Source: Haloquadratum walsbyi J07HQW2 (GTDB lineage: Archaea; Halobacteriota; Halobacteria; Halobacteriales; Haloferacaceae). Taken from it: a stretch of 59,104 nt of DNA. The translations under genes were made by a program, and so were the position numbers. Positions 1 through 59,104 of the stretch are shown here, piece after piece. The notes below the pieces were generated by a model. That model saw only the letters and a list, made by a program, of their open reading frames with translations. It was not told the DNA's origin and searched no databases. Within the stretch, counting starts at the first letter, position 1. Each line of letters starts with the position of its first letter. The stretch spans positions 51,490 through 110,593 of the forward strand of contig NZ_KE356561.1 in the NCBI RefSeq assembly GCF_000415985.1, read 5' to 3'.

Positions 1-1534
1 CGGAGTCACCTATCTCCGTCTCTGCCACTCCCTCCGTATCATCATCAAGAGCGGTTCCAAAAAGGTCGATATCACGAATGAGCGCCCAGAGACGGCGCTT
101 ACCTCTGGGGACGGGAGTGACGGGAATAGGTATGGATTCGGGGCGACACGTCGAAACGGTCTCACGGATGACCGCGCCGATCTCATTCCCTTCGGCGTCA
201 AGATCAACGATAACGGAGACGACGTTGGCTTGTTCGCGCCACCAGGTCGGGAAGGGAACGTTGCTGTCGGCCTCGTCGAATATCTCGGTGGCTTTGAGCC
301 ATTCAAGCGCGTCCAACCGACCGCCTTTCTCTTGATCGAGTCTGTCGGCGAGAGCATGCACGGGACGGGAGACCTCTTTGACACCGGGAGCGCCGAGTGT
401 GGGAATCGCACAGGCCTTGTGCCGCTGGAAAGGATGTTCGATGCCCTGCTCGCGGTGACGCGTGGCGTATGTCTCCCAGTCGACGTTCAGGATGTCGCCC
501 CGGGGTGCGGGACCGTCTCCACGTTCGAGGACTTCGATTTGCGTCTCGGAATCGGCGGCGAGAGTAGCCTGTCCCTGGTACTTCCCGACTTTCCCGGCAC
601 GAATCCGAACGAGATCGCCCTCGTGGAAGATGACGCTCTGTCGAGAGCGTGTCCATACGGTGAATTTGATTGTATCGCCGGCGTCGTCCTTGATGAGGTC
701 GACCTGCTGCTGGCTCTGCGATTTGGGTTGCCAGAGAGTCGTGACCTCGCCCTGAATGTCAGCCTCGACGTTGTACTTCGAGGGGATGATCGGCACGGAC
801 GAGATAGAGATAGGTTGGATGACGCTCGCCTCCTGGTAGAGCTGCTCCAACGTGTTGGACTGGGCGGTGAAGACATCCTGACCCCGCCGGACTTTGCGTG
901 CGAGCAGGTGTTGGAGGACCTCCTCACGAGGACCGGTGATGAGGTGGTCTTCAATTCGAGCAGCGACCTCGCGAACGGCCTCGGCCTCGGCCTCGTTCTC
1001 GTTCTTGTCGATATGTTTGAATGCGTTGTCGCGGTCGATTCCCGCACCGATGACGCGCTCGTTGCGCTGGGCTCGGCGTTCTCGACACTCTCCGAGGATG
1101 TCCTCGCGACACCGCGTTTCGCGGTCGATGCCGATGGAATGGGCAGCTAAGGCCTTCTCACGCTGGCGTTTGCGCTCTTCTCGAAGTCCGTGCAAGCGTT
1201 CCTGGGCTTCGAGTGGGAGCCCGGTGAGGTCCTCGTCGGCGAGGTCCATGGGATCGACGTCGCGACCTTCGGTGGTGCGGAGACTCGCGCCGACCCAGTA
1301 GGCGTCGAGTTCGTATCGTCCAGGTCCGTCGATTTCGAGGCCAAACTCATCGTATTCGGGCTCACGACGAGCGGCTATCATCAATTCGCCGGCGTTCTCG
1401 AGGCGGATGCCGAGGCAGTCGCTTTCGAGGTGCGGGCTCTCGTAGAGACCACGGAGTCTGAGTTCATCGAACCGGTCGTCTTGTTCGACGTCGCTGTTCG
1501 AGAGGCGGTGCTGGCCGTCGTTGTAGTATGTCAT
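1..1534 (-). CDS. OB-fold nucleic-acid-binding protein, C-terminus beyond window
   Basis: This reading frame is open from an ATG at 1534 to the window edge, at least 511 codons, so the C-terminus is missing. The N-terminal half is charged and partly coiled (EERKRQREKA). Residues about 255-330 (TLWQPKSQSQQQVDLIKDD, then FTVWTRS, FHEGDLVRI and KVGKYQGQ) have the pattern of an RPA-like OB fold, with a conserved LWxPxSxxxxQ entry strand and a GDxVRI strand. Single-stranded DNA or RNA binding is inferred from that fold; the flanking parts were not recognised. It is transcribed on the same strand as the SWIM/methyltransferase operon and the vWA gene further right, so it may belong to the same plasmid-type module. 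A long acidic frame on the opposite strand (230-1150) is a GC-bias shadow. Confidence 0.8.
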   Translation of the reverse strand, partial: MTYYNDGQHRLSNSDVEQDDRFDELRLRGLYESPHLESDCLGIRLENAGELMIAARREPEYDEFGLEIDGPGRYELDAYWVGASLRTTEGRDVDPMDLADEDLTGLPLEAQERLHGLREERKRQREKALAAHSIGIDRETRCREDILGECRERRAQRNERVIGAGIDRDNAFKHIDKNENEAEAEAVREVAARIEDHLITGPREEVLQHLLARKVRRGQDVFTAQSNTLEQLYQEASVIQPISISSVPIIPSKYNVEADIQGEVTTLWQPKSQSQQQVDLIKDDAGDTIKFTVWTRSRQSVIFHEGDLVRIRAGKVGKYQGQATLAADSETQIEVLERGDGPAPRGDILNVDWETYATRHREQGIEHPFQRHKACAIPTLGAPGVKEVSRPVHALADRLDQEKGGRLDALEWLKATEIFDEADSNVPFPTWWREQANVVSVIVDLDAEGNEIGAVIRETVSTCRPESIPIPVTPVPRGKRRLWALIRDIDLFGTALDDDTEGVAETEIGDS

Positions 1535-1825
1535 CGATAGGTCACGCTCTGTGAGGATGAGGCGGGCGGCTGTCGGCCGTCCACCTCTCGAATCCCCTCG
1601 ACCCACTTGGGGGGCCAATACTGAGCGCGAGCTATCCGGCTCCGGACCGTACCGGCAGAGTACGGTGTTCAGCAACACAGACCGGCATGGTCCATACAGA
1701 GCCTCTCGACCAGCGGATGTTCCCGAGGATCCAGAAACGATCGAGAGTGTGCGACAGGGTGTGGCCGATTAGGTAACATAGATCCGTAGCAAACTACTAT
1801 ATTCCTACATCACGAAGGAATCAGT

Positions 1826-2413
1826 ATGAATGACCGAGCGCCGGACGAATTCGCGGATATCAACGAGGAGGTCCAAGAGGATTGGAAAAACGAGACGACA
1901 CCCTACGAGCGTGTCCGCCACGTTATCGCACACACGTACTCACCCGTGTCAGCTGATGCTGTCGCCGAGGACGCTCTCACGTCGCCGAAGACGGCTCGAA
2001 AGCACCTCAACGCACTCAACGACGAGGGATTCGTTGTCACAGCCACCGGCGAACACGGCGGGACAACCTATCGTCGGTCCACTGAATCTCTCGTCGTTGA
2101 GGAGGCGGCAGATATCCTCGAACACGTCTCGACGGATGAACTCGTCACGCGTATCGGAGAGATGCGTGACCAGCTCAACGAATATCGCTCTGAATACGGC
2201 GTTGATTCGCCCGAAGAGCTAGCAGTCGAGCAAACGAACCAGACACTCGGAGACCCCGCCTCGGACCAGCCGGATACTGATTCTGAGACGATTCAAGAGT
2301 GGCAGACGCTCCGGCGCAACCTCGCGTTCGCAAATGCCGCCCTCTCGATCGCGAATGCCGAACGGTTCGTTGATGATGGTCGTCGCCCGACTGACAGCAG
2401 CATTTCCGCCTAG
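1826..2413 (+). CDS. Winged-helix DNA-binding protein (haloarchaeal HTH family)
   Basis: This 195-residue acidic protein has a winged helix-turn-helix at about residues 30-80 (DALTSPKTARKHLNALNDEG as recognition region, then a wing GEHGGTTYRR) followed by a helical segment with MRDQLNEYRSEYGVDSPEEL. The same architecture and the same second segment recur in the protein at 10276-10794, so the two are paralogues. It is probably a transcriptional regulator that dimerises through the helical half. The ATG at 1826 follows an AT-rich stretch (ctactatatt) about 35 bases upstream that could serve as a TATA element. The stop lies three bases before the next start, so the two genes form one operon. Confidence 0.85.
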   Translation: MNDRAPDEFADINEEVQEDWKNETTPYERVRHVIAHTYSPVSADAVAEDALTSPKTARKHLNALNDEGFVVTATGEHGGTTYRRSTESLVVEEAADILEHVSTDELVTRIGEMRDQLNEYRSEYGVDSPEELAVEQTNQTLGDPASDQPDTDSETIQEWQTLRRNLAFANAALSIANAERFVDDGRRPTDSSISA

Positions 2414-2416
2414 TCG

Positions 2417-2899
2417 ATGTCGAAACCATCTGGAACGGAGGAGAGCCACTCGCTCCGTGGGCTGATTGACCGGCCAGCTCTCATTACGATCCGAGATATT
2501 ATAGACGAGACAGAGCCGTTCGCAACTCCCTCGCTAGATGACTATCTCAACCCATCAGTGCTGGAGGTCAGATTCGATGATGGCCTTTGTGAGGCCGATA
2601 GTGGGCGAATTGACATCCAGTGGACGGTCCGTGGAGACTACAACTTCCACTATACGGACTCCGAGGGCGTGAACTTCCGGTGGGGAACGCATCCACACGA
2701 TGGAGACTATATCCACGTACCTGGTTTCGAGCATTATCACCCACCACCTGATGCGAGTTCAGACCCAAATGAGGTTGAGGAGTCCTGTATCAAGCAGTCA
2801 CCAGAGGCGCTGGTCACCCGTGCGGTGCTCAAACTATGGCGCGTCGCTTATCACAGCCAGTCGTACGACCCACTGAACGCTGGAAGCAATCCTCCTTGA
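2417..2899 (+). CDS. Conserved partner protein of the winged-helix gene, function unknown
   Basis: This protein has 160 residues. The core has LEVRFDDGLCEADSGRIDIQ, then a WTVRGDYNFHYTD strand pair, an FRWGTHPHDGDY segment rich in His and aromatic residues, and a C-terminal helix SPEALVTRAVLKLW. No catalytic motif was recognised. A frameshifted relative sits immediately after the second winged-helix gene (10791-11227), and a fragment with the same GRIDxQWTxRGDY signature lies at 55785-55940. The repeated pairing with a regulator suggests a two-gene functional unit. Toxin-antitoxin behaviour is one possibility, but nothing in the sequence proves it. Confidence 0.75.
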   Translation: MSKPSGTEESHSLRGLIDRPALITIRDIIDETEPFATPSLDDYLNPSVLEVRFDDGLCEADSGRIDIQWTVRGDYNFHYTDSEGVNFRWGTHPHDGDYIHVPGFEHYHPPPDASSDPNEVEESCIKQSPEALVTRAVLKLWRVAYHSQSYDPLNAGSNPP

Positions 2900-3304
2900 G
2901 ACCCGAATACCAACAGGACCAGCGATGTTTAGCGCCGTTTTCAACGAGGCTGGACGATATCGTATCGTTATATCCTAGCGTAGAGTAGCTACGGCGAGGC
3001 TTGAACGACTCAACATAATGTCTCGGAAAGGCGACCTTCGTCTTTCCACCTCAACCGTTCCGGAGCGATAGTGCCGCGTGCCTGTATGGGGAGTGTAGAC
3101 TGTGAGTTGATGCGCATAGTGAGTGCCCACTGAGTGTGACGGGCGCGGACGAGCTAGCCGGTTACTCTGTTGGAGAGGGGCGGGGTTTGTGTTTGTGGGG
3201 GTTTCGGCAGAAAATCGCGATACTGCGCGGTGATGAGCGCAATACAGTTATACGCAGTTCAAGCGTCTATGCGAGTGGAAAGCACGGTTGCTTTTCGAGG
3301 CATT
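2900..3304. other. Intergenic stretch without recognised gene
   Basis: No convincing coding frame was found on either strand. Short frames lack homology features. The segment ends with an AT-richer patch (aatacagttatacgc, about 3240-3254) that may be promoter DNA for the small gene at 3305. Confidence 0.5.
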
Positions 3305-3499
3305 ATGAGTGGAAACACCGACAGTGTCCACCTCTCCGAGGCTGGTCACAAGAAGAACGGAAAACCCGAAATCGAAGATGAGAACCCGACCCACATTGCC
3401 CGTCGCTACGATGGGTGGTTCACCGAACTTCGCTCCCTCAATCCCGAGGAACTCCGTCGCCTGGACGGTAACGTAGGACGCCGAGCAACGGAAGAGTAA
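3305..3499 (+). CDS. Small acidic hypothetical protein
   Basis: This is a 64-residue frame with typical haloarchaeal charge (IEDENPTHIARRYDGW, LNPEELRRLDGN). The ATG at 3305 is preferred over upstream alternative starts because the upstream part is Cys/Gly-rich and uncharacteristic. A TATA-like patch lies about 55 bases upstream. It converges with the zinc-finger gene, with the stops two bases apart. The family was not recognised. Confidence 0.55.
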   Translation: MSGNTDSVHLSEAGHKKNGKPEIEDENPTHIARRYDGWFTELRSLNPEELRRLDGNVGRRATEE

Positions 3500-3500
3500 T

Positions 3501-3800
3501 TCAAAATGCCCCGATCGAGACCTGTTCAGTGGTATCTTCATCTTCCTCGGTGGGTGTATCCGGGCCATCCATGTCTTCGAGCGTTTCGGCGCAGATGTCG
3601 AGGGGGCATATTCCGTAGTAGCCTTCGTCGAAAGCGAGGTTGTCGCGGCTTCCGTGTGGATGGACGAAATTGCCACCATGCCCTGACGGGCGTTTGCACT
3701 TCGTCCCAATCGAAGCGCGACACGTTGGGCACTCCACCTCAAGGACAGGGTCACGGGGCCACGTTCGGTCACACCCGTCACGCTTGCACGAGGTTGTCAT
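3501..3800 (-). CDS. Small zinc-finger protein
   Basis: This 99-residue protein has likely zinc ligands C5, C10, C24, C27 (VECPTC), C35 (GTKC) and histidines H41/H47/H49 (RPSGHGGNFVHPHGSR). The CPTC...GxxC..PSG..HxxR arrangement resembles the short zinc-binding proteins common in phages and plasmids. Its start overlaps the stop of the methyltransferase-fold gene by four bases (ATGA), so it is the last gene of a translationally coupled operon that runs leftwards. The C-terminus is acidic. A nucleic-acid-binding or adaptor role is inferred only. Confidence 0.75.
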   Translation of the reverse strand: MTTSCKRDGCDRTWPRDPVLEVECPTCRASIGTKCKRPSGHGGNFVHPHGSRDNLAFDEGYYGICPLDICAETLEDMDGPDTPTEEDEDTTEQVSIGAF

Positions 3801-4702
3801 GCGAACTCATCGAAACCGGCTTGAGAGGTCTCATCCGGGGCAAGCGAGACGTCGAGGGCCGATGTGGATGTTGGTTCTTCGGGTATCGATTCTGGGTCGA
3901 CATCGGGAGTGTCCGACTCGTCTTGTGCGGCGCCGGCGTCGGTGTCCTCGTCCAAGTCGTCGACGAGGGGCACACCGAAGAATCGGGCGAGGACACGATC
4001 ACGCTCGCTGGTGTCGAGTTCTCGCACGGGATGATCTCCACGGATGAGCTGGGCAGTGCTGATGAACCATACCCGGCGGGCGTCGAGTTTCAGCGCGTCA
4101 CCGAGGAGGATGTACCCGGTCATGTCGTTGAGCACGAAGTTGAGGACGGCCATCTTCGCGCAGAGCGGGTCTTTGTCGTAGCCGAGGAAGACGGCAGGCG
4201 TTTCGGGCGCCATACCACGAAGACGACGTGCGATATCGACGATGAGTCGACCGCTCCCGCACCCAGATACATCGCCGACCACGAGCGGGTCTTCGGGCGT
4301 TGCCTCACGGAGACTGTCTGTGTCAGGGAGGTTCATTTCGGCCATCGCTCGGCTCACCGTTCCGGGCGTGAAGTACTGGGCGAAGTGCTCGCTGGTGAGG
4401 CCGTAGTGTTCATACACACCGCCGAGGATGTCTTCTCGCGTTTCTTCCATCGCGAGGACGAGCCCCCCGAGGGCGTTAGCATGTAGCGTCGCGAGCTCTC
4501 GAACCGTCTCCTCGTCGCGGCCATCAGTCCGATACCGATCGAGAGGTTTCTGGTAGGCGTCCTCGTCGCCGGAGAAGCTGGCAACGGTCATGTCGATCCA
4601 ATCCGAGAAGACTTGATAGGGGGATTCGCCCGTCTGTTGAGTGATGTCGTCCAGCGGGTCGGTGACGTGTTCACGATGTTCGGGTTCCAGAAGCGTCGTC
4701 AT
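3797..4702 (-). CDS. N6-DNA-methyltransferase-fold protein lacking the NPPY motif
   Basis: This 301-residue protein follows the N6 class I methyltransferase layout: a helical N-terminus, an FTPG motif near residue 111 (AQYFTPGTVSRAM), SAM-binding motif I at about 141-150 (VGDVSGCGSGRLI), and a second strand FLGYDKDPLCAKMAVLNF. The expected catalytic NPPY/DPPY after the GDAL strand is absent. The sequence runs LGDALKLDARRVWFIS. It may therefore bind SAM or DNA without methylating, or use a diverged active site. Its start overlaps the SWIM stop and its stop overlaps the zinc-finger start, four bases each. The acidic tail (DDLDEDTDAG) is typical of halophiles. Confidence 0.8.
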   Translation of the reverse strand: MTTLLEPEHREHVTDPLDDITQQTGESPYQVFSDWIDMTVASFSGDEDAYQKPLDRYRTDGRDEETVRELATLHANALGGLVLAMEETREDILGGVYEHYGLTSEHFAQYFTPGTVSRAMAEMNLPDTDSLREATPEDPLVVGDVSGCGSGRLIVDIARRLRGMAPETPAVFLGYDKDPLCAKMAVLNFVLNDMTGYILLGDALKLDARRVWFISTAQLIRGDHPVRELDTSERDRVLARFFGVPLVDDLDEDTDAGAAQDESDTPDVDPESIPEEPTSTSALDVSLAPDETSQAGFDEFA

Positions 4703-5556
4703 GGCGACGAGTTACCTTCTAGTGTTTGCGGCTGGTGGGAAACGGCGATCTCGGAACTAACGAATCGACGAGCTCGGTGAGGGACGTCGATACCCCGGGT
4801 GAGCGGGATGAACATCGAGTCGCGGTCGCCGCAGACGATGCTCGCGAGAAGTTCGTGCTTACACATCACGCGGAATGAGGAAGTTTGCTTGTACGGGCAC
4901 GAGCAGGTGAGGGCGTCCCCCCACGGAATGAGTGTGTACTGGCTTCCACTGTCGTATTCTCCAACAAGTGTGGGCGCGGGGAGTTCGATGCCATAGTCAG
5001 CGAGAGCCACTGGCTCGTCGGTTGTTGCGTGTGAGAGCTTCGATTCATGGAGGATGTACACCGAGTCAAGGTCGTGTTCTTGTGCGATCACGTCGGGGTC
5101 AGTGTCGTCGTCAACGAGGACCATCCCCACGAATGCGTTGTGCTCGAGGAGGCGGTTGGCGTCGGGGGTGGGTCCGATGCACTCCTCGATCAGTGATCCA
5201 TAGGACGACTCTTTGAGGATCTGTCGGAGATTCGCGCCGGGAATGAGTTCCTGATACCACTTTTTGCGGTTTTTTCCCACCTTATGAACGGCGTCGCGAG
5301 GGTCGGATTGCCCGCGAGCGTCGCGAAGACGTGCAGCGAGATAGGCAGGTGCGTCGGCCAGAATAGAGTCGTCATCGAAATATTCGTAGAGTGTCTCCTC
5401 TTTTTGAATCCGCACGTCACACGACGCTTCGGCGTACTTGAGACCCACTGGTTTCTGTTCTTCCCTGAACCAAGGGGAGGTTGGAGAGGTGTCGGCATTA
5501 TATTCCCACGGATTGTAGTCTCCGAGAAGTTGATCGCGACTAATAGGCCCGCCGCG
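4699..5556 (-). pseudogene. SWIM zinc-finger protein, C-terminal part (gene split by tnpB element)
   Basis: The reading frame carries a SWIM zinc finger: CSC, then a CKH about 12 residues later (GDALTCSCPY, RVMCKHELLA), the CxCx(n)CxH ligand set. Upstream motifs include ISRDQLLGDYNPWEYN and YEYFDDDSILADAPAYLAARL. The frame can be read up to 5739, but everything beyond about 5557 is the antisense of the IS end, so the native N-terminus is not there. A plausible N-terminal piece lies on the other side of the element at 6961-7131. SWIM domains bind DNA or proteins. It was the first gene of the SWIM, methyltransferase-fold, zinc-finger operon, so the insertion may affect all three. Confidence 0.7.
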
Positions 5557-5564
5557 CGTCAACT

Positions 5565-5593
5565 GCCTCGGGGTCAAGCCCCGACTCCGAGGC
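5565..5593. repeat. Right-end hairpin of tnpB element
   Basis: This is a nested inverted repeat: an outer gcctcgg/ccgaggc stem and an inner gggg-tcaag-cccc stem. It lies just after the tnpB stop, where IS200/IS605 right ends and omega-RNA scaffolds are found. Confidence 0.7.
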
Positions 5594-5612
5594 TTGTCAG
5601 TGGACTCCCGCT

Positions 5613-6837
5613 CTAACCGCGCAAAGCGGTAGCGGTAGGTCGGAATCGACCGTTCGCGTTCAACGTCCCTGACTTCAGAGCCAGTTGACTCGTGGCTCGT
5701 CCAGCACCAGACTTGAGCCAGTGATGGACAAGACGCCACCCGATGTTTCGAGCGGCGTTATAATCGCTATGCAGTTCTTTCCCGCACTTCAGGCACTCAA
5801 ACTCGTCACCGTCGCGGTTGTCCTCGTGCGTGAACCCACACTCGCCGTGACTACACCGCTGACTCGTATAAGCAGGCGCAACGTCTTCTACGTCAATACC
5901 GTATTCCTCGGCTTTGTATTCGACGTGGCGTTGGAGTTCGCGGAACGCCCACTGCTGGAACTTTGAAGCATTCGAGATGCGGTCACGGATGTGCTTCAAA
6001 TTCTCGAACGCAATCGCTGTACAGTCATTTTTTACGGCTTCTTGAACAAGTGCTTTGGAGACTCGATGTAGGGAGTCCGCGCTCCACCGAGCGAACCGTG
6101 ACCCGATGCCCTTGATGATGAGATGCGCGGAGCGAGTGCCTGTCTGTTGCAGGTTGCCGCGCCGACGTTCGTATTCGTTGCGTCGGTGATTGAGATGGTC
6201 TGCGTTGCCGAGGAACGCTCCCGTACTGGTGACAGCCACGTATCCGTCCACGTTCAAGTCCACACCGAGAACCACTCCGTTCTCGGATTCTTCGTCGCAA
6301 GAGGGGGCTACGTCTTTCTTCACGGCGACGTGGAGGTAGTACGTGTCATCACGCTTGTGGAGCGTTGCTTCGGTCTTTTCCCATTCGTCCGTCCAGTATC
6401 CTCGAACGGCGTGTCTTCCTCGTTGACTGGTGTGACGTATTCTGCGGTCACTCGCTTCTCTGTAGTAGCGAGGGAAACGCGGTCGTCGTTGTACGTTATC
6501 GTCCGACCATTGTACACGATCACACTGCCTCGGAACTCAGGCTTGCTTTCTTACCGTCTTCGATAATGCGGTCTTTGCAGTTGCCGAACGCGGTGGCCGC
6601 AAGATTCCTCGCGGACTGGACGAGACTGGATTGCAAGGAGAGTTCGTCACGAACGTCGGAATATGTCTCTTTGTGGAGCGTGTTCTTCGTGTCCGTGATG
6701 TTGTAGGGGTTGTCGTTCCATCCGTGGTCTGCGACGTGTTGGGCCGCTTCTCGGAACTCCTCGAACGTCTCATCGAGGACAGCGTAGTCCTCTTTGGTAA
6801 CGTCGAGTTTGACTTGGATGTTCCGAACAACCTCCAT
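5613..6837 (-). pseudogene. tnpB: tnpB, two frameshifts
   Basis: TnpB is an RNA-guided RuvC-type nuclease of IS200/IS605 elements. Here three consecutive frames are needed: 6837 to about 6540 (N-terminus, EVVRNIQVKLDVT), about 6540 to 6385 (VIVYNGRTITYNDD), and about 6385 to 5613 (C-terminus). The C-terminal frame has all three RuvC acids in context (GVDLNVDGYVAV, AFENLKHIRD, SDYNAARNIG) and a zinc finger (TSQRCSHGECGF, CLKCG). Both breaks fit a loss of one base or gain of two. The nuclease would be inactive unless frameshifting occurs, so it is called a pseudogene. Its 3' hairpin region could still make an omega-RNA-like transcript. Confidence 0.85.
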
Positions 6838-6935
6838 ACCTCATGAGCATGGGCAGAGATATTTGAAGCTACATATATGGTTGGGAGTCCGTCTTGCTAT
6901 CGAACGTGGTTTGTCTCATCGAGTGTCGGCTTTCT

Positions 6936-6956
6936 CCCCGAGGTCAAGCCTCGGGG
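6936..6956. repeat. Left-end hairpin of tnpB element
   Basis: This is a perfect 8-bp stem, ccccgagg and cctcgggg, with loop tcaag. It is nearly the same sequence as the right-end hairpin and is placed about 100 bases before the tnpB start. Confidence 0.65.
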
Positions 6957-6960
6957 TATC

Positions 6961-7131
6961 CGCCTTGAATTTTCGATGAAATCGAGGGATCTGGTGTTCG
7001 ATGGGTTCGACGTTCGGTGGATCACGGTCGACATCGTAGTCGTAGGCACGGTCGGTGTGTGAGAGCGCCCCTGGTGGTAATGCCAGAGGAGGTACACTGC
7101 CGTCGGCTGAGTGGATGGTTCGACAGGACAT
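6961..7131 (-). pseudogene. Probable N-terminal piece of the interrupted SWIM gene
   Basis: A short frame starting at an ATG at 7131 reads through LPPGALSHTDRAYDYDVDRD and PNVEPIEHQIPRFHRKF, then enters the left-end hairpin of the tnpB element. The composition fits a haloarchaeal protein. On the far side of the element the same strand continues with ISRDQLLGDYNPW. The simplest reading is one SWIM gene split by the insertion. The connection is inferred from position and style, not from an alignment. Confidence 0.5.
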
Positions 7132-7428
7132 GCTTGAGGAAGAGCGGAGTGCTGACGTCGGTCGTCTGCTGGACGCCCCGCTACTGACGCGGGGGCGACA
7201 AACTGGCTCGGAAGACGTCCTACACAACGAACCGAGTGTCATCGTAACGCAGGATCATATCATCGTAATTCGCAGAAGTTCTCATGCATTCCAACATAAC
7301 AGATCCTCAACTAAATAAAATCACGTTGACCGATATAGAGATTCCATGTAGCACGGCGGCTTTTTGTCATACCGGAGACGTTGAACCAACCGCTCAGTAC
7401 GCCCGCGTCTCGACAGGGTGCTACTGAC
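7132..7428. other. Intergenic, upstream of the SWIM operon
   Basis: No convincing gene was found. It contains AT-rich stretches (about 7300-7325, ctcaactaaataaaatcac) that may hold promoter or terminator signals. It lies between the DUF5615 gene stop and the SWIM N-terminal fragment. Confidence 0.4.
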
Positions 7429-7779
7429 TCATTCCCGAATCCACGGCTCAAGGGTTTCAATTTTCCCGAGCATATTGGCTGGAGATCCGTAAGCATCGAC
7501 GATGTTGAGAATAGCATTCGCAATCGCGTACGCTGAGGCTCGCTGGTTATTCACCAACAGAAGCCCTTCGTGCCGGGAGTCGGCAAGCGGCGCGAAGTTC
7601 TTGATGTCCGCGGTCACAATTATCAGTTCTTCCTGTTGGACGGAGGGGAGTATATCGACCTCATCGTCAGCGTCCTCGTCGAGTACGTAATCAGAGTACT
7701 CGGCCCGGTAGCCTTCTTTTCGGAGAATTTCAGCGGTACGCGGTTCGAGGTTTGCGTCGATAAAAAATGCCCATCGCAT
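7429..7779 (-). CDS. DUF5615-type PIN-like protein, probable toxin
   Basis: This 116-residue protein begins RWAFFIDANLEPRTAEILR and has an internal IIVTADIKNFAPL strand-turn. FxDANL near the N-terminus and TxDxxxF in the middle are the acidic positions of the Mut7-C/DUF5615 PIN-like fold, which is thought to act as a ribonuclease toxin. The ATG directly abuts the stop codon of the DUF433 gene (TAG then ATG), which is typical translational coupling with the antitoxin first. No truncation is apparent. The toxin role is known for the family pairing and inferred here. Confidence 0.75.
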   Translation of the reverse strand: MRWAFFIDANLEPRTAEILRKEGYRAEYSDYVLDEDADDEVDILPSVQQEELIIVTADIKNFAPLADSRHEGLLLVNNQRASAYAIANAILNIVDAYGSPANMLGKIETLEPWIRE

Positions 7780-8073
7780 CTATTCTCTGTCCGGTGGAGT
7801 GACGCCCTCGGGTCGGGTAATCTCATCCGTTAGATCAACCATGATTTGCTCTCGTTCGCGTCGCAGGTTCTCGAACTCTCGAGGATGGTCATGATAGTAT
7901 AGCAGTGCAGCGTACACCTCCGAAATATCGAGGTTATGGCGGTCTGCGACGGTTTGAGGTGCGAGTCCACGACCTTCGACCCGCTCAACGATAGTCAGGA
8001 CTGGCACGCGCCGACCGTCAATGTGCGGTTCGTTGAGTATGTCCTGTACGATACGGGTCTCCTGTTGCGACAT
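7780..8073 (-). CDS. DUF433-type antitoxin
   Basis: This 97-residue protein has the DUF433 pattern: a beta strand entry (TRIVQDILNEPHIDGRRVPV), a helix-turn-helix-like middle (LAPQTVADRHNLDISEVYAALLYYHDHP) and an acidic tail. DUF433 proteins pair with DUF5615 PIN-like proteins as antitoxins and probably autoregulate the operon. The gene precedes the toxin gene without any gap. An AT-rich tract upstream (8070-8100) is a plausible promoter. Confidence 0.75.
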   Translation of the reverse strand: MSQQETRIVQDILNEPHIDGRRVPVLTIVERVEGRGLAPQTVADRHNLDISEVYAALLYYHDHPREFENLRREREQIMVDLTDEITRPEGVTPPDRE

Positions 8074-8263
8074 CTGTTCTGTGTTATGATACGCACTTGC
8101 GCCTACATGAATGGGATGGTCACTTCATGTTCTGTACGGACCGGATCAGAGGATCGGGAGTCTTTATTTGCGACGTGCTGCACTCGCGCGATGTATTCAG
8201 CAAGCTGGACTACCAATTACAGAGGTAGATGACGATAGAAAATATGGAAACTCCTGCTAATTA

Positions 8264-10153
8264 TCACAGCCCGGCTAGCAGGCTTGTGAACTGGTCAAGT
8301 CTGTCGTCGAGACGCTCAGGCGTGTAAACGGCTTCTTGGCGTTCGTAGTACTGCGAGAGTTCGGAGGCGCTGTCAGAGAGCGACCCAGGCTGGCAATCGG
8401 TCGCAATAGTGAGCGAGCACACGGGTGCGTGAGACCGCCGTATCTGGTCAATGACGTCGTCCGTCGAAGAGGGGTTGTCGTCTGTCACAGTGATTATCAG
8501 CGGCTCGTCGCGTTGTGCCTCAACCAGCTCACGGGCAAGGCTAACCGCATCAGCCAGGGGCGTCCCGCCACTACACGTCGTATCGAGGAGATTCACCTGA
8601 ACATGGCGAGCATCGATACTGAATGGCTTCACGAGCCGGGCATCGCCACGATAGAAGTCAGTGATAGCGACACGAATCCCGAGGTTCTCGGCGGCGAGTG
8701 CAAATCGGGCGAGGGCCTGCGTTGCGACCTCGATCTTCGGTGGTGACCCTTGACGCATCGACCCAGAACGGTCGAGGACGAGAACGAGGCCATACTGCTT
8801 TTCATTTCCACGGGTTCGGGATTTGCACACCTGTGGGTCGCCGAGGGCGAGGCGATGGCCGGCCCGCGAATCGTATGCACCGGCGGAGAGGCCACGCCGC
8901 ACCCTCTTGCGGCGGTCGAGCCGAAGGTACATTTCGAGGGTGTCTGCGACCCTATCTGCTCCCTCTTCGATAGCACCCCGCTCACGAGGGGAGACAAGGT
9001 CGTCGCTAATGGGGAGGATATCGAGGTCGTCGAGACTTCCAGGCCCACCGTGTTGTCCACCTTCTCTATTCTTCTGGCCTTCCCCCTTCTGTGCGTGCTG
9101 GCGAGCGGAGCGTTCGAGGTGGTCAGCGAGCGCGGAGAGTTCTTTCTCGAGAGCCTGTTCGTCGATACCTTCGCGCTCGGATTCGCCGTGGGAAGCGCGT
9201 TCGTCTCCGGCCAAGGCGTCCTCGTAGAGGGCTTCGTCTTCATCGGGCGACCTCGTCGAACTCTTGGCGTGGGCAGGTCCTTCTGGGATTTCTGATTCCG
9301 GTTCAGGATCTGATTCGGATTCGGGTTCCGAACCGGACTCCGATTCCGAGCGTGCGCCAGTGTCCGTGTCCGTGTCTCCCACCGCGCTGCTGGTCGCCTT
9401 CTCGGGCGTCGGGGGCTCCGTTTGGTTCGACTGCTCTGCCTCATCCGATCCATCCGAGAATTGCTCGCCGTCGGTCTCGTCTGCGCTCGGATCATCACCA
9501 ATCTCACCTGTGCCCGTATCTGGACTTTCGCTCTCGCGATCATCCTGGGTATCGCCGCCGAATGCCCCGAACGTGAGCTGATCCTGCTGCGGAGTGTTGA
9601 TTGAACTCGGCGCAGCTGATTTCGGGACATCACCCGGGTTCTCCTCAGGTGATGGTGACTTCGACGGTGCTTCTCTCTCGGGAGAATTGGTCTCTTGTCC
9701 CAGGGCCGCTCCTTGATCTTCCTGCTCGCGTTGCCGGGCGCGGTCGGCAGCCTGCGCGATGGCCTGGGCTCGACTCGGTGGGGCGGAGTCTGACTCGGAC
9801 TGTTCATTATTTCCGCCCTCGGCCTTGTCTTTGAACTCTTCCTCGCCGCTGGTACCCTCACCCCCCTCCTGACCGGCGTCAGCTCTCTCCTCGCTGGCTT
9901 CTTCACTGTCTTCGTGCTCACCACCCCCGTCGCGTTCCTGTGCGCCCTCGCCGCTGCTGGGGGCCTCCTCGTCGATGAGGTCGGCGGCGTCTTGATCGGA
10001 GATGTCGGCGTAGTCGGACACCCGTAGTGTTACTCGCTCGACGGGGACGTTGCCTCCTTCACGCTGGAGGAGTTGGTTCACCAGGTGAGAGAGGACGATC
10101 TGTCGGTCGGAAATGTTGGGTTTTCCACTCTTAGTGGATGGTTTTGAGGACAT
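8264..10153 (-). CDS. vWA-domain protein with long acidic linker
   Basis: This protein has 629 residues. The N-terminal 45 residues form a helical domain (SDRQIVLSHLVNQLLQREGG). A very acidic, low-complexity Ser/Glu/Asp/Gly linker follows to about residue 330. The C-terminal von Willebrand factor A domain carries the MIDAS motif: DRSGS near residue 457, the threonine in SGGTPLADAV near 528, and an acidic TDDNPSS near 555. The layout resembles the CobT/BchD class that works with a MoxR-type AAA+ ATPase, but no such ATPase gene is adjacent. The partner may be elsewhere. The domain binds a divalent metal and a protein ligand. The linker generates many false frames on both strands. Confidence 0.85.
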   Translation of the reverse strand: MSSKPSTKSGKPNISDRQIVLSHLVNQLLQREGGNVPVERVTLRVSDYADISDQDAADLIDEEAPSSGEGAQERDGGGEHEDSEEASEERADAGQEGGEGTSGEEEFKDKAEGGNNEQSESDSAPPSRAQAIAQAADRARQREQEDQGAALGQETNSPEREAPSKSPSPEENPGDVPKSAAPSSINTPQQDQLTFGAFGGDTQDDRESESPDTGTGEIGDDPSADETDGEQFSDGSDEAEQSNQTEPPTPEKATSSAVGDTDTDTGARSESESGSEPESESDPEPESEIPEGPAHAKSSTRSPDEDEALYEDALAGDERASHGESEREGIDEQALEKELSALADHLERSARQHAQKGEGQKNREGGQHGGPGSLDDLDILPISDDLVSPRERGAIEEGADRVADTLEMYLRLDRRKRVRRGLSAGAYDSRAGHRLALGDPQVCKSRTRGNEKQYGLVLVLDRSGSMRQGSPPKIEVATQALARFALAAENLGIRVAITDFYRGDARLVKPFSIDARHVQVNLLDTTCSGGTPLADAVSLARELVEAQRDEPLIITVTDDNPSSTDDVIDQIRRSHAPVCSLTIATDCQPGSLSDSASELSQYYERQEAVYTPERLDDRLDQFTSLLAGL

Positions 10154-10275
10154 GGGTTTTCGGATGGTGAGCAGACTCGTTCCGTCCCGTCACTGTACCG
10201 GGGGGTACAAACAGAGTATCTAAGAATAATCCCATTCACCTCAACTTATTTCTATACAGGGTAGTAGACGTAATT

Positions 10276-10794
10276 ATGAGTGAGGAATCCGGCTGCGACT
10301 GGTCCCAGAACCTATCAGCGGCCGAGCGCACCGAAGCAGTCGCACTCACCGTCAGTGAGCCCCGAACGGCCAACTGGATCGCGACGGAGGCAGAGGTCGC
10401 CCACGAGACGGCAACGAAGTACCTCACGCGCCTCGTTGATGACGGAAAACTGCGCGCAGAGACACAGGGACAGCAAACCACGTACGCGCCAGACCCTGTT
10501 GGGCAGTACCTCATCGAGATGCGTGACCTCTACGAGAACCATTCACCAGATGAACTCGCCACGAGTCTCGAAGCAATGAACAACGAGATCCGCACGTGGA
10601 AGACGGAATACGACGTCGAAACACCCAACGAGCTACGGGCGAGTCTCAGCAACGCAGCCGATCGTGAAGACGAGCGTACCCGCCGCCAAGCAGCACGCGA
10701 GTGGGAACATCTTCAAACACGCCGTCGGCTCGTCGAAGACGCACTCCGCCTCTACGATCGGTTCCCCAGCGAACAGAACCCCGTCTCTGTATGA
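10276..10794 (+). CDS. Winged-helix DNA-binding protein, paralogue of the 1826 gene
   Basis: This 172-residue protein has a winged helix at about residues 25-75 (EVAHETATKYLTRLVDDGKL, wing ETQGQQTTYAPDP) followed by MRDLYENHSPDELATSLEAM and an EYDVETPNELRASL helix matching the paralogue at 1826-2413. It is likely an autoregulatory transcription factor. The TGA overlaps the ATG of the next gene (ATGA), so they are coupled. A TATA-like tract (acttatttctata, about 10244-10256) lies upstream of the ATG. Confidence 0.85.
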   Translation: MSEESGCDWSQNLSAAERTEAVALTVSEPRTANWIATEAEVAHETATKYLTRLVDDGKLRAETQGQQTTYAPDPVGQYLIEMRDLYENHSPDELATSLEAMNNEIRTWKTEYDVETPNELRASLSNAADREDERTRRQAAREWEHLQTRRRLVEDALRLYDRFPSEQNPVSV

Positions 10795-11227
10795 CTCCGG
10801 GCGCAGAGAACCCGGCTCTCTATCGAACACTGAGAGATATCCTCCAGCGACAAGCTGAGGTAGTCTCTGTCTGGTTCGAGCCAGATGCGATCCAAAAACG
10901 GTATGTAGCCGCTGAGGTTGACCCACAGCGAGTCATCCCCTCAACTGGGCCCGAACCGCTCCACGTGGAGGTCCACTGGAAGCTGACACCCCACACGACG
11001 AGTTCCGAATCGACTACGCAGACCCAAATACGGGATTCCACTGTGGATGGCACCAAGATGAAGACCACGATGATCTCGGCACAGCACACTTCCAGTACCA
11101 GATGGCTTCAATGGAACGCCCAGAATACGACGGAGTCATTTTCGAAGCTGAATCACCGCCGAAACTCCTCTGGGAGTGCTGTCAGGCACTCTTTGAAGAC
11201 GTAATTCCCGAATATACGTCGGAGTAG
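10791..11227 (+). pseudogene. Partner protein of the winged-helix gene, frameshifted
   Basis: The N-terminal frame (TPGAENPALYRTLRDILQRQ, then WFEPDAIQKRYVAAEVDP and LHVEVHWKLTP) is disrupted at about 10986-10993. The continuation is in another frame (DEFRIDYADPNTGFHCGWHQ, then HFQYQMASMERPEYDG and LWECCQALFEDVIPEYTSE). Removing one AC dinucleotide from the CACAC tract there restores the frame, suggesting slippage. It occupies the same position relative to its regulator as the 2417 gene, although the two partners are only distantly alike. Unless translated by frameshifting, it is inactive. Confidence 0.75.
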
Positions 11228-11374
11228 TTGGGTTCTGCACCCAAACGAAAAGGACAAGGACTCGATGTCCTACCCCGATCCACTGTTACAGAGGGCTCGA
11301 CCGGTTTGGTCGAGCGGAGTCTCCATGGACGATGTGCCCCTCGACAGACGGGAGTAGTTGCGCTGACAGGGGTA

Positions 11375-11902
11375 CTATTCGTCAAGGCGGTCATCGACGG
11401 CGGCGTCAAGTTCGTCGAGATCGAGGCTCGTCGGGATATCGGGCTCTGCGTCCAGAATGATTTCTTGAAGTTCCTGAAAAATGGTCTCTGTTTCGAGAAC
11501 GGGGATTTCCTGTTCACGAGCCATGATTCGGGCATTCATTGTGGCTTGGGTGTACGCCCGAGCGTACTCGATGGCGGTTGCGAGCCCGCTGACACCATGC
11601 CGGTCGAGGTAGAGGTTGATGTTCTCGTTTGATTCCCGTGCAGCGAGGGCGACCAGGAGGGTCGGGGTGATGTGGAACATCTCGCCATCAGCCTGAACTG
11701 CTAGATCGACTCGGCTCGCTTGATATCGGTGTGGCTGCGTCTCCGTCACGCGCTCCAGCAGCCCGATCTCTACGAGGTGCTTCACGTCCTCGTAAACGGT
11801 CGTCGTCGAACTCTCGAGACCCACCGCTAGCTCTTCGACAGTTGGAGAATTGAGTTCAAAGGCACGGGTGTAGAGGTGAGCGAGCCGGGTTTCCTGAATC
11901 AC
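11375..11902 (-). CDS. Winged-helix transcriptional regulator
   Basis: This 175-residue protein has a winged helix at residues 1-70 (TVEELAVGLESSTTTVYEDV, then LVEIGLLERVTETQPHRY) and a helical second domain (LLVALAARESNENINLYLDR, ATAIEYARAYTQATMNARIM). The start is probably the GTG at 11902. No in-frame ATG precedes it before a stop, so a shortened N-terminus cannot be excluded. The layout matches haloarchaeal IclR/TrmB-like regulators encoded on plasmids. The target is unknown. Confidence 0.75.
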   Translation of the reverse strand: MIQETRLAHLYTRAFELNSPTVEELAVGLESSTTTVYEDVKHLVEIGLLERVTETQPHRYQASRVDLAVQADGEMFHITPTLLVALAARESNENINLYLDRHGVSGLATAIEYARAYTQATMNARIMAREQEIPVLETETIFQELQEIILDAEPDIPTSLDLDELDAAVDDRLDE

Positions 11903-11997
11903 ATCGGAGACAGCCAGATCGTATCAAGCGGGTGTGAGTGCGAGACAGCGGATTCAGCCATGCTTTTCAACATACGCGGAATTTAAAAACTATCAGT

Positions 11998-12306
11998 GGA
12001 TGAGCACGAGACCTGTTCGTACCGGACCGTCCAGATGAAAGACGTCCCGCGGGCGAAGGCGGTCAAGAATATCGATGGTCTCGTTCAGGTCGTCAAACAC
12101 CACAAGACCGACGAGATCGTCGGCGTCCATATGGTCGGCCCCCGACCGCCGATATGATCATGGAAGCGACGCTAGCCGTGAAGTTCGACCTCACCGTCGA
12201 CGACATCATCGACACCATTCAGCCGTTCCCGACATTTAGGGAGGCGTTCAAACACGCCTGCCAGGCACTCCGACAAGATACACCGAAGAGCTGCTGTATC
12301 GAGTGA
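11998..12306 (+). pseudogene. merA: merA C-terminal remnant (mercuric reductase family)
   Basis: Translation gives TVQMKDVPRAKAVKNIDGLV, IVGVHMVGPR and, after a frameshift near 12147, MIMEATLAVKFDLTVDDIID with FPTFREAFKHACQAL. It ends with a Cys pair (SCCIE). This is the dimerisation domain and C-terminal vicinal cysteine pair of mercuric ion reductase, which accept Hg(II) at the active site of the partner subunit. The FAD and NAD domains are absent, so this is a non-functional tail. Confidence 0.8.
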
Positions 12307-12448
12307 ATCCAACAGTAGTCTCAGAACAATCGATCGAGATGCGTTGGTCTCCTACTCTCGCAACCGAGCTGTTTCACCGCTCGTGCAGTTTCGTTTCGCA
12401 TCCGCGACGGGGTTTCGTATGATACAATCTGTTGTTTACCAAGATTCG

Positions 12449-12693
12449 ATGCTGAAACTCTATCGACTCCCCGGCTGTCCCTACTGTGTAAAGGTTGAAC
12501 GTACGCTAGAGTATCTCGATCTCGACTACAAATCGCATACTGTCCTCCCATTCCGGTTCCTCCGGTTCGAAGTGAAATCGCTAAGTGGTCAGTCCGGAGT
12601 ACCGGTGCTTGTCGACCCCGAACACGGGATCAAGTCAAGGGAATGGCAGAGAGCGACGACATCGTCACCCATCTTGAGAACACGTACGCCTGA
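12449..12693 (+). pseudogene. Glutaredoxin-like protein, frameshifted
   Basis: The frame MLKLYRLPGCPYCVKVERTL has the CPYC redox motif of glutaredoxin/GST N-terminal folds, followed by the cis-proline strand SGVPVLVDPEHG. A single frameshift at about 12630-12645 moves the expected ending (MAESDDIVTHLENTYA) to another frame. About 80 residues, the usual length, are recovered once the shift is corrected. A thiol-disulfide role next to a mercuric reductase remnant would make sense, but that link is inferred. Confidence 0.7.
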
Positions 12694-12756
12694 CGTGCTT
12701 CCAGACAGCTATTGAGGACGGCTATCCTCCGCACAGCGGTGTCCAACACAGCCAAA

Positions 12757-13028
12757 ATGACAGACTCCGTCATCGCATTCATCCTTGTCAGCGTTTCAGT
12801 TGTCGCGATAGTGTGGGCCTTTCGTCGTCGCCACGTTGCCGTGACCGGGGTCGAGATCGCGGCGACACTTCCCTGGCTCGCCGTCATCGGGGTCGCGGTT
12901 GCTATCGGACGTTCGACATCATAGTCGGGACTGACCGCTGGATTTTTTCAGAGCCCAACAGTGTACCTCGTTGTTGCAGCGCTAGTTGCAGGACTGTGGA
13001 TGGTATTCGATGCCGCCACTGTGAACAA
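12757..13028 (+). pseudogene. DUF63-like membrane protein N-terminal remnant
   Basis: A hydrophobic start (MTDSVIAFILVSVSVVAIVW) is followed by ATLPWLAVIGVAVAIGR, then a stop. In another frame FFQSPTVYLVVAALVAGLWM continues the pattern of the first transmembrane segments of DUF63 family proteins. At least one frameshift is present and the rest of the protein is missing. The identification rests on pattern only. Confidence 0.45.
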
Positions 13029-13285
13029 TATCTCGATGCGTTCGCCACGTCTTTGCCTATGACTGAGTCAGCCATCGGTCCGAGTCGTGACTGTGTAAAG
13101 ACAGGCCGCGGCGAACCCGACCGGATGGACGCCCGTCGTGACGCCGCACTCCTCGACCTGCTCCGCAAGCGTTCGCGCCCGCCGCCGGATCTCGAGACAC
13201 TCGAGGTCCGAGGTGAGTTACGGCACGAACATGCTGAGGAAGACGGACTCAACGGGGAGGCCAGGCTCCTCGTTTGTACGCGTCT
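13010..13285 (-). pseudogene. tfb: tfb (TFIIB) second cyclin repeat remnant
   Basis: On the minus strand the segment reads ARTLAEQVEECGVTTGVHPV, then GFAAACLYTVTT. This matches the start of the second cyclin repeat of archaeal TFB (LAEQA..AGL.TGR.PTGFAAAALY). A preceding PGLPVESV..FVP and a following WLTQS-IG-DVANAS in shifted frames agree. Several frameshifts and stops are present, so this is a dead copy, independent of the intact TFB gene at 54407. Confidence 0.6.
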
Positions 13286-13398
13286 TATCCAAGTCTTCTC
13301 AAGACCTGTGTGTGCACGGTACAGGACACGGACTTTGTGGAGCGATTGTGGACGAGTCGCCTAGGCCTGGGGAGTGGATTAGCGATGGTCCGTGTCCC

Positions 13399-14070
13399 TT
13401 AGTTGACCCAATCCACCACATGTGGTGAACTCGCGATGAGCCCGTCAACGCCACGCTGAGAGAGTGCCCATGCTCCCGGGCGGGAGTCAACGGTCCATGC
13501 GTTAACCGCCAATCCCGCGTCATGAGCTCTGGCGACGACACCGGTCAGCAGGCACAACCACGCATTCGGGTGGACGAACGCGCAGTCAAGACCCATCGCG
13601 ACCGCAAGATCGTCGTCGGGGGTTGCCCCGAGCACGTAGGCTAGTTCAACGTTCGTGTTCTTTTTAGGATGGACACCACGGAGAGCATCGGGGTCGAACG
13701 ACGAGATGATCACTTCATGTGGGACCGATTCGGCTACTGTGAGGACCTGTTCTGTGATTTTGGGATCCTTCAACTCAAGATTAACACCCACCTCGGCGGG
13801 AACCATGTCGAGAACGGTATTGAGCGTCTGGACACCCTCGCCGTCGTGAGCGTCAAGCGCGGCGAGTTCTGTGGCAGTCAACTCGTCAACTCGATCAATA
13901 CCATCGATATCGATGTCAATCAGAGCATTGTGTGCGACGACGAGTTCGCCCGACGCACACCGACGAATATCGATTTCGACCATATCGGCGTTTTGAATCG
14001 CCCTTTCGACAGCTGCAACGGTGTTCGCGGAGTACTGCTTATCGAAGCCACGATGGGCGACGAGTTGCAT
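13399..14070 (-). CDS. ugpQ: Glycerophosphodiester phosphodiesterase
   Basis: This 223-residue GDPD-family TIM barrel hydrolyses glycerophosphodiesters to glycerol 3-phosphate and an alcohol. It has H6-R7 (VAHRGFD), metal ligands E32 and D34 (VEIDIRR), the second catalytic H47 (VVAHN), NLELKDP, and the late strand AVNAWTVDS. The usual PENT after HRG is SANT here, so one metal ligand position is altered. Length is normal for the family and there is no signal peptide, suggesting cytoplasmic phospholipid turnover. It is flanked by debris on the right-hand side of its sense strand and by the AT-rich island beyond its start. Confidence 0.85.
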   Translation of the reverse strand: MQLVAHRGFDKQYSANTVAAVERAIQNADMVEIDIRRCASGELVVAHNALIDIDIDGIDRVDELTATELAALDAHDGEGVQTLNTVLDMVPAEVGVNLELKDPKITEQVLTVAESVPHEVIISSFDPDALRGVHPKKNTNVELAYVLGATPDDDLAVAMGLDCAFVHPNAWLCLLTGVVARAHDAGLAVNAWTVDSRPGAWALSQRGVDGLIASSPHVVDWVN

Positions 14071-14285
14071 GAGAGTTTTATTTCGCGACGAGCGATAAAG
14101 CTATTTTGTCCGACCTGTTGAGTACTTCGTCCTGCTGGGCGATTTTGGAGATCGTCCGGAGCCCACACTCTGCGTTGGTCATCCGGCTTCTGGTAGGACT
14201 TTGCTGGAATAATAAAACACTAATCCGAGTACCAATATTCAAATCACATGATGAATATAGCTAATCCTTAATTTACTGTTAGAAA

Positions 14286-15548
14286 TCATTCGTCAAATAG
14301 CGGATCACATCGAGATGTCAGTTGCAGATTTGAACTTGGCTGTAATTGAGAAATATATGTATTGTTTCCTAGCCGAATCCATGCAGTCTCATATGTCTTA
14401 TGAGCCCGTAGTGCATTGCCAATTTCATCAGGAAACTGATACCAGGAGTCGTTATTAGACGATTCTACCGATACCGGGATTGATATCGACTGAAGAGCTT
14501 CTGAAATTATGTAGTTTTTAGTTACTGATTCGTGAGGAGACGCAGATAATGGATGTTGGCGTTTACCATATAACCACCCTGATTGAGCATTCAAAAAGTC
14601 TGAAACATCTAGTTTCTCATCAATCGATGTATTGTCGCCATCAATTGCTACACGTGTATGTGTTACAACAAATTCATCGTTTAATTTGACTGGTTTTCCA
14701 TCGATAGTCATTCCAACAATAAGTTTCTGCGACTCTGTAATTGGACTATACAGTGGAATCTCGATATTACCGTATATTCCTGCTGAAAGTGTATCTGTCT
14801 GTCCTAACTGTGTTCCCTGTGCATTTCTTACCTCTAATCTACCTGCATCTGGAAAAGAAGCATTTGAAACGGTAACTGAATTGAGCACAGATCCGGATTG
14901 CGATGGAAGTTGAAGTTCTGGTTCAGAGGAAAATAATCCAACAACTAGCGTATCTCCATCAAATAATAACGTAAAGTTCAGTTGATTGATCGATTTAAAT
15001 TCACTAAACGATTGTGGGAGCCGATGAATAATTGATGAGGTGGAATCATCCCTTGTTACTACTGTTGGATTTGAATTGCTAAATGTTGTATAATCATCTG
15101 TTACGCTTTGAGTCAGGACATCGTGAAATGTGTCACTACTCTCGGTTATTGAGTTAGAACCTTGTTGAATAAGCTCTTGCAACACATTTTCATTATTATA
15201 TACCATCGGAGTTCCGACGAGCTGGACCCCATATGATTCCCACCAAACATCTCCGTTCAGCCCAAATGCTGTAGCAATTTCTTGAGGAACTACGATCGCA
15301 TTATCTTGTGATATTTTTCTATCATTAGATTGCTTCTGAGATTTTTGTTGAGGTTTTGGGTTAACAAGTAACTGCGGACCTTCATCCGTATATGCAAGTC
15401 CTATGCGTACGTATGCTCCAGACGAAAACTGACTTTCATCATGAAGCTGAGTCGGCAATGGAACGGTTGTCTGTGCTTTAGAATCAGTTGATGCTGTATT
15501 GACTGCGACAGGCGTATCAATTGCTTCAGGTCCTTGAGTAGCATTCAT
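14286..15548 (-). CDS. Hypothetical protein in AT-rich island
   Basis: This 420-residue protein has no transmembrane segment or signal peptide. An N-terminal region rich in Thr/Gln/Lys (PKPQQKSQKQSNDRKISQ) is followed by a mixed alpha/beta part (NAIVVPQEIATAFGLNGDVW) and an Ig-like, Ser/Asn-rich middle. The family was not recognised. It is the first gene of the AT-rich block, with a GC content clearly lower than the glycerophosphodiesterase gene next to it. A TATA-like tract (gtatataataccac, about 15599-15612) lies upstream of the start. Confidence 0.65.
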   Translation of the reverse strand: MNATQGPEAIDTPVAVNTASTDSKAQTTVPLPTQLHDESQFSSGAYVRIGLAYTDEGPQLLVNPKPQQKSQKQSNDRKISQDNAIVVPQEIATAFGLNGDVWWESYGVQLVGTPMVYNNENVLQELIQQGSNSITESSDTFHDVLTQSVTDDYTTFSNSNPTVVTRDDSTSSIIHRLPQSFSEFKSINQLNFTLLFDGDTLVVGLFSSEPELQLPSQSGSVLNSVTVSNASFPDAGRLEVRNAQGTQLGQTDTLSAGIYGNIEIPLYSPITESQKLIVGMTIDGKPVKLNDEFVVTHTRVAIDGDNTSIDEKLDVSDFLNAQSGWLYGKRQHPLSASPHESVTKNYIISEALQSISIPVSVESSNNDSWYQFPDEIGNALRAHKTYETAWIRLGNNTYISQLQPSSNLQLTSRCDPLFDE

Positions 15549-15746
15549 CCTCTTTTGTGTCCACCTGCAATTTTCGTAAAGTCAGGTACTTGAGTATCGT
15601 ATATAATACCACTGTTTTATTCATATCTCTCACGATGATTACTGCTGTCTCTAGTGTGATTTATCCAGTGGACGACGAGTACAGATATCCATAGACTATA
15701 GTAAAATGTGAAAAGTATTATAACACCGGACTGACAAAAATATAAC

Positions 15747-16016
15747 ATGAAAAAACCATCTAAAATCACGACTGATGAACTCGCTGCTGATGTATTAAAT
15801 ATACTCGATTTCAACCCAATGAAATCCGATGTTGTGGGTAAGATCATGCAGCTCCAAGAGACAGGAATTTCAGATGAAAAAGTTGTTAAAACGACGATTG
15901 GATATTTTGAATCCAGACGGAGAAAAGCAGATAATAATAAACTTAGTGATCCAAAGCCCGATGAACTTCGTGTTATTTCTATGCCACCTGCATATCAACG
16001 AGACTCTTGGGAATAG
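15747..16016 (+). CDS. Small hypothetical protein, first of a two-gene operon
   Basis: This protein has 89 residues and a probable helical, DNA-binding-like N-terminal half (KITTDELAADVLNILDFNPM, VVGKIMQLQETGISDEKVVK). No family was recognised. It is preceded by an AT-rich region with TATA-like elements (gtattataacacc, about 15715-15727) and followed two bases after its stop by the next start, so it is cotranscribed with the 16019 gene. Confidence 0.6.
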   Translation: MKKPSKITTDELAADVLNILDFNPMKSDVVGKIMQLQETGISDEKVVKTTIGYFESRRRKADNNKLSDPKPDELRVISMPPAYQRDSWE

Positions 16017-16018
16017 TC

Positions 16019-16525
16019 ATGTCTCTGTCCTGTTCTATCGCTTCTGAATCCGCCCCGACTGAAACAACGTTTTCACTTGAGCAAATTGTAGATAGTCTTC
16101 GTATCATAAATCAATACGCAAAACAAATACAGCAAAAAAGACGATCTCAAACAACAAAACAAAGCATCCAGCAAGAAAGCATCTATGAATACAAACACTG
16201 GATTCTTAATCGAATATATCCACGCACATCATCTGTTGAGATTCACACGATTGGATCCTCTGAGTATTACTGCCTATATTTTGATACAGCATCATTTCAT
16301 ATTCCGAAAAACAAGTTTTCTCATTCAATCTCAGTGACTAATACTCGAACAATTGCAGTTAATTCAAACCAAACTCCAAGCAAGACATATACCGAAGCAC
16401 GAAATGCATTTCAGCTGTTATCTGATGCGTTTCCTCAGTCAATTAATGACTTTTTACCGGTAACTGAGGCATATGATCCGCAATACAATATCATTGCTCC
16501 AACTACGTGGTTCTTAACCGTCTGA
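16019..16525 (+). CDS. Hypothetical protein, second of a two-gene operon
   Basis: This protein has 168 residues. The N-terminal part is helical and Gln-rich (IINQYAKQIQQKRRSQTTKQ). The C-terminal part is mixed alpha/beta (SVEIHTIGSSEYYCLYFDTA). The ATG at 16019 is preferred to a TTG at 16007 because it gives a two-base spacing from the upstream stop. No recognised domain is present. It sits just upstream of the Spt5 paralogue, but a 109-base gap suggests separate transcription. Confidence 0.6.
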   Translation: MSLSCSIASESAPTETTFSLEQIVDSLRIINQYAKQIQQKRRSQTTKQSIQQESIYEYKHWILNRIYPRTSSVEIHTIGSSEYYCLYFDTASFHIPKNKFSHSISVTNTRTIAVNSNQTPSKTYTEARNAFQLLSDAFPQSINDFLPVTEAYDPQYNIIAPTTWFLTV

Positions 16526-16634
16526 ATCATCAACTGTAGCCTTACATAATACAGTCTTATATTGACTGTATCTTAGATAAGGATACAGCTAATTAAAACT
16601 GAATTTTTATGTATTCGTACACTCCACATGAATC

Positions 16635-17054
16635 ATGGCTATCTATGCAGTCTCAACACAATCTGGTGCTGAGGAATCTGTTGCAGATCGAATCGCAAAA
16701 ACTCAAAGTATACACATTCACTCAATTCTCGCTCCGTCTCAACTAAATTCATACATATTAGTTGAATCAGATGGATTGAAGCCTGTAAAAAAAGCCATTA
16801 AGGATATTCCAAAGGCAAACAAAACGTTAGGTGGTAAAACGTCATTGGATGAAGCGTTATCTTATTTAGATACCTCGTCAGAAGTATCAAACGTTTCAAT
16901 CGGTGATACAGTCGATATCATCGGCGGTCCATATAAAGGACAACAAGGGCGTGTGAAGAAAATTAATGAGGATAAAAATCAACTCACTGTTGAATTACAA
17001 AACGAAACAATCCCGATTCCTGTTGCAATAAATAGTGATCAGTATATAGCCTGA
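16635..17054 (+). CDS. spt5: Spt5/NusG-type transcription elongation factor paralogue
   Basis: This 139-residue protein has an NGN domain at residues 1-80 (IYAVSTQSGAEESVADRIAK, SYILVESDG) and a KOW domain at about 85-125 (SIGDTVDIIGGPYKGQQGRV, then DKNQLTVELQNETIPIPV). Spt5 clamps RNA polymerase and raises processivity together with Spt4. Halobacteria normally have one chromosomal copy linked to secE. This gene is not next to secE and is AT-rich, so it is probably an accessory paralogue. Length is complete. A TATA-like tract (ctaattaaaactgaattttta, about 16589-16609) lies before the start. An element-specific transcription role is inferred. Confidence 0.85.
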   Translation: MAIYAVSTQSGAEESVADRIAKTQSIHIHSILAPSQLNSYILVESDGLKPVKKAIKDIPKANKTLGGKTSLDEALSYLDTSSEVSNVSIGDTVDIIGGPYKGQQGRVKKINEDKNQLTVELQNETIPIPVAINSDQYIA

Positions 17055-17132
17055 TTAACACAACCAAATCAGCATCTATTACCTCTGCCTACTGATAGTC
17101 ATTCATCAGTCAAAGAATATATAATATCCTTT

Positions 17133-17348
17133 TCAACAAATGATAACGAATGGGTTGAGAGTATTAATTGGTCCAGCTGATATCGGTGTGTCTGTTTTAT
17201 CGGAAAGCCGATGCAATGAGCCGTCAATAATGCATGAGGCTTCTAATTTTGGTGAATTAATATCAATGATATGACGACAATATCCATCTATTAGAAATAT
17301 CTCACGCAAGGTGCAATGAGATGGGTTGATTGATAGTTCAAGATACAC
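17133..17348 (-). CDS. Possible small hypothetical protein or fragment
   Basis: The frame reads SINPSHCTLREIFLIDGYC and LEASCIIDGSLHRLSDKTDT with no recognised family. The frame continues open upstream (TISEATIDAVYLEL), so this could be the tail of a decayed gene. Evidence is limited to length and composition. Confidence 0.3.
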   Translation of the reverse strand: MYLELSINPSHCTLREIFLIDGYCRHIIDINSPKLEASCIIDGSLHRLSDKTDTPISAGPINTLNPFVIIC

Positions 17349-17419
17349 CGCATCAATGGTTGCTTCAGATATTGTGCTATAATCAGCTCATATACAATCA
17401 TCTTCACCAAGCAGGAAAT

Positions 17420-17437
17420 CCCGCCGTTCACGGCGGG
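17420..17437. repeat. Left hairpin of the 17.4-19.2 kb tnpB element
   Basis: This is a perfect 7-bp stem cccgccg/cggcggg with a ttca loop. It is nearly identical to the hairpin after tnpB at 19140-19159. Confidence 0.65.
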
Positions 17438-17504
17438 CAGGAATGCGACATGATTCTGTTGCAACCACTGTTCCCCAGCTCAGTTGAATACCAACAGTAA
17501 TTGG

Positions 17505-17741
17505 TTAGCTATCGGGTTCTGCTACTTCCCAGAAATGCACCTTTCCAATATCTCGGCTAGTCACTTTCCCAGCCTCTTGAAGTGATTTGAGCCGGTCGTA
17601 TGCCGTTGTATAGGGACACTCAAGAGCTTCAGATACCTCGGTCGTCCCACAACCATCTAATTTGTGTATGGTTGATAGAAAATCTTCATCGCTATACTTC
17701 TTATCGAACTCGCCTGAATCTGTTCGGGTATCGTTTGGCAT
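17505..17741 (-). CDS. Small winged-helix regulator inside tnpB element
   Basis: This 78-residue protein is a single winged helix: DEDFLSTIHKLDGCGTTEVS, then ALECPYTTAYDRLKSLQEAG and a wing ending GKVHFWEV. It resembles the small MarR-like haloarchaeal regulators. It is encoded divergently from tnpB, and the 92-base gap between the two starts holds AT-rich promoter-like DNA (attgtatttataaaggtag, about 17741-17759). Its position within the element ends suggests it either controls tnpB or is a passenger. Both are inferred. Confidence 0.7.
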   Translation of the reverse strand: MPNDTRTDSGEFDKKYSDEDFLSTIHKLDGCGTTEVSEALECPYTTAYDRLKSLQEAGKVTSRDIGKVHFWEVAEPDS

Positions 17742-17833
17742 AATTGTATTTATAAAGGTAGTGATTAGTAAATATTCGTATCGTACAACGATGGATGTAT
17801 GCCGTCATAGAATAGTACGATGATACGGGTAGC

Positions 17834-19117
17834 ATGGCGACCGTAATACGCACGTTACAGGCGACTCTTGTGCCACCGACAAGCCACAAGCAAGCCAGCC
17901 TGCAACACTCGGTGGAAACTTATCGCCATGCCCTACAGGAAGCGTTTCAGGCCGATTGTGACACCAAAACGGCGGTTAATGAAGTGGTCACACCATACGA
18001 CCTGAGCAGTTATGCTAAAGACGCCCTGAAAAATTATGTTCCTGATCTGGTTGATGAGGCTGATGAGTTGGATGAAAGCCACCCAGTGAGATATACTGGA
18101 CGTGGGTTGACACTTGACCACGATCCCGACCGTCAAAATAGTTTCTGCTGGCGGGTTCCAAAAGCCCAATCAGCAGAAGGGTCGCCGTTCTTGATTCCAC
18201 TCCGAATCAGTCCAGCACAGCGATCTCTTTGGGATGGAACACTGAACGGTGAGATTGAACCCAACCAGTTTCAGCTACAACGGGACGGTGAAACATGGTC
18301 GTTGCATGTCGGCGTTGACATTGACGTGCCTGACTCAACGTATGATTCAGATAGTGACGGGATAACAACAGTTGGGTTTGATATTGGAGAGGCTCACCTG
18401 CTAGCAGGCTGTGCCTGCACAGACGGTTCTCCGACTGACCCACTGCTGATTACCGGCGGTCACGCCCGACAACTCCGCAAGGGAAAGGAGATGTTTACTA
18501 CACTCTCACGGTTACAGGAACGTGATGTCGCCCAATGGCGCATTGATGAGCGGTTTAATCACTATCAGAACGCCCTGACTGATATTGTCGAAAAGGCAAG
18601 TCGGCAGGCTGTCGATTATGCCCAGCAATTCGACAAGCCGGTGGTTGTGTTGGAGCAGTTGCACAGTATCAGAGAAAACTTAGATTATGGCAAGTGGATG
18701 AACTGAACCGGCGACTGCATAACTGGGCGTTCAGACGGCTTCAAAACGCTATCGAACGGAAAGCGGTTGAGGCTGGTATGCCGGTCGCATATGTACATCC
18801 ACACTACACAAGCCAAACCTGCCATGCCTGCAACCATATCGGATCGAGGAACAGCGACGAATTTCGGTGCACAAATGATGACTGTTGGGTTGGGTAACAG
18901 AATATCACGCAGACATTAACGCTGCGATAAACATAGCCGAGAGGCTCGATCCGTGGGGTGAGAGCCTGCCAGTGAAATCGGCAGGCGATGACATGACATG
19001 TCACGGAATGGGAGCGGTTGTGACACCGCCATGACTCCGACCGGACAGAGCCAATCACAGCAACAGCAAATGACGCTCGGTCGATATGTAGAGCCAGAAC
19101 CCACTGCCAGCGATTAA
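17834..19117 (+). pseudogene. tnpB: tnpB disrupted by three 5-bp tandem duplications
   Basis: The frame starts at 17834 (ATVIRTLQATLVPPTSHKQA). RuvC acids are present in context: GFDIGEAHLLAG, VVLEQLHSIREN and, after correction, HADINAAINIAE. A zinc finger (TSQTCHACNHIG, FRCTNDDC) is also there. Three tandem 5-bp repeats each shift the frame: TGAAC at 18699-18708, TTGGG at 18885-18894 and ACATG at 18991-19000. Deleting one unit of each restores a single 422-residue TnpB ending DPWGESLPVKSAGDD...PTASD at 19117. Because 3 x 5 = 15, the final frame is the original one, but the present gene has stops at 18704-18706 and 18895-18897. Apart from this it looks undecayed, so inactivation is probably recent. 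Confidence 0.85.
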
Positions 19118-19139
19118 CTGGTATTCCTCTGCCGGGAAG

Positions 19140-19159
19140 CCCCGCCGTTTACGGCGGGG
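19140..19159. repeat. Right-end hairpin (omega-RNA scaffold region) of tnpB element
   Basis: This is a perfect 8-bp stem ccccgccg/cggcgggg with a ttta loop, 22 bases after the tnpB stop. In IS200/IS605 elements this region forms the right end and the scaffold of the TnpB guide RNA, with the guide taken from the adjacent flank. Confidence 0.65.
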
Positions 19160-19162
19160 AGG

Positions 19163-19288
19163 ATGTCACTTGCATTCCATATTACGGTCCTATTAGATCT
19201 GCAGGTGGTACGGGACAGGCATTATCTGTATTAGTCGCTGATTATCTTAGACAACAATTAGATATTGGTGAGTTTAATTGGATCAGCT
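19163..19288 (+). pseudogene. polC: DNA polymerase D large subunit (DP2) fragment
   Basis: The frame reads [20 protein letters not shown] and continues [15 protein letters not shown] before a stop. This matches the highly conserved [20 protein letters not shown] block near the N-terminal third of archaeal PolD large subunits. Only about 40 codons survive out of over 1,000. The fragment starts at the right tip of the tnpB element and ends at the stop codon of the converging 19287 gene. It is a relic, not a working polymerase. Confidence 0.8.
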
Positions 19289-20006
19289 AATCAGTAACAG
19301 TCATTCTCGGCGCTCCTTTTTGAGCTTCTGTTTGTCCTTTTGGAAGCGTAAACGCCGGAATAAATATTATTTCATCCAACAACGTATGCTCATCATATCC
19401 ATTTTGTTTGGCAACTTCGACATGAGCATATTTTATTAGTTCAAGCTCATCATCTGTGAAATCATATTTGTTCCCCATATTTTCTCGCAGAACACGTCCA
19501 CCGCCAATCACAAATGTCGGTCGAGGATCATCCTCAACGAAATCAAGAATATATGAAAATAATTCATTATCCGTTTCTTCAAGCGACGGTCCAGATAAAT
19601 CCTTCAAAGTGTTGTCACTCAAATACTCGATTATCTTCTCTCGTTCATGCGCAAGCTGTAATGTGAATCGATAGATTACGTACAGTGGATCATCGATGTC
19701 CAACTCAACAGGAATTTCACTAACTTCATTAGATACATACTTCATTTCATCTAGCATTTTTTCCTGTTGTACTCGAATTAACGTTTCAACAGCAGTATCT
19801 ACGATTACTGGATCGTAGGGGTGAGTTAACCGTGTATCTGTATATTCTTGAGATGCACTGTGTGTTCCAAGTAGTTCATCAGCTACGTATTCAAGATCAA
19901 CCCCTAATTGATCTTCGACCGATTCTCTCATACTATGTTTCTCTAAAAACCTAATTACCCGAGAAGCATATGGATCCATATCTGGTAACGATTCGAAGAA
20001 ATTCAT
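19287..20006 (-). CDS. Hypothetical protein
   Basis: This acidic, soluble 239-residue protein is mostly helical ([37 protein letters not shown]-like segments) with a possible strand-loop [18 protein letters not shown]. It ends in an [20 protein letters not shown] tail. No family was recognised. Composition matches the AT-rich island. The candidate structured RNA lies just upstream of its start. Confidence 0.65.
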
Positions 20007-20077
20007 GTTATCTAACAGTTATGCTACTTTTATAAAATAGTTTCCTGAATAGCATTCTGTTCGAAACGTCGTAAAGA

Positions 20078-20087
20078 TTATTAAATA
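20078..20087 (+). promoter_or_regulatory. TATA-like element before candidate RNA
   Basis: The sequence ttattaaata lies about 20-25 bases before the first of three hairpins, at the distance expected between an archaeal TATA box and a transcription start. Confidence 0.4.
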
Positions 20088-20104
20088 GTTATGTATGGAA
20101 TAAT

Positions 20105-20195
20105 ATAGACGCGTTAAGCGTCTAAGATTTGGATCCCATACCCAAATCTATTCAAAGTTATTCCCCTACGAGCTTTCCCCTAAGCTCATTTTTCA
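20105..20195 (+). ncRNA. Candidate structured RNA: three hairpins and a T-run
   Basis: Three inverted repeats follow each other. The first is 20107-20123 (agacgc gttaa gcgtct), the second 20125-20149 (8-bp stem agatttgg/ccaaatct) and the third 20170-20187 (gagctt tcccct aagctc). The last is followed by attttt, like a factor-independent terminator on the plus strand. A TATA-like box lies at the right distance upstream. The segment is noncoding and lies between two leftward genes. This is a structural prediction by eye only. Confidence 0.45.
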
Positions 20196-20223
20196 TTGCA
20201 ACAATCAAGACTAGATACAGTGT

Positions 20224-20682
20224 TTATTTATAGTATTTAATGAGTAATTTTCCTTTATTTCGACTATCGATATATTTATATTTTTCAGATGTATTCTTGT
20301 CAAATTCCCTCATGACTCGATAGATCCGTGAAAACGCTAATTCACTTTGAGTGCTCGTATTCAATAATTTTCGTAATTGACTGGAATCTATCACTCTCCC
20401 TTTGAACGCTGGACTGCTCCAGTCATGATAATTCTCCCATACGATTACAGCTCGTCTTACTGGTTTAGTTAAGCTACCCCCACGTTCAAACACAGACATG
20501 TTGCTGTATCGTTCTAATGAACACACGTCTGCATCAGCTTTGGATTGATCACCATTCACTGAACCGTTTTCGACCATCTGTTCAAATTCAGTAATTCGTT
20601 GAATAAACTCTGCATTCTGTTGTTCTTGAAAATCCATTTGAATTGCAAGATTCTCTGATAGGTCTGTTATTTGCTGGTGCAT
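20224..20682 (-). CDS. Hypothetical protein with N-terminal coiled region
   Basis: This protein has 152 residues. Residues 1-40 are a predicted helical, Gln/Glu-rich segment (ITDLSENLAIQMDFQEQQNA). The C-terminal half (KPVRRAVIVWENYHDW, VIDSSQLRKLLNTSTQSELA, FSRIYRVMREFDKNT) resembles the small C-terminal domain seen in haloarchaeal plasmid and virus proteins of unknown role. A DNA-binding role is possible but unproven. Confidence 0.6.
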   Translation of the reverse strand: MHQQITDLSENLAIQMDFQEQQNAEFIQRITEFEQMVENGSVNGDQSKADADVCSLERYSNMSVFERGGSLTKPVRRAVIVWENYHDWSSPAFKGRVIDSSQLRKLLNTSTQSELAFSRIYRVMREFDKNTSEKYKYIDSRNKGKLLIKYYK

Positions 20683-20894
20683 TTCCTCAAGTGTTGCATG
20701 TCTTGGTTGTGAAGATTGCTGTTATGGCATATATCTACTGTTGAATTTGAAAGGCTCTCACAGGTTATATTATACACTACTTTGTATCGTACTGTATGCT
20801 TTGATGTTGACGATGTACTGAGAATAGATACACTTATCACGAGATTGAACATAATATTGCACACCCTTCAAACTAAATCAAGGGACACATAATC

Positions 20895-21851
20895 ATGACT
20901 GAAATCACAGTAGACAGTATCCGAGGTCGACTCGATAATGAATTTTCAGAGACGATTCAAGATACTGATATACAGACGGAAATTGACGCATATCTAAATT
21001 TTGGTGTTAGCGACCCTAAGACACTTATTGATGGTGTCATAGATCGACTTGCAGAGAACAATAACACAAGCAAAACAGAAGTCACCCAGGCAACTGCTGA
21101 TGCTTCAGGTGCTGCTCCACTCACGACTATTGAGGATATGGGTGTCAATGAAGAATGGATCACACTTGAAGCCGAAGTAATTCAGTTATGGGATAACGAT
21201 AGTGAATCAATTTCTCAGGTTGGACTATTATCTGATGGGACTGGACGTGTTCAGTTCACTTCATGGGCGAAAAGCGATGTCATAATTCTTGTTGAAAATG
21301 AACAGTATCGATTTGAGAACGTCGTCACTGATGAATATCAAGATAATCCACAGGTGAAACTAAATTCTTCAACTGACATTTCACTGTTGCAAGACGATGA
21401 CAAGAAGGATATCTCACATACAGTTGAATTCACAGGTTCATGTGTATCAATTCAAGATGGATCTGGAATGATAAGACGATGTACAAAAGATGGATGTTCA
21501 CGAGTGCTTACAAGTGATAGCTGTCAAGAACATGGAGCTGTTGACAGTGAATATGATCTTCGTCTCAAGCTCGTGCTTGATAACGGCACTGAGGTTCAAA
21601 ATGTTGTCTGTAATCGTGAAATTACGGAAGAACTCACTGGAATGACACTTGAGGAAGCAAACAGTATAGCACAAGAATCATTAGACACTGATGCACCTGG
21701 ACGGGAAATGGAACCGCTGATACTTGGGTCATATTTCACCGTATCAGGGAATCCATTAGGTGACTTCATTGCTGCAAACGAAATTGCTACAGCCACAGAC
21801 TCAAGAGACGTTGAAGAATTATTGATTAACGCACGATCGCTGTCAGTATAA
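20895..21851 (+). CDS. rpa: Replication protein A (single-stranded DNA-binding) paralogue
   Basis: This 318-residue protein has the haloarchaeal RPA architecture: a helical N-terminus, an OB fold at about 95-165 (AEVIQLWDNDSESISQVGLL, GRVQFTSWAKSD, RFENVVTDEYQ), and a zinc finger near 196-215 (RRCTKDGCSRVLTSDSCQEH). A second OB-like part follows (EYDLRLKLVLDNGTEVQNVV). It binds single-stranded DNA during replication and repair. The gene is followed after four bases by an RPA-associated protein gene, the normal haloarchaeal rpa-rpap pairing. Its AT-rich codons and position among fragments of other replication genes mark it as an accessory copy. Confidence 0.9.
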   Translation: MTEITVDSIRGRLDNEFSETIQDTDIQTEIDAYLNFGVSDPKTLIDGVIDRLAENNNTSKTEVTQATADASGAAPLTTIEDMGVNEEWITLEAEVIQLWDNDSESISQVGLLSDGTGRVQFTSWAKSDVIILVENEQYRFENVVTDEYQDNPQVKLNSSTDISLLQDDDKKDISHTVEFTGSCVSIQDGSGMIRRCTKDGCSRVLTSDSCQEHGAVDSEYDLRLKLVLDNGTEVQNVVCNREITEELTGMTLEEANSIAQESLDTDAPGREMEPLILGSYFTVSGNPLGDFIAANEIATATDSRDVEELLINARSLSV

Positions 21852-21855
21852 TACA

Positions 21856-22416
21856 ATGAGTTCAAATTATAGATCCCGAGAAGTCGCAAAGCGTGTCTTT
21901 GCACGAGAACTTCGTGAAGCTGATCACATGTTCAAAGAAGACGACGACGAATATGCTCCCTCTTATCTCCTACTTCCAAGCGGAAATAAAGCGAATCGAC
22001 TGTTCCTTGCTGGAACACTCACTGAAAAAGAGCGTAAAGACGGATTTTATTCCTGTCGTGTAACTGACTCAACAGGAAAATTCTATATTTACTCCGGTCA
22101 ATATCAACCAAAAGCTACCGAAGCACTGAGAAAAATCAATCCCCCAACATATGTAGCCATTACTGGGAAGCCAAATACATATGAAACTGATGACGGTAAT
22201 GTAATCACATCTATTCGTCCAGAATCTGTTTCAGAAATCACCGAAAAAACACGATCACAATGGATGAAAGAAACCGCTCATCAAACACTTGAACGTCTCA
22301 GTGCACCGACCTCAACATATGCGTCTCGAGCAGCAGAACAATACGACGAGGATTCGCTTGATACAGTTCATCAAGCGACAATCATAGCTCTGGAGTCAAT
22401 TCAAACTGAGCTGTAG
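21856..22416 (+). CDS. rpap: RPA-associated protein (COG3390 type)
   Basis: This 186-residue OB-fold protein matches the RPA-associated family: SREVAKRVFARELREADHMF, then YLLLPSGNKANRLFLAGTLT, FYSCRVTDSTGKFYIYSGQY and PPTYVAITGKPNTYETDDGN. Known haloarchaeal members form complexes with their cognate RPA and are coexpressed with it. The start lies four bases after the rpa stop. Length appears complete and no frameshift is seen. With rpa it forms the only intact replication operon of the AT-rich island. Confidence 0.88.
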   Translation: MSSNYRSREVAKRVFARELREADHMFKEDDDEYAPSYLLLPSGNKANRLFLAGTLTEKERKDGFYSCRVTDSTGKFYIYSGQYQPKATEALRKINPPTYVAITGKPNTYETDDGNVITSIRPESVSEITEKTRSQWMKETAHQTLERLSAPTSTYASRAAEQYDEDSLDTVHQATIIALESIQTEL

Positions 22417-22557
22417 TTCATTATCTATACTCACACGATGTGTGTACGTTTGAATTTGGATTAGCGTAATCAACATTTCTAAGCTCTTCTGAGAGTAATA
22501 CAGACGATGACATATCTTGTTTCCTGAGAAAGTGTAAGAAACCGACTCCAATATACA
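22417..22557. other. Intergenic after rpap
   Basis: AT-rich and noncoding. A short inverted repeat (cacacgatgtgtgt region, about 22433-22446) may act as a terminator for the rpa operon. Confidence 0.3.
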
Positions 22558-22770
22558 TCAAGTATACCGTTCTTGCAGATAATCGGTCGCTTCATTACCC
22601 AAGATTATGCTCAAATCGTGCATGTGTAGCACTTGGATATACAAGGAAAATAATCCTAACTGATGAATCCGGCGAAGTCTTTGTACTTCTGGTTGATTAA
22701 TAACGTTAATCTCCTCAGCAGAGACTTCTATATATCCATATAATAATCTCGAATATATTTCATATGCCAC
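22558..22770 (-). pseudogene. HD-domain phosphohydrolase N-terminal fragment
   Basis: The frame reads YGYIEVSAEEINVINQPEVQ and RLRRIHQLGLFSLY. These match the opening of SAMHD1/dGTPase-type HD phosphohydrolases (GYIE...IIDTPEFQRLRRIKQLG). After a frameshift the minus strand continues PSATHARFEHNLG, which carries the first His of the HD site, and then ends. The rest of the gene is absent. If intact, such enzymes hydrolyse deoxynucleotides or nucleotide signals. Confidence 0.7.
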
Positions 22771-22881
22771 TATAGATGATTTCAGCTATAATCAATATAC
22801 CAAGTTTCGATATAAAAAGGCTATATCATACACATATGAAATATGAAACTTGTCAGCACACGCATTTTTAGAGTATTTCAT

Positions 22882-23805
22882 CTACGGAGTGAATGTGGCA
22901 GTGTCTTCTCGTATTTCGCCCGTGTTAGGGTCTTTGTACCGAACAGTAATCGTATCACCATCCGATGCGTTGAGGACTCCTTTTGTGTCTGTCTGACTAA
23001 CATCAATTGTTCCAGTGAATATTGAACCACCAGCATGTGATAGAGTAATAACTTCTCCTTTGTCATATTTTAGATCATCAATAATGTCTGTCTCCCCAGT
23101 AAATGATACTGTAACAGTGTTATTTGGGTTTACTTGAACAGATTCAATAGAATTTGATGCAAACCCACTGTATGTATAATCAAAATCACTCTTGTTCAGC
23201 ACGGCATCATTGTTCCTATCCAAGACTGTATCATTAGTCGTGTAAGTGCTGATACCCGATGGTAACGCTTCTTCTGTAACTACAAAGTTTTCAGTATCAG
23301 ACCCGACATTTACAATATAGTCTCTATCTGTCGATAAGCTTGGATCATCGACCTCGATGCGTAACGCTTCACTCTCGAAATACAGATTCTTATCGAATAG
23401 GATTGTAGATCGTGCTTCATTGTCCTGAACTGTATTCATTGTTCCAATAACATATTCTGAATCGCCATCGATTTCAATGAGAGTTACATCTGAATCTGCG
23501 TCAATGCCATATACACTGAAAGAATCCCCTGGAGAAGCCTCACGAAACAGTTTTTTCTCGTCTCCATTGATAATGAATCTCATCGCATCTGCTGTCCCCG
23601 TTTTGATGTCAATTGTAACTTCTCCATTTTTTTCACTAATACTTACACCAATATCTTTGTCATTTATATCAGTCACATTTTGTGACTCTGTTATATCTAG
23701 TGCGAAAGCACCAATCACCGCACTCAACGCTATCGTTACTGCTATTAGTAAAGTCACAGCAAGCACCGGACTTACCGCACTCTTATTGATTCTATCACTA
23801 TCCAT
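22882..23805 (-). CDS. Prepilin-like exported protein (archaeal type IV pilin N-terminus)
   Basis: From the ATG at 23805 the protein has 307 residues and starts MDSDRINKSAVSPVLAVTLL followed by a 20-residue hydrophobic stretch. KSAVSPV is the class III signal recognised by the prepilin peptidase in archaeal type IV pilins and pilin-like proteins. The exported part is rich in beta strands and charged loops (TDINDKDIGVSISEKNGEVT, DTDIIDDLKYDKGEV). The longer frame to 23892 adds an implausible tail before the signal. It may be a minor pilin or a cell-surface protein exported through the pilin route. Confidence 0.75.
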   Translation of the reverse strand: MDSDRINKSAVSPVLAVTLLIAVTIALSAVIGAFALDITESQNVTDINDKDIGVSISEKNGEVTIDIKTGTADAMRFIINGDEKKLFREASPGDSFSVYGIDADSDVTLIEIDGDSEYVIGTMNTVQDNEARSTILFDKNLYFESEALRIEVDDPSLSTDRDYIVNVGSDTENFVVTEEALPSGISTYTTNDTVLDRNNDAVLNKSDFDYTYSGFASNSIESVQVNPNNTVTVSFTGETDIIDDLKYDKGEVITLSHAGGSIFTGTIDVSQTDTKGVLNASDGDTITVRYKDPNTGEIREDTATFTP

Positions 23806-24061
23806 ACATTTATAATTTATAAAATAATATATATAATTTACCTTTATTTTCGGTGCATCGTGAAAACTTCCAATCAATCGCATATTCCACAAAATTCAAT
23901 GGTGACTAAGATATGATTGAGATAGGTGTATAGAATTTATCGACTCACGATAATGAAGACGGCTGATTCAACAGTGGCTTCAACAGCGATCATTCCAAAT
24001 CATAAGGCTAATTGGAAATCGGATGGTTCATAACTGAAAACAAATGTCAACAATTGATATT

Positions 24062-25012
24062 TTACCCTAAATCTGCAAGATATACCGCAGTTACGTTTCC
24101 GATACCACTTTGCTTGCCACGGGGAGTGTGCCGTTCAAACTGAGGAATATATTCATACGATAATTGTGCATTGCTATTTGAACTGTCAGACTTTGTCGTG
24201 ACCAGAATCCAGCTATCGTTTTCCTCAAGATTCAAATCACCGCTGAATTGTCCTCCAAGATCCCGATAAAACTCTTCTAATTCTGCATTTATTCCATCTG
24301 ATGGGTCCCGAATATTTCTTCCAGGCTGCCCACCCCCGATGAGCAAAATATCATCTGTCTCTTCAGCATTTGTCTCGATAAATTGCTGTATTTCATCTCC
24401 ACATGAATTTCCACACTTGTTTGTTGAACGAGTTTCATCTGCGATGAAATATGTTTTAAACTGTGAATTTGTATGAGTATCTCCCGTTGCATACTCGGTA
24501 ACAGCTCCTGATTCGTCGACAATAAGAATATTAATTCCTGACGATACCTCTTTGATAGGAATTCCATCGACGTGAATTGTAGCTGAACACGTTCCTGGTG
24601 AATCACATGTTGAACTCTTCATTTCAACGAGTGTTGCAGCCGTTTTTGAAAAATAAAATCTATCAATAACTTCTGTATCTTGTCCACGATATCCGATAAC
24701 AGTCAGAGGGTCTGTAATATTACCTGGCTCTGGAGTGAAAATTATGCTCTGTGGTGTGTCTTTGACCGTTTTGATGCTCGAACCATATGACAACGTTACA
24801 TAGTCAATATCAAATAATGATTTTATATCTACCGTCACAGTCGCATCTGTATTTGACTGAAATCCAATATCAGCGTTAATTGGTTCTGAGTTCGTTAGTA
24901 CAACATCAAGAAAGACAGGAGCGGTAATTGATGCAGAGATGAACACAATAACAATCATAATTATCGTTCCAACTACTGATGAAACGCCCTGATTGGTTTG
25001 TTGAGAAATCAC
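24062..25012 (-). CDS. Prepilin-like exported protein with ILEI/PANDER-like domain
   Basis: This protein has 316 residues. The N-terminus QGVSSVVGTIIMIVIVFISA is a class III signal with hydrophobic segment. Residues about 150-290 follow the ILEI (FAM3-type) pattern: SSGINILIVDESGAVTEYAT, then EIQQFIETNAEETDDILLIG and LNLEENDSWILVTTKSD. That layout is opening GxGIxxVVLD, middle FIExxxDxDIVLIA and final LGxRDSWAxI. Four cysteines (CDSPGTC, CGNSCG) may form extracellular disulfides. ILEI domains occur in eukaryotic secreted cytokines and in some bacterial surface glycan proteins. The role here is unknown. Confidence 0.65.
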   Translation of the reverse strand: MISQQTNQGVSSVVGTIIMIVIVFISASITAPVFLDVVLTNSEPINADIGFQSNTDATVTVDIKSLFDIDYVTLSYGSSIKTVKDTPQSIIFTPEPGNITDPLTVIGYRGQDTEVIDRFYFSKTAATLVEMKSSTCDSPGTCSATIHVDGIPIKEVSSGINILIVDESGAVTEYATGDTHTNSQFKTYFIADETRSTNKCGNSCGDEIQQFIETNAEETDDILLIGGGQPGRNIRDPSDGINAELEEFYRDLGGQFSGDLNLEENDSWILVTTKSDSSNSNAQLSYEYIPQFERHTPRGKQSGIGNVTAVYLADLG

Positions 25013-25097
25013 GATGGATTAAATGATAATTTGTTTATATTTATATCCTCTTGCTCCGCCAAGCAATTAAAACTGATCAGATTCAATAAACAAGATG

Positions 25098-25126
25098 AGT
25101 GCCTCGGGGCTTGACCCCGAGGTAGT
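25098..25126. repeat. Solitary tnpB-element end hairpin
   Basis: The sequence tgcctcggggcttgaccccgaggtag contains a cctcgggg/ccccgagg stem with a short loop. It is the same end type as the 5.5-7.0 kb tnpB element. No tnpB lies beside it, so it is a remnant or a stand-alone end. Confidence 0.5.
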
Positions 25127-25320
25127 TCACAATCTTCGGTTGAAAATGATCCTATCACAAACTGCTTTTATTTTTACTTGATATAATAATATTATACACT
25201 ATAGTTACACTTTCTCGTTATATGAATGCTATATTTAATCAAAAACAGATTATATTACATTATTTATCAATTTTCTTTACAGACGAAATTATAAATACAG
25301 TATATACAAGATATAAGCTA

Positions 25321-25995
25321 ATGAGTTCTCGATACACCTTTGCCACTATACTAATTGTAACACTCACTATACTAATTCATGCTGTGATATTTATCCCAGT
25401 ACTCACCGATGAGACCTCAAATAATACAACTCCAGTATCCCCAGCTGACTATCGACCATCTGAAACAACAGAGCACACATTTACTGAAACAACGTTTGAT
25501 ACTGATGTGGTTTCGAATAACGTCAATACCGTATTGAGAGCTACCTACGAACAGAAAAACATTCAATCAAAAGAATCCCCTGTTGCGTTTGTTGAAGCGG
25601 CACGAAGAATAAGTGAGTATCAATATTCGTCTAGCAATCAATCATCATCACATATTCCACTGACATTTATCAATGAGACAATTCCTAACGCACATATCTG
25701 TACAGGATATTCATCAGAAACAGCAGCAGTAACGTATTCGTTGACACAGGCTCATAACTCAGCCAGTTCATCAACAGAACTTAGTCAGTATATGCTTCCA
25801 GCCTCATACGACCGTATTATCAGAGATACACTTGCCGAATTTAACACTGAATCACAAAATAGCACACTCTTCACACACACAACAATACCAAATTATGCGG
25901 TTGGAACAACAGCACATCCAGAATTATCTATTACCGATCCAACCTTCACAATAAGCACAACTGTTCTTATCTGTCATACCACAAACGAATCTTAA
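25321..25995 (+). CDS. Exported or membrane-anchored hypothetical protein
   Basis: This 224-residue protein has one N-terminal hydrophobic segment (TFATILIVTLTILIHAVIFI) followed by a Thr/Ser-rich exported part (DETSNNTTPVSPADY, QSSSHIPLTF). Two Cys residues (HICTGY, LICHTT) might pair outside. The ATG at 25321 is chosen because it places the hydrophobic segment at the N-terminus; a longer frame begins at 25222. No family was recognised. It is divergent from the prepilin-like genes. Confidence 0.55.
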   Translation: MSSRYTFATILIVTLTILIHAVIFIPVLTDETSNNTTPVSPADYRPSETTEHTFTETTFDTDVVSNNVNTVLRATYEQKNIQSKESPVAFVEAARRISEYQYSSSNQSSSHIPLTFINETIPNAHICTGYSSETAAVTYSLTQAHNSASSSTELSQYMLPASYDRIIRDTLAEFNTESQNSTLFTHTTIPNYAVGTTAHPELSITDPTFTISTTVLICHTTNES

Positions 25996-26313
25996 TTCAA
26001 TGCTTCATCTTTCCATTTAACTGAACTCACATGACGTTCGAACGATACTCGATCCATGGACTAAGCCGAAACTAATCAACTCGAGAATACTAGAGAACAA
26101 TCATCGGATATCTCGCCGTATTAGAGTGTGCATATGAACTTGATTCACGATTTTCAATCAATGTGATTAACTATGATTCAATCGAGTTTCTTGGAGTGTA
26201 TTATTCTCGACATGGTGTTCTTTGGAGAGTCTTAAAAAATAAATAACACCTCAAAGCGGATATCCACCGTTCAAAAGTTGGCTTATCGACACATTAAACC
26301 GAAAACAGACCAA
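25996..26313. other. Intergenic, no recognised gene
   Basis: Short frames only, AT-rich. Nothing assignable was found; it could hold transposon debris. Confidence 0.4.
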
Positions 26314-27363
26314 TCAATCTTCTATTTGAAGATACGCTAAAACTCCCGAAACGACGGTTTCCCAATGGTTTTTCAATACAGCATCAGATTGAGAAATATA
26401 CAATCCATGTTGTGAATCCTCACTTAGTCGATTTGCTAATGTTAATGGGTCCGTGCCAACAGAATCGACTTCAACTGATATCTGTGATCCAACGTTTTCT
26501 TGAATTGCATCTCTCAGCAACTCTTTTCGTGACTGTTGAGCTAATCCACCAATCTTTATTCCATCTATATTCTGCGTCGCAAATTCAATTACTAACTCAA
26601 ACTGAACGGTTTCAGCAAGTCTATCAGCATCGTACGGATGATCATACTCAGACAGCTTCGCTAGTTGTGGATATGATGATGGATGAATATCGGCTGAAGA
26701 TGTCATCCATGTTGAGTCTGACGGATTACTGTATCCTCGACGAACCCACGCTGTTGTTGATGTATCACTTGCACATTGAATTGCTTGTGAACCTGTGTTT
26801 GGTGCATAACTCCCGCCATTCGCAGCGATAAATAATGGTCGAGATTCAGATCCATCTCCCGTTACCTGCTCAATACATTCGTTCTTTTGTTGAGCTGATT
26901 TAATATTGGAGACTGATGATGTCGCAACAACTCGATTAACTGAAACAAGCCATCCAGTAGATACATGAATTTGATCCATACCCTCTTGTGTCATCCAGAT
27001 AGTTTGACCATCATGTTCTTGTTCATTAACATAATCACCAAGCGTCACTGTATACGGAGCAACAGACATTAATGGATCATATGCTGACCGAGGTCGATTA
27101 ACTCGAATATTTGCCGCTCGTGTGATTCCTAATTTTGATTCAAGCAAGGGGGATACAATGCACGTCATTTCAGTTAACGGTCCCCAACTGTTAGGAGCTT
27201 CTTTTACTATCACGTCTGAAAAGACCTGACTTTTGATATTGATATTTCTTGAACTACCTATAGCATGATTAAATGCATCGGTCAGACACCCACTTAACGA
27301 AGTAATCCCAGCAACAGAACCTAATATTAGTGATCTTCGTGTCAATTCAGCTTCTGAATTCAT
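26314..27363 (-). CDS. Tat-exported lipoprotein, possible poly-gamma-glutamate hydrolase family
   Basis: This 349-residue protein has a twin-arginine signal (LTRRSLILGS) and a lipobox LSGC at residues 23-26, so it is probably exported folded and anchored by lipid. The middle segment (SRPLFIAANGGSYAPNTGSQ, then QFELVIEFATQNIDGIKIGG) resembles the order IAxHGGxIEPGTSxxA, then FEL, then GGL, of poly-gamma-glutamate hydrolase/DUF867 proteins. Here N replaces the key His of HGG, which weakens an enzymatic assignment. The C-terminal VLKNHWETVVSGVLAYL fits a terminal helix of that family. It is monocistronic, with an unusual 627-base region upstream. Confidence 0.5.
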   Translation of the reverse strand: MNSEAELTRRSLILGSVAGITSLSGCLTDAFNHAIGSSRNINIKSQVFSDVIVKEAPNSWGPLTEMTCIVSPLLESKLGITRAANIRVNRPRSAYDPLMSVAPYTVTLGDYVNEQEHDGQTIWMTQEGMDQIHVSTGWLVSVNRVVATSSVSNIKSAQQKNECIEQVTGDGSESRPLFIAANGGSYAPNTGSQAIQCASDTSTTAWVRRGYSNPSDSTWMTSSADIHPSSYPQLAKLSEYDHPYDADRLAETVQFELVIEFATQNIDGIKIGGLAQQSRKELLRDAIQENVGSQISVEVDSVGTDPLTLANRLSEDSQHGLYISQSDAVLKNHWETVVSGVLAYLQIED

Positions 27364-27613
27364 GTGAAAATATTCATGCCATCTATCATATAATTTATCC
27401 TATAAAAATACAACTGAATCTGATTTAAACTTAATATTGATACGACTAGATTATTTGTTGACAATAGTTAATTCATAAATGCAAGAATTTTATCAATATA
27501 TTCCTGAGATATCAGAGAAAGTTGTTATTGGGTCAGAATTGCTAATAATTCCGATTTGCCCCTGTGAGCGGCGTATATACCATTCATAAACTTAATTATA
27601 TAATGCGGTATAC

Positions 27614-27635
27614 CCACTAACAATGTTGTTAGTGG
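27614..27635. repeat. Perfect 10-bp inverted repeat, first copy
   Basis: ccactaacaa TG ttgttagtgg is a perfect palindrome apart from its two central bases. It could be an operator, a terminator or an element end. Confidence 0.6.
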
Positions 27636-27810
27636 CGAATTGGGGACGTATGTAAGAGAGTAAGTAAAAATAGCGTTAGAAAAGCCAGTCTATGATCTAA
27701 CTGAACTATACTAATACAACTACACTTCATTTCTACACAAGTTTATGTTCGTTGAGAGGGTGTAGTGGTGTCTTTTTCGATGCTCACTAACACCGATACC
27801 GATTTCGGCA

Positions 27811-27826
27811 CTAACAACATTGTTAG
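27811..27826. repeat. Inverted repeat, second copy in opposite orientation
   Basis: ctaacaa CA ttgttag has the same 7-bp half-sites as the 27614 copy. The central dinucleotide is the reverse complement, so the copies lie in opposite orientation about 180 bases apart. Confidence 0.6.
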
Positions 27827-27990
27827 CATGGCTTACCAGTTCAGTAAATGTAAGTATAGTTACCTTATTTACGATGTATAAAAACCATTACGTCTTATGC
27901 AACACACGAAGCTACGCTTATTAGTATATGACATAAGAAATCTCTTAGAATAATAACATACATATTTGAGCTATAATCTTGGACAAACAA

Positions 27991-28827
27991 TTATCGAATA
28001 TCGACCGTTGTTGTTTTGATGTAATATATCTCATTCTGCACTAGTTTTATCTCAACAGTATTAACAACAGAATCGGGCTGTGTTGTGTACGTTATTGAGT
28101 TGATATATCCTCCGTTTGTTGAGAGCTCAGCTGAGAGTTCATCTCTCCAATCATTTTCTGAAATCCTTGTTGGAAAGGTTAGTGCAACGAGTGAGTTTGA
28201 ACTATTTGTTACAGTGTGTGAGTCTGTATCTGCACGTGAGAGTGAAATTAATGTCGGTGGATTTTCATGTACCTGTGTGTTTGACGACAAGGAGATAATT
28301 GAAATATTTCTTTGATCAATCAGTTGAATTTTATTCTGAAGTATTGCATTTTCCGATCCAGCGAGAGGTTCGTCTTGTTCTGATAATATATTTGATCGCT
28401 CAACTGTAAATATTTGAGACTTTCCAATATAATTATAATCTCGAGAAAACTTCAGTATCGAATGATCATTTGTAACTAAAAGTGTACCTCCATCCGTAGT
28501 TTGTACGTTTGATATAGTATAATTTTGATCCGATATGACTGATACGTGCTGTATCAAACTTCTACTGGTCAGAAAATACGACACTGTTTTTCCAACGTTT
28601 AATTGTCGAGAGACATCTGTTGCAACGACCTGTGTAACTGTTGTTGGAATAGTGGCTATGTCTTCACGAAATTCTGTGTGGGATTGCAATTCGCGACTCT
28701 CATTGATCGCCGGAACTGCTGTTGATGAAAGAACAGTTGAAGTAATGACGATGATCCCTAATACTAGTATAAATCCGATAGGAATTACAGACCCCTGAGT
28801 ACGCTTTATTGAACTATCGACAAACAT
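27991..28827 (-). CDS. Prepilin-like exported protein
   Basis: This 278-residue protein has the N-terminus KRTQGSVIPIGFILVLGIIV, a class III signal and hydrophobic helix as in the larger pilin-like proteins of haloarchaeal pilus loci. The remainder is Ser/Thr/Asn-rich and beta-strand-like (TVTQVVATDVSRQLNVGKTV, SDQNYTISNVQTTDGGTLLV). It ends with IYYIKTTTVDIR. It is encoded just downstream of the surface-glycoprotein gene (two bases between them), so the two may be cotranscribed. A minor pilin or surface-display role is inferred. Confidence 0.7.
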   Translation of the reverse strand: MFVDSSIKRTQGSVIPIGFILVLGIIVITSTVLSSTAVPAINESRELQSHTEFREDIATIPTTVTQVVATDVSRQLNVGKTVSYFLTSRSLIQHVSVISDQNYTISNVQTTDGGTLLVTNDHSILKFSRDYNYIGKSQIFTVERSNILSEQDEPLAGSENAILQNKIQLIDQRNISIISLSSNTQVHENPPTLISLSRADTDSHTVTNSSNSLVALTFPTRISENDWRDELSAELSTNGGYINSITYTTQPDSVVNTVEIKLVQNEIYYIKTTTVDIR

Positions 28828-28829
28828 TA

Positions 28830-31800
28830 TTATATAGCATTCAAATACAATACAAGAATATATCGACAGTGACTAACTGTGAGGTCAACCTGACCGACAT
28901 TCTCGAAGAATCTCACTGTACCAGAGTCACTGTTTTGGTTCAGAGTGACAGTAAGTGTGACATTCTGTACCGTATCGGTGTTAACTTCAACAACAGACGA
29001 TCCATCGGCGTCAATATCGAACTGCGCATCACCGTCGGAGAGGTCACCAGTTTCACCTGCAGCATTCACGCTAGCACGCGAACCGGCTGGCGACGCATCT
29101 GAGAACTCAGCGACTTCGGTTGTACCAACGTTGTCCGCAGTCAGACTAACAGTAGGGGTTGCCTGAATTGAATTCCCGTTAGCGTCGGTTGCATTGACAA
29201 AGAAGGCAGCCTGTCCAATCTCAGTGCCATCGCCAGCGATTGCGTTCTCAATTGGCGTGACAGTCACGTCAGCAGCCTGACCGGGCACCGCCTCGTAAGT
29301 GATGTTGGTCGAGCCGCTATCAGTCGAAGCGTTGATGACGTAGGTGCCGTCAGTGTCGCCGATCGTGAATTCGTAATTGGCAAGACCGTTGGAATTCGTC
29401 GTCAGCGCCGTCGTATTGAACGATGCCCCTTCCGAGCCATCAGGCTGCTGGGCGAGTTCAAGATTGACGCTTGCCCCACCGAAGGCATTGCCGGCTGCTC
29501 CGTCTTGGATAAAGACCGAGCCGGTGATTGTCTCATCAACAGTGGGATTATCGTCAGTAGTGGACTCGTCAACTGCTTCACCAGTGCCAATTCCGCCGAA
29601 GTCTCCACCGTTGCTGCCATCTCTGTTCGGACCAACATCAGCGTCGGCCGGATCTTCCCCAACGTTCGCGTCGGCGAAGACATTGGACGGGTTGACCTCG
29701 TTCGATTCGACAATCGTGTTCGCATTCGTGGTGACGTCGTTTCCGCTGACGGTCGTCGTCGTGACCGTCACATCCGCGTTGGACGCACCCGACGTCACAT
29801 TGAGGAACAGCTGGTCAATCGTGATTTCACCAGCACCTGTTTGTGATACTGCATCGACATCGAATGACAACTGACCCTGGCTGTACTGGACGTTACTGAC
29901 TGTGGCAAACTCAGCGTCAATCGATGTCGTCCCATCGTCGCCGTTACTGAGACCTGTCGTCCCATCGTTAGTAGCGGTGACGGACTGGTCGAACGTCACG
30001 CCAGTATTGTCTTCGAGTTCGACTGATACGGTCGTATCGGTGTCGATCTGATCGTTGACGTCTTCAGCGTCGATAACCAGCGCGTTGTCGGTTTCAGCGC
30101 CCGCGTTATTGGCAGCTATGTCCAGATCAACGAACTGACTTTCACCGTCAGCGTCGATGTCGACCGTTGCATTATTGTCGTTATTCAGCAACACGTCAGG
30201 GCGTTCGAGTTCAAAGAAGTCGTTCTCCGGATCAGTGTTGTTACTCGTTGTAGTCACCGTGGTCCCCGACGAGGGGCTCGTTTCCACGACGATACCCACA
30301 GCCACAGAAGTCTCGTCAGGCACCGAGGAGGCGACACTCACCGGCGGTTCGTTCAGGGAGAGAACGTCATTATTCCCGATATTCTGTGGATTATTGAGAG
30401 TAACCACAATCTCATTCTGGTTAATGTTAATGTTGATGTTGGTGACGCTCGGGACACCTGTGGTGACTTCTGCATCAAACGTCTGGTCGTCGTTATTAGC
30501 CACGGTAGTCCCTGTCGACGCACCGGTTACGAATGTAACATCGCTCCGGTTCGTCTGGATGACTATATCAGAGCCTGACCTGAGCGGATTGTTCGTCTGG
30601 AAGTTGACGTCAATCCGATCTGCTGCGCCACCGACGATGTTAACGAAGTTATCGTTCGTATCGGTGGCACTAGCGCCAATGACCGCTTGACCTGCCGGAT
30701 CATTAGCATCACCGTTGCCAATGTCGATCTCCGGCTTTTGGATGTTGATGTCCGGGTTATTGCTGGAGGACTGCGTTGTTACATCACCGGTCGTGCCGTT
30801 AGCGACGACCGTTGCCGAAAGCTTCGCGTCTTCGGCATTACCGGTCGCGTCAACGTCTAGCGTATCGCCCGCCGTAGCATCAATGGAAACCGAGTCGCCG
30901 GCGTCGAAGTGCGCCGTCACCGGAATGGTAAGCGCATCTTCAGTCAGCGTTGCCGACGAGATGTCGACTTCGGTGTTGCCGGTTGTCACTGCCGTCAGCG
31001 TTGTCGGATCGGTATCCGTGTTGAACGTGACGCCGTTGCTGGCGTTAGCGTTGATAACGATGTCAGTCTGGTTGGCGATCTGACCGTCAACGTTGGTTCC
31101 AGTCTGAACTACAATCGGGCTCAGGCTGGTTGCATCTTGATCATTCCCACCAGCACTGATATCCTGCGTCGCGCCAGTCTGGATCTGCGGTTTCTCCGCC
31201 GTCACTAGCGCAGTATCCAGGTTGCCGGTCGCGAAGTCCACGTTGATGTCGCTGGCCACGCCACCCTGGGAAGCGGGGACGTCCGAAGCCACGTCAACGG
31301 AGACGCCGCTCACACGCAGGATTTCGCCGTTCACCGAGGAACCGCTGTGATTGATGCGGAGCGTGTTCTCGTCGACGATCTGCGACCCCGTTATCGTTAT
31401 GTCGAGGTTGCCGCTCGTCGTCGTCACGAGCAGGTCCGTTGCGGATTCGTTGATCGTGACGCCATCCGGCATCTCGAAGATCGTCCGTGCGGATAGCGGA
31501 CTACCGCCGCCCGAGACGTCTCTGACGCGAATCAGGTCAAGTTCCTGTGCGGCGCTGCCAGCACGGAGATTTTGCGTAGCGCTGCCACCGATGTCCGTGC
31601 TAATCTCGTTGTTGCTGTCGCCCTGGAGGTCGAATCCAGACGGATTCTGTAACAGGGTAGTGCTTTGTAGTGCAGCCTGATCTGGTGTTCCAGTATTACT
31701 GCCAGACTCAACTGGATCAACATCACCGGTATTAACCTCTATCTGATCGGTATTAATATCATCACTAGCAATATCGCTATCTGTGGAAAACGTGCCTGAC

Positions 31801-32837
31801 GTTGAGTCTGCTGAGAAAGTTGCTCCGGTTATCGACGTAGCACGTTGACCATTATTATCAACAAATGTCAGGTCAGATGCGTCAAGACCACCGTCGCCCC
31901 CGTCTTCAACTTCTTCGGAGAACGTCACCGTGATCTCGCTGGCTGCAGATTGCCGTGCAGATGTAATGAACGGCGCTAATGCGTCTATCGCCGTTTGCTG
32001 TCGGGTACCAACTCCCGTGGTTCCGGATTTATCCACGATAGCAGACTGATCAACAGTTATAGTTGGATTGCTGCCAGTGCCACCAACACCAGAAACACCC
32101 ACTACCAACTGCTCATCATTGGCGCTCGCACCAGTCGAGACGCTGTCGACACTGCCTGTACCAATGGAGGTAATGAGACTCGTATCAAGTCCGGTTGCAG
32201 TATCATCAACTTCTTCAGAGAACGTTAGTTGAATCTCATCGACCTGTCCAGATGAATCTGCATTATTTGTTTGAGCAGAGTTGAAGATAATCTGTGAGTC
32301 AACGAAACCACTAGTGTCTGTAGCCGTTTGATGTGTTGCAGATTGGTCCGACGCCGTGATGGTGTTAGTACCACTGCCTTCGGTAGCCTGACCGGTGGTA
32401 TCGTATGTTACGTCAAACGACACCGTAACTTGGTCATTAGCAGCACCAGCATCGTCTGTTGAGGTAAACGTAACAGTGTCTGTTGGGCTCCCCGAAGATG
32501 TGAGGCTGCCCACTGTTACCTCACCAGTATCACCACTGGTCAGTCGGAGGTTGGAGACTGAATCTATCGATGCAGCCCCGTCTACAGTTTGAGAAAGATC
32601 GACTGATATGTCTTCTTCATCTCCATTTGTTTCATGTGTGTACTGAACATCGTATGTAACAGCCACATCGTTCTGTTCAGGCTCAATGTCCGGGGCCGTA
32701 ACAGAGTTGACGCTACTGAGCCCGTCATTGTTGGCTGCCGCCGCCGTCCCAGCAAAGCCACCGATGGCCACCATCGAAATGACCATCACGGCGGCGAAGA
32801 AGACGGCACTGGATTTCTCGACGATATTGCCACTCAT
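28830..32837 (-). CDS. Large surface glycoprotein, C-terminal anchor missing
   Basis: This 1,335-residue protein has a haloarchaeal surface-glycoprotein signal peptide (SSAVFFAAVMVISMVAIGGF, cleavage near TAAAAN). Very acidic beta-rich repeats follow, including bacterial-Ig/SbsA-type segments (DEIQLTFSEEVDDTA, SEITVTFSEEVEDGG) and invasin-like Ig domains near the end (NAFGGASVNLELAQQ). The usual Thr-rich stretch and PGF-CTERM transmembrane anchor are absent. The protein ends VDLTVSHCRYILVLYLNAI, AT-rich sequence unlike the preceding part. From about 28,900 to 31,660 the DNA is GC-rich, while 31,680-32,700 is more AT-rich, so the gene is mosaic. The truncated end may release the protein, or the copy may be dead. 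Confidence 0.8.
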   Translation of the reverse strand: MSGNIVEKSSAVFFAAVMVISMVAIGGFAGTAAAANNDGLSSVNSVTAPDIEPEQNDVAVTYDVQYTHETNGDEEDISVDLSQTVDGAASIDSVSNLRLTSGDTGEVTVGSLTSSGSPTDTVTFTSTDDAGAANDQVTVSFDVTYDTTGQATEGSGTNTITASDQSATHQTATDTSGFVDSQIIFNSAQTNNADSSGQVDEIQLTFSEEVDDTATGLDTSLITSIGTGSVDSVSTGASANDEQLVVGVSGVGGTGSNPTITVDQSAIVDKSGTTGVGTRQQTAIDALAPFITSARQSAASEITVTFSEEVEDGGDGGLDASDLTFVDNNGQRATSITGATFSADSTSGTFSTDSDIASDDINTDQIEVNTGDVDPVESGSNTGTPDQAALQSTTLLQNPSGFDLQGDSNNEISTDIGGSATQNLRAGSAAQELDLIRVRDVSGGGSPLSARTIFEMPDGVTINESATDLLVTTTSGNLDITITGSQIVDENTLRINHSGSSVNGEILRVSGVSVDVASDVPASQGGVASDINVDFATGNLDTALVTAEKPQIQTGATQDISAGGNDQDATSLSPIVVQTGTNVDGQIANQTDIVINANASNGVTFNTDTDPTTLTAVTTGNTEVDISSATLTEDALTIPVTAHFDAGDSVSIDATAGDTLDVDATGNAEDAKLSATVVANGTTGDVTTQSSSNNPDINIQKPEIDIGNGDANDPAGQAVIGASATDTNDNFVNIVGGAADRIDVNFQTNNPLRSGSDIVIQTNRSDVTFVTGASTGTTVANNDDQTFDAEVTTGVPSVTNINININQNEIVVTLNNPQNIGNNDVLSLNEPPVSVASSVPDETSVAVGIVVETSPSSGTTVTTTSNNTDPENDFFELERPDVLLNNDNNATVDIDADGESQFVDLDIAANNAGAETDNALVIDAEDVNDQIDTDTTVSVELEDNTGVTFDQSVTATNDGTTGLSNGDDGTTSIDAEFATVSNVQYSQGQLSFDVDAVSQTGAGEITIDQLFLNVTSGASNADVTVTTTTVSGNDVTTNANTIVESNEVNPSNVFADANVGEDPADADVGPNRDGSNGGDFGGIGTGEAVDESTTDDNPTVDETITGSVFIQDGAAGNAFGGASVNLELAQQPDGSEGASFNTTALTTNSNGLANYEFTIGDTDGTYVINASTDSGSTNITYEAVPGQAADVTVTPIENAIAGDGTEIGQAAFFVNATDANGNSIQATPTVSLTADNVGTTEVAEFSDASPAGSRASVNAAGETGDLSDGDAQFDIDADGSSVVEVNTDTVQNVTLTVTLNQNSDSGTVRFFENVGQVDLTVSHCRYILVLYLNAI

Positions 32838-33008
32838 GCTACCATCTCACTGTACGGGCTAGCCGCGCTCACGTAGCTACTCGATTGGGCTGTACGAATC
32901 GTGCCGGATTAAGAAGAAACAACCATATTTCTGATAATGTCTGTGCAGTTATGATCGGGGCCATCCACCAGAATAAGAGTTAAAAGGTGAGCGTGCAATC
33001 TTGTAAAT

Positions 33009-33197
33009 ATGTCAAAGGCCACAAAGCGGATTCCTCTCCGTGAGGGAACCTTCGAAGACCTGGGCGAACTCAAAGGAGCAGGAGAGACGTGGGATGATGT
33101 TGTGAAAGAACTGATCGAGGCCAAGCAAATGGAAAACCGACGAGAGTTACTCGAACGAACTGATGACGACGATTTCGTGCCGCTCGATGAGATATAA
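33009..33197 (+). CDS. relB: RelB/VapB-like antitoxin
   Basis: This 62-residue acidic protein with KATKRIPLREGTFEDLGELK and a helix WDDVVKELIEAKQMENRRE has the ribbon-helix-helix style of small haloarchaeal antitoxins. Its stop is followed two bases later by the toxin start. A TATA-like tract (gagttaaaaggtg, about 32976-32988) lies before the ATG. It is expected to bind the toxin and repress the operon. Confidence 0.75.
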   Translation: MSKATKRIPLREGTFEDLGELKGAGETWDDVVKELIEAKQMENRRELLERTDDDDFVPLDEI

Positions 33198-33199
33198 CC

Positions 33200-33493
33200 G
33201 TGGGTTTCACTGTCTTGTTGGGGAATCAACCACGCGAATTTCTGGCTGACGCCGGTGAGAAGACCAATCGGATTGTCCGAGATAATCTCAAACAGCTAGC
33301 GGATGATCCATATCCCCGTCCCGGATCAGGGGGTGGGGATCGAGAAAAACTTCCTGTAGATGGTCGAGAAATGTATCGGCTCCATATCGGGCGGAGCTAT
33401 ACGGCATTTTATACCATCCATGATGATGCAAGCGAGGTTCGGGTTCGTGAGATTCTTCCAATCGATGAAGCCCACAAACGCTATGGAAATTAA
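33200..33493 (+). CDS. relE: RelE/ParE-type toxin
   Basis: This 97-residue protein uses a GTG start, which is set by its position two bases after the antitoxin stop. It follows the RelE fold: FTVLLGNQPREFLADAGEKT, DNLKQLADDPYP, REKLPVDGREMYRLHIGRSY, then TAFYTIHDDASEVRVREILP. The family cleaves mRNA at the ribosome or inhibits gyrase. Length is complete. The toxin role is inferred from family and pairing. Confidence 0.85.
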   Translation: MGFTVLLGNQPREFLADAGEKTNRIVRDNLKQLADDPYPRPGSGGGDREKLPVDGREMYRLHIGRSYTAFYTIHDDASEVRVREILPIDEAHKRYGN

Positions 33494-33497
33494 CATA

Positions 33498-33593
33498 ATG
33501 AGCGATACAAATTGTGATGATTCAAACTCAGAACAGAAGATTCAGGAGAATATTGACAAAGCTGTTGAAGATATAAAATCTCTTATCTCTTGA
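33498..33593 (+). CDS. Possible 31-residue protein after relE
   Basis: A short acidic frame (SDTNCDDSNSEQKIQENIDK) starts four bases after the toxin stop region. Composition fits a haloarchaeal peptide. There is no other support. Confidence 0.3.
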   Translation: MSDTNCDDSNSEQKIQENIDKAVEDIKSLIS

Positions 33594-33786
33594 TTTTGCA
33601 ACCCTCGACGAAGTCAAGGAAGCGTTCAGACACGACTGAAATAGAGTTGCCGACTCGATAGTCTTCAGGATCGCCACCAAAATCAGCTGCAAGGTCTTTG
33701 CGTACCTCTTTCCGCACCTCTTCGATATCCTCTCGGAGCGTCTGAATATCTTCGTCGGTCATCGGTCGGGTCTGATCTCGCGCCAT
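33583..33786 (-). CDS. Small charged hypothetical protein
   Basis: This 67-residue protein has a long amphipathic helix (MTDEDIQTLREDIEEVRKEV, RKDLAADFGGDPEDYRV), then SVVSERFLDFVEGCKIKR. It may be a small antitoxin-like or structural protein. It converges with the relBE operon by a short overlap. No family was recognised. Confidence 0.55.
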   Translation of the reverse strand: MARDQTRPMTDEDIQTLREDIEEVRKEVRKDLAADFGGDPEDYRVGNSISVVSERFLDFVEGCKIKR

Positions 33787-33868
33787 CGAATATTCGTATG
33801 AATCCTACGACATTAATAGAGAGGGTGACAACCAAATTCTTATTCTCCCAGTCACGCAATCAATCGAT

Positions 33869-34105
33869 ATGAGCACAGAATCTGACACCAATCAAGATCC
33901 CCCAATTGGGACAACCATCACGCTCAATTACGACGACGAGTGGTGGGTAGCAAGCGATGAAGAGACGGGTGTCACGAGCCAAGGAAAAACTCGACAGGAA
34001 GCCCTCAGAAACCTCGATGAAGCACTCGAAGGATATTACGGAGAAGGTGAGTCTCCAGACAATTCGGAACTTCGAGATATAGGGATCGATCCAGAACAGA
34101 ATTGA
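33869..34105 (+). CDS. hicB: HicB-like antitoxin, no HicA partner seen
   Basis: This 78-residue protein has the HicB partial RNase H fold: TITLNYDDEWWVASDEETGV, then SQGKTRQEALRNLDEALEGY. HicB proteins neutralise HicA mRNA interferases. No HicA-like frame lies immediately up- or downstream, so this is an orphan or its partner was lost. Confidence 0.75.
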   Translation: MSTESDTNQDPPIGTTITLNYDDEWWVASDEETGVTSQGKTRQEALRNLDEALEGYYGEGESPDNSELRDIGIDPEQN

Positions 34106-34164
34106 AGATATAATGGAAAGATGCGACGTGAGGATTCATATGACTAATCACCTTAATTAAGTGT

Positions 34165-34334
34165 ATGTCAAATCCAGATCGTGTGGATAGAGACCCAGAG
34201 GAGGATATGCTACCCGATGAGCGCGCTGTAATCGCTGACCGCGCATCCGGGTCGGGTTAGGTGAACTTGATGATGAGGAGTTCCTATCCACAGACGAGGT
34301 TGCTTCTAAACTCGGGTTTGAGCAACATAAATAG
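34165..34334 (+). pseudogene. Small antitoxin-like gene, frameshifted
   Basis: MSNPDRVDRDPEEDMLPDER leads to a stop at 34258-34260. In another frame the region continues GELDDEEFLSTDEVASKLGF and ends at 34334. The second part looks like the DEEFLSTDEV tail of small haloarchaeal antitoxins. A single frameshift near 34240-34255 explains the break. Confidence 0.5.
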
Positions 34335-34351
34335 ACATGTCAAAATATACG

Positions 34352-34810
34352 TTAGGCAAGAGCAGAATTTTCTCCAGCCGAGAGTCCAGCAAGCTCCACA
34401 TCAAGATGAATCCGCTCGTATGGGACATACGGGCGTTTTGACTGGCCTTCGTCGATGATGAACAGAAGACCATGATCGGCGAGGAGGCTGACATCGTCGT
34501 GAACCGTGCGATAGTCTCGTTCAAGCTCGTTGGCTACTGCGGTAATGCTTTCAGCCGCACCGTCGATATCGATGAGGTACTGTAACAGTTCGATTCGGCG
34601 ATTTGTGAGGATTTTGCGTAGGTTGCCAACAGTAGCGAACGAGACCACAGCTGGTTGTGATTCCCCGTCAGCAATCTTCTCTCCGGCGTCAAGGGTGTCC
34701 TCTTGCATGGTCTCAAAGCTCTCAACAGTTACACGAAGGAGAGCTGGGTAAGGACGATCACGGGGATCGCTGTACTTGTCAGGCCAACCGTTGTCGATTG
34801 AATTAGTCAT
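34352..34810 (-). CDS. tumA: TumA-type winged-helix antitoxin/regulator
   Basis: This 152-residue protein has a winged helix in the C-terminal half: NRRIELLQYLIDIDGAAESI, then AVANELERDYRTVHDDVSLL and ADHGLLFI. The N-terminal SFETMQEDTLDAGEKIADGE is typical of the HVO_A0114-like proteins that act as TumA antitoxins. The start overlaps the end of the preceding tumE-like gene by eight bases (ATGACTAA). It would bind DNA and control the pair. Confidence 0.75.
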   Translation of the reverse strand: MTNSIDNGWPDKYSDPRDRPYPALLRVTVESFETMQEDTLDAGEKIADGESQPAVVSFATVGNLRKILTNRRIELLQYLIDIDGAAESITAVANELERDYRTVHDDVSLLADHGLLFIIDEGQSKRPYVPYERIHLDVELAGLSAGENSALA

Positions 34811-35076
34811 GGTCTGTGTTTTCGATGCTAGTTAGATGATTGACTTCTTGGAGAAATCGAGCAGCATGAGCAGTGATACTCTGGAAATTAATGTCGGAGT
34901 CCGTGCCGAAATTGATGTGTCGGTGGTGCCATCCGATGTCATCTGCATCATGTGCGTTGTCATATCGGAGTATGTCCCCAGTCTCCGGGGTAGTCTTCAT
35001 CCGGAACGGCAAATATCTCAACCCGACCACCGGGGACAGCACGGTTCAGCTCCAGCGCATCTACCATCTATTATGT
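34803..35076 (-). pseudogene. tumE: TumE-type toxin, probably frameshifted
   Basis: The C-terminal frame carries the TumE signature ILRYDNAHDADDIGWHHRHI and FQSITAHAARFLQEV. The natural start (MVDALELNRAVPGGRVEIFA) lies in another frame from 35076 and runs into a stop after about 35 codons. The current long frame from 35042 starts inside it. A frameshift around 34980-35010 is therefore likely. TumE proteins are toxins paired with TumA, so here the antitoxin seems intact while the toxin is broken. Confidence 0.6.
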
Positions 35077-35116
35077 GGTATGAGGTCATAAAACATAAAT
35101 TATTCGCTGGTCGGTC

Positions 35117-36021
35117 TCAGTCAAGAACCGTGAGGCCAGCATCATCGTAGATCTGCTTCAACTTACGAGGAGAGTAATCGAGGTAGTGTTTCTCCAAGAC
35201 AGATTCAGGAACTCGACCAGCAAAGGCATCGATGTAGCTTGAGTCGATGCCAAGGGTAGCCATCTCAGAGGCAAACCACCGGCGGAGTAGCTGTGGGGTG
35301 ATCTTCACACCAGACTCCTCGGAAGTCCTCTGGAACATCTTGAGTACAGCGGGTTTGCTCACCTGGAACAACCGATCATCACCATGTTTTCGGTGGGGTG
35401 GGGTTTGTATGCCGCAAACGCCGCTTCTGCCTCCTCGTTGTAGAAGGACACCCACGTTTGCTTGCTCTCAGATTCCTTGTCGGGGATCAGCATCCGATCC
35501 TCTTCAGTGATATCATTCAGTGTGAGCTGCACCAACTCAGCGGATCGTAACCCCGAGGTCGCATACATCAGGAAGACCGCCTGATATCGGCGGGTATCGA
35601 TAGCGTCGTAGAACGTCTGTAACTCATCTTTGGTCGGGACAGACGTTGGATTCGGGCTGATATTTGGGATCTTGAAGCTGCTGGCAGCCTCGGTATCGAC
35701 GAACTCACGGAAGAAAACCCGGGCGGCAGAAAGGATGTTCTTGTGTTTAGCATCGCTGATTGGCTGCTCTGATTCAATATACGCGATAATATCCATTTCC
35801 CTGATAGCTGCAGGTGGTTTCTCAGCATGACGAAGCAGTCGACCAACGTATCGGGTATGCTGATCGAGCGTCGATTGACTCCGGTTAAGAACCGTTTTGC
35901 CGTACTGTTCATAGTCAGCAATGATCTTATCAACGGAGGCATCAGCATACTCTCGTGACGGCTCCGACGCTTGCTGCTCACGGTCGTCATCGATGGGTGA
36001 GTCTGACGCAGACAATGACAA
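35117..36021 (-). pseudogene. Tyrosine recombinase (integrase), frameshifted
   Basis: The N-terminal frame from 36021 (YADASVDKIIADYEQYGKTV, a SAM-like core-binding domain) continues into the catalytic domain with the first arginine in YATSGLRSAELVQLTLNDI. Translation breaks near 35390. The C-terminal part is in another frame (GVKITPQLLRRWFASEMATL, then LEKHYLDYSPRKLKQIYDDA), with the second arginine box and the nucleophilic tyrosine. The usual His of HxLR is Leu. The gene once supported integration of a plasmid or provirus. Single-frameshift inactivation looks recent. Confidence 0.8.
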
Positions 36022-36048
36022 AACAACCTCTTCATCGCTGGTGAGAGC

Positions 36049-36162
36049 TTAAACGTACTGTCTCAAAGCCCTCTCGCTGACACCTGAGATATTTAATCCC
36101 AGCTCTTTGGCTTCAGAGTGGATATCTGGATCGAGCGTGATATTGACTCGCTTTTTTGCCAT
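36049..36162 (-). CDS. Small ribbon-helix-helix protein next to integrase
   Basis: This 37-residue protein MAKKRVNITLDPDIHSEAKE ends LGLNISGVSERALRQYV. It is a CcdA-type ribbon-helix-helix with the beta strand RVNITL and two helices. Such short RHH genes commonly lie directly before haloarchaeal integrase genes and may control them. It ends 27 bases before the integrase start. Confidence 0.7.
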   Translation of the reverse strand: MAKKRVNITLDPDIHSEAKELGLNISGVSERALRQYV

Positions 36163-36467
36163 CAGACTCACCGGTCACTCTACTTTATGCACATATTGCA
36201 CATTTTATTTTCGGTTAACCGCATGATCATCGGGAATTAAGACCGAAAGTGGAGTACATATGTTCTCCGGACGAAGGAATAAATATATGTGAGTCAGTGT
36301 GTGCCACCAGTGGTCGCATGGGTCACAAGACGGTCATCTAAGAGTATTCAACCATCCAACTAGATCTATCGACAGCACACCAGTTTCCAACTAAATATTT
36401 ACAGCGGAAATGTGGTGTGAACCGTAATCGAGTTTCCCTGTTTGAAATGATGGTCAAGAAACGCAAG
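36163..36467. other. Intergenic upstream of the integrase module
   Basis: Low-GC and noncoding, with TATA-like patches (gcacattttattttcgg, about 36197-36213). No tRNA or obvious attachment duplication was recognised. Confidence 0.4.
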
Positions 36468-36806
36468 TTACCGGTCAGCAGCCAGCATTTCAAGCCACAT
36501 AGATAGTTTAGTAAACTCTACAGCCATGCCAGTGACATCTACCCTATAGGTACATTTCCTGGATATTTCGCGTCGAATACCGTGCTCGTTGAACGCATAG
36601 TCCATTTTCTGCTCAACTTCGCGAATTTCAGACATTTCTTCGACCGGTGGTTCGACAGTTTTCTCAACGATGTACGTCACTACATAGTTGGCTAGTTCGT
36701 ATCCCTGTTGAAATCGTACAAAACAGTTTTGATGGGTCTCTCCATTACTAAGAGTATCAGCAATCGCTAACAGTGCCTCAAATCGTTCAGGATTGTCTAT
36801 TGCCAT
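36468..36806 (-). CDS. Hypothetical protein
   Basis: This 112-residue, mainly helical protein reads NPERFEALLAIADTLSNGET, FQQGYELANYVVTYIVEKT, then IRREISRKCTYRVDVTGMAV. No family was recognised. It stands alone between noncoding stretches. Confidence 0.5.
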   Translation of the reverse strand: MAIDNPERFEALLAIADTLSNGETHQNCFVRFQQGYELANYVVTYIVEKTVEPPVEEMSEIREVEQKMDYAFNEHGIRREISRKCTYRVDVTGMAVEFTKLSMWLEMLAADR

Positions 36807-37015
36807 TGCTGGTCCAATCTCTCTGGATCTGGATATTCGTTGTGATATGTACTGTCCGTCGCTCGTCAGCTAACTCTCCACAGAGGAGGCATCTTCCCAG
36901 TCACTCACTGGCTGTTACCATCGAGTAATGAGCAGTTTGGGTATGCGTGTACTCTTATCAGACTGGTGATATTACAGCGGTGATACTACATATCAGTAGA
37001 ATAATAGTGGAAAAG

Positions 37016-37402
37016 ATGGTACAAGAAACAGTTCGATACTCCGATTCGATTGTTGAATCCGTCGAAGAAATGGTAGATGAAGGCATATTTGATGATAAGT
37101 CGAAATTCTACCGATTTGCGACAGAATCACTATTAGAACAATTAAAGCCAGACTACGACCCAGAGATGCTCAACTACGATGATTTTTCCGAAGCCACTCA
37201 GCGAAATGCGGAGACATACACTGCTGACCAGTCAGCGAAGAGTCCGTTTTACCAATCTGCGATTGCTGTCCGTCGGCACGCTCGACGCGGGGAAATTAAG
37301 ACTGCTGAGGAATATATTGATACGCAGTATCCGTCGGGACAAGGCGAATATTTGCTCCTTGAGGCGTTGTTAGATTACTATAGCGGGGCTGACGAGGGAT
37401 AA
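37016..37402 (+). CDS. CopG/ribbon-helix-helix-type regulator
   Basis: This 128-residue protein runs from the ATG at 37016. Its N-terminus VQETVRYSDSIVESVEEMVD, followed by GIFDDKSKFYRFATESLLEQ, has the strand-helix-helix form of archaeal CopG regulators. A helical C-terminal extension (SAIAVRRHARRGEIKTAEEY, ALLDYYSGADEG) follows. The frame is open upstream to 36947, but that part is not protein-like. The target is unknown. Confidence 0.65.
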   Translation: MVQETVRYSDSIVESVEEMVDEGIFDDKSKFYRFATESLLEQLKPDYDPEMLNYDDFSEATQRNAETYTADQSAKSPFYQSAIAVRRHARRGEIKTAEEYIDTQYPSGQGEYLLLEALLDYYSGADEG

Positions 37403-37568
37403 ATAACTGATACTATTCGGCTTCAGTTCAAATATGTCAAAATATTACTATGTCTGCAATGAAAACCATTTCCGATCTTCTCACTGAGAGAGTGGCACAC
37501 GCCATCCAACGTCGGGGGTGTCTCGAGTCCCTCACAATCTCAGGATCAAAACCCCAAGAAATGCAGTC

Positions 37569-38036
37569 TCATACCTGCTCTAGTTCTTGACACGTACGAT
37601 TGTCCCTGTAATGGTCACTGAACGATTCTTCTACCGTGCCACCACAGGATGGACACGTGCCAGCCAGCTTCTGTCGGAGTATTGATAACCCAACGTCTAG
37701 ATCACGAGCTTCTGCTCCCCAGATATTATCAGCCACATATACCGTCGTTCCCTCGATGCCTTGCAGATGTCCTGCCAAGCCAATCGTTGCCATCACATCA
37801 AACGGGAGTAAGTGTGGTTCTGCATCGCCAATATCGATCATCACCTTGTCAGCAGTCGTCACATCAAGATACTCCTCTCTCGAATCTGCGTCACCAGTAT
37901 GGACTGTGATATGTAGTTGTGCTACTTCTGAGGCGGACGGCAAGTGTGCAACGTACACCTCAGCGATATAATCAACTCGGTCACATATGTTCTCAAATAA
38001 CGATTCAATATCAATGGTTTCAGTTTTCTGCGTCAT
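37569..38036 (-). CDS. Hypothetical protein with C-terminal CxxC motif
   Basis: From an ATG at 38036 the protein has 155 residues. The main part is alpha/beta (VAQLHITVHTGDADSREEYL, TVYVADNIWGAEARDLDVGL). The C-terminus carries GTCPSCGGTVEESF and a later Cys (RTCQELEQ), which may bind zinc. No family was recognised. Confidence 0.55.
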   Translation of the reverse strand: MTQKTETIDIESLFENICDRVDYIAEVYVAHLPSASEVAQLHITVHTGDADSREEYLDVTTADKVMIDIGDAEPHLLPFDVMATIGLAGHLQGIEGTTVYVADNIWGAEARDLDVGLSILRQKLAGTCPSCGGTVEESFSDHYRDNRTCQELEQV

Positions 38037-38051
38037 TGCCAGCAGAAACAC

Positions 38052-38521
38052 AGGAAGATTCCATCATAAAACTATCTCCTATTTTGGATGACCATCATAT
38101 AACGAGAGACTGAATCCTGAATATGCGCTGATCAGGGTATTTCTAGCTTACTACTCCAGCGTCGATAATCATATATGTTGACCCACAACAGACGGTATGA
38201 ACCGTCAGTCAGGATTTGCTCTGTCGATGTTCATTGTCAGCCTCTCGATGGGGCAGACGGCTCTAACCGAATCGGGGCTTGTCCTTGAGATAGCTCACAC
38301 CTATGTAGTCTGGTGTGAATAACTTGTCATACTGAAAGCAATTTACTGAATTAACTCAACTATCTTTCTACTCAGTAATTGGTGTCACCTGTGCATTGTC
38401 TCAAGAATCTTTGAACAATTGAATCCACGGTGGAGTATTAATTAGATTTGTTATACTATATTACACTCTGAACGGTAGATAGATTTATTTGTATTTATTA
38501 TATGTATGAACTATATTAATT
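38052..38521. other. Intergenic upstream of the pilB-like gene
   Basis: 470 bases with no convincing gene. The last 60 bases are very AT-rich (gatttatttgtatttattatat, about 38483-38504) and probably hold the TATA element of the pilB-pilC operon. Confidence 0.5.
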
Positions 38522-40531
38522 ATGTCTCAGAGTACTAGCGATGTTTTTGATGACGTTCAAATAAATTCAGAGACAATATCTTCAACGCAATTTGAAGATA
38601 TGACTGTTGTTGAAGAGTATGACGTGAATAAATATTCTTATGTAACGATTCTCAAATCCGATCTGAATAATGAATATCTATACCGAGTGTGTGAACCAGA
38701 ATTAACAGATTTTGAGGAATTAATTCGATCAGAAGTGGCAAGTAAACTCGTTGATGCATTGAAATATCATGATTTCTTGCAGATTGATCAAGATCTGCTT
38801 CCAAATGTCATCAGACAAAAAGCATACAATATTTTGTCTACATATGTTGTAACTAACAACCGAATAGTTGATTCTGTTCGATCATTGTTCGGAAGAGATT
38901 CAGTAACAATGCTAGGTGAAACTGAAATCGAAAATATTCTGTATTATATTGTTCGTGATTTCTCATATTATGGAAAACTTACCCCACTGATGGAAGATCC
39001 GAATATTGAAGATATATCATGCAATGCATCAAACATTCCACTATTTATTTATCACTCAGAGTATCAAGACCTGATGACCAATGTTGTGTATGATGGTAAT
39101 GAGCTCGATCAGTTCGTTCGAACATTAGCACAGTATGCTGAAAAACATATTTCCATCTCTGATCCATTGCTTGAGGGAGCACTCCCTGACGGGTCTCGAC
39201 TGCAAGCAACATTGTCTGATGAAGTAACTGGTGATGGTAGTAACTTCACAATTCGACAGTTCTCAGATACTCCATTCACGCCAGTTGACTTGATCAAAAC
39301 AAACACCTTCTCACTGGAACAAATGGCATATCTGTGGCTTGCAATTGAAAATAATAAGTCACTGATTTTCTCTGGTGGAACCGCAAGTGGCAAAACAACT
39401 TCGATGAATGCAATTTCATTGTTCATTCCGCCAAGATCAAAAACAATTACAATTGAAGATACGCGTGAGATTTCACTTCGACACAATAACTGGGTAAAAT
39501 CGATTACTCGTGATTCATTTGGCAGCGAGAATGTTGGAGAAATTAATATGTACACGTTACTTGAGTCAGCATTGCGTCAACGACCAGAATATTTGATTGT
39601 TGGTGAGATTCGTGGTGAAGAAGCAATAACATTATTTCAGGCGATGAGCACCGGTCACACCACTTACTCTACAATGCACGCAGATTCTGTTTCTTCAGCG
39701 ATTTACCGGCTTGAAAACGCGCCAATCAATGTCCCTCGTCAAATGATGAGTTCATTAGACATCATGTGCGTTCAGACACAGACCCACATTGGAAATACAA
39801 GAGTTCGACGAAATAAAGTATTAGCTGAAATTGGTAATGTCGACGCAGAAAATAATACATTACAAACAAAGAATATTTTCGAATGGACTGCAGAATCTGA
39901 CTCATTTAAACAATATAGTGATTCAGACTTGCTCAAACAGATCCAATCTCAGCGAGCCTGGTCAGATACTGAATTACAATGGCAACTTGATGCTCGAAAG
40001 GAGCTATTAGAATACTTAGTAACTAATGATATTACTGACTATGAGACGGCATCCGACTTAATTCGAGCGTTTATTCTTGATATTGAGGGAATCTATGAAT
40101 TAATCATAACAGATCAACTTGACGATGAAACGAGTAATTTTACTAATACCAAAGAGCTAATCACACAATCACGTGAGAATAACGCTACTGAGAAACCTGA
40201 CGAGGAGGACACAAACAGCATATACAATACAATGTTTTCATCCATTCGCAAAGCCTTAGGACAAGACACAAAATTAGAGTATAATACGCTTTCATATGAG
40301 GATCCATTACAAAATCCACTAATCCCCGATCCTGATAAAGCCAAACTTGATCCAGTTAGTTCAAATAACGACATAAGGTCAGAACAATTGACCGATAAGA
40401 ATCAATCTACAGCTGTATCAGAGACAGATTCTGATCAGACAACACAGGATAACAACTCAACTGAAATTGATACAAAAATACTACTAGAATTACTTAGACA
40501 AGGGGTTAAACGATCAAAAAACAGCAAATGA
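38522..40531 (+). CDS. pilB: Type IV pilus assembly ATPase (PilB/GspE/VirB11 type)
   Basis: This 669-residue cytoplasmic ATPase powers pilus or archaellum-like assembly. A FlaI/GspE-type N-terminal domain (YGKLTPLMEDPNIEDISCNA, PLFIYHSEYQDLMTN) is followed by Walker A near residues 284-293 (GGTASGKTTSMN), the Asp box (TIEDTREISLRHNNW), and Walker B near 356 (EYLIVGEIRGEEA). The His box (MSTGHTTYSTMHAD) is also there. The C-terminal 200 residues add an acidic Asn/Asp-rich tail. The stop overlaps the start of the pilC-like gene by four bases (ATGA). Pilin-like genes lie 10-15 kb to the left rather than alongside. Confidence 0.9.
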   Translation: MSQSTSDVFDDVQINSETISSTQFEDMTVVEEYDVNKYSYVTILKSDLNNEYLYRVCEPELTDFEELIRSEVASKLVDALKYHDFLQIDQDLLPNVIRQKAYNILSTYVVTNNRIVDSVRSLFGRDSVTMLGETEIENILYYIVRDFSYYGKLTPLMEDPNIEDISCNASNIPLFIYHSEYQDLMTNVVYDGNELDQFVRTLAQYAEKHISISDPLLEGALPDGSRLQATLSDEVTGDGSNFTIRQFSDTPFTPVDLIKTNTFSLEQMAYLWLAIENNKSLIFSGGTASGKTTSMNAISLFIPPRSKTITIEDTREISLRHNNWVKSITRDSFGSENVGEINMYTLLESALRQRPEYLIVGEIRGEEAITLFQAMSTGHTTYSTMHADSVSSAIYRLENAPINVPRQMMSSLDIMCVQTQTHIGNTRVRRNKVLAEIGNVDAENNTLQTKNIFEWTAESDSFKQYSDSDLLKQIQSQRAWSDTELQWQLDARKELLEYLVTNDITDYETASDLIRAFILDIEGIYELIITDQLDDETSNFTNTKELITQSRENNATEKPDEEDTNSIYNTMFSSIRKALGQDTKLEYNTLSYEDPLQNPLIPDPDKAKLDPVSSNNDIRSEQLTDKNQSTAVSETDSDQTTQDNNSTEIDTKILLELLRQGVKRSKNSK

Positions 40532-42552
40532 AGTCACAACTCAAAAAGACACAACAACTCAATGACACACTAACCGATCTAAGCTTTACTCAGTCACTTT
40601 TAGAGGCAAGTATTGATAAACATGCGTATGCGCTGTTTGGACAACTATTTATTGGGAATAAAGACTCATATAGTGATTTCCAAAGAAAACTTAATCAAGC
40701 ACGGATTCCGCTGAGCCACGATGTCTATCTGTCTCGAGTTTTATTCTATAGTATTTTTAGCCTGATCGTTGGGACTCTGTTATCAATTACCGTTCCATTG
40801 ATCATACAAAATTATGCTGTGTACTTATTTGAAGGGATCTCCGGCATGGAGACAGTATCGACTGCCGTATCAATAAAACCAGTTGTTGTGGTTGGGTTAA
40901 TTTCGTTTCTCATATTTGGTTTAGGTGGATTTATGACTACCTTTTTAGGCTTCATTCTCTACCCCGTGTACATCGCAAACGAGCGAAAGCGAAAAATAAA
41001 TATTAATCTCCCATTTGCGACGACATTCATGTATGCAATGTCTCGTGGCGGTGTTACCATTATAGATGTTATTAAGACTGTAGCAGAAGCAGAAGACACC
41101 TATGGACAGGTTTCTGTTGAATTTCAAGGGATTGCAAACAGCACTCATTACTCAACAAATGACCTGCGTAGCGCTATTAAAAACGAAATAGACATCACCC
41201 CGTCTGCAAAGTTGAGTGAGTTCCTTGAAGATCTGATTAATATCATTGATACTGGATCAGACATGGATACGTTCTTTTTGAATAGATCAGAAACGTATAT
41301 TGAAGAATCCAAAGAAGAACAAAAACAAATCCTCGATCAGCTTGAAGTAATGAGTGAAGTATATATTGTACTGTTCGTCGCATCACCTATCTTTGTCTTA
41401 GTGATTAATGTCGTAATGCTCTTTCTTGGAGCATCAAATGCCAATATCCTATATGCACTAGCATATTTGGTAATTCCACTCGGTGGAGGAGTTTTCATCG
41501 CAATTGTTTGGATTATCTCTGAATCTCAAACAGAATCTGTCTCAAAACTAGATAATACAGATGACCATATTTTCATAGAAAATTCATACGACTTAGAGGC
41601 TGCTAACGCGGATGAACGATACAGTCAATACAGAAAACAGAAGCTACGAAAATGGCTCAAACAAGGGTTAGTCGATTCATATAAAATAATCATTGAGCGT
41701 CCGGTATACACATTTATTTTTACAATTCCAGCAGCAATTGTTGCTGTAGTATTTTTACAAGAGAATACGATTGCTGAATTAACTCACTCAGCATTCATCC
41801 AAAATCCAGAGACGAACTCGTTGTACTTACTGTACATTCCAGGTCTCATCGCAATGATACCTTTTGTTATTCTCTATGAGCTGCAACAACGCAACAAGAG
41901 AGTGGTTCTTCGACGTATCCCTGAAGCATTTAGCACCGCTGCTGAGGCAAATAGTCGAGGATTAATGCTTAGTGACTCATTTGACGTCGTAGCAAACAAT
42001 TCAACAGACTATCTTTCCTCAAAATTGCAGGTAGCTATCAATGAGAGTCGATGGACAAACTCATTTGAAAGAGCGCTTATTCGATTCGCTAATGACATTG
42101 AAGTCTCTCGACTTTCACGAACAATCAAACTTGTCACAAAAGCAAACAAACTGACCGGAGACATTCAAGCCGTGCTTGAGATAGCTGCTAAAGATCTAAA
42201 ACTCATGGCTGAATTAGATGCTGAACGAGTGAAACAATCATATATGCAGATTGTTGTGATCTTTGTCTCATACTTCATTTCAGTTTGCATCATTGTCTCC
42301 CTTGAAATAATGTTTATCCAAATGCTTGGAGATTCAGCGTTTCAAACAGGGAGTGGCGAGCTAGATACGCTTGGAGGGATAAACACTGGAATACGTCAAG
42401 AGATTAATCTTATATTGCTACATATAGCAATGGCTCTTGGAGTAACCTCAGGAATTGTCGGATCAACAATGGCGAACAATGACCCCCTCAAGGGTATCAA
42501 GTTTGCACTCATTCTCTCGGGAATAGGGCTATTTGCATTCTTGATTGTTTAG
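40528..42552 (+). CDS. pilC: Type IV pilus assembly membrane protein (PilC/TadC/FlaJ type)
   Basis: This 674-residue polytopic membrane protein has two GspF-like halves. Transmembrane helices occur near 65-85 (VLFYSIFSLIVGTLLSITVP), 120-140, 280-320 and 395-415, and in the last 60 residues (LHIAMALGVTSGIVGSTMAN). Cytoplasmic GspF domains contain PFATTFMYAMSRGGVTIIDV and EAFSTAAEANSRGLMLSD. It forms the membrane platform for the PilB ATPase. Length and organisation match haloarchaeal PilC proteins. Translation is coupled to pilB through ATGA. Confidence 0.88.
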   Translation: MKSQLKKTQQLNDTLTDLSFTQSLLEASIDKHAYALFGQLFIGNKDSYSDFQRKLNQARIPLSHDVYLSRVLFYSIFSLIVGTLLSITVPLIIQNYAVYLFEGISGMETVSTAVSIKPVVVVGLISFLIFGLGGFMTTFLGFILYPVYIANERKRKININLPFATTFMYAMSRGGVTIIDVIKTVAEAEDTYGQVSVEFQGIANSTHYSTNDLRSAIKNEIDITPSAKLSEFLEDLINIIDTGSDMDTFFLNRSETYIEESKEEQKQILDQLEVMSEVYIVLFVASPIFVLVINVVMLFLGASNANILYALAYLVIPLGGGVFIAIVWIISESQTESVSKLDNTDDHIFIENSYDLEAANADERYSQYRKQKLRKWLKQGLVDSYKIIIERPVYTFIFTIPAAIVAVVFLQENTIAELTHSAFIQNPETNSLYLLYIPGLIAMIPFVILYELQQRNKRVVLRRIPEAFSTAAEANSRGLMLSDSFDVVANNSTDYLSSKLQVAINESRWTNSFERALIRFANDIEVSRLSRTIKLVTKANKLTGDIQAVLEIAAKDLKLMAELDAERVKQSYMQIVVIFVSYFISVCIIVSLEIMFIQMLGDSAFQTGSGELDTLGGINTGIRQEINLILLHIAMALGVTSGIVGSTMANNDPLKGIKFALILSGIGLFAFLIV

Positions 42553-42728
42553 TAGTCAAATATCTTATATATAGTATCAAAGTAGAATACAATGGATAGA
42601 ATAATCTCACCCGATGAGTCAGATTCTGCAAACCCTTCTGAAATCTCTAACAGTCGATCAATGATTGGTATTTTGATCCAACGTCTGTGCATTGAATTCA
42701 CCTGATAGTTTGCCTACGTCTGCATCTA

Positions 42729-43211
42729 TCAACTGTCTCTCTCCATATCACTGATCCGATTGACACGCCGTTTAAATTCATCATCATCGATTTCACCGGA
42801 TGCATATCGTTTACGAAGCGTCATCAGGGGGTCATCATCTGATTGTGTTTCATCTGTGTTTACATTAGTCGCGAATGTCGTTGTCTGATATATTATCATC
42901 AAGGAGGCGACAACAACAGTGCCAATAAGCCCTGAAATGGCAAGTAACAAACTGCTAAGCGGTCCCCGATGAGCCGCCGCTCTGTGTGGACCAGCGTTTG
43001 CTGGTGCATTTGCCTCTGGTGGTGGTCCAGCACCGACAGGAGGGCCTCTAGTTTGAAATAACTCTATTAGTGGCTCAATGAACAATGTGGTCGTCATGAA
43101 TAGTAGCGTTCCAATGGCGATTCCCCCAGCAAGTGTCAGGGCAAGCGTCTGCTGACCTGATAGAGAACCAAGGCGTTGGACAACTGTATTGTCCATGATA
43201 AAATTAGACAA
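42729..43211 (-). CDS. SHOCT-domain membrane protein
   Basis: This 160-residue protein has two transmembrane segments (LALTLAGGIAIGTLLFMTTT, LLAISGLIGTVVVASLMIIY) separated by a Pro/Ala/Gly-rich loop (GPPPEANAPANAGP). The C-terminal SHOCT motif is DDPLMTLRKRYASGEIDDDE followed by FKRRVNRI. SHOCT domains mediate oligomer contacts in many archaeal membrane proteins. It converges with the pilBC operon. A functional link to pili is not shown. Confidence 0.8.
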   Translation of the reverse strand: MSNFIMDNTVVQRLGSLSGQQTLALTLAGGIAIGTLLFMTTTLFIEPLIELFQTRGPPVGAGPPPEANAPANAGPHRAAAHRGPLSSLLLAISGLIGTVVVASLMIIYQTTTFATNVNTDETQSDDDPLMTLRKRYASGEIDDDEFKRRVNRISDMERDS

Positions 43212-43440
43212 TGGATGCTTCTAAGATTTCGAGATATGGTAGATAATCAGTGGCAACGTTCAGCAGCTGTATGTGAAATATGAGGACGATACAAGGGCGA
43301 ACGAAAAAATAACTGGAACAGATAGATGTGTAGATCTTGCTGTAACGGATTCTGATCGACCTGAGACTCCTACGCCACTTCCAATCGCTGTTGACTCACC
43401 AAACGGTGGAGAATCTGTTTACGGAGAATCGAGGAGAAAG

Positions 43441-43459
43441 CCTCGCGCTTCAGCGCGGG
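43441..43459. repeat. Left hairpin of the 43.4-45.0 kb tnpB element
   Basis: cctcgcgc ttca gcgcggg is the same hairpin sequence as at 44932-44951 after tnpB. A 63-codon frame ahead of it (43273-43464) ends in the hairpin and may be the tail of an older element. Confidence 0.55.
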
Positions 43460-43594
43460 AATGAATCCGACGAACCCTCCACAGTCCACAGTCCACCGCC
43501 TGATAACACGGCAGGATATTCCACGCTGTGGCAATACCCATCCCATACCATTAACTAGGAATACTGTCAGAACGATAGATACGATACGATACGT

Positions 43595-44891
43595 ATGGCA
43601 AAACAGGTTGTCACGCGCACCTATACTGCTTCCATTCGGAATCAGTCACGGGTGTCCGACGATCTTGATGCCCTTGGGTTCGCAGCCTCGAAACTCTGGA
43701 ACGTCGGACGGTGGACGTGTAGTCGCATCTGGGGTGAAATCGGTCACATCCCGAACCACACCGAACTCACCGCGTACCTCAAGAATCACGAGCGCTACGA
43801 TGACCTGCATTCGCAGTCAAGTCAGCGAGTGCTTCAAGAACTCGCTCTCGCTGAAGCGTTCCGTGGGTGGTACGGCAAACGACGCAACGGAGACGTGAGA
43901 GCGAACCCGCCCGGCTACCGCAAACGTAAGTGGTGACGAACACCCACGGAGCACGGTGACGTTCAAAGCCGCTGGCTTCAAACTCGATACCCAGTACAAC
44001 CGCGTCCGGCTCTCTCAAGGCGCCAACCTCAAGAACTATTGGTCGGACTTCATCCTCTGTACATTCCACACTCGCCCCGACGTTGACCTCTCCACTGTAG
44101 AGGCCGTCCAGCAAGTGAAAGCAGTGTGGACAGGCGACGAATGGGAACTTCGCTTCGTCTGTCAAGTGGAGATTGAGGTATCTGAGTCGCCCGGCGAGAA
44201 GACCGTCGGTGTTGATCTCGGTATTAAAAATTTTGCCACGCTCGCCTACGAGGACGGTCACAGCGAGCTGTACCCGCTCAATTGCTTGAAACAGGACGAC
44301 TATTACTTCAGCAAACGGATTGCTCGGTGTGACGACTCACACTCTGAGCAAGCCACCCGGCTGAACCAGAAGAAGTCGGAGCGCCGCACTCACTACTTCC
44401 ACGCGCTCTCGAAGCACATTGTTGAACGGTGTGTTGAGGAGGGCGTTGGAACTATCGTGGTCGGCAATCTCTCCGACATCCGTGTGGATGAGAAGACCGA
44501 TGAGGCAAAAACTGGGGTAGGCATGGAAAACCTCGATCTCCACTCGTGGGCGTTTGACCGGTTCACGAAGCTGCTCACCTACAAAGTAGAGACGGAAGGC
44601 ATCACGGTTGAGCAGGAGTCTGAGCGCAATACGTCGAAGTCGAAGTCGTGTTCGTGTTGCAGCCGCAAGCGGGATGGGAACCGCGTTGAACGCGGGTTGT
44701 ACGTCTGCGATACGTGCGGTACAGTGGCGAACGGGGATGTAAACGGTGCTGAGAACATTCGACAGAAAGTATCTCCGAGTTCACCGAATCTGTCGGTGAA
44801 TAGGAGTAACGGCTGGTTGGTACAGCCATCGACGTTCCTGTTTGACAAGGAGACTGGTGCGTTTGCACCTCAAGAACGGGTTAGATCGTAA
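43595..44891 (+). pseudogene. tnpB: tnpB, one frameshift
   Basis: The N-terminal frame 43595-43936 (VVTRTYTASIRNQSRVSDDL, ASKLWNVGRWTCSRI) breaks in RKRKW. The remainder continues in another frame to 44891. One inserted base near 43929 explains it. RuvC segments are VGVDLGIKNFATLAYE, IVVGNLSDIRVDE and NGDVNGAENIRQ. A zinc finger (CSCCSRKRDG, YVCDTCG) is present. In the second RuvC segment an Asn (VGNL) stands where related proteins have an acid, so catalysis may have been lost as well as the frame. Confidence 0.85.
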
Positions 44892-44931
44892 ACCACAATG
44901 TCCCAACTCAGCGGTGCGGTGCCGTGGGAAT

Positions 44932-44951
44932 CCTCGCGCTTCAGCGCGGGG
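44932..44951. repeat. Right-end hairpin of tnpB element
   Basis: cctcgcgc ttca gcgcgggg lies 40 bases after the tnpB stop and is followed by gaggatgtca, the same tail type as after the 19140 hairpin. Confidence 0.6.
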
Positions 44952-44969
44952 AGGATGTCAAGTCAGCAT

Positions 44970-45440
44970 TATATTGAGTCCCAGTTAACAATCCACGTTC
45001 CACCCTTTCACCAATATACTCTCCGTGATGCTCTACGGATTCGTCGTCGTAAAAAGAGCATTTCGACGTGTGAGATTCAGGCACTAATTCAAATGGAAGC
45101 CTTCTGGCTTCGAGGTTGTGCTTGAGTTTTTGCTTGAGCTTACCGAGCTGAGTTTGGACGAAGTTCTGAGCCGTCTTATTACCAAGATTTACGTTCTGGT
45201 TTCCATCTTTCCCATCACTGACGTACGCAGTGTCAATACGGTGTTCGATACAGTAATTGGTAATAGTCGGACGATCTTGTTGAGGTAGTCGTTGATGGCG
45301 TATCGACGTTCTTGATGAAGCTTCTCGATACGCTGAGTCGTACCGTCGATACCTTGCTTATCCTTGATTGATAGTAAGCAATCTTACTGTTATGACGGCG
45401 ATTTTGAGACCTGAGGTATCATCCACCCACGATGAATGAT
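44970..45440 (-). pseudogene. tnpB: tnpB C-terminal remnant, oppositely oriented
   Basis: On the minus strand pieces in shifting frames read [52 protein letters not shown], then [20 protein letters not shown] and [16 protein letters not shown]. The last matches the zinc-finger and final RuvC region of a TnpB family with the ESYTSKCSF signature. It stops at the right end of the neighbouring element. Several frameshifts make it nonfunctional. Confidence 0.75.
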
Positions 45441-45671
45441 CGACCTCACCAATCACAACAGGTCGCAAGATTGTCTACGCCAAGCCACGACCCTTCGACT
45501 GTCTCGATTTCCTCTACTTCCTGCTCGTATGAGACACAGTTCGGTCGGAAATGCACTCATCACCGAACAATCAGACGACAACAAATCATAATCAAAGTCA
45601 CGGTCAAATTAAGCAGGTAGATAGTTCTGACACATCACTGCTACAATACATCTCTGAAGATCGTGCAGTTA

Positions 45672-48600
45672 TTATCTATTAAGATTGATTCGCTGATCAG
45701 CGTTGTCATAATGCGATGATCGAGCCCCACTTGCGCATGTGCCACTAATTTCATCACTGCTTGAAGCTCGATCTTCAATTCCTGCTCTGATATATCCTTC
45801 ACCATTTCCAAAGTATTGTGATGGAACAGTCCAAGTGTACATGTATATCTGGTTCCGTCCAACGTTAGTTGGATCGTCAATATATGATGCAATTTCAGTA
45901 AAACGTCCTGCAGTTTCATCGTGGTACCATAATTTAATATTCACTCCGTCACGTTGCGTGTACGACCCTGTATTTCTTGAATTATATTTCACTGAAATGG
46001 TTAGCTGATCTGTTTCTTGCGTATTCACCTCAATCCACCTAATGTCATCATTTCGATTCCTCGTAGAGCAAGAATCATGAGTTCCATAGCTTCGTCCATC
46101 ACCTGCAACAGTGATTGGTGGTTCAACAGTTTCAACAATTACATCAATCTGCCTGAACACAACATTACAGCCGTTATTTTCAACACGGAGATCAACCGTA
46201 TACTCTCCTGGTTCCTCAAACATATGTGAGACAACTTCACCAGTTCGAACAGTTCCATCAGGGAACGTCCATTCATACGATATGATATCTCCACCTGATG
46301 ATGATGATGCATCGAACTGAATTGACTCCTCAGCATCGCCTGTGTACACTGATCTTGTTGTATCAACAGTGAGTCCAATATCGTCGATTGTGAGCACTGT
46401 TGAATTTGTATCGGTGTTTCCACGTTCATCGATTGCAGTCATTTGAACAGTGTATTGTCCGGCACATTGATACTGATGAGAAACTGTTGAACGAGTTCCT
46501 CCCTCAACATCAGATACGGATACTGTCTCAGAGATCCCGTCACCAAATGAATATTGATGCTCCACAACTGGGACTGTTGTATCATCGTATGAACCTGCAG
46601 ATGATGATCCAATGATGGAGATTGGTGTTTTTGCTCTCGAGTTTTCGGATGTTTCAACTGACGGGTTTCTTGCAGTTGGACCAAATTCTGGAAGAACTAC
46701 CGGTGGATCAGATACATTTCGCACACTAAAATGCTCGACATCTGTTTGCATAGATTCGACATCCTGGAATTTAACAGCTAATGCATATACATCTGCTTTT
46801 GCACTGAGTCCTGTGATTGGTCGTTTATCTGTTGATTGAATACTTTGACTCACTGAATCATATTCTCTAATAAATGCCATTGGATCTGATTGATCAATCA
46901 TATCATATGTTGTCGAAGCCGTTTTATTTACTGCTAGTACTGTTGCTTCAATACGTCCATCGTTGAGAATATCTCCTTGAAATATAAGTTCATGTGAGTC
47001 TAAAACTGTTGGATCTTCAAGCATCTGAACGTGTCCAATCGTCTGTTCATCCTCAAACAGACGTCCTTGCTGTAGCGTATCCAACTCCTCGACCGAGACG
47101 TTTGGATTGCAATCAAATCCACTGCTTCGTGAGTCATCGTCTGGGAATCCAGCGTATACTTGAATATCATCTACTTGTGCTCCTTGAAGATATTTTGGAA
47201 CTGTTAGAGAGTCATCTGTTTGCATGCCAATCGTAAGAAGATCCACTGGCGTGTGAAGCGATGATCCTGTGCCGAGCTTTGAGAATTGAGCTGAATTAAT
47301 ACTGTTAGCTACATCATCTGGATCCTCAACTCGAGCAGTTTCATCGATGTTTGTCAATAATAGTTTCACACCCTCAATTAATCGATTATCTGAATCAGTA
47401 TCTGATGGATCCGTCTGCGGGTATGCCTGTGTATAGATAAGCTCATCAGCATCTACAACTGTTGTGATGCACATCCATTCACTTCCTGGTTTATCTAATC
47501 GCAGTGTTCGCTCATCTGTGATTATAACCGTTGGACTCACGGAGAAACTATCTTTTTCTGTGTTAATTATCTCTCCTGTGGAATCAATACTTTGAATCAA
47601 ATGCCGTGTTTTGAGCGTCTCAGACACTCCTGGTGAGATTGATGGAACTCCTGCTCCAACAGTCGGAGCACACGGAATGTCGGTTTCTACATCTTCAAGA
47701 CACTCTGGTCGTGAATCGGTTTCAGAAGAGAACAGATTTACTTTACTCTTAAGCTGTTGCCTGTGAACAGTCTCGATATTCCCATCTAACCCTTTGGTTC
47801 CAGCAGCGATGACAGGTCCACGTGGTTTTTGTACTGTGTCAATTGTCCGAAGTCTATATTTAATCGTCACGACATCGGCGTTACCCAACTCTTTATTGAA
47901 ACTATCTTTATTGACTGAGTCTGCAACGGATGTCATATGAACTGTTGATTCTGGGAATTCAAATACCGAATTTAATCCATTTGAGCCTCCTCCAAATCGA
48001 CTCTCTTGTGTGCGAATGAATTCATCGGCTAATTTTGTCTGTACTTCACAATCGACGAGCCGACCGACAACCGGAATTGAATCAACTATCTTACTTACGG
48101 TCCCACAATTTCCACTTGATTTTACCGTTGCATCAATTTTTACTGAATCAGTTCGGTCAGCAACTGTTGATCCTTCATACTTTTCAAAATCATAATAGAT
48201 AAGAAGATTTTCGTCGAAGGATTGTCCCTCAGTTGTCTCTTCTTCAATTATAGCTGGAGATAAGAAAAGCCTATTTGCTGGAATGATTGATGAATATGGA
48301 GAGCTTGTTACAGTTGAGAGTTGACTGTCCGGTGGTGATCTTATTAGCTCATTATCGTCAATGAGTCCTGATAGAGAGTTACATCGAATAGTTGTTTCTC
48401 CTTCTTCGAATGTGCACGATCGATAAAAATCTCCAAGATTATTAAGAGAGAGAATAATACGTCCGTTGTTATTTACTGTATACAAATCAGTATTTGATTC
48501 TGTCCACTCTAATTCGTCTTTAGGATCATTTTTACAATCACCAATATAATATGGACAGATATCATTTCCATTTATGATTCCATCTTTATCGCTGTCTCGT

Positions 48601-51395
48601 GCTGCCCAGTCATAATCTACCACCGGATATGGTTTTTCAGATGTAATGTATCCATCCACAGGACAGTCTGTTCCAGCGTTAATATGTGGTGCGCTACATT
48701 CAATTGTGTATAACTCAACTGTCGTTTGATCTGATGTAACATATGTGTCACAGCCCGTCGTGTCTCCTGATGCAGTTGCTGAAATGACTACGGTGTGTTC
48801 AATCGCTTGATCATCAGCGGAAAGTCCAAGTGCATCATTGAAATTGTCTGAATCTGGAGACACGAGTAATCGGAAGGTTTCGTTTTCACCTGCGATATGC
48901 TCTATCTGATCGATTCTTGTTTTATATTCAACGACACCATCGTTAACTATAGAAGCTCTAAACGTCCAATCCTTGTTTACCTGCCCTTCAGAATCTATGA
49001 GGATCTCAATTCGTTCTGTTCGAACATCAACAGGACCATTCACACGTATGTCTGTAATCTGTGGCTGAAGTGATGATGTCTTCCCACCGAGTTGTTTTGT
49101 CACCTCAAATGTACAATCATCGATATTTCCCTCTGTATCAGTGACATACAGTGTGTGAAACTCGTTTTTGAACGGTTCTGGTGATTCAGCAATCGCTTCA
49201 TATTCTGCTTTAATTTGATTTGTGTCTCCGTTGATTTTGTCTTCTTTATACACCTCATTTTGTGTTTCCCATTTATACGATTCAATTTCATCATCTGGAT
49301 CGAAAGAATCCTGACCATTGAATGTAATCGATTCCGGATTATATGTATATGTAGAGATATACTTCGGTCCTTCATACATGTACATCGGCTGTGTCCCCTC
49401 AACAGAACGTTCAAACGTAACAACTACATCATAAATTGATCTTTTATACTTATGAAGCGACGCATAGTCTGGGCTTGTATACGTGTAATATGTTCGTGTG
49501 GTTATCTGCTTGTAACCAACTTTTTCTATCTTATTAATCGTTGATTGGACGTATTCATAGTCTCCCTCAGCGTAGTAAATTCGGAAATCGTTATCAACTG
49601 TAATATCAAGCTTATCAACTAACTTGGCGACAGTCTTCGTGTCTCCAGTTTTATTTGTTTCAACCCCGAGATTATCATCAACTCTGTTCCAACCAGGTCC
49701 AGGAGATCCGGCTGTAGACACATTTGTTGCACTGACAATTGCAATTGTCGTTGGTTCTACAGAGTAATCTACAACCCACGAAGTCCCCTCCCTATCGTTT
49801 AATCCAGGAATATCTGCCGGTCCATTATAACTGGGGAATTCTGCTGTATTTGCATCTTCCTGGACAAGCACTTGTCGAACACCGTCTCTAGAACTTACTT
49901 GTTCCCATCCAGAGCCCTCTGGGAGGGTATCTTTACTAAGAGTGTAGGTTACTTCAGTTCCAACCTTATTATCAACACTAACGTCTGATAACGCCCACCC
50001 TGATCGTGTTCCATATTGCTTCTTGAGTAACTGCCATGCATTTGATCGCTCGTCAGCTGTTACTGAGTTCTCCCGTGGAGTATTTCGAATTGTTACTTCA
50101 AACGTCTCAGTCGATGCCTCTCCGGTTGAATCAGAGATTTTATTCCATTTATCATTCGGTGCAGTGATTAATTTCTGTGTGTGGATTCCAATTGATTGAA
50201 TTGTTGGACTACTCTCACTTCGCTCAAATCCAACTTGATATGGTCCCCCTGGAAGTGCAACGGGAGGTATTCCTGAACGATCCTCTTCAGGAGCATTAAT
50301 TGGATCAGGAACACCTGTGACAAATCCATCAGAGCCCATTCCACAAACCGTTTCAGTTGGTTCAATACCTCCAGAGATTATTTGCTGACATTGAATCTTA
50401 AATGCATCAGGTGATTTAGTACTATATCGAAGAATAAGCTCATTATTTACATTAATATTATCTGATCCACGCTTACTAAGTCTGTAAATACAGATAATAG
50501 AATTTCCTGTATCACTCGTATGACATTCAGCAAATCCAGCTGGATTTGATGGAAGTGTGTATACTTCACCAACCGGAGTATTACTACCTTTCAGTGGTGT
50601 TAAGCTAATATCTTCTCCTGTTGGGGTGTACTGAACAACAAGCGTTTGTGACGGACTTGCTGAAATCGAATTTGTAGATGTTGTTATATTAACTGGATTA
50701 TCTCCATTTGAGAGAACTGTCGTTGAACCAGCTCTGATATCTTGAATGTTCGAAAACTCTCTCACAACAGACCGCTCTCCCGGTGGAAGCTCACTTGACT
50801 CAAGATATCGCTCAGCGTCGATAGTTGATCGATACTGTGTTGGAACCTGTATAGACCGAGCTGCTTCAGAGACAGACTCAGACTGAATTTCTCCACTACT
50901 GATAACACTCCTTTCATCTGCAGTACCTGTTACTGGGACAGTAAGCCGATTGGCTTCAAACACTTGGTCTGTCTGAAGAATAGAAGCTGTCACATCAAGA
51001 TTATGTGGACCTTCAGTTTGATACTGAAGGACAAACTTTGCTTCACCATTGTAATCAGACACTGACTTTGCTGACTCTGTTGGATACAATCGCATAACTG
51101 TTGATGACTCAATTCCTGCTGACTCAACGGTGACAGAAACAGGGACTATGTGTGGATATCTGCCTAACTCATACACTCCATCTAATTGTACATATACCTC
51201 AGTAACCCCAGGATCATCTAACTCATTTGTTGTATGTGAAATATCGACCGTCTTCAATCGTATATCTGACTCTGAGAAGCTCTCAAACGTAGATGCGTCA
51301 TCGATCGCTGCTGATGTATTATCAGTTGCTACGGTAATAGTCCCTGTAAATACCACAAGTGTCAGCAGAAAACATAAGATGTACGAATGTTTCAT
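45672..51395 (-). CDS. Giant secreted surface protein with PKD and Ca-binding motifs
   Basis: From the ATG at 51395 the protein has about 1,907 residues. It has an N-terminal signal peptide (KHSYILCFLLTLVVFTGTIT). PKD-like domains occur near residues 695 (FNGQDSFDPDDEIESYKWE), 1598 (GSYDDTTVPVVEHQYSFGDG) and 1690 (FDASSSSGGDIISYEW, PGEYTVDLRV). A thrombospondin-type-3-like Ca site lies near 935 (DSDKDGIINGNDICPYYIGD), and a LamG-like stretch near 1060 (LLIYYDFEKYEGSTVADRTD). No C-terminal anchor or PGF motif is visible; it ends YDNADQRINLNR. It is probably an extracellular adhesin or matrix protein. Its proximity to pilB/pilC is suggestive only. The frame to 51419 adds eight residues before the signal. 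Confidence 0.8.
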   Translation of the reverse strand: MKHSYILCFLLTLVVFTGTITVATDNTSAAIDDASTFESFSESDIRLKTVDISHTTNELDDPGVTEVYVQLDGVYELGRYPHIVPVSVTVESAGIESSTVMRLYPTESAKSVSDYNGEAKFVLQYQTEGPHNLDVTASILQTDQVFEANRLTVPVTGTADERSVISSGEIQSESVSEAARSIQVPTQYRSTIDAERYLESSELPPGERSVVREFSNIQDIRAGSTTVLSNGDNPVNITTSTNSISASPSQTLVVQYTPTGEDISLTPLKGSNTPVGEVYTLPSNPAGFAECHTSDTGNSIICIYRLSKRGSDNINVNNELILRYSTKSPDAFKIQCQQIISGGIEPTETVCGMGSDGFVTGVPDPINAPEEDRSGIPPVALPGGPYQVGFERSESSPTIQSIGIHTQKLITAPNDKWNKISDSTGEASTETFEVTIRNTPRENSVTADERSNAWQLLKKQYGTRSGWALSDVSVDNKVGTEVTYTLSKDTLPEGSGWEQVSSRDGVRQVLVQEDANTAEFPSYNGPADIPGLNDREGTSWVVDYSVEPTTIAIVSATNVSTAGSPGPGWNRVDDNLGVETNKTGDTKTVAKLVDKLDITVDNDFRIYYAEGDYEYVQSTINKIEKVGYKQITTRTYYTYTSPDYASLHKYKRSIYDVVVTFERSVEGTQPMYMYEGPKYISTYTYNPESITFNGQDSFDPDDEIESYKWETQNEVYKEDKINGDTNQIKAEYEAIAESPEPFKNEFHTLYVTDTEGNIDDCTFEVTKQLGGKTSSLQPQITDIRVNGPVDVRTERIEILIDSEGQVNKDWTFRASIVNDGVVEYKTRIDQIEHIAGENETFRLLVSPDSDNFNDALGLSADDQAIEHTVVISATASGDTTGCDTYVTSDQTTVELYTIECSAPHINAGTDCPVDGYITSEKPYPVVDYDWAARDSDKDGIINGNDICPYYIGDCKNDPKDELEWTESNTDLYTVNNNGRIILSLNNLGDFYRSCTFEEGETTIRCNSLSGLIDDNELIRSPPDSQLSTVTSSPYSSIIPANRLFLSPAIIEEETTEGQSFDENLLIYYDFEKYEGSTVADRTDSVKIDATVKSSGNCGTVSKIVDSIPVVGRLVDCEVQTKLADEFIRTQESRFGGGSNGLNSVFEFPESTVHMTSVADSVNKDSFNKELGNADVVTIKYRLRTIDTVQKPRGPVIAAGTKGLDGNIETVHRQQLKSKVNLFSSETDSRPECLEDVETDIPCAPTVGAGVPSISPGVSETLKTRHLIQSIDSTGEIINTEKDSFSVSPTVIITDERTLRLDKPGSEWMCITTVVDADELIYTQAYPQTDPSDTDSDNRLIEGVKLLLTNIDETARVEDPDDVANSINSAQFSKLGTGSSLHTPVDLLTIGMQTDDSLTVPKYLQGAQVDDIQVYAGFPDDDSRSSGFDCNPNVSVEELDTLQQGRLFEDEQTIGHVQMLEDPTVLDSHELIFQGDILNDGRIEATVLAVNKTASTTYDMIDQSDPMAFIREYDSVSQSIQSTDKRPITGLSAKADVYALAVKFQDVESMQTDVEHFSVRNVSDPPVVLPEFGPTARNPSVETSENSRAKTPISIIGSSSAGSYDDTTVPVVEHQYSFGDGISETVSVSDVEGGTRSTVSHQYQCAGQYTVQMTAIDERGNTDTNSTVLTIDDIGLTVDTTRSVYTGDAEESIQFDASSSSGGDIISYEWTFPDGTVRTGEVVSHMFEEPGEYTVDLRVENNGCNVVFRQIDVIVETVEPPITVAGDGRSYGTHDSCSTRNRNDDIRWIEVNTQETDQLTISVKYNSRNTGSYTQRDGVNIKLWYHDETAGRFTEIASYIDDPTNVGRNQIYMYTWTVPSQYFGNGEGYIRAGIEDRASSSDEISGTCASGARSSHYDNADQRINLNR

Positions 51396-51433
51396 TAATA
51401 TGATATATTCAGTGTTCACACAAATATGTTTCT

Positions 51434-51727
51434 TTAATTTAGTATCCGTGATTCATTAACATCAAATTCTAAGCAAGGTTCTAATCCATATTCTTGACAC
51501 GCATTGGTAGAATCGTCACTGAGTGATAACGCAAGCCTCACATCAACCTCTTCAGTCCACATTTGGCTGTTGTTTTGAAATCGTTGTTTTAATATTGACT
51601 CATCAAACCATGCATTAATACAAAACGGCTCATTAATACACTGAGTAACAATTGCTATTCGAGAACTGTGGGTCAACTTATAGAAACAAAACCCTGACTG
51701 AATTATTATTGTTTTCTCCAAATCCAT
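51434..51727 (-). CDS. Small hypothetical protein upstream of the giant surface protein
   Basis: This 97-residue protein (DLEKTIIIQSGFCFYKLTHS, then SDDSTNACQEYGLEPCLEFD) has several Cys. No signal peptide or family was recognised. It is 38 bases upstream of the giant gene in the same direction and may share its transcript. Confidence 0.5.
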   Translation of the reverse strand: MDLEKTIIIQSGFCFYKLTHSSRIAIVTQCINEPFCINAWFDESILKQRFQNNSQMWTEEVDVRLALSLSDDSTNACQEYGLEPCLEFDVNESRILN

Positions 51728-51857
51728 ATTATACTATTCATAAGTGCATAATTGACTATTTGCTTTATATTCCGTTATAGTAAAATTTGTATACCAGAGT
51801 TCATACTGTTCGGTAAAGAATAATATATACATCCATACAAGACTACCCTATTCAAAA

Positions 51858-52790
51858 GTGACTTTCGTAGATATTACCAACTCTATCGCAGCTGACGAAT
51901 TAATTGTTAATGAGTTTCAAGAATCTGTTATCCAGCCACACTATGCACATGATATTGTGTCTTTTGAGGATGCGATTGACGACACATTCTATATGCAGTG
52001 GACAAATATTGACAATTCATATCCTGAATTCGCAGCTGACCTTATCGATCAGCCAACAAAGTTCTACTATCAAGCCGAATACGCACTACGGGAATTTGAT
52101 CCTATTGTTGAGAATGCTGAACTACGTATCATAGGGTGTCCAGACCAAACTTCAATCCGTGATCTTCGGGCAAAAGACATCAATACCTTAGTTAGCATAG
52201 ATGGGATCATTTCAAAAGTAACCGAGGTGAAACCAGAATTTACTGTAACAGTATTTCAATGTGAAGAGGATGGGCAGGAAGTCAGTGTATTTCAAACTGA
52301 CGAGTCATTCACCAATACTACGTGCCCAGATTGTGGACCTGAACTTTCCGAAAGTCAGATCAGCTATACAGAAAGTAGCTTACTTAACTATCAGAAAGTC
52401 CAAATGCAAGAAACTCCTGAGAATGTACTTGGCGGAGACAATCTCCAAGCTATCGATATCACTCTCATTGGGGATATAACTGGCAATTTCTCTCCTGGTG
52501 ATCGAGTTGTAGCTACTGGGATTCTTCGAGAGAATATGAGCACTGTCGGAAACAATCAAAAGAGATCAATTCCTGATACATATGTTCAGGGATTTTCACT
52601 TACGAAGGAGCAGCAGGAATTTGAGGAACTCATCATCACCGATTCAGATGAAACTCGAATTGAAGAATTAGCGAACTCATATGATATTTATGAACGATTA
52701 TCCGAGAGTATTGCATCATCGATCTATGGGTATGAATATGAAAAACTCGCATTAGTGTTACAATTATTCTCAGGCGTAACAAAAGTGTGA
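51858..52790 (+). CDS. mcm: MCM N-terminal domain protein lacking the AAA+ domain
   Basis: This 310-residue protein follows the archaeal MCM N-terminal region: helical domain A, an OB-fold part (LRAKDINTLVSIDGIISKVT, then VTVFQCEEDGQEVSVFQTDE), and ITLIGDITGNFSPGDRVVAT. It ends at the linker ESIASSIYGYEYEKLALVLQ-LFSGVTK, directly before where the Walker A-bearing AAA+ domain should begin. The zinc site looks incomplete: one early Cys and CPDC remain, with CEED where CxxC is expected. It cannot be a helicase. The start at 51858 is a GTG. The 3' end faces a probable PolD small-subunit fragment tail-to-tail, suggesting a deletion joint. Confidence 0.85.
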   Translation: MTFVDITNSIAADELIVNEFQESVIQPHYAHDIVSFEDAIDDTFYMQWTNIDNSYPEFAADLIDQPTKFYYQAEYALREFDPIVENAELRIIGCPDQTSIRDLRAKDINTLVSIDGIISKVTEVKPEFTVTVFQCEEDGQEVSVFQTDESFTNTTCPDCGPELSESQISYTESSLLNYQKVQMQETPENVLGGDNLQAIDITLIGDITGNFSPGDRVVATGILRENMSTVGNNQKRSIPDTYVQGFSLTKEQQEFEELIITDSDETRIEELANSYDIYERLSESIASSIYGYEYEKLALVLQLFSGVTKV

Positions 52791-52799
52791 CCACTGATT

Positions 52800-53158
52800 G
52801 GATCTGTATCATCAATATACACTGTCCGCTTAGAATCCACAGTTGGTTCAATAAGGGCAGTTAACCCACTTCTTGTATCAATTCGAGTCGTTTCAGTTGG
52901 TTCAGTCGATTCAGTCGTTGATGCAGAATTATCTGAGCTAATTAATTTTTGATTATCTATACTATGTTGATGTTCATCAATTATGTCCGTAATATCATCA
53001 GCAACAAGCACTGTGTAGTTAGAAGAATTTTCTAAGATAAATGTAACAAGATCGTGAGTAACTGGACTTTCAGTGAGTAACTCAACTGCAGAAGGAGTGA
53101 TACCGATACCAATACCAGAGTTAACAAATTTTTTAGATAGCTCACGCAACGAATTCAT
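52800..53158 (-). pseudogene. polB: Probable PolD small subunit (DP1) N-terminal fragment
   Basis: The frame from 53158 reads SLRELSKKFVNSGIGITPSA-like sequence (exactly: KKFVNSGIGIGITPSAVELL), then HDLVTFILENSSNYTVLVAD and an acidic Ser/Thr linker. Archaeal DP1 proteins start with such a small helical domain and a long linker before their phosphodiesterase domain. Nothing of the catalytic part is present. Codons beyond about 52795 are antisense to the MCM gene. The assignment is by pattern and supported by the nearby MCM and DP2 relics. Confidence 0.4.
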
Positions 53159-53448
53159 TAATTATAGTAGAATCTGTATAGATATAATTCTACTGTGTGG
53201 CTGTAAAATAAACTTTTAATTGTCGATAGATTCAAGATTATATCTGAGACAGAGTAGCCGAATCGATAATCGTTCAAAGAAAAGCTTGCACCAAGACAAT
53301 CTGAATGCCCACACAAATCGGTCGCGGTAATTGAACGAAGCGATGCGTTTTTTGTATCCGTTGAATGATTTCATAAAAACAATAGAAACATTCCTAACAC
53401 CATTCACTATAATTTTGACATAAGTATATTATACTTGCATATGCCTCT
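53159..53448. other. Intergenic with a short uncertain frame
   Basis: A 63-codon minus-strand frame (53216-53407, KRIASFNYRDRFVWAFRLSW) has no recognised family and could be transposase debris. The last 50 bases before 53449 are AT-rich promoter-like DNA. Confidence 0.35.
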
Positions 53449-53877
53449 ATGAGATACACACTACAAATGAGTAAAATGAATTATCATACGTACATTATTG
53501 ATCTATTGGCTAAATTTGATGCAAACGCCATTACATATAACTCATCAGAAATGGCAAACGGTATTATTTGTTCACTAAATGGTGACCCATCTCATACAGT
53601 CCGTGAGGGAAATGCGGTATTCTTACTCGTTGAGCTGATCGACAACAGCTGGACTATTCAACATATTGCTAGCGAAAAATGTAATATATCTAAAATGTAT
53701 TGCGAAGCAAACGACGATGTGCTTTCTGTTCTTGTTGAAGGAACATTATTTTTTCATCCATTTAGGAAGAACACATATGTATTCGACTCAGTGTACGTAT
53801 GGGAAGTTGATGCTGAGAACGCCGATATCACAGGTGCTCACAATAAGAATATACTCTTTAATAAGAAAAGAGCTTAA
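53449..53877 (+). CDS. Hypothetical protein
   Basis: This 142-residue acidic alpha/beta protein (NYHTYIIDLLAKFDANAITY, AVFLLVELIDNSWTIQHIAS, TYVFDSVYVWEVDAENADIT) has no recognised family. Starts at 53449 and 53458 are both possible. Base composition fits the AT-rich island. Confidence 0.55.
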   Translation: MRYTLQMSKMNYHTYIIDLLAKFDANAITYNSSEMANGIICSLNGDPSHTVREGNAVFLLVELIDNSWTIQHIASEKCNISKMYCEANDDVLSVLVEGTLFFHPFRKNTYVFDSVYVWEVDAENADITGAHNKNILFNKKRA

Positions 53878-54142
53878 TCGGTAAGCTCATTAATGATGTT
53901 GAACATAGCACGAGTCTGTGTCTTATTTTTATCTTGGAACTGTGGATTCCTTCTAATAACAAAGTTAGATTTTCATCCATATTTCTCTCTGAGTCGTTAA
54001 TTGCATTGAGATATAATCCAGAAATGTTACTATATGATACTGAGTTAGCTACCCTAATATGGTTGGTTTCATTTGATATCAATATTTTTATATCGTCTCG
54101 TAGATTCAGGTGTTTAGTGCCTTCATATTTATTTGGTTGCAT
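53858..54142 (-). CDS. Doubtful hypothetical frame
   Basis: This 94-codon frame (KYEGTKHLNLRDDIKILISN, YLNAINDSERNMDENLTLLL) overlaps the end of the preceding gene by 20 bases. After residue 70 another frame (FVIRRNPQFQDKNKTQTRAM) looks more protein-like, so this may be a frameshifted relic. Confidence 0.3.
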   Translation of the reverse strand: MQPNKYEGTKHLNLRDDIKILISNETNHIRVANSVSYSNISGLYLNAINDSERNMDENLTLLLEGIHSSKIKIRHRLVLCSTSLMSLPIKLFSY

Positions 54143-54406
54143 CGAAACGCAGATGAGGTCAGTTTCATTCGTATAATTGAGTCCGATACGCAGGACTCGG
54201 TCCGTTCACTCGTACATTGAATAATACAGTTTGAGGTGTACTAAGCCCCATTATTTCAGCCATAGAATACTACAATTACGCTTCATAATGTAATTTGGAC
54301 CGACAGTTATATTCTGAGATGTATTCGTGACTGATCAGAGTCATGATTACATATGTCGATTTTTTAACAGTAGTTTTATGTTCATACACTTAAACCATAA
54401 CCGCAT

Positions 54407-55387
54407 ATGGATCGACTAGTGGGTAAAACAATCAGAGAATCACAAAGGCAAGATTCAGAGGAAACACAAACAAAGCAGGGAAAACAAATTGAAATAGTAA
54501 CGTGTCCAGATTGCGACACGCAGTCTATTATTCGAGATGAATCTCATGGTGAGCGTCATTGTCATGAGTGTGGGCTCGTTGTCTCTGAGAATGAGATTGA
54601 CCATGGTCCTGAGTGGCGAGCATTCAATCCCTCAGATCAAGAATCTAAGTCTCGAGTAGGTTCACCAACACGAAAATCAATGCATGATAAAGGATTGACA
54701 ACAACAATTGATTGGAAAAATAAAGATACCTTTGGGCGAATCTTGTCTCCGAAAAAACGTTCTCAAATGTTACGTCTTCGGAAATGGCAACAACGAATCC
54801 GGACAAAGGATTCAAACGAACGTAATCTTCAATTTGCTCTTTCAGAAATTGATCGAATGGCTTCTGCACTCGGCTTGTCACAACAAATTCGAGAAACTGC
54901 TTCAGTTATATATCGAACAGCTCTTAGAAACGATCTAATTCGGGGTCGTTCAATTGAGGGGGTCACATCAGCGAGTTTGTACGCTGCCTGCCGACAGAAT
55001 AGCATTCCCCGGTCACTATCAGAGATTTCACAAGTTGCCCGTGTTAATCGAAAAGAAATAGGGAGAACATATCGATATGTCAGCTCACATATTGGATTAG
55101 AGCTTGAGCCGGTAGATCCAAAAAAATACGTGCCACGTTTCTGTTCACGGCTTGAGGTTTCGAATCGTGTCGAGCAACAAGCAAATGAAATTATCGATGA
55201 AACAGCAGAAGCGGGATTATTATCAGGGAGATCACCAACTGGATTCGCAGCAGCAGCAATTTACTCTGCTGCACTCCTTTGTAACGAAAAGAAAACGCAA
55301 AGAGAAGTTGCAAACGTTTCTAACGTAACTGAAGTCACGATAAGAAATCGATATCAAGAACAGATAGCTACACTGCAGTCGTTCTAA
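54407..55387 (+). CDS. tfb: Transcription initiation factor TFB (TFIIB)
   Basis: This complete 326-residue TFB has a zinc ribbon with C33, C36, C52 and C55 (VTCPDCDTQS, RHCHECGLVV), a B-reader region (GPEWRAFNPSDQESKSRVGS) and two cyclin repeats (ALSEIDRMASALGLSQQIRE, then GRSIEGVTSASLYAACRQNS and GRSPTGFAAAAIYSAALLCN). A terminal HTH (TQREVANVSNVTEVTIRNRY) is the BRE-contacting motif. TFB recruits RNA polymerase to the TBP-bound promoter. Halobacteria carry several TFBs with distinct targets. This one is AT-rich and near other informational paralogues, so an element-linked expression role is possible. Confidence 0.92.
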   Translation: MDRLVGKTIRESQRQDSEETQTKQGKQIEIVTCPDCDTQSIIRDESHGERHCHECGLVVSENEIDHGPEWRAFNPSDQESKSRVGSPTRKSMHDKGLTTTIDWKNKDTFGRILSPKKRSQMLRLRKWQQRIRTKDSNERNLQFALSEIDRMASALGLSQQIRETASVIYRTALRNDLIRGRSIEGVTSASLYAACRQNSIPRSLSEISQVARVNRKEIGRTYRYVSSHIGLELEPVDPKKYVPRFCSRLEVSNRVEQQANEIIDETAEAGLLSGRSPTGFAAAAIYSAALLCNEKKTQREVANVSNVTEVTIRNRYQEQIATLQSF

Positions 55388-55547
55388 TCGTTTCAACATT
55401 TTCGAGGTGGAGTCCCTTTCCTCAAGGAACGAGCAACACGAGCGAGTAGAGAGGCGAGAGATCGACAACCACCTTGGGGAGACAGAATAATACATTATTT
55501 AAGAATTAATAGTACGTTTGTAGAGCTACGATGGCATCAGATGCTGA

Positions 55548-55787
55548 GTGTCACCGTCGACCCGCCATCACACGGCTCGACAGGTGCAACATTGCATCCA
55601 ACTTACGTGTGAGAACAAGCATACTCAGGCTGGCGTCAGAACCATTGCTAAAGACACGGTGAAGCGAGAAACAGGCTTGAATGGTCAGCATTCGACTCTT
55701 GCCTGTCACGAGGTTGCCAGCAGTATCCAATCCTGCATCGAACGCCGAAAAAACGACAGACAAGCGACACAACTGCACAAAATCTGA
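55548..55787 (+). pseudogene. tnpB: tnpB N-terminal remnant
   Basis: The frame reads THTQ-type sequence (NKHTQAGVRTIAKDTVKRET), then GLNGQHSTLACHEVASSIQS and CIERRKNDRQATQ. This corresponds to the TnpB N-terminal helical domain (DTVREETGLGSQHAILATHQ type). It breaks into the antisense of a DUF partner fragment at about 55785. No RuvC part remains. Confidence 0.65.
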
Positions 55788-55945
55788 ATCAGTATAGCGG
55801 AACTTGTAGTCCCCCCGCGTCGTCCACTGGACGTCAATTCGCCCACTATCAGCCCCACAAAGGTCATGCTCAAGTCTGACCTCCAGCACTGCTGGATTAA
55901 GATAGTCGTCCAGTGAGGGAGTCGCGAGCGGCTCTGTCTGAGTTC
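55785..55945 (-). pseudogene. Fragment of the winged-helix partner gene (third copy)
   Basis: The minus strand reads ATPSLDDYLNPAVLEVRLEH, then DLCGADSGRIDVQWTTRGDY and KFRYTDSDF. This closely matches residues about 35-85 of the 2417-2899 protein (ATPSLDDYLNPSVLEVRFDD). It is cut by tnpB debris on one side and by the surface-protein relic on the other. No regulator gene is next to it. Confidence 0.8.
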
Positions 55946-56537
55946 GACTTCATCAGCCACTGCGGGAGCAATTGAAATCACTGAGGCACCCGCATCAATA
56001 TCGCCTGTGGATCAACCAGACGTATTATCGACACAACTGCAGGTGAATGTCGATCCAAGCGACCTCCCAGGCGACGGGAGTGAATCTGATCCATACGAGA
56101 TCGCGAATGCCTCCGAATTACAGGCGATGGAAGATGACCTGGATGCAAATTACGAGTTAGTGAGCGATATTGACGCCTCAAACAGACGCAATTCAATAAT
56201 GGAAGTAGGTTTGACCAGATCGGAGGATCTGTTTTCGACGAGAATGCCCCTCCTCCATTCAGTGGGTCAGTTGACGGAAATGGTCACACAATTATTGGAC
56301 TCAATTGACCGTCCGAGTGAAGCTGACGTTGGGTTGCTCGGATATGATGAGGGAATATTCACAGATGTCACGCTCACAGACGTGACATTCAGTGACCGGA
56401 ACTCCGTGAGTGGACTCATCGGAATAAACAATGCCGATGGAATGATACGGAGCGCAACACCTTCGGGGAGCGTGACCGCGACTGGAGAGGTGTTTGGAGG
56501 ACTCGGTCTCGCGCACATGTGCTCACTTATCACCTAG
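55946..56537 (+). pseudogene. GLUG-repeat surface protein, truncated and degraded
   Basis: The sequence reads SDPYEIANASELQAMEDDLD and ANYELVSDIDASN, then FTDVTLTDVTFSDRNSVSGL and SATPSGSVTATGEVFGGLG. These are the GLUG-type repeats of secreted adhesin-like proteins. Frame breaks occur between about 56190 and 56310 (the DGNGHTIIGL-type stretch is scrambled) and no signal peptide or anchor is visible. The gene end at 56537 follows immediately after a repeat, so the rest was lost. Confidence 0.65.
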
Positions 56538-56690
56538 TTACTCATAACCGAGAGGTGGTCACTGGAGCGTGTGGTCTTCATCTTGAGGAGTAAGTGGCTT
56601 GAGAGGCAGGGCGTCTCGTCACCGGGGAAGACTCCGTCTTCTGAACGACCTCGCGGCAGTCGACCTGCTCCGCCTGTAGACCCACATCAC
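56538..56690. other. Intergenic between surface-protein relic and propeller relic
   Basis: No gene was recognised. Confidence 0.3.
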
Positions 56691-56694
56691 CCAG

Positions 56695-57681
56695 AACTGC
56701 TAACTTCTGCGCCACTTTGACCACCATTTTCGGGGTCTACATCGGTGGTATTAGATGAGTCCACGACTGGTGTGTAGCGACCTGTCACATCTCCAGATGT
56801 CGGAACTGTTGCAAGTTCGGTCCATTCAGATCCGTCACCCCGAAGGACATGTCCACCGTGTGTCACAGCGACAAGTGTGTCACCAATCGTCCCAAGCCAA
56901 GCACAGTCACTATTTCATCAGCGCACGGAATTACAATTCGTTCAACCGATTCACCGTGGACATCAACAAGTTGTGGGCGAGCTTCAGGCTCGTTCCACGT
57001 TGAGGAGTTTGCCATCGCGCTGGCAGCGTATATTACTCCGTCGTGTTCGTGTACAGCCCGGAAATACGGCTGTTCGATTGAGGTATCGAGACGGGTCCAA
57101 GACTGACCAGGGTCAGAGCTGCGATACAGTCCCCGCCCTGTCGCAGCAACGTACTCACCGGAACCGACGACGTGGAGTTCGTGAATATCATTGGCGACGC
57201 TTTCGTGACGCTCAAACCAGGTCTCACCGCTATCCTCGCTGCAGTGAATTCCCCCGACCTCAACACCCACGACAATCCGCGATGACACACCGGGATGACC
57301 AGGGTCGACATGAACATCGCGTATCTGCGCAAGGTTCTCGTGGCGTGGCAGTCGCCACTCCCCACGCGAGGGGAGCCTCTGGAGACCATCACACTCCTCC
57401 CAGGTCTCATCATCTGCCGGTACCGTGGTATAAACAGCTGCGGGACGGGTGCCGGCAAACAGTCTGCCGACCCGTGTTGCCCCAACAGGATATACTTGCT
57501 CTCGTGGGACCTCAAGATTCTTTCACTCACCGTCCAATCGACGGGACAACCCTGTCTGTGTTGCTGCAAATATTCCCCTGATAGCCTCGAATTGAGTCAA
57601 TCTCATCACACGACGTCCTGAGAACTTGTTTCGGTGTCGCACTGCTACTGTCTGTTGGGAGATAATAGACACCATCATCGC
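56695..57681 (-). pseudogene. BNR/Asp-box beta-propeller protein, degraded
   Basis: The start MYIGSDDGVYYLPTDSSSAT at 57681 is followed by IFAATQTGLSRRLDGE with a stop, then GRLFAGTRPAAVYTTVPADD. Next come LPSRGEWRLPRHENLAQIRD, VGGIHCSEDSGETWFERH and GRGLYRSSDPGQSWTRLD. S-D-x-G-x-x-W Asp boxes are typical of sialidase/YCF48-like propellers. At least two frame breaks and one stop occur, and the C-terminal HGGHVLRGDGSEWTEL lies in yet another frame. Such haloarchaeal propeller proteins are of unknown function. Confidence 0.7.
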
Positions 57682-57890
57682 TACCGATGTACATACTGCA
57701 GTTATCAGAAAGAGAGATGCAAAAAACCTCTCTGGGTAGTGGGACTCAATGAGAACCGAATCTCATCCCTCTGAAGAAGGTGGTATATGACCTCGATCGG
57801 TAGCGAAGCCTCTGTCTCTGGGCCTTTGAGGCCCTTGATAATGCCCACTCTCACATCGAGATCGGCGATATTCGGAAAGCGAATAACGAT
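57682..57890. other. Intergenic with hairpin
   Basis: Contains the perfect inverted repeat gggcct ttg aggccc (57820-57834), possibly a terminator for the leftward cupin gene. A minus-strand open stretch (VGIIKGLKGPETEASLPIEV) across it was not recognised. Confidence 0.35.
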
Positions 57891-58391
57891 CTAATCGGGG
57901 TCCGACTCATCTGGCCAGTAGTCGACGTCGGCGTCCTCTGGGTAGTATTTTGTCAGCTTCCGACCCTCGTGGCGCCCTGGGGGTGTTCCGGTGTAGACGC
58001 CGACTTTGTCCATGTCGGGATAAATCACTACGTCCGGGTCCTGCATCGTTGAGATGGCAAGATAGCGTAACGGGACATCATCCTCGCTGTCGTTTATCAC
58101 GCGGTGGCCGCCGGCTTCGCCTGCCGGGAGAGATACGTAGTCGCCCGCTGAAACCGCATGAGTACCGTCCTTGAGACGGACAGATCCTGTCCCGCTCAGG
58201 ACATATATTGCCTCATCGTTTCCCTCATGATAATGATACGGCCATGAGCGTTTGTCAGGGGGAAGCTCATACAGGCTACAACCGATGTGTTCGCCATCCG
58301 CTGCGGCTGACAATTGCTTCCGGCGAAATGTCGTCTCTCTCTCATCGGTGTTGGTCTCAATCCACTCAATGTCGTCGCTGTTGACATGCAT
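57891..58391 (-). CDS. Cupin-domain protein
   Basis: This 166-residue acidic single-domain cupin has motif 1 YHYHEGNDEAIYVLSGTGSV (His pair, Glu and Gly in normal spacing) and a motif 2 with AGEAGGHRVIND carrying the later His. Such proteins bind a divalent metal and act as isomerases, dioxygenases or sugar-binding proteins. The substrate cannot be told from sequence. The C-terminal extension (GTPPGRHEGRKLTKYYPEDA) is seen in haloarchaeal members of this group. No frameshift is present; it is the only intact gene in the right end of the window. Confidence 0.85.
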   Translation of the reverse strand: MHVNSDDIEWIETNTDERETTFRRKQLSAAADGEHIGCSLYELPPDKRSWPYHYHEGNDEAIYVLSGTGSVRLKDGTHAVSAGDYVSLPAGEAGGHRVINDSEDDVPLRYLAISTMQDPDVVIYPDMDKVGVYTGTPPGRHEGRKLTKYYPEDADVDYWPDESDPD

Positions 58392-59104
58392 GGCAGTCGT
58401 AATTGAGTATCAATCTCTAAAACGATTCACTGTCATTAATTATTATATTACTCAGATGTAATTGAATTATATTCGGAGGAGAGTCAACTGATCACAATAG
58501 TTTGATCAGAGTAAACAAAGATCATGGCTCCGCGGGGTGCCCAACTACGAACCAACCGACGATCCGGATGTTCCCTGGCGAGTTTGCTAAGATCGATTGT
58601 GCACCGACTCAGATCTCTCAATGTGATTTCTTACCGTTGCAACGGTAGCTGAGAATGTCATGAGAAGGTGTATAACTGTGCTTCTAACCTTCTGAGTTCT
58701 GAGTCTGAGATCGGCAAGAAGGAGAGGTATCTCTCCACTTGTCCTATGACGATCCTGGTGCCGATGTTCTCGATTGGGTCAAATCTTCTGTCGCGTCACG
58801 GGGAGTCATTGTTAGAGAAAAAACAGAGAAGATTGATCATCCTAATCCTACCCGTCATTTGTCGAGCTCAATGATCCGAATGCCAGTCTCATTGATCCAG
58901 TCCGTCGGGAGATCATATCCAATTCGATCTCCGAGAGTTCAACTCACTCGTAATACTTGCACCAGGACAGTCGACTCATCTCATCTCATCTCAGATTCAG
59001 AACTCCAGAATGACTCTTTGCAATCTGCTCACAGACACAGAGTGAGAGACATATCGAACAGAATGAACCCCTGCAAGGTCGATTCCTCGGACTTCCATAC
59101 GAGT
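58392..59104. other. Right end without recognised gene
   Basis: Several short frames occur, including an open stretch with DDPGADVLDWVKSSVASRGV around 58745-58810 that looks protein-like but was not identified. Probably transposon or gene debris. Confidence 0.4.

Follow-up and report, generated by a model that had tools for sequence, protein, structure and literature searches.

We propose that the 217-nt gap between two leftward ORFs, ORF152 and ORF239, harbors a stand-alone intergenic small RNA (sRNA) gene on the plus strand of a probably integrated, AT-rich element of Haloquadratum walsbyi J07HQW2, a reading to which we assign, judging from sequence features, a rough probability of 0.55. 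A small RNA at this locus is likely. Computed at the locus are the fold itself, promoter-like and terminator-like ends, the lack of a notable coding frame, and its single copy. The component features are listed below, with coordinates referring to the window, i.e., the whole stretch of 59,104 nt that was analysed.

19287-20006, minus strand: ORF239, leftward flank, with its own promoter-like site (BRE GGAAA, TTWT from 20037).
20070-20087, plus strand: predicted promoter, consisting of a BRE-like CGTAA (20070-20074) and a TATA-like TTAT(TAAATA) from 20078.
20106-20124, plus strand: hairpin 1, TAGACGC-GTTAA-GCGTCTA, 7 bp with loop GTTAA.
20125-20149, plus strand: hairpin 2, AGATTTGG-(9)-CCAAATCT, 8 bp with loop ATCCCATAC, directly adjoining hairpin 1.
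20150-20169, plus strand: linker of 20 nt, unpaired in the fold and containing TTCCCCTA (20161-20168).
20170-20187, plus strand: hairpin 3, GAGCTT-TCCCCT-AAGCTC, 6 bp with loop TCCCCT, the putative terminator stem.
20189-20194, plus strand: T5C tail (T5 at 20189-20193, C at 20194), the predicted 3' end.
20224-20682, minus strand: ORF152, leftward flank, with distant relatives in 19 other genomes of the 292 searched.

The locus lies in an AT-rich block at about 14-56 kb of the window (14000-56000; hereafter the island), where the G+C content per 2-kb step is 37-55% (38.7% at the locus), versus 54-60% in the 14 kb leftward. According to family searches, the block encodes Spt5, RPA, TFB, a PilB3-like ATPase, pilins, and a partial integrase. 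It also contains a prematurely ending MCM, a broken-looking tnpB, and a surface-glycoprotein-like giant, and the protein encoded at 40528-42552 has matches in four haloarchaeal plasmids (26-31% identity) and is similar to type II secretion F family proteins borne on plasmids. Based on this composition and gene content, we regard the block as a probable integrated element that brings its own factors for transcription and replication. As to individual genes, the MCM ORF (51858-52790, plus strand, 310 aa) breaks off after 46 of the 224 positions of the P-loop domain model. The tnpB-like gene (17834-18897, plus strand) consists of two overlapping frames (17834-18706 and 18694-18897) that both match TnpB models and is apparently frame-broken, and an Rfam sot0042 RNA (44767-44952, plus strand, 151.2 bits) is found at the 3' end of the ORF at 43956-44891.

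The three stems are all perfect and span 20106-20187 on the plus strand, followed by TTTTTC. The initial annotation had described three inverted repeats with stems of 6, 8, and 6 bp and a T-run; all of these are present where it placed them, and the stem lengths are right for hairpins 2 and 3, whereas hairpin 1 has 7 bp. It had also called the stretch noncoding, which agrees with our finding that only two frames of at least 20 aa overlap 20040-20223, with lengths of 34 and 30 aa and both with TTG starts; the candidate locus lies between genes and has no notable coding frame, as expected of an intergenic sRNA.

Fold prediction against shuffled controls, one of the checks suggested with that annotation, gave more structure than expected by chance. 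The RNA fold of 20104-20195 on the plus strand has an energy of -27.0 kcal/mol, compared with -9.1 (sd 2.54) in 200 shuffles (z -7.05), while the minus-strand RNA is less extreme (z -5.09); none of the 200 shuffles folds as well on either strand. Pair probabilities reach at least 0.8 in each of the three stems. Among 11,804 segments of the window (92 nt, both strands, step 10) that were scanned with a correction for composition, the locus is the second most extreme. Other extreme folds of the window are a strong hairpin at 16490-16640 on the minus strand, just upstream of the Spt5 gene, and a GC-rich hairpin, CCTCGGGG...CCCCGAGG (25061-25165), located between the divergent ORFs at 24062-25012 (minus strand) and 25222-25995 (plus strand). 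The window has 2 places where three perfect stems of at least 6 bp fall within 92 nt, whereas 60 shuffles of the island gave on average 0.15 per 42 kb. The second such cluster (11228-11315; 6, 6, and 8 bp) is outside the island and has no T-run after it. A looser descriptor, in which a stretch of 100 nt holds three or more perfect stems and TTTT follows the last of them, is found once in the island, and any occurrence at all in 19 of 1984 island shuffles; across 71 sequences (417 kb, with the locus itself included seven times), it is found solely at the candidate locus. A chance origin of the hairpin cluster is therefore unlikely, though the spot had been picked from the whole 59-kb window.

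The plus strand also carries a well-placed promoter-like site. Using the published haloarchaeal motifs BRE CGAAA and TATA TTWT (motifs from PMC4983044) in a crude consensus scan with a maximum score of 9, we found that CGTAA-AGA-TTAT, with TTAT at 20078, scores 8/9 and is the best plus-strand site of the gap, located 28-31 nt ahead of the base of hairpin 1. In the island, each strand has on average 0.49 sites per kb with a score of at least 8. Among 16 gene starts scored in the same way (one shifted to an internal ATG), five reach 7-8, namely those of ORF239, Spt5, o15747, o26314, and a TrmB-like gene, with a TTWT-to-start-codon distance of 28-31 nt in the first four and 34 nt in the TrmB-like gene; the remaining 11 score 6 or less, making this promoter control a partial one. 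The motifs and gap lengths were selected after the sequence had been seen, and we take the result as supportive rather than as independent proof. From the promoter score and spacing, the RNA is predicted to start at 20106-20109, at or just inside the base of hairpin 1. The TATA-like box of the initial annotation, TTATTAAATA, is indeed present at 20078-20087, but is unremarkable when taken alone: a WTTWAWA scan did not pick it on the plus strand and picked the same stretch on the minus strand. Read on the minus strand, AACTATTTAATAA repeats or resembles AACTATTTTATAA of the ORF239 promoter. A sigma-70 scan is inapplicable to archaea.

At the other end, the T5C tail directly behind hairpin 3 exactly matches a signal described in Haloferax volcanii, where intergenic transcription is reported to terminate at T stretches ending at C, and where insertion of T5C into a reporter led to termination of 95% of transcripts (PMC7237163). 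According to the same report, 503 of 1,543 Haloferax 3' ends are preceded by hairpins, and one hairpin that was tested gave 59% termination (PMC7237163). In the island, a perfect hairpin of at least 6 bp is immediately followed by T5C at two sites (20189 and 49521, both on the plus strand), with a shuffle mean of 0.31 and two such sites attained in 8 of 200 shuffles. A predicted 3' end in the form of a T stretch ending in C is thus present at 20189-20194, and the predicted start and stop bracket the hairpins and would yield an RNA about 86-89 nt long (20106/9-20194). Predictions of this kind call for caution: according to a review, attempts to predict archaeal sRNAs by their promoters and terminators had been unsuccessful, and basal promoter elements were seen in only 38% of Haloferax sRNA genes (PMC3432209).

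These two ends bear on whether the hairpins belong to a neighboring gene. The initial annotation had offered a structured leader as one possibility, which we consider unlikely on either strand. The next plus-strand gene, RPA, starts at 20895, past the whole antisense ORF152 and past T5C, while ORF239 has a separate promoter-like site of its own on the minus strand (8/9), with TTWT 31 nt before its ATG and between the hairpins and the gene. Given this site, ORF239 is predicted to be leaderless, as reported for 72% of Haloferax protein-coding transcripts (PMC4983044), and the hairpins lie upstream of the site. In family searches, ORF239 had no match that would identify it as a replication gene, and the AlphaFold2 models of both flanking proteins, each predicted alone, are poor (mean pLDDT 36 for ORF239 and 42 for ORF152).

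The main rival to a stand-alone sRNA gene is a minus-strand role of the hairpins in the 3' UTR of ORF152, where they would serve as a termination, processing, or mRNA-stability structure past the stop codon. Hairpins do accompany some Haloferax 3' ends (PMC7237163), but here they start at least 37 nt past the ORF152 stop codon. The minus strand folds significantly too (z -5.09), but the plus-strand fold is more extreme against its own shuffles; and while no five-T run follows ORF152 on the minus strand before ORF239, and hairpin 1 with TATTATTCCA was itself scored as terminator-like on that strand, both T5C and the well-placed 8/9 promoter-like site are on the plus strand. Taken together, we regard the 3' UTR function as doubtful. 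At 20133-20180, the minus strand also contains four runs of 3-4 G separated by long spacers, which might form a G-quadruplex, though a poor one.

Alternatively, the locus may be a DNA-level site for binding, recombination, or replication, with strands that form hairpins when single-stranded. Folded as single-stranded DNA, both strands are significant (z -6.97 and -6.00), so that the fold by itself is no proof of RNA, and an RPA gene is nearby and a partial integrase is present in the block. We consider such a site quite improbable, as the locus is single copy with no repeat family in the genome, the window contains no origin-box-like motif (up to one mismatch), and the surrounding plus-strand signals are those of a transcription unit.

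Similarly improbable, although geometrically possible, is the bolder reading of a counter-transcribed antisense RNA, in which the plus-strand RNA would pair over its full length with an ORF152-to-ORF239 read-through RNA and thereby control ORF239. CopA of plasmid R1 is a bacterial-type counter-transcribed RNA, and the candidate is similar to it in size, in its consecutive stem-loops, in its 3' terminator, and in being antisense to the region upstream of a neighboring gene: a short hairpin RNA with a terminator would lie past ORF152 and opposite the sequence upstream of ORF239, and no T5 terminator follows ORF152 on the minus strand. The candidate differs from CopA in that its neighbor ORF239 is no known replication gene, having no match to any replication-gene family, and in that a promoter-like site belonging to ORF239 lies downstream of the overlap. 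A literature search for countertranscribed RNA in archaea together with plasmid found no paper; PMC11431627 comes from the literature on haloarchaeal antisense RNA, plasmid replication, and copy number. Least probable of all is a chance or decayed sequence without function, which would fit the lack of conservation in the genomes searched, the loose descriptor turning up in shuffles (19 of 1984), and a spot picked from 59 kb, but not the stems of 7, 8, and 6 bp, the z of -7.05, and the properly positioned signals resembling a promoter and a terminator.

We searched extensively for relatives of the candidate sRNA. In its own genome, it is single copy by both DNA search and covariance model and does not belong to a MITE-like or dispersed repeat. 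DNA searches with 231 nt in 60 genomes and with 1.6 kb in 170 family genomes, each including its own, returned only the locus itself, and blastn with queries of 1.7 kb and 141 nt found no homolog among plasmids and phages. Two weak plasmid/phage blastn matches, each covering 23% of the query (E 0.1 and 5), were attributed to chance. A covariance model, which was built from one sequence (two overlapping copies of the candidate), was run under stricter Infernal filters on 391 class genomes including its own and matched only the locus itself and one place in another genome (E 0.19), likewise taken as chance. In the window, its other match below E 0.5 is on the opposite strand only and overlaps hairpin 1 (20.8 bits, E 0.019). 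The candidate has no Rfam match at gathering scores, the window's sole sot0042 match being the one at 44767-44952, and a loose threshold gave two nearby matches (E 6.8 at 20008-20095, and E 8.8), neither over the hairpins. Short exact patterns were found in IMG/VR for hairpin 2 in 16 contigs and for hairpin 1 in 2, but none of these 18 loci has a three-hairpin unit, and they were set aside as chance.

Neighboring genes were also used as baits. ORF239 has no match in IMG/VR, plasmids, or GTDB contigs; among 391 class genomes it matched itself and two remote C-terminal sequences (E 2.1e-5 and 3.9e-4), and inspection of both neighborhoods by eye found nothing similar to the candidate. ORF152 has no match in GTDB contigs and matches in 20 of 292 genomes including its own, at 30 places among the matches listed; in the neighborhoods of 15 of the 29 non-self places listed, there is no similar RNA (best covariance-model match E 2.8). 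RPA, with matches in 382 of 382 genomes searched, is useless as bait in genomes, and neither RPA nor the island TFB as baits in IMG/VR led to anything. Conservation of the fold was thus not found in 59 relatives, 169 other family genomes, or 390 other class genomes; a conserved fold is used for sRNA prediction and is not strictly required for membership in the class. As there is no homolog, there is no covariation to assess, which weighs neither for nor against an RNA.

Very many intergenic sRNAs have been reported in haloarchaea (PMC6560208, PMC5892119), and the candidate probably belongs to this known class (a class, not a sequence family), as an ordinary and unsurprising member. A well-studied example is sRNA132 of Haloferax volcanii, which is limited to one genus, conserved in more than 10 Haloferax species, and transcribed (PMC6560208). 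The candidate is similar to sRNA132 (PMC6560208) in being intergenic and monocistronic, with its own promoter-like elements and a narrow lineage, and in having stems separated by a pyrimidine-rich unpaired linker. sRNA132 has two stems and a 13-nt linker (PMC6560208), whereas the candidate has three stems and a 20-nt linker, and it is transcribed and conserved, whereas the candidate is predicted from sequence and no homolog was found. The sot RNAs of tnpB genes (Rfam sot0042) are another case of structured haloarchaeal RNA on a mobile element, but no Rfam model matches the candidate at gathering scores, and it does not lie at the 3' end of a tnpB gene.

How such an sRNA would work can be outlined. 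We infer transcription, protection by the stems, and regulation by base pairing: TFB and TBP would bind the BRE and TATA at 20070-20087, transcription would start at about 20106-20109 and stop at T5C behind hairpin 3 (20194), a stacked 5' module would be made up of hairpins 1 and 2, and the 3' end would be protected by hairpin 3. Pairing with mRNAs may then be seeded by the unpaired C-rich stretches (loop 2, the linker, and loop 3, with TTCCCCTA present twice). As counted from the fold, 40 nt within and between the stems are unpaired, of which 14 are C and 2 are G, and the 8-mer TTCCCCTA occurs both in the linker (20161-20168) and across loop 3 (20175-20182), which makes these stretches natural candidate pairing seeds. 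The regulatory RNA suggested by the initial annotation thus stands as far as a promoter-hairpins-terminator architecture on the plus strand is concerned (the fold, the descriptor, the 8/9 site, and T5C), with its transcription and regulation being predictions.

No target stands out in either the linker duplexes or the genome-wide seed searches. When duplex energies were computed against the 5' and 3' ends of 27 window ORFs (ORF152 not among them), the linker did no better than shuffled linkers, 84.5% and 90.5% of 200 linker shuffles reaching the observed best value. Genome-wide complements of the linker seed with up to 3 mismatches number 3 non-self, versus 6 in the reversed control, as chance would give. 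For the loop-2 seed, there are 10 non-self complements with up to 3 mismatches versus 0 in the control, a count that we do not take as evidence because two of the ten are identical and the control contains CTAG, which is rare in haloarchaea.

To our knowledge, haloarchaeal sRNAs number in the thousands, and few have a known mechanism. A more specific and rather unlikely version of the sRNA reading is an element-specific regulatory RNA, in which a probably integrated element with its own Spt5, TFB, and RPA would also encode its own sRNA. This sRNA would act through repeated C-rich seeds (two copies of TTCCCCTA and the CCC-rich loop 2), or by pairing as a full antisense with ORF152-ORF239 read-through RNA, and would thereby control element maintenance or re-program host mRNAs. 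If transcribed, the candidate would represent a small and sharply bounded sRNA gene carried by a haloarchaeal element, whose predicted start, stop at T5C, and exposed C-rich seeds each lend themselves to separate testing. Such a lineage-specific, element-borne sRNA would be a convenient test case for the origin and pairing of these RNAs.
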